Shown here piece by piece: positions 1 through 24,626 of a stretch of 24,626 bases of DNA. The DNA comes from a virus: positions 1 through 24,626 of IMG/VR virus record IMGVR_UViG_3300042383_000682; one strand, 5' to 3'. The position numbers and the translations under genes are program-made. Each line of letters opens with the position of its first letter. Position 1 is the first letter of the stretch. The notes beneath the pieces were generated by a model that was given only the letters and a program-made list of their open reading frames with translations, did not search any database and was not told the DNA's origin.

Positions 1-54
1 ATATGCCCATTCGGATAGTATTTCGTTTATTAATTCAGATAAATTCATATTCAT
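1..54 (-). CDS. Unidentified protein, N-terminal fragment (runs off window)
   Basis: An open frame starts with ATG at 54-52 and stays open to base 1, giving 18 codons (MNMNLSELINEILSEWAY). Its ATG overlaps the TAA of the upstream nuclease gene (shared base at 54), a translational-coupling arrangement. A second ATG at 48 could equally be the start. The short amphipathic leucine-rich beginning is not enough to name a family. Position and strand make it a real gene of the same transcription unit rather than a chance frame, but function is unknown. Confidence 0.55.
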   Translation of the reverse strand, partial: MNMNLSELINEILSEWAY

Positions 55-662
55 TAAAATTTGTGGTCTTCAGCTTCACATATCATTTCTAATTCTTCCC
101 AAGAAAACTTAGGCTTTTCATTTAGAAATACAAAACATTTCCATTTCTTTTGTTTTTCAAAGTAAACGTGTTTTTGTAAGTGTGATGGAATCGCTGCACC
201 AGTTGGTACTCTTTTAACCGGAGTATCAAAGAAAGTTTTTATTAAAACGGTGATTGGTTCTACATCATCCCATTTACGGATTTGTTCTTCCAACATTCTC
301 CACTCACCTCTATTAAGATATTGATTTTGCATTATTGAATTTAGATATGAGAATGTTTGCTTTAAGTTCACTTCATTATCAGAAAATGTTGCTGCAGGAG
401 CTCCATGTCCTTTATCGTAAACATTTCCTTTATAATCATCACCATCGGATGTTTTAATTCCCTTTTCAGTATAGAAATCCATATGACCTCTATTAACGTT
501 TGTAGGTCGGTTTGTAGAACGATATTTAATCACTAAAGGTTGTTCTAATGATTGTGAATAAAGTATATCAAACACTTCATTTTTCACTCTCACATCAGCC
601 AATTGTCCAAACGATGTTAAGGAAACAATTAAAAACAATAAAAGGAACGTAATTTTTCTCAT
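54..662 (-). CDS. Secreted DNA/RNA non-specific endonuclease (NUC family)
   Basis: 202 residues from the ATG at 662. Residues 1-20 (MRKITFLLLFLIVSLTSFGQ) form a signal peptide with a basic start, a hydrophobic core and a Bacteroidota-like FGQ cleavage region, which is why this start is preferred over an upstream in-frame ATG at 728 that lies inside the polymerase gene. The mature part carries the beta-beta-alpha-metal nuclease signature: D83-K-G-H86-G-A-P (family DRGH; H86 is the expected general base), then N108, Q112, N117 (expected metal ligand) and W121-xxLE. The family cleaves DNA and RNA with a divalent metal. At about 200 residues it is a compact but seemingly complete member. Export implies action in the periplasm or outside the cell, for example degrading incoming or released DNA; that role is inference. 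The gene is preceded by a putative phage promoter motif at 687-695. Confidence 0.85.
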   Translation of the reverse strand: MRKITFLLLFLIVSLTSFGQLADVRVKNEVFDILYSQSLEQPLVIKYRSTNRPTNVNRGHMDFYTEKGIKTSDGDDYKGNVYDKGHGAPAATFSDNEVNLKQTFSYLNSIMQNQYLNRGEWRMLEEQIRKWDDVEPITVLIKTFFDTPVKRVPTGAAIPSHLQKHVYFEKQKKWKCFVFLNEKPKFSWEELEMICEAEDHKF

Positions 663-686
663 ATTATAGCATATTTTTGTATATAC

Positions 687-695
687 TATAAATAT
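687..695 (-). promoter_or_regulatory. Putative phage promoter motif ATATTTATA before the nuclease gene
   Basis: Minus-strand ATATTTATA lies 25 bases before the nuclease ATG, inside the last codons of the polymerase gene, and is followed by GTATATACAAAAA. A very similar arrangement (GTATTTATA then TATACAAAAA) precedes the gene starting at 20664. The motif recurs before several structural genes. AT-rich sequence makes chance matches likely, so this is tentative. Confidence 0.35.
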
Positions 696-700
696 GTTCT

Positions 701-1981
701 TTAGAGGTTTCCGTAAGTTTTTCCCCAACTTGCTTTGATTGGAAACCCACCTTCTTCAATTATTTCTTTCAAACCCTTAATCAAACTCTTATCCACATTG
801 GTAGGTACATCAAATAGAAACGAGTCATAGGTATATAGGTCTAATGTAATCCCAGTCCCCTTAATAAAATCTAATATCTTTCTCATCTTTTCAACATTCA
901 CTTCCGTTTCAAATGCCTGAAGTAGATAGTTAAATACTTTTTGTGGGTTTGCTTGTTCAACCCAATCCAATGGAATTAATCGGTTTGGTGTCTTAATACA
1001 ACTACATTCAACACTCGCATCCCAAAATCGGTCTATGAAATCTGCCACCTTATCAAAGTACGGAATCTGTCTAAATTCGTCATCAATCCCACCATATAAA
1101 AGACGGAATGTTACTCCTTTAGCCTCATCAATTCCACAACCATATTGTTCAGCCAACCATTGGTGAACGTTTCCATCAGGCATAGGGTATCCTACCAATT
1201 TACCGATTAGTCTTGGGTGATATGCGTTGTAATCCATTTGTAGGAATATCCCATCAGAAACGAACACATCTCTACTACCATCGGTTTTGTTTAGGGCGGC
1301 ATAGTTCACACCGGCATGTCTATTCGAAGGTCTACCAGTTACAGTGAACGGATTGTATTCGGTGTACACTACATCACCTTTGAGATGTTTGTAGGCTTGG
1401 GGCCATCTATCAACAAATTTTTCCCTATCGACCCGAATCCCAAATCGTTCAATATCTGAAAGGGTTGGTAAGAAGGTATCGTTGTACCAATTATAAGTTT
1501 TACTCTTTTGATTTGTATGTTTAAGTAATTGTGGTTCTATTGCTTCCGCAAGTTTAAGAATAGGAATGGATTGAATGACATCTTCTCGGTAACCCCTATG
1601 AATAAGGGGAGCTACTAAGTGGTGTAGTGGTTGAGAATAGTCTATTGTTTCACCTGTCTTTAAGAAATAAGCGGTGTCAATGTCATTCAGTCCTTCCCTT
1701 AGTGTAACAAAAGATTGTAGTAGCTTTTTCTTTTGGAATACCCATTTTTCTCCGGCAGTATTCAACAGTCCCTCTATTTGCTCATTAGAGAGTGATAGAG
1801 CGTCTGTGTGTTGATGTGGTAGTATATACCTGTCCGTTAGGGTTCTTACGAATATAAACGATATAGGGGTATTACATGGGTGCTTATCATTATCTACCCA
1901 TAGTGAATACCAAATGGATGGTTCAGTTTCCAGCTTTACCTTTAATTCGTTTAATTCGTCAATAGACTCAACAATTCTCAT
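701..1981 (-). CDS. Family-A DNA polymerase-like protein, exonuclease degenerate
   Basis: 426 residues from ATG at 1981. The same frame extends upstream to 2128 but that part lies in the tmRNA and terminator, so it is excluded. Polymerase signatures are visible in order: TGRPS at 215-219 (family TGRxSS), motif A with D250 in QMDYNAYHPRLIG, motif B with K288, F292, Y296-G297 spaced exactly as K758/F762/Y766 of E. coli Pol I, and motif C with D386 in TYDSFLF. Deviations: the motif B Arg (R754 equivalent) is I284, and the motif C HDE triplet reads YDS. The N-terminal 150 residues include IDTAYFLKTGE, reminiscent of a 3'-5' exonuclease domain, but lack recognisable DxE and other catalytic acids. 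The protein is much shorter than Pol I (928) or T7 polymerase (704). It may be a specialised repair/accessory polymerase or a diverged replicative one. It probably has a leaderless or near-leaderless start from the promoter at 1987-2018. Confidence 0.8.
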   Translation of the reverse strand: MRIVESIDELNELKVKLETEPSIWYSLWVDNDKHPCNTPISFIFVRTLTDRYILPHQHTDALSLSNEQIEGLLNTAGEKWVFQKKKLLQSFVTLREGLNDIDTAYFLKTGETIDYSQPLHHLVAPLIHRGYREDVIQSIPILKLAEAIEPQLLKHTNQKSKTYNWYNDTFLPTLSDIERFGIRVDREKFVDRWPQAYKHLKGDVVYTEYNPFTVTGRPSNRHAGVNYAALNKTDGSRDVFVSDGIFLQMDYNAYHPRLIGKLVGYPMPDGNVHQWLAEQYGCGIDEAKGVTFRLLYGGIDDEFRQIPYFDKVADFIDRFWDASVECSCIKTPNRLIPLDWVEQANPQKVFNYLLQAFETEVNVEKMRKILDFIKGTGITLDLYTYDSFLFDVPTNVDKSLIKGLKEIIEEGGFPIKASWGKTYGNL

Positions 1982-1986
1982 TACCA

Positions 1987-2018
1987 CAAATATACAAAAA
2001 AAATCCCAAACTACCAAA
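1987..2018 (-). promoter_or_regulatory. Bacteroidota-type promoter for the polymerase gene
   Basis: On the minus strand, TTTG (2018-2015), a 20-base spacer and TATATTTG (1994-1987) match the Bacteroidota consensus TTTG ... TAnnTTTG. Placing the -7 box conventionally puts the start of transcription about 2 bases before the ATG at 1981, so the message would be almost leaderless. The -33 TTTG sits in the loop of the tmRNA terminator, so the two signals are interleaved. Spacing is identical to the tmRNA promoter. Confidence 0.5.
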
Positions 2019-2034
2019 TAATAGTTCGGGATTT
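2001..2034 (-). terminator. Intrinsic terminator of the tmRNA gene
   Basis: Minus strand: arm AAATCCCGAACTA (2034-2022), 8-base loop, arm TAGTTTGGGATTT (2013-2001). This gives a 13-bp stem with one G-T pair, followed by a run of T (2003-1996). It starts 3 bases after the encoded CCA end of the tmRNA. Confidence 0.85.
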
Positions 2035-2036
2035 TG

Positions 2037-2426
2037 TGGTGGAGATGACCGGACTCGAACCGGTGTCTTACGAAGTAACCACAATACCAGCTTTTCACAC
2101 GTTTAGGATAAGGTTTAATCTTATTCACCTTCCAAAATAATTGGGGCCGAATGGTTAGTTCAGCGCTACCACCAACAGGTCCGGATTTTAAGAGGCGATC
2201 TGTAATCCTCTCTTTTGTTCACTTCTATTTAAATTCCACGAGTGATGCGGAAGGGATTAGGCTGCTACAGCGTAATCAGCACCTACGAATGCCATAACGT
2301 CATCGAAGGTCCAAGTAGATAATTCTACGTCATTTATTGTTTGATTCCGAGATTTAAGTGGTTTGAGAACCTTCCCACTACGTGTGATACTATGTTTCGC
2401 ATCGCAATCAATTCCAAAACATCCCC
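2037..2426 (-). ncRNA. ssrA: Transfer-messenger RNA (tmRNA)
   Basis: A 390-nt tmRNA that rescues stalled ribosomes and tags the unfinished protein for proteolysis. The 5' end GGGGATG (2426-2420) pairs with CATCTCC (2047-2041) in a 7-bp acceptor stem with one G-U; discriminator A2040 and an encoded CCA (2039-2037) follow. The T arm is perfect: ACCGG, loop TTCGAGT, CCGGT. The 5' domain has TTTTGGAATTGAT, close to the canonical TTCTGGATTCGAC. TCACAC near the 5' side can pair with GTGTGA near the 3' side as helix P2. The tag frame ends YAVAA-TAA in the middle of the molecule, as expected for a one-piece tmRNA. A 61-aa open frame over this region is only the tag frame read upstream by chance. Own promoter at 2440-2471 and own terminator at 2001-2034. 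Full-length and with intact ends, so it is a functional gene rather than an integration-site remnant. Confidence 0.95.
2257..2283 (-). other. tmRNA tag reading frame (GADYAVAA, stop)
   Basis: The resume codon is most likely GGT at 2283-2281, giving Gly-Ala-Asp-Tyr-Ala-Val-Ala-Ala followed by TAA (2259-2257). Known Bacteroidota tags start with Gly (for example GE-N-NYALAA types), which supports this start. The last residues AVAA replace the usual ALAA. The exact resume codon is inferred; one codon earlier would add Val. Confidence 0.75.
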
Positions 2427-2439
2427 ATATCAATAAATA

Positions 2440-2471
2440 CAAATATAAGAAAAAATATTTAGATTTCCAAA
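2440..2471 (-). promoter_or_regulatory. Bacteroidota-type promoter of the tmRNA gene
   Basis: Minus strand TTTG (2471-2468), 20-base spacer, TATATTTG (2447-2440). It matches the Bacteroidota sigma-70 consensus. Transcription would start near 2436, leaving roughly 10 bases for RNase P to trim before the mature 5' end at 2426. The -33 box and most of the spacer overlap the last codons of the oxygenase gene. A phage-type GTATTTATT motif also lies at 2432-2440 between this promoter and the tmRNA. Confidence 0.65.
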
Positions 2472-3166
2472 TTAAAATTAATTACACATCGGTGTTTTTT
2501 ACCATAAAAAGGTTTTACCGAATGAACTATATCATTTGGCCATAACATTAACATTCCTTGTTTAGGTCTTACAAAATGTGACATACCTCTTAGGTGAAAA
2601 CAAAATGCTCCGCTGTATGGGTGGTCTTTTAGCGGTTCACCATCACTTAGATAATATCCACCACTAAACCCAACTTTAGGTTCTTCATCGGATTTCCAAC
2701 GGCAGTGATTATGTTGGTTGTGTCCCCTACCCTCATATGGGTCATAATATTGTATCCAACTTTCGGTTATTTTACATTGATGATTGTGCGGTATTTCCAG
2801 AGAATCTAAAAGTTCAAAAAAACTATCTTCAATTCTTTTTCTGATTATTTTTACACCTTCGTTTTCATCATCCAAAAAATTATTTGGTGGTGTATGAAAT
2901 CTACTACCTATTGGATTAAATTCAGTATCTTCAACCCACATATCACTATTATCGTTTGTTTCATATGTTGCCTGCCTTTGTTCATCATATCTTTCAGGCA
3001 ATTCCTGCCCCATTTTCTTTTCTGTTTTGTTTAATTTATTATAACCATAAACATAGACCGAATCATGCAATTGTTTATCATCGTATTCTTTACGAAGAAC
3101 TGGAATAGGAGCTAGATAATAAAGATTATCTTTGTCCGATTTAATTAGTGGTTGTTTGAAGTTCAT
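2459..3166 (-). CDS. 2OG-Fe(II) oxygenase-like protein
   Basis: 235 residues. The C-terminal half fits the phage-common 2-oxoglutarate/Fe(II) dioxygenase family (PF13759 type): a histidine cluster HNQHNH at 149-154 where the first iron ligands are expected, FSGGYYLSDGEP at 167-178 (family SGvYYl), GMLMLWPNDIVHSV with the distal His215, and R226 in HRCVINFN as the 2-oxoglutarate anchor. A clear HxD is not visible at the first site; an HxH-type arrangement or another acid may serve. The N-terminal third is not recognised. It overlaps the upstream glycosyltransferase by 26 bases and is the last gene of the decoration module, so it probably hydroxylates a sugar or protein side chain made or modified by its neighbours; the substrate is unknown. 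Confidence 0.75.
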   Translation of the reverse strand: MNFKQPLIKSDKDNLYYLAPIPVLRKEYDDKQLHDSVYVYGYNKLNKTEKKMGQELPERYDEQRQATYETNDNSDMWVEDTEFNPIGSRFHTPPNNFLDDENEGVKIIRKRIEDSFFELLDSLEIPHNHQCKITESWIQYYDPYEGRGHNQHNHCRWKSDEEPKVGFSGGYYLSDGEPLKDHPYSGAFCFHLRGMSHFVRPKQGMLMLWPNDIVHSVKPFYGKKHRCVINFNLEI

Positions 3167-3935
3167 GATATAAATAAATTTCTTTTTTTACTCGTTCACC
3201 AACATATTGGTTTATCGTTTTGAAAGCCCAATCCATATTTGGTAAGTTCACATCTTTTTCTTTTCCTCTTATTACAAATGGTTCATACTTTAATACATAT
3301 TCCTCTAGTGAACAATTTGAAAATAACCACATAGCAAATTCTTCAATACAAGTATCTAAATTATTGTCAACCATTAGTTTATGTAACTCGGATGCTGAAT
3401 TAGTTTTGTTTGAATAAAAGAAACAAAAGTTTGGTAAAACATATAAATCATCTGTTTGCCAACTGTATTTTTTTAGTCCCTCTATATGATACTTTAAAAA
3501 TTCATCTATGTGATTTGTAAGAGTTCCTCTTTGTTTGTAGTATTCTAAAATATCATTTCTATAATTTTTGTTATAGGCATATATTGGACATTGTATATTA
3601 TTTCCACTTCGTATTAATTGCCAAAAATTATTATCAATGTTTTTAACAACACCAACATCCCAATCTAAAAAAAGGTATTCATCAAACATTTCCTCAGCCA
3701 TCTTTATTACTTCCAATTTATGACCATAATGTTTTAAATGATTATCATATACATTTTCCAAAGTTTCATCATAGCCAATAAGTTTAGTTTGGTATCCTAA
3801 ATTTTTTAGAAATTGTTCATTTTTAATTCCATATACAAAAACTAATTCATCTTTGAATATAGGTGATTTAGGAATTTCTTTATGAATAGCAAAATTCTTG
3901 CCCCAAAGTGCTCGTATAACTTTAATTGGTTTCAT
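3141..3935 (-). CDS. GT-A-like glycosyltransferase, paralogue of the gene at 7646
   Basis: 264 residues. A Rossmann-like start (residues 3-50, with VFVYGI and LKNLGY) is followed by EYLFLDWDVG with D91-W-D93, the metal/nucleotide-sugar DxD motif of GT-A enzymes. VLPNFCFFYSNK around 165-176 resembles the acceptor-side strand of these enzymes. The protein shares its plan and several motifs with the 254-aa protein at 7646-8410 (VFVxGxxN, LGY, FLDWDV, IPNxxFFY, KEIYxxH), so the two are paralogues. Family numbering cannot be assigned by eye. It overlaps both neighbours by 14-26 bases. Predicted role: adding a sugar during phage glycan synthesis, in the cytoplasm. Confidence 0.7.
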   Translation of the reverse strand: MKPIKVIRALWGKNFAIHKEIPKSPIFKDELVFVYGIKNEQFLKNLGYQTKLIGYDETLENVYDNHLKHYGHKLEVIKMAEEMFDEYLFLDWDVGVVKNIDNNFWQLIRSGNNIQCPIYAYNKNYRNDILEYYKQRGTLTNHIDEFLKYHIEGLKKYSWQTDDLYVLPNFCFFYSNKTNSASELHKLMVDNNLDTCIEEFAMWLFSNCSLEEYVLKYEPFVIRGKEKDVNLPNMDWAFKTINQYVGERVKKEIYLYHELQTTTN

Positions 3936-4626
3936 CTATTTTTTTTATTATATTTTCAAATATACCATAATGGCCGTTTTCATCGGGATGGCTATCATAT
4001 GGAACTTCATTTGGTCTACTATCTCCTAATGTAAATTTATTTTCAACACCCCAATCTAAAATAGAATTATTATTTTTATTTTTTTTAATAGGAAAAACAA
4101 TTTTATTTGGATTTTTATATTTTTCAAATCCATCATCTAAAAATAATAAACAATAGTTTACACCAACTTTATTTTTTAAAAATTCTAAAGTATTTACAAC
4201 TCTGTTAAATTTGTGAAATTTAGTATGACATACCCAACCATCCATATAATCCAATAATATTTCCAATTGCTTATCCGATACTTTATATGTAGTTCTTCCC
4301 TTACCCCATCTATCCAATATCCAAGCAAATCTTTTTAAATCTTTAGTTAATGCTGCTGTTGTGAAATATAGTGAATCGTCATTCACCATATATCCTTCTC
4401 TATCCGATGATGTAAATTGATAAACAATCAAATCATCTTTTTCAAAATTTTTTAAATCATTTGTTAATCGTAAATAAGCTTCATTATGGCATGTTGCAGA
4501 ATCTGCTCTATTAATATATTCAACATTAAAATGTTTTGATAATAAATTTGGGTAAATGTTTTCTTCACCTATCCAAAAGTTTACAGAAAAAGAACAACCA
4601 TATATGTAAATTTTATTTACATTCAT
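3922..4626 (-). CDS. SGNH/GDSL-like hydrolase (copy 1 of a tandem pair)
   Basis: 234 residues, no signal peptide. YGCSFS near the start (S12 the candidate nucleophile in G-C-S-F-S) and D211-S-H213-P-xE near the end match blocks I and V of SGNH hydrolases (Ser and Asp-x-x-His region). Between them lie QFTSSDREGY and a conserved NTLEFLKNK...VNYxLLFLDD segment. The next gene encodes a protein of exactly the same length with the same motifs, so they are tandem duplicates. Such enzymes remove or transfer O-acyl groups, here plausibly acetyl groups on sugars. Start and end overlap the neighbours by 14 bases each. Confidence 0.7.
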   Translation of the reverse strand: MNVNKIYIYGCSFSVNFWIGEENIYPNLLSKHFNVEYINRADSATCHNEAYLRLTNDLKNFEKDDLIVYQFTSSDREGYMVNDDSLYFTTAALTKDLKRFAWILDRWGKGRTTYKVSDKQLEILLDYMDGWVCHTKFHKFNRVVNTLEFLKNKVGVNYCLLFLDDGFEKYKNPNKIVFPIKKNKNNNSILDWGVENKFTLGDSRPNEVPYDSHPDENGHYGIFENIIKKIDETN

Positions 4627-5317
4627 TTTTTATAAATTTTAAAATTTTAGAAGCTATATGGTATTGAGCTTTTTCGTTTGGGTGAGTATCCCATTTAGGT
4701 CTAATTGGATTTGAATCTGCTATTGTTAAATTATTCATAACTACCCAATCTCTTATAGATACACTTTTTGAATTTGTTTCTATTGGAAATTCTATATAAT
4801 TGTTTGTGCAAAATTTTTGAAAATAATTATCTAAAAACAACATAACATAGTTTACATTATATTTTTCTTTTAAAAATTCCAAAGTATTGTGTACAATATT
4901 ATATTTGTAAAATAGAGAATGCTTTTCCCAAACATTATTATAATCCAATAATTTAATTAAATCAGAATCAGATATTTCATACTTTTCTCTACCAACTCCC
5001 CACTCATTTAAAACTAAAGTATTCATATCTATATCTTCTGTTAATAAAGATGTTGTTATATATAAAGAATCGTTATTTACCCAATAACCACCTCTATCTA
5101 ATGCTGTAAATTGGTATATAATAAAATCCCCTTCATTAAATAATTCAAAATCTTTAGTAAGTCTATGATATATTTCGTTATTACATATTGCCGGCTCGGC
5201 TCTTCTTATGTAATCACATCGCAATTGTTTGGAAACTAAAGCTGTATAAGTTTGTTCTTCATTAATCCACCAATCAGATGAAAACGAGCAACCATATGTA
5301 TATAACTTATTTATCAT
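4613..5317 (-). CDS. SGNH/GDSL-like hydrolase (copy 2 of a tandem pair)
   Basis: 234 residues, paralogue of the gene just downstream. Motifs: YGCSFS with candidate nucleophile S11, ICNNEIYHRLTKD, QFTALDRGGY, NTLEFLKEKYNVNY and D210-T-H212-PNE at the C-terminus. Motif spacing is nearly the same in both copies, but the surrounding sequence has diverged well beyond recent duplication, so each copy may act on a different substrate. Both proteins are predicted to be cytoplasmic. The gene starts 2 bases after the stop of the 37-aa microgene at 5319-5432. Confidence 0.7.
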   Translation of the reverse strand: MINKLYTYGCSFSSDWWINEEQTYTALVSKQLRCDYIRRAEPAICNNEIYHRLTKDFELFNEGDFIIYQFTALDRGGYWVNNDSLYITTSLLTEDIDMNTLVLNEWGVGREKYEISDSDLIKLLDYNNVWEKHSLFYKYNIVHNTLEFLKEKYNVNYVMLFLDNYFQKFCTNNYIEFPIETNSKSVSIRDWVVMNNLTIADSNPIRPKWDTHPNEKAQYHIASKILKFIKNECK

Positions 5318-5318
5318 A

Positions 5319-5432
5319 TTAATGTGGGTATGTGAATGGGTCTCTTTTTTTGAGCTCTTTTATTTTTGTTTTCAATCTTTTTCTAGTTTGATATTTTTTT
5401 ATTTTTTCAAATATCCATTTTAAAATTCTCAT
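5319..5432 (-). CDS. 37-aa basic microprotein
   Basis: ATG at 5432-5430 begins a 37-residue frame closed by TAA at 5321-5319, filling the only gap in an otherwise overlapping operon: it starts 4 bases after the carbamoyltransferase stop and ends 2 bases before the next start. The protein begins MRILKWIFEKIKKYQTRKRL, is strongly lysine/arginine-rich and ends KELKKRDPFTYPH. Small phage proteins with an amphipathic basic helix and a C-terminal KRDPFxY motif are, from memory, recurrent in marine T4-like phages; function unknown. The perfect fit in the operon argues for a real gene. Confidence 0.65.
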   Translation of the reverse strand: MRILKWIFEKIKKYQTRKRLKTKIKELKKRDPFTYPH

Positions 5433-5435
5433 ACA

Positions 5436-7118
5436 TTAATGTTTATATATAATAAAATTTCCAATAATTAACAAATCAATATCACTGTTTAAATATGAAT
5501 CTACTGCGTTTTTTGGTGTCAAAACCATAGGTCTATCTTTTGTATTAAATGATGTATTTAAAAGAATAGGATGATTCGATAATATTTCAAATTCTAATAA
5601 TAGTTTGTGAAACAATGTATTTTTATTTACACTTTGTATTCTAGCTGTTCCATCTACATTTGATACTTCTTTTAAAAGTTTTTTATATTTTCTTTTAACA
5701 TTAACAATTTTATTCATATATGGTACATCACCAATTGTATTAAAATATTCATTTTGTTTTTCTACAATTACTGCAGGTGCCAATGGTCTAAAATTTTCTC
5801 TTTGTTTTATAATATTATTTATTTTATCTTTTACACCATTTATAAAAGGATTTGCCAATATTGAACGATTTCCCAATGCTCTTTGTCCAAATTCATTGTG
5901 TCCGTGATACCACCCAATTATCTTACCTTCCCATAATAATTTTGCAACAACCTTTAACATTTTTTCTTCAGATGTAAATTGTTTGTATTTCAGTTTTCCT
6001 ATTGCTTCGATTACATTATTATACAAATACGAAGGACCTAAAAATGGGTTTGGTGTTATTTTATATACTTTATTTTTAGAAGCCAAATAATTTAAACAAG
6101 CTCCAACACAAGAACCAGCATCGGATGGTGCTACTGGTATCCACAATTTTTTGTATTTTGTTCTTTTTAAAATTTTTCCATTTGCCAAACCATTGTATGC
6201 ACAACCACCCCCTAATATTAAGTTTTTTATTTCATATTTTTTGTACAAATCATTAAGAATTTTAATTAATATGTTTTCATAGTTTAGTTGTACAGCTGCA
6301 GCCAAATCTTTATGAATTTGAACTATTGGTAAATTTGTATCTTTGGGTTCTATTTCCAACAATTCGCATAACTTAACATTAAACATTGAAGAATCTTCTC
6401 TATCCCAACAAAAAACTTTCATATTGCATTTTAATGTACCATTTTCATAAGATATTAATTTTTTTACTTTATCCATATAAACATTTGGATTACCATAAGC
6501 TGCCAATCCCATTACCTTATACTCACCTTCATTTGGTTTGAATCCTAAAAATGCAGTCATCGCTGAATAAAATAAACCCAACGAATGTGGATACTCTGCA
6601 ATTGTGTTTTTTTCAGGGACACCATTTTCTATTGTACAAAAAGTTGTTGTATCAAATTCACCAACACCATCTACACTTAAACCTATCGCATTATCAAAAT
6701 TTGAAGTATAATAAGAATAAAATAGATGGGAATTATGATGGTCTGAATAAAATACGTTTTTAGATACTAATTCTAAATTGTTTTTACAAGTTATCATTTT
6801 TATTTTAAAGCCGATTATAGACTTTACACAATACCAAAAACTTCTATACCAATTATTTTTAAAATTTTGAATTAATCTTTTGTATTTAAGTTTTGGGTCT
6901 TCATAATAACACACTACGTCAATATCTTTTTTTGATAATTTATATGTTTTAAAAATATATCGTATTGAATTAAATGGAAATGAACTATCATGCTTTTTGC
7001 CTGTAAATTTTTCTTCTTCGCAGGCAAATATTAATTCGCCATTTTTAAACAGGCATGCAGATGAGTCGTGATAATAAGCCGATACTCCAATTATATAACT
7101 ATTTTTTTTGGTATCCAT
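5436..7118 (-). CDS. O-carbamoyltransferase (NodU/CmcH/TobZ family)
   Basis: 560 residues, full length for the family. The N-terminal Kae1-like domain shows GVSAYYHDSSACL (11-23), ACEEEKFTGKKHDSSFP (32-48), DHHNSH (126-131), LSVDGVGE (147-154), SLGLFYSAMTAFLGF (179-193), EYKVMGLAAYG (199-209) and GGGCAYNG (303-310). The C-terminal YrdC-like domain has GWYHGHNEFGQRALGNRSIL (402-421), NFRPLAP (442-448) and LLNTSFN (519-525). The family makes carbamoyl-AMP from carbamoyl phosphate and ATP and moves the carbamoyl group to a hydroxyl of a sugar, antibiotic or, in some phages, hydroxymethylated base. Glycosyltransferase neighbours favour a sugar target. All key motifs look intact. Confidence 0.9.
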   Translation of the reverse strand: MDTKKNSYIIGVSAYYHDSSACLFKNGELIFACEEEKFTGKKHDSSFPFNSIRYIFKTYKLSKKDIDVVCYYEDPKLKYKRLIQNFKNNWYRSFWYCVKSIIGFKIKMITCKNNLELVSKNVFYSDHHNSHLFYSYYTSNFDNAIGLSVDGVGEFDTTTFCTIENGVPEKNTIAEYPHSLGLFYSAMTAFLGFKPNEGEYKVMGLAAYGNPNVYMDKVKKLISYENGTLKCNMKVFCWDREDSSMFNVKLCELLEIEPKDTNLPIVQIHKDLAAAVQLNYENILIKILNDLYKKYEIKNLILGGGCAYNGLANGKILKRTKYKKLWIPVAPSDAGSCVGACLNYLASKNKVYKITPNPFLGPSYLYNNVIEAIGKLKYKQFTSEEKMLKVVAKLLWEGKIIGWYHGHNEFGQRALGNRSILANPFINGVKDKINNIIKQRENFRPLAPAVIVEKQNEYFNTIGDVPYMNKIVNVKRKYKKLLKEVSNVDGTARIQSVNKNTLFHKLLLEFEILSNHPILLNTSFNTKDRPMVLTPKNAVDSYLNSDIDLLIIGNFIIYKH

Positions 7119-7659
7119 TTGGTGCTATGTTTGAAACAAATTTATTGGTTTGTACAAATACAGGTTCATCTACAAATTTAAAATTAAGATGATTAATTTT
7201 TGCTAACTCCCAATCATATGCCTGAGTAATTTTCGTTTTGGAAAAATGTTCTAATATACTTTCTGCTCCTTTATAAGAAACAAAATAAGCATAACATCCA
7301 AATTTTGTTCCTAAACTAAATAAATCAAACTCATCGAAATTTATAGAATTCCAATCAAATGAGTTTACAATATCTATATCATCCTCAATAACCAATAAAT
7401 TTGTTTTAGATTTTACTGCCATATTAAGTAAACTAATATGACTCATAAAAGTTGCCATCACTGCTTTATCATCAATATTCCATTCGTGAAAATCGGTATG
7501 TGAAAAATATGCATTTTTTATAACTTCAGTAATATCTTCGGAAGTTACCGCATTAAAAAAATCAAAATTCAATCCTATCTTATCTTTTATTGATAGCATC
7601 CAATCTCTACGTTCTTTATCCCTTCTTAATGATATTACATATGTTTTAAAGATGTTCAA
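7099..7659 (-). CDS. GT25-family glycosyltransferase
   Basis: 186 residues. The start TYVISLRRDKERRDWM matches the GT25 (LPS glycosyltransferase) N-terminus, followed by FDFFNAVT (32-39), AVMATFMSHISLL (66-78; family gcxlSH) and LLVIEDDIDI with E92-D93-D94, the DxD-like motif. GCYAYFVSYKGAESIL around 125-140 is the family GxxaYlis motif. It is slightly short for GT25. There is no ATG at the right place: the frame opens with TTG at 7659-7657 inside the end of the upstream gene, and the first internal ATG (residue 21) would remove the first strand, so TTG is the probable start. It overlaps the carbamoyltransferase by 20 bases. Confidence 0.8.
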   Translation of the reverse strand: MNIFKTYVISLRRDKERRDWMLSIKDKIGLNFDFFNAVTSEDITEVIKNAYFSHTDFHEWNIDDKAVMATFMSHISLLNMAVKSKTNLLVIEDDIDIVNSFDWNSINFDEFDLFSLGTKFGCYAYFVSYKGAESILEHFSKTKITQAYDWELAKINHLNFKFVDEPVFVQTNKFVSNIAPNGYQKK

Positions 7660-8410
7660 AATATATTTCTTTTTTTAATGTTTTTAATTTATACTTTTCT
7701 AAATCATTTTCTTCTTCGTTCCACCAATCATAACCATGTTGTTTTGCGCCAATAACTAATGGTTCATAGTTTTTTATGTAACTATCAAAATCTGCATTTG
7801 AAAATATAAATACTGATAATTCATCTGGAACAGTTTGTAATTTATACTCATCTATTATTTCTAATAAATCTTCTACTATTGTTTTATCGGCACAATAAAA
7901 AAATCCGGTGTTTGGTATTATATAATTACCCTCTTTTGTGTAGGAGTATTTTTCTATAAACAATTTTAGTTTTTTAAAAAACTTTTGCATTAAATCATCT
8001 TTAATATTATTCAATAAATAATCAAATGCTTTGGTTGGATAGGTGTATAATGGAACTTGTAAATCACATTCTCTATCTCTTAGTAATTTATAAAAGTTAT
8101 CATCAATTTCTTTTATCTTTCTAACATCCCAATCTAAAAAAACAATTTCGGAATATGTTTCCATTGCTATATCAATTCCTTTTATTTTGTGAATCAAACT
8201 TCTATGATGTTTAAACGTATGTGCATTAGCTATTGTATAATCGTATGGTTGCATATCTATCAAATCACAATTGTATCCCAACTCTTTTAGCTTAACATAG
8301 TTATCGTATCCCCATACAAATACCTTTTCATCTAAATTATCTTTTTTAGCTTCAATAATTTGTTTTTCGTATCTATTATAATCTCCCCAAAATATTCTTA
8401 TAAACTGCAT
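7646..8410 (-). CDS. GT-A-like glycosyltransferase, paralogue of the gene at 3141
   Basis: 254 residues. The order of motifs is IRIFWGDYNRY (4-14), VFVWGYDNY, LKELGYNCDLI, EIVFLDWDVRKI with D93-W-D95, QVPLYTYPTKAFDYL, IPNTGFFYCADK and a C-terminal KEIYFEHL. The same order is seen in the 264-aa protein at 3141-3935, so both belong to one uncharacterised GT-A-like group. D93/D95 are the expected metal and nucleotide-sugar ligands. There is no signal peptide or membrane segment. It overlaps the neighbours by 13-14 bases. Donor and acceptor sugars cannot be told from the sequence. Confidence 0.7.
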   Translation of the reverse strand: MQFIRIFWGDYNRYEKQIIEAKKDNLDEKVFVWGYDNYVKLKELGYNCDLIDMQPYDYTIANAHTFKHHRSLIHKIKGIDIAMETYSEIVFLDWDVRKIKEIDDNFYKLLRDRECDLQVPLYTYPTKAFDYLLNNIKDDLMQKFFKKLKLFIEKYSYTKEGNYIIPNTGFFYCADKTIVEDLLEIIDEYKLQTVPDELSVFIFSNADFDSYIKNYEPLVIGAKQHGYDWWNEEENDLEKYKLKTLKKEIYFEHL

Positions 8411-9327
8411 AACATTTTTATTTCTTTATTATAACGATTACAATACTCTAACATCATTTCTTTATCATCGTTAAAATGTGCTTTTAAATACCAAAGATGC
8501 TCCCAACTAAATTTATCTACATTATCCGTGTCAATAAATTGAAACCAAGGTTCTGACATTCCTTTGTATCTTTGTGTTGAATCGGTGTGGTCACTATCAC
8601 TTAAAAATACTCTATTTGTAATTGTACCCACATTGTAGTTACCTTCTCTTATACAATGTCCTAATATACCTTGGTCTGTCATTAACCAAAACCATTCAGG
8701 AACTTCAACCCCTTTATTATCAACCAATTTAGAATGTGCATTAACATATTCTTTAACCAAATTCAAATTATTAAAATACATAAATGATGTATTTGGCGTT
8801 AATGAGTTACAATTATAGTTTTCAGGAAAGCGGCAATGTTTAATTTCTTTCTGAAATTGGTATTTGGTAAAATAATAATATCCTCTTGGTATTTCCCAAT
8901 ATCCTATTATTAAGTCAAATTGTTTTAATCTATATTCATTTATTTTTTCCCTTACAATAAAATCATTATCTATAAAAACAAATGGCTCAGTTTCATATTG
9001 TAAACAATTTATTTTACCACTTGTCCAAAAATATGCAGCATCTACATCATTGTAATTATCTAATATATCAGTATCAACTTCATCATAAAGTTCTAACAAA
9101 CCAATCGCATCATAATATGCTTTACCAATACTATCGGTGTACAATTTTATAGGCCCATTCCACTTTTTCCAATTTAATATTGAAAGTTTAGTAACTAATA
9201 TTTGATAAGTTGGTAATGAATACTCTTTTGATTTGTTGTTTTTAAAAACTTTAAATCCATGTCCTCGTAACCTATCTTTTTCAAAAAATGGTTTAGTCCA
9301 ATTTATATGTATTGCTTTTATTGACAT
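8398..9327 (-). CDS. Putative glycosyltransferase with DND motif (pair member 1)
   Basis: 309 residues. TYQILVTKLSILNWKKW (40-56), KLYTDSIGKAYY (61-72), AAYFWTSGKINCLQ (97-110) and PFVFIDNDFIV with D120-N-D122 recall GT-A enzymes that read a sugar nucleotide through DxD. NTSFMYFNN near 190 and a Trp/Phe-rich C-terminal half complete the picture. The next gene upstream (9318-10184) has the same motif order, with DMD in place of DND, so the two are paralogues. Similar Bacteroidota proteins exist as uncharacterised families; the enzymatic role is inferred. It overlaps the upstream gene by 10 bases. Confidence 0.6.
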   Translation of the reverse strand: MSIKAIHINWTKPFFEKDRLRGHGFKVFKNNKSKEYSLPTYQILVTKLSILNWKKWNGPIKLYTDSIGKAYYDAIGLLELYDEVDTDILDNYNDVDAAYFWTSGKINCLQYETEPFVFIDNDFIVREKINEYRLKQFDLIIGYWEIPRGYYYFTKYQFQKEIKHCRFPENYNCNSLTPNTSFMYFNNLNLVKEYVNAHSKLVDNKGVEVPEWFWLMTDQGILGHCIREGNYNVGTITNRVFLSDSDHTDSTQRYKGMSEPWFQFIDTDNVDKFSWEHLWYLKAHFNDDKEMMLEYCNRYNKEIKMLCSL

Positions 9328-10184
9328 AGTTTATGTAACAATGGAAGTAATTCTGGATTATGTTGTTTTGTTAATCCTATTATTTCACCTTTTATAATTA
9401 AAAATTTGTTAGTTCCTTCTGTTGCATACATTTTCTCAACACTTAAATGTCTATAATATTCTTCTGTTTGTTTTGGACTTAAAAATCCCTCTATTATTTC
9501 TGGGTCACATTTTCCCGTAACATCGTTAAACTTTTGATTCATTAACAAATTCCAATTCCAATTATTTACCAATGCTAACTCATATAATATTGTTTGTTCC
9601 AAAAATACACTATGCCCTTGTGTTAATTCTTTATCATTAATTTGCTTCATATATGAAAGACACATATCCGTATATTTTTTTGCAACATCCGAATTTCTTA
9701 CATAAAAAAAGCATGTGTTATGTGCCGTATCTTTAAATGTAAACTCTTTTGGAAAATTTAATTCTTTAAAAGTCTTATCGTAATATGGTGGATAGTAATT
9801 TTTTGTGTTTTCTGCAAAAGCACAAACATAATCATAATTAGTATAGTCCGATAATCTTTTTTTAATGTAGAAATCCATATCCATAAAAGTAAATGGAGTT
9901 TCTAAATGTTGAAACAATCGTATTTTATCAATTGTCCAAAAAGCTTTACGATTATAAATGTCTTGGGTTTGGTGAATGGATGTATCTACGTTATCCCAAA
10001 ATTGAAGTAAATCAACTTCGGTAAGATATTTTTTTACCGATTCATCACAATACAAATAGGTTGGAACTTCTGGGTAGAATTTTTTCCACAAAGTAATTGA
10101 TGCAAATACAGTTATAAGTTCTAACTTTGAAAATTTAAAAGATTTGGTCCAATCATTATTTCCATACGCCCATACAGCTTTCAT
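9318..10184 (-). CDS. Putative glycosyltransferase with DMD motif (pair member 2)
   Basis: 288 residues. Motif order matches its neighbour at 8398-9327: LELITVFASITLWKKFY (21-37), TYLYCDESVKKY (42-53), KAFWTIDKIRLFQ (80-92), PFTFMDMDFYI with D102-M-D104 and HNTCFFYVRN. These are typical of a GT-A nucleotide-sugar-binding half. It is the first gene of the decoration module and starts 15 bases after the stop of the 142-aa structural-type gene, with only a TATAAATA-like element (10191-10198) in between. The module is therefore probably read through from the tail operon. Confidence 0.6.
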   Translation of the reverse strand: MKAVWAYGNNDWTKSFKFSKLELITVFASITLWKKFYPEVPTYLYCDESVKKYLTEVDLLQFWDNVDTSIHQTQDIYNRKAFWTIDKIRLFQHLETPFTFMDMDFYIKKRLSDYTNYDYVCAFAENTKNYYPPYYDKTFKELNFPKEFTFKDTAHNTCFFYVRNSDVAKKYTDMCLSYMKQINDKELTQGHSVFLEQTILYELALVNNWNWNLLMNQKFNDVTGKCDPEIIEGFLSPKQTEEYYRHLSVEKMYATEGTNKFLIIKGEIIGLTKQHNPELLPLLHKLCQ

Positions 10185-10199
10185 AACATTTATTTATAA

Positions 10200-10628
10200 C
10201 TATGCAAAATACGCTCTTAAATTAAGAACTCCACTTTGATTCCAATTCACATTTGGGGCAGAGCCATACGAAAATACACCACCACCTTCATAAAACCAAT
10301 ATTGAAAATTATAAGGATATATACCTTGTGCATATATTGATGTGTAAGGATAATCTCCACTTCTAAACCATGGGCTTAAATAACTACCAAAAATTTGACC
10401 GCTATTAACTGGGTAAGTCATTTGAACCCATCCCCTAGAACCATCATCAGGCATTATCCTATATCTCCACAATCCTTGGTTTTGGAATGCACTTAAGCTT
10501 CTAAATCCAACACTATAAGGATATACCGTATCCTTAATAGTTTCTATATCAATATTAGGTCCACCATATCCAAACCCATCTCTAAGCGTAGACATTGGAA
10601 CAGAACTACCTATACTAAAATTTGCCAT
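10200..10628 (-). CDS. Aromatic/glycine-rich protein, probable virion component
   Basis: 142 residues, unrecognised at family level. The N-terminus (SIGSSVPMSTLRDGFGYGGP) resembles the xSLSxLRxxFGxxGxI motif that recurs in phage tail-associated and fibre proteins. The rest is very rich in Tyr, Phe, Trp and Gly (for example QYWFYEGGGVFSYGS), typical of a compact beta-rich surface protein. It sits between the baseplate genes and the glycosyltransferase module, separated by only a few bases from both. It could be a minor tail tip protein, a receptor-binding accessory or the substrate that the module decorates; these are guesses. Confidence 0.6.
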   Translation of the reverse strand: MANFSIGSSVPMSTLRDGFGYGGPNIDIETIKDTVYPYSVGFRSLSAFQNQGLWRYRIMPDDGSRGWVQMTYPVNSGQIFGSYLSPWFRSGDYPYTSIYAQGIYPYNFQYWFYEGGGVFSYGSAPNVNWNQSGVLNLRAYFA

Positions 10629-10632
10629 TTAA

Positions 10633-11175
10633 CTAACTATTTATTACGTTTTCTTCACCAAAAATCCCTTTGAACTCCGATGTAACTACATTGTACATAT
10701 ATGGAAAAACATTACCTGTAATAAGTTCTTTATTTAATATATCTTGCTCTTTTATTTCTGTTCCTATTTGTACAGATTGTGAAAAGTATTCCCATTTAAA
10801 TTTTTCAACAACATCTCCATTATCATCAAAATCGTAATAACTTATACTTTGACTGGTAATGTGATTGGTGTAAATTGGCACCTCAACATTTGCAGATGAT
10901 GTGAGTGGAATATTTATTAATGTTGGATATGTTATTGTTTCCATAGAACCACTTAACATAATATCAACACCAATAATATTATAATCCATAAAATTAACAG
11001 GATATTCTATTAATTCATTTGATTTTGCTCCTCTACTATTTGTATAAAGTGCAATTGTAGTAACTAAATTACCAGAATTTCTATTATATCTAAAAGAATC
11101 TATTCTCCCATATAAAGAATCAAGTTCACCATATACAGTAGTAATAAATTTTGAACCTGTTATTGTAAATCCCAT
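10633..11175 (-). CDS. Unrecognised structural-type protein
   Basis: 180 residues, not recognised. Predicted mostly beta: regular alternation in FTITGSKFITTVYGELDSLY and LVTTIALYTNSRGAK, and a C-terminal FPYMYNVVTSEFKGIFG. There is no signal peptide, membrane segment or catalytic motif. It lies 20 bases after the 119-aa gene and 4 bases before the 142-aa gene, within the baseplate transcription unit, so a baseplate or tail-tip role is likely. Confidence refers to its being a real gene. Confidence 0.7.
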   Translation of the reverse strand: MGFTITGSKFITTVYGELDSLYGRIDSFRYNRNSGNLVTTIALYTNSRGAKSNELIEYPVNFMDYNIIGVDIMLSGSMETITYPTLINIPLTSSANVEVPIYTNHITSQSISYYDFDDNGDVVEKFKWEYFSQSVQIGTEIKEQDILNKELITGNVFPYMYNVVTSEFKGIFGEENVINS

Positions 11176-11195
11176 AATTTATTTTTTATTAAATA

Positions 11196-11555
11196 TTAAT
11201 CTTTTGGTTTTCTAAATTGTAAAAGATTTGGTAAATATAATGACAAAGCTTTCAACTTTTTTACACCCAAAAGTATTGATTTTGAATTTGCATCTTTAAT
11301 TTGTTCATCAGTACCAATTATTTTCCAGTCAATTGATGTAGTTTGATAAAATGTATTATTTCCAAAAACATCAAATGCATTCTGGTCTATTTCATAAACA
11401 GGTGCAGTTTCATCATTTATTTTTTGGACAAAATACCTTGTTATATATCCTCTCTTATAATCAAATTCATTTGGATTTGGTTTAAATGCTTTGATTCTAA
11501 TAGGTTTAAAGTTTATATCCTTTTTTATTATCTTATCGTATCTTTCTTTACTCAT
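11196..11555 (-). CDS. Small phage protein of the baseplate cluster
   Basis: 119 residues from ATG at 11555, which follows the hub stop (11559-11557) by one base; the longer in-frame start at 11618 lies inside the hub gene and is rejected. The sequence has a basic N-terminal third and then GYITRYFVQKINDETAPVYEID, a pattern (RYFxxK...P.YEID) I associate with small proteins near baseplate genes in T4-like marine phages, without a known function. It ends with a short basic tail. Tight coupling to the hub suggests a role in baseplate assembly. Confidence 0.7.
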   Translation of the reverse strand: MSKERYDKIIKKDINFKPIRIKAFKPNPNEFDYKRGYITRYFVQKINDETAPVYEIDQNAFDVFGNNTFYQTTSIDWKIIGTDEQIKDANSKSILLGVKKLKALSLYLPNLLQFRKPKD

Positions 11556-11556
11556 A

Positions 11557-13851
11557 TTATTTTCTTTCAACTCTAAATCCACCTTCAACTTCAGTTTTCC
11601 AAACCATATCTTGTACAATATGCTTTACAGCAGTTACTTGAAAAAATCCTCCGGTTGCATATTGTCTTGGAATACCATTTACTTTAAATTTCTGTCCTCT
11701 TGTTATACCACTAACTCCATGTATTGTAAATGTAAATTTTATTGGTAGTAATGCTGATGTTCCTTGTTTAGATGTTTCATCAACTTTATCTTTTCCAAAT
11801 TTGAGTGTATCAAAAACTACTTGGTCATTATAACAAGCTACATATGCAATTTCTTCTAATTTTCCAGAAGGAACAGAACTTACATGTTCAACTTTTGGAT
11901 ATATTCCAATTTTATTTAAAAATAACTGAAGATTTTTTTCTTTCAATTTTTCTTCATCTTCGGAAGTACCTCCTGTTGTTGTACTTTTAGTATTATCTGT
12001 TTGTTTTTGTTTTTTCTTAATTTCTGTTAATACCAAATCCTGCATACCTTTCGCAAATAGATTACCTTTTATTGATGGTAAACTACCATTCATTTTTGTT
12101 GATAATCTATTACCTATAATTTGGCTCATTTTAGCACCACTCATTTCCATATCAAATGATGCATCCATAAAAATAGAATCACTACCTATTACATTAAAAG
12201 TAACAGGTTCTGAACCTACTTTGTCAGATGAAAGATTTAATTCAATAATATCTAATTGAGTTGATTTTTTATCATCGGATTCGTTTTCTATAATTTGAAA
12301 ATCCCACATACCACCTGCTGCCGATGACATTCCGTTTAGAATTTGATATACTGCATCTTTTACTGAAAAGTTTTTTGATTCCAATATTGGTTTAACAAAA
12401 TCAAAATTTACATAAAGATTATCCAAATAACCCCATGTATAAGCTTCTCTTTGTAAACCTTCCACATCATCTTGACCTGATGGTTGTAATTGTCTTTCTG
12501 GTTTACTTTTACCAACGCCATTTTCAATCTTACCTTCTTCAGGAAATAAAACAATAGTTTCTCCATCTTTTACACTGCAATCATTTGTATTTGTAAATGT
12601 GGTTTGTGGACTATCCGTATTTGCTGCTTGGAATAATGAAAACGCTGGTGTAAACTTATTTGGTATTAATAGCTTCTTTTTATCAGTACTAAATATTTTT
12701 TGAAATGCTGAACATACCGTTCTATAAGAATTTACTGTTGCCTTTACATCTATATTTTTAAGTGTAAATGCTTCCAATCCCATTTCATTAATTATAGCCA
12801 TTAACGTACCAAATCTTATGAAACTCTCATCACCTACCAATTTTGTTCCAGATGGTACTTCAACATCACCTTCACCCGTTGATACTTCTTCATCATTTAC
12901 AGACAATCCAAAAAATTCAGTACCACCACCTAAAGAATTTAAAGATTCTTTTACATTTTCATCAAAATTAATAAAATTTGCTGCATTTGCTATTTCTTTA
13001 TTACTTAACAAATTTTTTACAGCAGTTGATTGTCTTGAACTTGGTAGATTATTAAACATCATCTTAAATCTCTTTTTACCCAAATCACTCTCACCACTTA
13101 TTTCAGATGGTTTAAATGCTAATGTATCTTCATCTTCTCCATCTTTTGGAGCATCACCTTCAGCTTCGTGATTATCAGATGCCATCAAATATGCTGGTAG
13201 TTCGGTGAATCCCGTACACTTAATGTTTATATTCCATGTCGAACCTTCCATTGATATACTTCCACCTGTAATAAATCCTAAGTAATTATCATACATCCCA
13301 TTACACTTCTTTCTTTTTTCATTTACTTTTGTAAACGATTGATTTTCTGCAACATTTTCTGCAGTTAATCTAGCGCTATATGCGTTTAACGAATCCGGTA
13401 CATTCCAGCCCCATTCTAAAAAAATAGTATAACCAGGTTCTAAAAAATATTTACATAATGTATTTAATTGTGCCTCAGTATATGCGGTTATTGTAAACGA
13501 TGCTTTTCTACTTAAATTTCCAGCTCCCTCATCTATTTCAATTGAGGTAACATTTGGTTTTGGTCTATATCCAATATCACCACCAGAACTTAGTCCACCA
13601 ATAATTGCACTGCCAGCCCAAGTTGTTCCCAAAGTTCCACTTGATGTACCAGAACCATAAACTGCTTTTTCTCCAGCAGCTGCAAATAAAGAATAATTTG
13701 GATTTGAAATCATAGATAATCCACCCCCCGCCGCAGAAGAAATTCTAACCCATGCATTGTATTTATTTACTACAGATGGGTCTTTAATTCTTTTATTTAA
13801 TTCACCTCTAACATACTTTGGTACGTTAGAAAAATTAGGAAATGATGACAT
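11557..13851 (-). CDS. Baseplate hub protein (gp27-like)
   Basis: 764 residues. The N-terminal 95 residues are Gly/Ser-rich. From about 97 a gp27-like fold is suggested by VTSIEIDEGAGNLSRKASFTI, then YFLEPGYTIFLEWGW (133-147), the family-typical GYxxxxxWGW, and GFITGGSISMEGSTWNINIK (192-211) ending in CTGFTELPAYLM. An acidic linker follows (around 228-250). The C-terminal 80 residues (FTIHGVSGITRGQKFKVNGI, then GGFFQVTAVKHIVQDMVWKT) resemble the closing domain of baseplate hub and late-control gpD-type proteins. No lysozyme domain is seen. The hub connects the tube to the central spike. The gene order LysM protein, then hub, supports the call. Confidence 0.75.
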   Translation of the reverse strand: MSSFPNFSNVPKYVRGELNKRIKDPSVVNKYNAWVRISSAAGGGLSMISNPNYSLFAAAGEKAVYGSGTSSGTLGTTWAGSAIIGGLSSGGDIGYRPKPNVTSIEIDEGAGNLSRKASFTITAYTEAQLNTLCKYFLEPGYTIFLEWGWNVPDSLNAYSARLTAENVAENQSFTKVNEKRKKCNGMYDNYLGFITGGSISMEGSTWNINIKCTGFTELPAYLMASDNHEAEGDAPKDGEDEDTLAFKPSEISGESDLGKKRFKMMFNNLPSSRQSTAVKNLLSNKEIANAANFINFDENVKESLNSLGGGTEFFGLSVNDEEVSTGEGDVEVPSGTKLVGDESFIRFGTLMAIINEMGLEAFTLKNIDVKATVNSYRTVCSAFQKIFSTDKKKLLIPNKFTPAFSLFQAANTDSPQTTFTNTNDCSVKDGETIVLFPEEGKIENGVGKSKPERQLQPSGQDDVEGLQREAYTWGYLDNLYVNFDFVKPILESKNFSVKDAVYQILNGMSSAAGGMWDFQIIENESDDKKSTQLDIIELNLSSDKVGSEPVTFNVIGSDSIFMDASFDMEMSGAKMSQIIGNRLSTKMNGSLPSIKGNLFAKGMQDLVLTEIKKKQKQTDNTKSTTTGGTSEDEEKLKEKNLQLFLNKIGIYPKVEHVSSVPSGKLEEIAYVACYNDQVVFDTLKFGKDKVDETSKQGTSALLPIKFTFTIHGVSGITRGQKFKVNGIPRQYATGGFFQVTAVKHIVQDMVWKTEVEGGFRVERK

Positions 13852-13860
13852 ATTATAACT

Positions 13861-14151
13861 TTATTTATTAAAATTTCTTTGTATCTCAATATAATTAGAT
13901 GGTATTCTTAAAATCGTTCCATCTTTTATACCTAATGGTGCATTGTGAATATTATTAGCTGTTGCTATAATCCACCATAATGTTTGGTCTTTATAATATT
14001 GATATGCTAGTGTATCGAGTCTATCACCTGTTTCTGTTATTATATATACATCATCATCCCTTAATGGAATATTTGGATATATTTTACTTCTATATACCTG
14101 CTTACCATCAAAGGTTTTTTTTATTTCGTTATTTTCGTATCTACTAACCAT
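13861..14151 (-). CDS. LysM-domain baseplate protein (gp53-like)
   Basis: 96 residues. From about residue 34 it forms one LysM module: DDVYIITETGDRLDTLAYQYY, then TLWWIIATANNI and a closing DGTILRIPS. The double Trp and the spacing match the short LysM proteins of contractile tails (T4 gp53, P2 gpX type) that clamp the baseplate wedge or hub. It lies between the baseplate/tail-tube protein and the hub, with gaps of 9-15 bases. The N-terminus (SRYENNEIKKTFDGKQVYRS) is typical of these phage proteins, where YR...YP introduces the domain. Confidence 0.85.
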   Translation of the reverse strand: MVSRYENNEIKKTFDGKQVYRSKIYPNIPLRDDDVYIITETGDRLDTLAYQYYKDQTLWWIIATANNIHNAPLGIKDGTILRIPSNYIEIQRNFNK

Positions 14152-14166
14152 CGTATATTATGTTAT

Positions 14167-16554
14167 TTAAAAAGTACTTAATTCTGCTTCCAAATCATCA
14201 AGTGCATCTTTTGCCGTTTCAAATCCAGCACTTCTAAGTACATAAGTTTTTGCCTTACCAGTACCATCATATGCTACTGCTTCATAAAATCCATATTGAT
14301 TTGGCCCCTTTGTATATAAATCCAATGGAATTAACGGCGGACCTGCTACTAAATATTTCTTTTCAAACTTTCCTCTTACATCAGATATTGTTGCTGTTTT
14401 TGCTGCAGCTGTATTTTCTACTTTTGGAACTTCAGCAACTTTTTCAGATTGTGGTTGACCGGGTTGATTTACGTTTGTTTGTGGTGCGGGTTGTGGTTTT
14501 GGTTGTTCTAATGTTGGCTTTTCCGCTTCTTCATCTCTTGTTGAAATTCTTTCATCATTGTTTGCGGATGAATTTACATCTGCTGTTTTTTCTTGATTTG
14601 CTGTTTGTTGATTACTTTGAACAAGTTTAACATTTCCGCCAATTTTCTTAAATCCATACAATTCACCACCATATGTGTTACTTGCACTTTCAACAAATTT
14701 AAGAGTTATATCAACAGTTATTACTCTAGGTAATTTAAATTCATTTAATTTTACATTTGTTTTTCCAAAAGTAAAATCATTTTTTGTTTTATCCACATTT
14801 CCGATTTCCCATCCGCCATTATCATCAACATTATATGAAAGAGATTCAATAAAACATTCTTTTTCAACATATAAACTACCTAATGTTAATTTTAAGAATG
14901 GTGGAATCATATAACCCTGATTATATGCTTGTGGATATGCTAATTCCGTAAGAAAATTAATTCTTTGCCAAGCTGCTATATGTTCTACTGCATTTGTTGA
15001 ATATACTAAGAAAGTAAATGTTACACTTCTTTCAATACCAGTGTAGTTATAATAGTTAAATGGTGAACCTAAAAATTTAGCAGTATCCCAAGTTGGACTT
15101 ACAGTTTCAGAAAGTCCAGTAATAGTTGCCATAAAATTTACTGTGTTTATTTTTCTTCCGCTTGTTACCGAAGTAAATTTTAATGGAATAAAATCATAAT
15201 CATCCAATGTTGTATTATCCGATATTTGTAAAGTAGGTCCTTGATATGGAGTTTTTTCATTTAATAAATTTGATTTAGTATCAATTCTATATCTATTTGC
15301 TAATGATGTTTTATTTACACCACTATCAACTTTTTTAGAAAATTTTGTTTTTCCTTCTTTTCTTGGTAATAACTTATACTTTACAGGTTTTTTATCTTTT
15401 ATCAACTTTTCATTTAAATCAATTGCAGATTCATATAAAGTTGATGCATCGTTTCTTGATTTTATTTCCGTATTTAATGCATCTACTGTAGTACCATATT
15501 GTTTTAAATTATCGTACTTATTTTCTCTTATTGAATCACCATCCGAAGCTGCTTGCTGAGCTAATCTTTGTTGACCTTCTTTTCTACCATCGGCAACACT
15601 TTTTTCATTTTCTTTCTTTAATGCCGATAAAGTATCTTTTGGTGATAATCCATCAGGTGCTTTAATATTTCCCAATGCCTTTTTAGCATCAGGCTTTGGT
15701 GGAGTTTTTAAAGACTCACCATTTTGCGAAGATGATTGATTTTTAGCTTTTGCTTCATCTCTCATTTTTAATAATGAAGATAAATCATTTCTTTCACTTA
15801 CAAAATCATCTTCTAACGCCGGTTGAACAGTATTTGAATATTTTGATGTACTATCATACTGAACTTCTCCTTCGGATTTTGATGCTAAGTTTTGTGCTCC
15901 TTGCTTTGGTGCTCCAAATAATTTTTTCTTAACTTCTTTTTTTAGTAAATCAATACCAGCACCTAAAACTTGGTTTCCTATTTGTTTAGGAGTTCCTTTT
16001 GCATTTTTTGCTAATAATTTTCCAACTAAATTACCAGCAGCATCTTTTTTAATTTCTGCCAAAGTAATCATTGTATCCGATTCTTTGCCTTTTATAAACT
16101 TATCATTAGCTTTAATTTTTGTAGGAATCATATTTTCAGGAAACTCAATACCTATCTTCTTTGCTAATTCTAAACCTTTTGATTTTGCTTTGTTAAATGC
16201 ATTTCCTAATATACCAGCATTTCCACCATCAGTAGGATTAACCGAATCTTTCATCGTCTTAACCATATCCGTACTTTGTGTACTTAATCTGAAAATATCC
16301 GTACCATAAATAATTGGTCCGCCCAACTTACTTATAATTCTTACACCAGTTACTTCTTCTTCTATTCTGGTTTCTTTAGTTCTTGCTGATAAATTTCTTC
16401 TCGCTATTTGTACTGCCTTAAATGGCAATCCCATAGCACCAGTTGCTGAACTCAATGGAAGTTCTTTTGAATTACGAATATCGTATTTCTTTTCGGCAGT
16501 TTTACCATCTGCCAATACTTTCGTCTTAAATAATTCTTCTATCGTCCTTGCCAT
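14167..16554 (-). CDS. Large baseplate/tail-tube-associated protein
   Basis: 795 residues in a modular layout. Residues 1-105 form a conserved-looking head (ARRNLSARTKETRIEEEVTG, IISKLGGPIIYGTDIF). Residues 110-430 are a Lys/Asn/Ser-rich, poorly structured stretch. Residues 450-640 are a globular beta-rich domain (VNFMATITGLSETVSPTWD, FLGSPFNYYNYTGIERSVTF, LPRVITVDITLKFVE) that resembles tail-tube or tube-initiator domains. Residues 655-735 are a Pro/Gln/Glu linker, and 740-795 a small C-terminal domain. The position directly after the tape measure and before the LysM and hub genes fits a gp54/gp48-like tube initiator or hub-associated protein. The exact T4 counterpart is uncertain. Confidence 0.65.
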   Translation of the reverse strand: MARTIEELFKTKVLADGKTAEKKYDIRNSKELPLSSATGAMGLPFKAVQIARRNLSARTKETRIEEEVTGVRIISKLGGPIIYGTDIFRLSTQSTDMVKTMKDSVNPTDGGNAGILGNAFNKAKSKGLELAKKIGIEFPENMIPTKIKANDKFIKGKESDTMITLAEIKKDAAGNLVGKLLAKNAKGTPKQIGNQVLGAGIDLLKKEVKKKLFGAPKQGAQNLASKSEGEVQYDSTSKYSNTVQPALEDDFVSERNDLSSLLKMRDEAKAKNQSSSQNGESLKTPPKPDAKKALGNIKAPDGLSPKDTLSALKKENEKSVADGRKEGQQRLAQQAASDGDSIRENKYDNLKQYGTTVDALNTEIKSRNDASTLYESAIDLNEKLIKDKKPVKYKLLPRKEGKTKFSKKVDSGVNKTSLANRYRIDTKSNLLNEKTPYQGPTLQISDNTTLDDYDFIPLKFTSVTSGRKINTVNFMATITGLSETVSPTWDTAKFLGSPFNYYNYTGIERSVTFTFLVYSTNAVEHIAAWQRINFLTELAYPQAYNQGYMIPPFLKLTLGSLYVEKECFIESLSYNVDDNGGWEIGNVDKTKNDFTFGKTNVKLNEFKLPRVITVDITLKFVESASNTYGGELYGFKKIGGNVKLVQSNQQTANQEKTADVNSSANNDERISTRDEEAEKPTLEQPKPQPAPQTNVNQPGQPQSEKVAEVPKVENTAAAKTATISDVRGKFEKKYLVAGPPLIPLDLYTKGPNQYGFYEAVAYDGTGKAKTYVLRSAGFETAKDALDDLEAELSTF

Positions 16555-16557
16555 TTA

Positions 16558-19431
16558 TTATACTTTTGCATATGAGTTAGAACCTATCTTATCTACTATA
16601 CCAGAGATTCTAGAAGTAACTTTAACACCATCCATACTTACACCAATCTTACCAGCAACCAAATCCGCTCTTAATCCTTTTATCTCACCAATCAATTCAT
16701 CCATTTTTTCATCTTCTTTATCACCACCACCAAATCCTAAAGCACCAGCAGCAGCGCCTAATGCACCCAATCCCAATAATATTGGTAATGCTAATAATCC
16801 AGCACTAGCCAATGATAAAAGAGAAAATGCTAAAACACTAATAGCTCCAGCTAAACCAAATATAGGTTGGTAATCCATTGATACCAATTGTGATATTTGG
16901 TCCATAACCATAGGTAAACTTGTACTTAATGCAACCATAGCCGATGATAACACCGTAAATGCAGCTCCTAATACAACTATACCAGGTGCTGATAAAGCCA
17001 TAAGGAAAAATAATGGTGCCATTGCTGCCAAACTCATTAATGGAGATAAATCAACACCACCCAATTGTCCTACTGCAGTTACAAAATTTGGTAAAGCCGC
17101 ACTAAATAAAGCAAGAGCTCCACCCAATGCTGTCATACCTACCGCTGCCATTAACATAAATGGACTTACTAAACCAAATGTTGTTAATGCCACCGCAAGA
17201 CCTGCCATACCTAATCCAAATCTTATATATGGGGCATCAACAAATGCAACCATACCAGCTGAGAATCCTATTAGTGCCGGCCCTAACATAGCTAAACCTT
17301 TAGCAACTTCTTGAGATGCCAATCCAAAAACATAAAATGCTCCTGCCGCTAATAACATAGCAGCGGCTCCAATTAATATCATAGGTCCTGCCAATCCTAA
17401 TAATGCTGCCACACCACCCAATAGTGCCATAGCACCAATTCCAATAAATACATTTGGCCAGTTTACTTTATCACCAAATTCTTGTGTTGCTTTAGCAAAT
17501 ATCCAAAGTGCCCCAGCCATAATTGCTACAGCCGCTGCTCCTTTTATTAATGATGATGCATTTATCTTACCAAATGCACTTGCTTTTTCAGGGCCACCTG
17601 TTGGTATTTCGGGTTTTACTCCACCACCACCAACACCTGCCATCAATTTATCTTTTAATGCACCAACACCTTTTCCTAATTTAGATTCACCAATAGCACC
17701 ACCAAATGCTTTACTTGCTTCAAGTAATTTAGTTGGTGCTATCATAGAAACTAAATTCTTCAATACTTGAACTGTTCCTTTTGCCATTCCACCAATAGAT
17801 GTACCAACTGCACCCAATCCCATATTTAATTGACCGGCTGCTATAACCATACCACCCATACCTTTCAATGCACCACCCAATGGGCCTGTAACAAATCCAG
17901 TTAATGCTTCCGTTATTGTATTCCATTTTTCTTCAACTACACCAGTTCCTTCACTAAGTTTATCTTGGTTAGCTGCCATTTTTTGGAATTCACTAACTGA
18001 TATTCCTAATAATTCTGCGGTTTTCTTTTTAGAAAAAATATCCATTTTATTGAATTCCTCTATCCCACCCAATTCATCTAATGTTGCTCCAACAGCTCCT
18101 GCAATATCTTCTTCATATGCCAATGCTCTTGCTTTATCCAAATTAAGGTTTCTACCAAGCATCGCACCTAATTCCAATTCATTTGTTATAGATGTTTCAA
18201 AATCTAAAAGGGAATCGGTAACTTTTGTCATCGAATCCATTTCTACACCTAACTTAGCTGCTGCTACAGCTGCTTGAGCTATATTCTTTCCACCATTTTT
18301 ACCATATAAAGCAAATGCTTCAGTTGAGTTAGCAACATCTTTCATTACCTTACTAATAGGAACACCAGCTGCTTTAGCCATTGATTTGGTAGTTGCTGCC
18401 ATATCCACAGCAGTATCTGCTGACATATTATTCAATCTAGCAAAACTACCAACAACATTTGCCGCCTCATCACCAGTAATACCCATATTATTGGCCATAA
18501 GGTTTGTATTCAATTGGGTTGCAAATGATACATCTTTTAATCCACCAAATTGTTGTGCCAATGATGCCGCAGTTTCTTCAGCATCTTCAAATATTAAACT
18601 TAACCCTAATGCTGAAAATTGTGCCGAATCTACGAACCCACCAAACTTTTTAATATTTGCACCAAGTTTATCAGCAGCCATTCCAGCTCCAAATAAAGAA
18701 GTACCAACAAACCCTCGCCATCCACTAAATAATTGTTTTGCTGTACCTACGATTCCTCTTAATGATTTTTTTATACCATCGTAGGCATCTATTTGCGATT
18801 GTATTAATTCTTTTTGTTCTGCCGATATTGTAGCATATTGTTCAGCTATACTAAGATTTGCGTCTTGTTGTGAAACGATTCTTTCTAATGCTTCAGCTTG
18901 AGCTAGAGTTAATTCTCCCATTGCTCTCTGCTGTTTAATAGAATCTAATATTTCATTTTTTTGAGCTTCGTATTGTTCTCTTATTGAATTTTGTGCTTCT
19001 ACATTATCAGGTCCACTTTCTGCTAATGATTGTTGTAATGCATTTAATTTACTTACATCAGAAAGTGTATCATTCATTATTTTTGCTTCACTTTCAGATG
19101 CACGATATTGTTTTATTCTATTAGTTAAGTCTTGCTCAGCTATTTTTAATGAACTTTTTTGAGAATTTACTAAAGATGAATAAACACCACTTATTGAAGA
19201 TAATTCGCCAACTTGTTTAGCAGTTTCAACATTTATTTGTTTAGAAATTTGAAGACTTGTTTTTTGGTCTGCTAATTTTTTCTTTTGTTTTGCTGTAAGA
19301 CGTTCTACTGCTGCATCCACTCTTGTTAATTGGTCAAGCTCCCTTTCAGTAGCTTCACCAATATCTTTTTTAAGTTGAAGTTGCTCCTGTAATGCTTTTT
19401 GTTGACGTAAATAATCTGCTGATGTTGGCAT
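16558..19431 (-). CDS. Tape measure protein
   Basis: 957 residues, among the largest gene products here. Residues 1-230 are helical and charged with coiled-coil heptads (QQKALQEQLQLKKDIGEATE onward). Residues 240-520 contain FGGFVDSAQFSALGLSLIF and alternating helices typical of tape measures. Residues 630-900 are a long run of Ala/Gly/Leu-rich hydrophobic segments with repeated FGLAS/LGPALxGF-like units, and the end is polar (EDEKMDELIGEIKGLRADLV). The length sets the tail length. The gene sits directly downstream of the chaperone frameshift pair and a 68-aa gene, and upstream of baseplate genes, the canonical place. It ends 3 bases before the next gene. Confidence 0.9.
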   Translation of the reverse strand: MPTSADYLRQQKALQEQLQLKKDIGEATERELDQLTRVDAAVERLTAKQKKKLADQKTSLQISKQINVETAKQVGELSSISGVYSSLVNSQKSSLKIAEQDLTNRIKQYRASESEAKIMNDTLSDVSKLNALQQSLAESGPDNVEAQNSIREQYEAQKNEILDSIKQQRAMGELTLAQAEALERIVSQQDANLSIAEQYATISAEQKELIQSQIDAYDGIKKSLRGIVGTAKQLFSGWRGFVGTSLFGAGMAADKLGANIKKFGGFVDSAQFSALGLSLIFEDAEETAASLAQQFGGLKDVSFATQLNTNLMANNMGITGDEAANVVGSFARLNNMSADTAVDMAATTKSMAKAAGVPISKVMKDVANSTEAFALYGKNGGKNIAQAAVAAAKLGVEMDSMTKVTDSLLDFETSITNELELGAMLGRNLNLDKARALAYEEDIAGAVGATLDELGGIEEFNKMDIFSKKKTAELLGISVSEFQKMAANQDKLSEGTGVVEEKWNTITEALTGFVTGPLGGALKGMGGMVIAAGQLNMGLGAVGTSIGGMAKGTVQVLKNLVSMIAPTKLLEASKAFGGAIGESKLGKGVGALKDKLMAGVGGGGVKPEIPTGGPEKASAFGKINASSLIKGAAAVAIMAGALWIFAKATQEFGDKVNWPNVFIGIGAMALLGGVAALLGLAGPMILIGAAAMLLAAGAFYVFGLASQEVAKGLAMLGPALIGFSAGMVAFVDAPYIRFGLGMAGLAVALTTFGLVSPFMLMAAVGMTALGGALALFSAALPNFVTAVGQLGGVDLSPLMSLAAMAPLFFLMALSAPGIVVLGAAFTVLSSAMVALSTSLPMVMDQISQLVSMDYQPIFGLAGAISVLAFSLLSLASAGLLALPILLGLGALGAAAGALGFGGGDKEDEKMDELIGEIKGLRADLVAGKIGVSMDGVKVTSRISGIVDKIGSNSYAKV

Positions 19432-19436
19432 TTATA

Positions 19437-19643
19437 TTACAGCTTTTTTAATTGTTTACGGAATTCTTCTGATTCTTTTTTCATTCTCTCCATTCTCTTA
19501 ACCACATCATCAGGTAATTTAGCTTTTTCAGCCTGCTTAATTATAGAATCAGCTGCTCCTTTTTTTAAACCATCAAAAAATGCGGTTATAAACTTATCAG
19601 TTGCATCAAGGATTCCTTCGTTTTGTATTTTTTTATTAGACAT
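19437..19643 (-). CDS. 68-aa helical protein upstream of the tape measure
   Basis: 68 residues, charged and almost wholly helical: ILDATDKFITAFFDGLKKGA then KLPDDVVKRMERMKKESEEF ending in Lys. Not recognised. Similar small helical proteins with GxxDxxxxFFxxLKxG occur near tail genes of T4-like phages; none has a firm function to my knowledge. It is the first gene after the terminator at 19683-19712, has GGGG six to nine bases before its ATG, and ends 5 bases before the tape measure start. It may assist tape measure folding or be a minor tail component. Confidence 0.75.
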   Translation of the reverse strand: MSNKKIQNEGILDATDKFITAFFDGLKKGAADSIIKQAEKAKLPDDVVKRMERMKKESEEFRKQLKKL

Positions 19644-19662
19644 AGTTCCCCTATTTATATTC

Positions 19663-19671
19663 TATAAATAT
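19663..19671 (-). promoter_or_regulatory. Putative phage promoter motif ATATTTATA before the tape measure operon
   Basis: Minus-strand ATATTTATA ends 20 bases before the ATG at 19643, immediately after the terminator at 19683-19712. A transcript must start here if that terminator works. GAATATAAATAGGGG follows. This is the best-placed of the recurring motifs. Confidence 0.45.
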
Positions 19672-19682
19672 TGGCAAATAAA

Positions 19683-19712
19683 AAAGTGAGGATATTAACG
19701 CATCCTCACTTT
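19683..19712 (-). terminator. Intrinsic terminator after the tail-assembly-chaperone pair
   Basis: Minus strand AAAGTGAGGAT (19712-19702), 8-base loop, ATCCTCACTTT (19693-19683), then TTTATTTG. It is a perfect 11-bp stem. Its left arm overlaps the last codons and the stop of the downstream chaperone frame (19695). Confidence 0.8.
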
Positions 19713-19925
19713 AGGTGTTTTCATTTTAGATTGGGCCTGTTTGGCCTGTTCTGCTTCTTTTTTCTTAAATTCAACTAACTTATTGAAATAAAATTTACGA
19801 AGGTAGGTTGGCATAAAATAAACTTCTGACCAAGTAAATCCATTACCAAATTGAACCATTTCCCAAATTTGGTTATGAAGTTGAATTTTATAATCAGACG
19901 GTAGGGTAAAAAAAGGAAACCCCAA
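19695..19925 (-). CDS. Tail-assembly-chaperone extension, +1 frame, probably expressed by frameshift
   Basis: An open frame of 76 codons with no ATG at its beginning: the first possible start is TTG at 19925-19923, and the first internal ATG (residue 23) would cut into the conserved part. Residues 9-50 (LPSDYKIQLHNQIWEMVQFG, then GFTWSEVYFMPTYLRKFYF) look conserved, with a GGFTxxEVYxMPxxLR pattern typical of the second part of phage tail-assembly chaperones. It overlaps the gp26-like gene by 32 bases in the +1 frame, across seven T at 19914-19908. A slip there would give a 322-residue fusion (252 residues plus 70). Independent initiation at TTG remains possible. Confidence 0.7.
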   Translation of the reverse strand: MGFPFFTLPSDYKIQLHNQIWEMVQFGNGFTWSEVYFMPTYLRKFYFNKLVEFKKKEAEQAKQAQSKMKTPKVRMR

Positions 19926-20664
19926 ATGGGATGTCCAGCGCCTCCGTTTCGCCAGTAACCTCTGATGTAAAGTTGAATGTTAAATCTAAATCAGGTGAAA
20001 TACTCTTTACATATGTTCTAAAAGCTTTTGTATCTCTTGCTAAAAATTCATTTGCAACCCATCTGTTTATATATCCTCTATCTTTGTTTCCATCAACGGA
20101 TAAAATCATATATTTTAAACGAGTTGTTACATCAAACGCAGTAGAAGCGTTTTTATTTAATTTTTCTAATGCTTGAATTTCTTTTGTTATTTCTTGCTCA
20201 TCACCATGATTTAATAACTTAAATTCCAATTGTTTTTTGGATGTTGGACAAATAAATTTATATTGGTTATTACCATTAAGTAAATCTTCATCAGTATCTT
20301 TGGTTTTAACTTTACCCAAATCAATTACTACTTTTTGCTTTTCCATTGAAAATGGGTCTACCATTTCAACTTCATAATCTGCACCATATCCTAAAATACG
20401 TGTTGCTAAGAGTATTGCATTTTTGTCACCAATCAGTACATCATTCGGATTTACACCTGGTTCAACAAGAACCGATTCGAACAATTTATCTAATACTATA
20501 CCTTTTTTAATAAGGTTTTGAGAAGCAAGAATATCTTCTTCTCTTGCGGTCATATACTTAATTTCCACTGTTCCCTTTCTAAGTGGATGACCTTCTGGAT
20601 ATGCTAATCCTTTTGATGGAAGTTCAATTACTTCCGTAGGAAAATCAAATTTGTTTTCTGCCAT
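19894..20664 (-). CDS. gp26-like baseplate protein / tail-assembly chaperone N-part
   Basis: 256 residues. The N-terminus TEVIELPSKGLAYPEGHPLR followed by GTVEIKYMTAREEDIL is characteristic of the T4 baseplate gp26 family (PF12322). ILLATRILGYGADYEVE (84-100) and the CPxxxK at about 140 (FICPTSKKQLEFKLL) are also family-like, and the rest is helical. Although named for a T4 hub protein, its place between the tube and the tape measure, and the overlapping +1 frame at its end, fit a tail-assembly chaperone that exists as a short and a frameshifted long form. The slippery site lies at codons 251-253 (TTT TTT TAC), 3 codons before its natural end. Terminators flank the pair at both ends. Confidence 0.8.
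   Translation of the reverse strand: MAENKFDFPTEVIELPSKGLAYPEGHPLRKGTVEIKYMTAREEDILASQNLIKKGIVLDKLFESVLVEPGVNPNDVLIGDKNAILLATRILGYGADYEVEMVDPFSMEKQKVVIDLGKVKTKDTDEDLLNGNNQYKFICPTSKKQLEFKLLNHGDEQEITKEIQALEKLNKNASTAFDVTTRLKYMILSVDGNKDRGYINRWVANEFLARDTKAFRTYVKSISPDLDLTFNFTSEVTGETEALDIPFGVSFFYPTV
19908..19914 (-). other. Candidate +1/-2 ribosomal frameshift site (T7 run)
   Basis: Minus strand reads TCC TTT TTT TAC in the gp26-like frame. Seven T allow the Phe codon to re-pair one base forward, after which ACC CTA CCG continues the downstream frame. A two-base backward slip also works. The zero frame ends shortly after at TGA (19896-19894). Confidence 0.55.
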
Positions 20665-20685
20665 AACTAAAGTTGTTTTTGTATA

Positions 20686-20694
20686 TATAAATAC
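20686..20694 (-). promoter_or_regulatory. Putative phage promoter motif GTATTTATA before the gp26-like gene
   Basis: Minus-strand GTATTTATA ends 22 bases before the ATG at 20664 and is followed by TATACAAAAA. It lies just after the terminator at 20721-20747, so a promoter is expected in this interval. No TAnnTTTG box is seen here. Confidence 0.45.
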
Positions 20695-20720
20695 ATTAAT
20701 TCAAAAAAATTGAAAATAAA

Positions 20721-20747
20721 AAAGGGATACTTTTTGGGTATCCCTTT
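20721..20747 (-). terminator. Intrinsic terminator after the tail tube gene
   Basis: Minus strand AAAGGGATAC (20747-20738), 7-base loop, GTATCCCTTT (20730-20721), then TTTATTTTC. It is a perfect 10-bp stem. It could work in both directions, because the plus strand also ends in a T-rich tract. Confidence 0.85.
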
Positions 20748-20768
20748 ATTTTTATAGTTTTTCTTAGA

Positions 20769-21257
20769 TTAGAATTCAAGAATTGCGTAATCGTAAGCCA
20801 ATGTTAATTCAATAGTTGCAGGTTCGTTAGAATCAAATGCAACATCACCAAAGTTTGCAGATAAGATAAATGCACCTTTTAACTTCCACTGCTCAATCTT
20901 ATCACCAACTGGTCCTAACATATAGAAATCTATATCTTTTTTATAGAAATCTGCGTATCCACGTCTACCAGTTACAGATTCGTGTCCTAAACGTACCCAC
21001 TCCATTACCGCTTGTGCACCAGATGGTACAATTGGGTCATAAAGTGTAATGGTAATATCTTGCCACTCACCTTTTCCTTGCAATTTTCTTTTGATGTTGA
21101 TGTGGTCTAATACAACAGGCTCAAATTGAATTGAAGGTCTTGCTGCTGCCTTTACCATATATGATGGAATATTGTCAATCTCCATCACATAACGATTCTT
21201 CATCTTAGGTTCGAAGTTCGTATAGAACATCTTATCAAACTCTAGTATCTCTGCCAT
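20769..21257 (-). CDS. Tail tube protein (gp19-like)
   Basis: 162 residues, the usual length for T4 gp19-type tubes. KNRYVMEIDNIPSYMVKAAARP (21-42) matches the family start NRFxVxIdgxPxylvksa.rP; GKGEWQDITITLYDPIVPSG (62-81) matches the W-x-ditvtxyDpi strand; and FGDVAFDSNEPATIELTLAY near the C-terminus is the closing strand with the family signature. The protein forms the inner tube of the contractile tail. AGGA lies about 9 bases before the ATG. Monocistronic: the sheath gene ends 54 bases upstream and a strong terminator follows. Confidence 0.92.
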   Translation of the reverse strand: MAEILEFDKMFYTNFEPKMKNRYVMEIDNIPSYMVKAAARPSIQFEPVVLDHINIKRKLQGKGEWQDITITLYDPIVPSGAQAVMEWVRLGHESVTGRRGYADFYKKDIDFYMLGPVGDKIEQWKLKGAFILSANFGDVAFDSNEPATIELTLAYDYAILEF

Positions 21258-21281
21258 TTTATTTTCCTTTTATTTTATATT

Positions 21282-21290
21282 AATAAATAT
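21282..21290 (-). promoter_or_regulatory. Putative phage promoter motif ATATTTATT before the tail tube gene
   Basis: Minus-strand ATATTTATT ends 25 bases before the ATG at 21257, in the 53-base gap after the sheath gene. AATATAAAATAAAAGG follows. No terminator is visible in this gap, so read-through from the sheath is also possible. Confidence 0.35.
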
Positions 21291-21310
21291 CAGTTTGCTT
21301 CAAATTCATA

Positions 21311-23659
21311 TTAAGCGTTAAAAGATGCTCCAGTTGGAAGAATGTTGAAATCAATTACTATGAATTCTGCAGTCTTCGCCGGTTGTAGGAATATCTGTCC
21401 AGCTAATATGTTTCTATCAATTACATCAGGTGTGTTATTGGTTTCATCCATAACAACTCTGAATGCGTACAAACCTTGTCTTTGTTGAATTGCTTCTAAG
21501 TAAGGGTTTACAGTGTTTAAGAATCTAGCTCTTGTTGTAGAAGTATTTTGTTCGAATACTAAGAAACGAGATGTAGATGCTATAAACTTCTTAACAGTGA
21601 TAAGTAATCTTCTTACGTTGATTCTATCTAATGCTGAAGCCTTATCTTGCAATGTCTTTTGTCCGAATGCTACAATACCTTGCCCAGGGAATGCTGCTAT
21701 TGGATTTACTTTGTTCTCATATAGAGTATCTCTTTCAGCGTGCGTTAATCTATTCAACACACTAACTGCTCCAGTGATACCACCTCTATTCAAACCAGCA
21801 GGTGCGAACCATTCTGCTGCCAATCTATCGTTTGCTGCGTAAACAGCCGGTAACAATACTGATGGTGGAACAGAGATTAATTTATTTGTATTTGTATCTA
21901 CCGTCTTAACCCAAGGATAATAAGTACCTACATAGTTTGAATCTACTGAATTTGCTTGCTCAGTTGCTTCAGTTATTGTATCATCAATTGCGTTGAAATC
22001 TGCAATATAGAAACAATCTTGTCTATCTTCAACCATATCAATTACATTTGTAGTAATTGCTGGGTGTAATCTTCTGATGATACCAGGTGTTACAACCATA
22101 TTAATATCATACTCATCGGCGTTTGAAATTGCTGCAATTGCTTTGTTATAAGCTACCGAACCAGATGATGTTGAAGTAGAACAATTCAAACCTTGTGTAT
22201 TTGCTGCTGCTATATTTGAACCTAAATTAACTGATAAAGTTGGATTTACACCATCAAAACCTCTTTGGAATCCTAACACAAATTGTCTCTTAACCATATC
22301 AGATGATGCCGAACCGGTCATTTGATAAGTTAATTGAGAATCGAATGCGAACAATACGTTTGCACCAGTACCAGCTCCATCAGGAATTGGTTTAAGATAG
22401 TTTTTATTATCAACTGCTATATCAGCTGTTTCAAAATCAAAACCAGCATAATATACAGGAGATGATGATGTGTTATTTGCTGAACCAGTTTGGTAAACAA
22501 CTGCAGGTACATAACCATCTTCAGTTGTGTTATTAGTTTTAATTGGATTTATATATGCTGCATGTCCGAATGGTGCTGCTGAGATTGGGAATGAACCTTG
22601 CTCAGATACTTCAACTCTAATATATTTTGATTTGTTAGAGTAATCACCATATTCAGTAATCTTTCCTGCAGTATCTACAGTGAAATATCTATCACCAATT
22701 CTCTTAGCGATATAGTTTGGAGATGCAGGGTCTAAGTTTACATTGTTATAAGTTTCAATTACACTCTTTCTCTTATCAGTATCACCAAATGAACGTACAG
22801 TTACAGTGAAAGTTGCGTAATCAGTTGAACCATCTTCACCAGCTGCCTTCACATTAGAAATACCAACTTTAAATTTAGTATTGTATCCATTACCATGTCC
22901 AATTGTATGGAAACGGAAAAGGTCATATCTACTATCGTTTTGGTCTTTTTGAGATTTAACCCAAGGTGTAGATGCTACTTGTGCATCATATGCAAAATCT
23001 TGCGTTGGTAGATTTAATTCACTTATTACAGAAATATTTGTACCATTATCACCAGAACCAGTAAAGTCTGCTGCTATATCACTAAAGTATGTATATGCAT
23101 ATGCCTTTTTAGCGCCAAAAGGAGATGTACCAAAAACATCAACAACATCAGCTGTAGATGTTTCTAAAATTGAACAAGAAATAGCTGCTTGTGCAGAAGA
23201 ACCGGATTGAACTATACCATGTAATACAAAGTTTCCACTTCCATCTAAACTAGATGAAACGCTTGTAGATGCTACCGCAAATCCAACACCTTCATCACCC
23301 GCTTGAGTTGAGTGAAGTGTTGCTACTAATTTTGGACCACTACCTTTAGTAGAACCAGATACCAAAATACCCAAAGGTGCCAATTGTTGGTATCCACCAA
23401 CACCTGCTACCCTTACGATAGTTGCTGTTCCAGCTTCTCTTAAATAGTTTTCTACTGCATAATCAGTATAATATGTGCCATCAGGAGTTCCGAATATTTC
23501 GTTAAACTCTGAACGACTTCTCACAATAGTTGGAACAAATGCAGGTCCTTCTTTGAAAGGTCCTATAAATGCTGCTCCGATTTCACCAATTCCTTGCGCT
23601 AAGAAGGATAGGTCATTTTCTCTTGTGAATACACCAGGTGATACAATTCTTTCTGCCAT
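21311..23659 (-). CDS. Contractile tail sheath protein (gp18-like)
   Basis: 782 residues, longer than T4 gp18 (659). The N-terminus (IVSPGVFTRENDLSFL, GEIGAAFIGPFKEGPAFVPT) and the C-terminal third (INVRRLLITVKKFIASTSRF, then FLNTVNPYLEAIQQRQGLYA, NILAGQIFLQPAKTAEFIVI) are typical sheath domains that carry the inter-subunit handshake. Residues of roughly 120-400 form a Ser/Gly/Asn-rich insertion that is probably exposed on the tail surface. A strong ribosome binding site (GGAG, 8 bases before ATG) fits a highly produced structural protein. It could be a target for decoration by the downstream glycosylation module, though nothing in the sequence shows this. Confidence 0.95.
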   Translation of the reverse strand: MAERIVSPGVFTRENDLSFLAQGIGEIGAAFIGPFKEGPAFVPTIVRSRSEFNEIFGTPDGTYYTDYAVENYLREAGTATIVRVAGVGGYQQLAPLGILVSGSTKGSGPKLVATLHSTQAGDEGVGFAVASTSVSSSLDGSGNFVLHGIVQSGSSAQAAISCSILETSTADVVDVFGTSPFGAKKAYAYTYFSDIAADFTGSGDNGTNISVISELNLPTQDFAYDAQVASTPWVKSQKDQNDSRYDLFRFHTIGHGNGYNTKFKVGISNVKAAGEDGSTDYATFTVTVRSFGDTDKRKSVIETYNNVNLDPASPNYIAKRIGDRYFTVDTAGKITEYGDYSNKSKYIRVEVSEQGSFPISAAPFGHAAYINPIKTNNTTEDGYVPAVVYQTGSANNTSSSPVYYAGFDFETADIAVDNKNYLKPIPDGAGTGANVLFAFDSQLTYQMTGSASSDMVKRQFVLGFQRGFDGVNPTLSVNLGSNIAAANTQGLNCSTSTSSGSVAYNKAIAAISNADEYDINMVVTPGIIRRLHPAITTNVIDMVEDRQDCFYIADFNAIDDTITEATEQANSVDSNYVGTYYPWVKTVDTNTNKLISVPPSVLLPAVYAANDRLAAEWFAPAGLNRGGITGAVSVLNRLTHAERDTLYENKVNPIAAFPGQGIVAFGQKTLQDKASALDRINVRRLLITVKKFIASTSRFLVFEQNTSTTRARFLNTVNPYLEAIQQRQGLYAFRVVMDETNNTPDVIDRNILAGQIFLQPAKTAEFIVIDFNILPTGASFNA

Positions 23660-23717
23660 TTTATTTCTCCGATTTGTTATTTAATGTGTTGTTTTGGTTA
23701 TAATACCAAATTACCTA

Positions 23718-23726
23718 TATAAATAT
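23718..23726 (-). promoter_or_regulatory. Putative phage promoter motif ATATTTATA before the sheath gene
   Basis: Minus-strand ATATTTATA lies 59 bases before the sheath ATG and directly downstream of the hairpin at 23732-23779, so the leader would be longer than for the other copies. TAGGTAATTTGG follows. Confidence 0.35.
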
Positions 23727-23731
23727 AAAGA

Positions 23732-23779
23732 AAATGTTCAAAACACAAATCTATTATTAAATCCATGCTTTGAACATTT
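23732..23779 (-). terminator. Probable terminator with a long loop, before the sheath gene
   Basis: Minus strand AAATGTTCAAA (23779-23769) and TTTGAACATTT (23742-23732) form an 11-bp stem around a 26-base loop, followed by T-rich sequence (TCTTTATATTT). The long loop makes it weaker than the others; it could instead be a regulatory inverted repeat. Confidence 0.5.
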
Positions 23780-23801
23780 ACTATTAAAATATCTAATAAA
23801 T

Positions 23802-24179
23802 TTATGGTGTTGGTGTTCCAGAACCCGATGGAGTCCAAGGGAAATTCATATAATCAACAGTAGATACTTGGAATTTTGTATCATTTATTTGTTTTTGGAT
23901 TTGTCCTTCTATGTGGGGCCAATAAGAATTTACTGCCGATTCACTTACTGAATACTTTATCCAATTTAATACTATTTCCTCATTCAATTGACTATATGGT
24001 ACAAATTCGTCAGGATTTATTTCATCTGCTCTAAAAGGTGTTGCTCCAGAAAAAGTACCTGTTACGCCATCTTCATCTGTAGCTGTTACTGCCCATGTAG
24101 TTCCAAAAATAATGTTATCGTAACTACCCGAGTTCATTTTTCTTAAACTCTTTAATTCCCATGTATATGTGTTTGCCAT
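23802..24179 (-). CDS. Small conserved phage protein next to the tail fibre
   Basis: 125 residues. MANTYTWELKSLRKM followed by GTTWAVTATDEDGVTGTFSG and then a segment with VPYSQLNEEIVLNWIKYSVS matches, from memory, a widespread uncharacterised phage family with the plan ANTYTW ... W.vTatd ... y..ltee.v..Wv. A short C-terminal Pro/Gly/Ser tail follows. No enzymatic motif is seen. Family members are usually found close to tail-fibre genes. It has its own putative promoter motif and is followed by an inverted repeat, so it is probably a separate transcription unit. Confidence 0.7.
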   Translation of the reverse strand: MANTYTWELKSLRKMNSGSYDNIIFGTTWAVTATDEDGVTGTFSGATPFRADEINPDEFVPYSQLNEEIVLNWIKYSVSESAVNSYWPHIEGQIQKQINDTKFQVSTVDYMNFPWTPSGSGTPTP

Positions 24180-24200
24180 ACTAATAATATTTTCTTTGTA

Positions 24201-24209
24201 AATAAATAT
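24201..24209 (-). promoter_or_regulatory. Putative phage promoter motif ATATTTATT before the 125-aa gene
   Basis: Minus-strand ATATTTATT ends 22 bases before the ATG at 24179, in the short gap after the fibre gene, and is followed by TACAAAGAAAA, similar to the TACAAAAA after two other copies. Confidence 0.4.
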
Positions 24210-24217
24210 AACTCATT

Positions 24218-24626
24218 TTACTTTTTAGATAGTTGCTCTTTTAACTCTTTTATTTCTGCTCTAGCACTATCCAAGTCAGCTTTCAATTCTTTAATAGATT
24301 CTATAAACAAACCTGCTAAGTTACCATATGCTACATTATATATACCAAGATTATCTTTACTTACAACTTCAGGCACAATATCCATAATTTCTTGTGCAAT
24401 AACACCCATTTGTTTTCCTGTAGGTCCATCTTTATCAGTTCTTACGAATGTTACACCTCTTAATTTATTAACTTTATCTAAAGCATTTGGTATTGTTTCA
24501 ATCTCACCTTTTAATCTAACATCAGAATATGCCGTTACGTTACCTGCCATTGTCAAGTTACCACTCATATCCATTACAAATCTATTAGCTGATGCAGACC
24601 ATCCACCTATTCTAAATACGTTATCA
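24218..24626 (-). CDS. Tail fibre/spike C-terminus with S74 intramolecular chaperone (5' end outside window)
   Basis: The frame is open from base 24625 with no stop before the ATG at 24574: the residues DNVFRIGGWSASANRFVMDM run directly into the rest. The ATG is therefore internal and the gene enters from outside the window. The visible part has the intramolecular chaperone auto-processing (peptidase S74) signature: SDVRLKGEIETIPNALDKVN with the Ser of SD as expected cleavage residue and the Lys of RLK in the dyad, then KQMGVIAQEIMDIVPEVV, YNVAYGNLAGLFIESIKELK and a C-terminal coiled coil (LDSARAEIKELKEQLSKK). The domain helps trimeric fibres fold and then cuts itself off. GNLTMAGN before it is a typical fibre repeat. 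No terminator is seen after it. Confidence 0.9.
   Translation of the reverse strand, partial: DNVFRIGGWSASANRFVMDMSGNLTMAGNVTAYSDVRLKGEIETIPNALDKVNKLRGVTFVRTDKDGPTGKQMGVIAQEIMDIVPEVVSKDNLGIYNVAYGNLAGLFIESIKELKADLDSARAEIKELKEQLSKK

Follow-up and report, generated by a model that had tools for sequence, protein, structure and literature searches.

Phage-encoded tmRNAs have been described before. A tmRNA was found in 402 of 18,146 phage genomes (PMC9004378), a list of phage tmRNAs is available (PMC4131195), and tmRNAs have been reported in huge phages (PMC7162821) and in Cellulophaga phage Calle (PMC8776804). The commonest tag length in a 2025 tmRNA database, the viruses of which were taken from RefSeq, is 10 amino acids, and the passages of the database paper accessible to us contain no mention of long phage tags (PMC11915505). 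Titles, abstract openings and passages of the open-licence literature also gave no description of an extended, conserved phage tag. The tag module described here bears on the reason for which large phages carry a tmRNA.

Results

Identity and structure of the tmRNA

The window, i.e. the whole stretch of DNA that was analysed, is a complete IMG/VR virus record of 24,626 bases. ARAGORN found a single tmRNA in it, and the Rfam model RF00023 matched the same 390 nucleotides with a score of 76.1 bits (gathering score, 47; E 3.3e-28), in an alignment that spans model positions 1-374, i.e. the full model. The original prediction of a complete tmRNA with paired acceptor ends, an encoded CCA and a perfect T arm was therefore borne out by the Rfam search that it had proposed; the gene lies on the minus strand, which had been left unstated. 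In the acceptor, the third pair is G.U, and the T stem forms five of five pairs.

2037-2426, minus strand: one-piece tmRNA (ssrA), 390 nt, called by ARAGORN and RF00023, with 172 complete relatives (110 distinct)
2420-2426, minus strand: 5' strand of the acceptor, GGGGATG; all 172 complete relatives have G.U as the third pair
2037-2047, minus strand: 3' strand of the acceptor, CATCTCC, with ACCA, from the RF00023 match; 99 of 172 relatives encode the ACCA
2048-2064, minus strand: T arm, ACCGG TTCGAGT CCGGT, from RF00023 and the 30-sequence alignment
2402-2407, minus strand: 5' strand of P2, pairing with 2068-2073
2068-2073, minus strand: 3' strand of P2, pairing with 2402-2407
2255-2277, minus strand: hairpin H5, covering the end of the tag frame, paired in 99.6% of cells
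2343-2379, minus strand: pseudoknot PK1, AGTGG/CCACT and GGTTCT/GGAATC, as drawn in the window; stem 1 has varying arms in relatives

The relatives were recognized with a regular expression for the tag and the T loop, which matched 181 of 200 loci; the 19 misses included L033, which has a substitution, and several loci in which the region reached the locus end. From the 181 loci, 172 complete tmRNAs were recovered and nine failed. The loci are redundant and related, and the scans share contigs, so that the statistical tests given below overstate independence. Covariation was assessed with 30 sequences of less than 82% identity, namely the window and 29 of the other 39 representatives. Two-sided changes, indicating covariation, were present in four of seven pairs of P1, six of six of P2 and four of five of the T stem. 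P1, P2, the T stem and H5 were paired in 95-100% of the cells, and one pair of H5 switched between U-A and A-U in 14 of the 30 sequences. The covariation score of all 32 pairs (including those of a hairpin in the tag extension, see below) was 0.415, versus 0.135 in shuffles.

The pseudoknots gave a less uniform picture. A script found stem 1 of PK1 perfectly paired, with differing arms, in 85 of the 110 distinct relatives, the window's type being among its 25 misses and some of the arm pairs being alternative pickings. The shuffle test was modest, shuffles being beaten in 16 of 40 representatives. In the PK2-PK4 region, nucleotide identity in the linker was 0.31, and several consensus pairs were missing in the Rfam alignment. 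Thus, of the fold expected by the prediction, P2 is supported by covariation, and PK1 could be drawn in the window with this modest statistical backing. Taken together, these sequence comparisons confirm that the window encodes a real, complete one-piece tmRNA.

Phage origin and genomic context

The neighbouring DNA polymerase gene (701-1981) was used as a query, and the best 80 of 105 viral loci were taken. The closest locus, in a 136-kb virus contig, contained an identical 390-nt tmRNA, and 18 of 18 flanking 500-base pieces were identical as well. A tag with the extension described below was found beside the polymerase in 73 of the 80 loci with the regular expression, or 74 when L033 (one substitution) was included. 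In five of the six loci without a tmRNA, the sequence is cut off no more than 630 bases upstream of the polymerase; the sixth (L036) comprises 10 kb upstream of the polymerase, yet no tmRNA was found in it. A tmRNA was thus present in 74 of the 75 loci not cut off upstream, among the best 80 of 105, and its end was separated from the polymerase by 50-58 bases in 51 of 72 loci. The identical 136-kb contig and the syntenic relatives (74/80) rule out a piece of host chromosome or a chimera, which the original prediction had named as an assembly error to be considered. The prediction had also described phage tmRNAs as uncommon; in the present phage group the gene is nearly universal.

The transcription signals and the adjacent genes were as follows.

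2440-2471, minus strand: promoter-like site TTTG-N20-TATATTTG, upstream of the tmRNA
2000-2035, minus strand: intrinsic terminator, 16 pairs followed by a T run, directly after the tmRNA
1987-2018, minus strand: second promoter-like site, preceding the polymerase gene
701-1981, minus strand: DNA polymerase (phrog_17, E 1e-10), 426 amino acids, the usual downstream neighbour
2459-3166, minus strand: 2OG-Fe(II) oxygenase, the upstream neighbour of the tmRNA

The promoter and terminator assigned to the tmRNA by the prediction could both be located. The site upstream of the gene has what we take to be the Bacteroidota promoter form. Its strict -7 box (TANNTTTG) was present upstream in 32 of the 110 distinct relatives versus 3.6% in shuffles, and a relaxed box in 81 of 110 versus 62%; across the window, four sites with the promoter pattern were found versus 2.9 expected, i.e. 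no enrichment.

We also noted several features of the surrounding genes. The short polymerase matches phrog_17 positions 959-1235 of 1445 and may be one of the halves of a split polymerase. A DNA/RNA non-specific endonuclease (PF01223; 54-728) with a signal-like N terminus is encoded two genes downstream of the tmRNA. Further upstream, beyond the oxygenase, are glycosyl- and carbamoyltransferase genes; the carbamoyltransferase and glycosyltransferase-like genes at 5436-10184 are likely a glycan-decoration cluster between the tail genes and the tmRNA. Overlapping tandem genes (3922-4626 and 4613-5317) encode 234-residue proteins that look paralogous and both start with a YGCSFS motif; neither had a Pfam match.

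The prediction's assignment to the myophages is supported, the phage being T4-like. The other half of that assignment, a Bacteroidota-type phage, is likely, not proven: it is suggested by kinship with Flavobacterium phage immuto, by the promoter form and by the small number of genes (3 of 21) that have a Shine-Dalgarno-like leader, while the tail sheath is equally near a Microcystis phage (Mel-JY01, 49.4% identity over 99%, versus 48.7% over 63% for immuto). Of 22 tag-bearing records, 19 encode a homolog of the window's tail sheath, with identities between 100% and 28% (the lowest value covering some 200 residues), indicating that the tag extension spans diverged myophages, by descent or by transfer.

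The tag frame and its extension

The tag read by ARAGORN comprises 24 residues (DVELSTWTFDDVMAFVGADYAVAA), and, counted from a GNN resume codon, tags of 23-26 residues were found in all 110 distinct relatives. In some relatives ARAGORN misreads the tag (e.g. as VNKPEHYLSAP), and these tags were re-read by script.

2257-2331, minus strand: tag frame, from the resume codon GAC to the stop TAA, encoding DVELSTWTFDDVMAFVGADYAVAA
2281-2319, minus strand: tag extension, STWTFDDVMAFVG, with the consensus S-[TS]-x-T-F-[ED]-D-x-M-x-F-[VI]-G
2260-2280, minus strand: degron-like C-terminal end ADYAVAA, similar in sequence to the Bacteroidota ends NYALAA and SYAMAA

CAATAA stood two bases before the resume codon (CAATAAnn directly adjoining it) in 90 of the 110 distinct relatives. 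The GNN resume codon in 110 of 110 is no test, because the regular expression allowed GNN starts only. As a comparison, which the prediction had called for, we sampled 61 Bacteroidota genomes, 60 of which had a tmRNA above the cut-off; 31 were read (the 30 best-scoring and L210). Their tags had 9-10 residues (e.g. GENNYALAA and ANDYSYAMAA) in 30 of the 31 ARAGORN calls, and one call looks wrong. The tag of the window, with 24 residues, is not a short tag of this host type. It reads as a host-like end to which some 14-15 residues have been added, so that its length is more than double the usual one and includes an additional conserved module. The prediction had missed this; among the three roles that it had suggested for the gene, the evidence points to a tagging of proteins that differs from the host's.

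Selection on the extension

In 39 of the 40 representatives, nucleotide identity was 0.77 in the extension (36 bases), as compared with 0.53 in the 5' part, 0.31 in the linker and 0.63 in the last 95 nt. For the extension of these 39 sequences, pS was 0.496 and pN 0.163. Because 33 of them had been fetched with a tag-end pattern, which leaves the extension free and fixes the last eight residues, nothing was drawn from the conservation of those residues. A pattern-free set was available in the 46 distinct tmRNAs retrieved through the polymerase alone, which contained 20 distinct extensions and 11 distinct ends. In this set, pS and pN were 0.447 and 0.192 for the extension and 0.435 and 0.186 for the last seven codons, suggesting that the extension and the tag end are under similar protein-level selection, the extension not being the more constrained. 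Variation in the extension was concentrated in third codon positions (site permutation, p=0.0009), and its amino acid differences were conservative (mean BLOSUM62 score, 0.67, versus -0.18 for random changes). By these comparisons the extension is selected as a protein.

At the level of the RNA, part of the extension can form a hairpin (CCTTCGA..TTCGTNGG), which pairs in 96% of the cells of the 30-sequence alignment, and the synonymous codons of the extension are partly conserved too. A double-sided change was seen in only one of the five hairpin pairs (4 of 30 sequences).

Occurrence of the extension

A scan for the DNA encoding the tag end (GADYAVAA followed by a stop) gave at least 120 matches, and the extension was present in all 120 listed. 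A scan for the extension only also gave at least 120 matches, of which 62 were loci new to the analysis. Fifty-eight of these could be read to a stop, which lay 9, 10 or 14 residues past the motif (47, 10 and 1 loci, respectively), and all 58 tags ended in A. None ended in GADYAVAA, because most loci of that kind had been collected earlier; the alternative ends included ADGEFAMAA, AEGELEMAA, SSEELVLA and MGEAVNAEYAYAA. A tmRNA was confirmed in 56 of the 62 loci, 50 having a paired acceptor and T arm by script and six more exceeding the RF00023 cut-off. Among the others, L394 is cut off (46.9 bits), and L384, L403, L423 and L439 end within 62 bases. These readings indicate that the extension is kept where the tag end differs. 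In the remaining locus, L410, the motif is followed by a stop (2095-2127, STMTFDDLMAFVGADEATFA) and Rfam gave no tmRNA match; this may be a decayed or much diverged copy.

The extension DNA pattern was found in none of 395 Bacteroidota genomes, and a GTDB scan for the tag end gave two matches, neither in a tmRNA. The tag had no tblastn match in plasmids, its DNA gave only blastn matches with E>=3 in phages, and tblastn of the tag against 50,697 INPHARED records, with so short a query and no positive control, returned nothing. Given this result, and given that the tmRNA database mentioned above took its viruses from RefSeq, uncultivated phages may be where the tag family resides.

In 13 of 13 tag-bearing virus records the motif occurred once, as the tag itself, so that mimicry of a phage protein was rejected. 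The tag matched no Pfam family, and its best PHROG (E 0.22) and PDB (E 0.013) matches were at chance level; the latter, a designed-looking protein without a significant single domain, was discarded as a known motif. An amphipathic helix in the extension was likewise rejected, since hydrophobic moments did not exceed those of shuffles. We also looked for partner proteins in 14 virus records (11 of them tag-bearing), which may be fragments. Neither SmpB nor Lon was found in any of the 14, and ClpP-like proteins were present in four (two of the 11 tag-bearing). With no SmpB in these records, host SmpB would be needed.

Other long tags in phage tmRNAs

A tag-blind scan on the tRNA-like domain yielded 79 new loci, of which at least eight lay on contigs represented before. 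From these loci 69 tags were called, 53 of them with 20 or more residues under a heuristic biased towards longer frames. ARAGORN agreed with 21 of the 53 tags, called a different or a shorter tag for 13 and reported no tmRNA for 19; L473 is doubtful. The families were STxTFED with its diverged VELSEYTIDSLL forms (19, plus L504), GNTNFWSLVN (9), RQEEGAxIINMAF/RVAEGDAILASIF (8, plus L448 and L482), YNSEDMMSI (5) and LDTMxTLGLI (2). A scan for GNTNFWSLVN gave 48 matches, comprising 44 tags (38 with a paired acceptor and T arm) and four ordinary reading frames; one for EGAxIINMAF gave 11 matches, all tag-like and six with paired arms. The excess of pS over pN in these two families says little, because the patterns fix much of the sequence. 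When ten loci were checked with Rfam, the tmRNA cut-off was exceeded by L452, L472, L488, L508 and L574, while L503, L567, L570, L573 and L575 fell below it, some having an interrupted T loop. In L575, a group I intron (RF00028; 3033-3307, minus strand) lies just downstream of the tag, apparently in the T loop, and L570 and L573 also seem to have an interrupted T loop.

A generic scan for tmRNA 5' ends gave at least 120 loci, and 98 tmRNAs were identified in the 120 listed. Eighty-four of their tags had at most 16 residues, and the STxTFED module was absent from the 14 longer ones. A recurrent long family, AANNIVAFSR (e.g. ANTSDTAANNIVAFSRSTVAA), was observed in this set. Phage LR756508.1 (484 kb) has both a full tmRNA and a domain-only one. 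The former (L207 1501-1947; LR756508.1 92434-92880) has a likely frame, chosen by hand and differing from that of ARAGORN, for a 32-residue tag (ADYESAGFTAEDFAQMDGESLYHGSERKPAAV); the latter (L209 1501-1612; LR756508.1 414804-414915) is 112 nt long, consists of the tRNA-like domain only (RF00023, 58.2 bits) and resembles the inhibitory DS6A form.

Discussion

The most probable reading, to which we assign a probability of about 0.55, is that the locus encodes a functional one-piece phage tmRNA that would work with host SmpB and add a bipartite tag, made of a phage-specific recognition module and a degron ending in A. The conservation of the RNA, the alanine-type acceptor, the tag frame and the protein-level selection on the extension are established by comparison of the relatives; from these we infer expression in infection, charging, use of host SmpB, proteolysis and a reader for the extension. 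During infection, the tmRNA would be transcribed from its own promoter and, through its G.U acceptor pair, charged with alanine. Host SmpB and EF-Tu would then bring it to stalled ribosomes, where the tag frame would be translated. Whether a rescued chain came from phage mRNA or from host mRNA that had been cut or was decaying, it would receive the 24-residue bipartite tag. The host-like end of this tag, in AA, would be recognized in the ClpXP manner, and the extension would be recognized in addition, most likely by an AAA+ protease or an adaptor of the host. Such a reader is favoured because the degron is kept and because the lengthened tag of Mesoplasma is read by Lon. Chains with the phage tag would thereby be routed or degraded otherwise than those with the 9-10-residue host tag.

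The main rival, which we consider unlikely, is that the extension is a working peptide that locates the tagged chains or binds or inhibits a host factor, the degron clearing this effector afterwards. Retention of the extension where the degron differs would fit, as would its absence from the 395 Bacteroidota genomes; so would the conserved extensions of several unrelated kinds that other phage tmRNAs carry, which could correspond to lineage-specific targets. Neither a target nor a known motif emerged from Pfam, PHROG, PDB or the virus records, however, and the final A in all 58 differing tags read to a stop suggests that the degron is needed; moreover, in the set fetched without tag patterns the extension and the degron were equally constrained.

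A rather improbable reading is that the tmRNA is of the ordinary phage type and the long tag simply an unstructured leader to host-like ClpXP degradation, the tag sequence being of little consequence. Phage tmRNAs are indeed known, as noted above, and other phage tmRNAs have long tags of differing sequence, as though length counted. Purifying selection on the extension argues against such indifference to sequence, as does the persistence of the same motif in records with tail sheaths as little as 28% identical. We regard it as quite improbable that the RNA is what matters in the extension, which would then act as a hairpin or spacing element within the coding loop and encode an irrelevant peptide. 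The frequent pairing of the hairpin and the partial conservation of synonymous codons would be accounted for, but double-sided changes are limited to one of five pairs, and the third-position periodicity and conservative replacements point to the peptide. Action as a decoy, by titration of SmpB or by blocking the host's trans-translation, is very improbable: the lack of SmpB in the 14 virus records and the tRNA-like-domain-only RNA of mycobacteriophage DS6A (PMC4131195, PMC11915505) could be cited for it, but a tag under protein-level selection would be superfluous in a decoy.

Returning to the bipartite tag, the module is selected, common to diverged phages, kept with differing degrons and not seen in the 395 genomes of the likely host phylum, which suggests that the tag itself matters to the phage, beyond ribosome release. 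Tentatively, and with odds somewhat short of even, this may be extended to other lineages: phages would have repeatedly rebuilt the tmRNA tag as a bipartite one, with lineage-specific modules added to the chains rescued in infection, making trans-translation a phage-controlled routing or effector system. The candidate modules are S-T-x-T-F-E-D-x-M-x-F, G-N-T-N-F-W-S-L-V-N, R-Q-E-E-G-A-x-I-I-N-M-A-F, Y-N-S-E-D-M-M-S-I and others. A role of the present tag module, if confirmed, would mean that viruses have rewritten a quality-control signal nearly universal in bacteria, and it might provide a natural degron for Bacteroidota. The 13-residue extension is a peptide with which a partner could be fished out.

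Comparison with known systems

The RNA encoded by the window shares with the ssrA of Bacteroidota (RF00023) the one-piece architecture, the acceptor and a tag ending in AA, and differs from it by a tag of 23-26 rather than 9-10 residues, containing the S-T-x-T-F-E/D-D module. Like mycobacteriophages, Bacillus phage G, Melnitz, the huge phages and Cellulophaga phage Calle, this phage belongs to the tailed phages with a tmRNA gene; the tmRNA of Melnitz is reported to be two-piece, whereas the present one is one-piece. The RNA of mycobacteriophage DS6A is also phage-encoded and tmRNA-like, but is described as comprising the tRNA-like domain only, without a tag; the RNA of the window, in contrast, has an mRNA-like part, with a tag frame that is under selection. 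A lengthened tag read by another protease, Lon, has been described for the SsrA of Mesoplasma florum (PMC9382460). That tag is cellular and ends in NYAFA, while the tag of the window ends in DYAVAA, and the likeness between the two is one of length, not of compared sequence.
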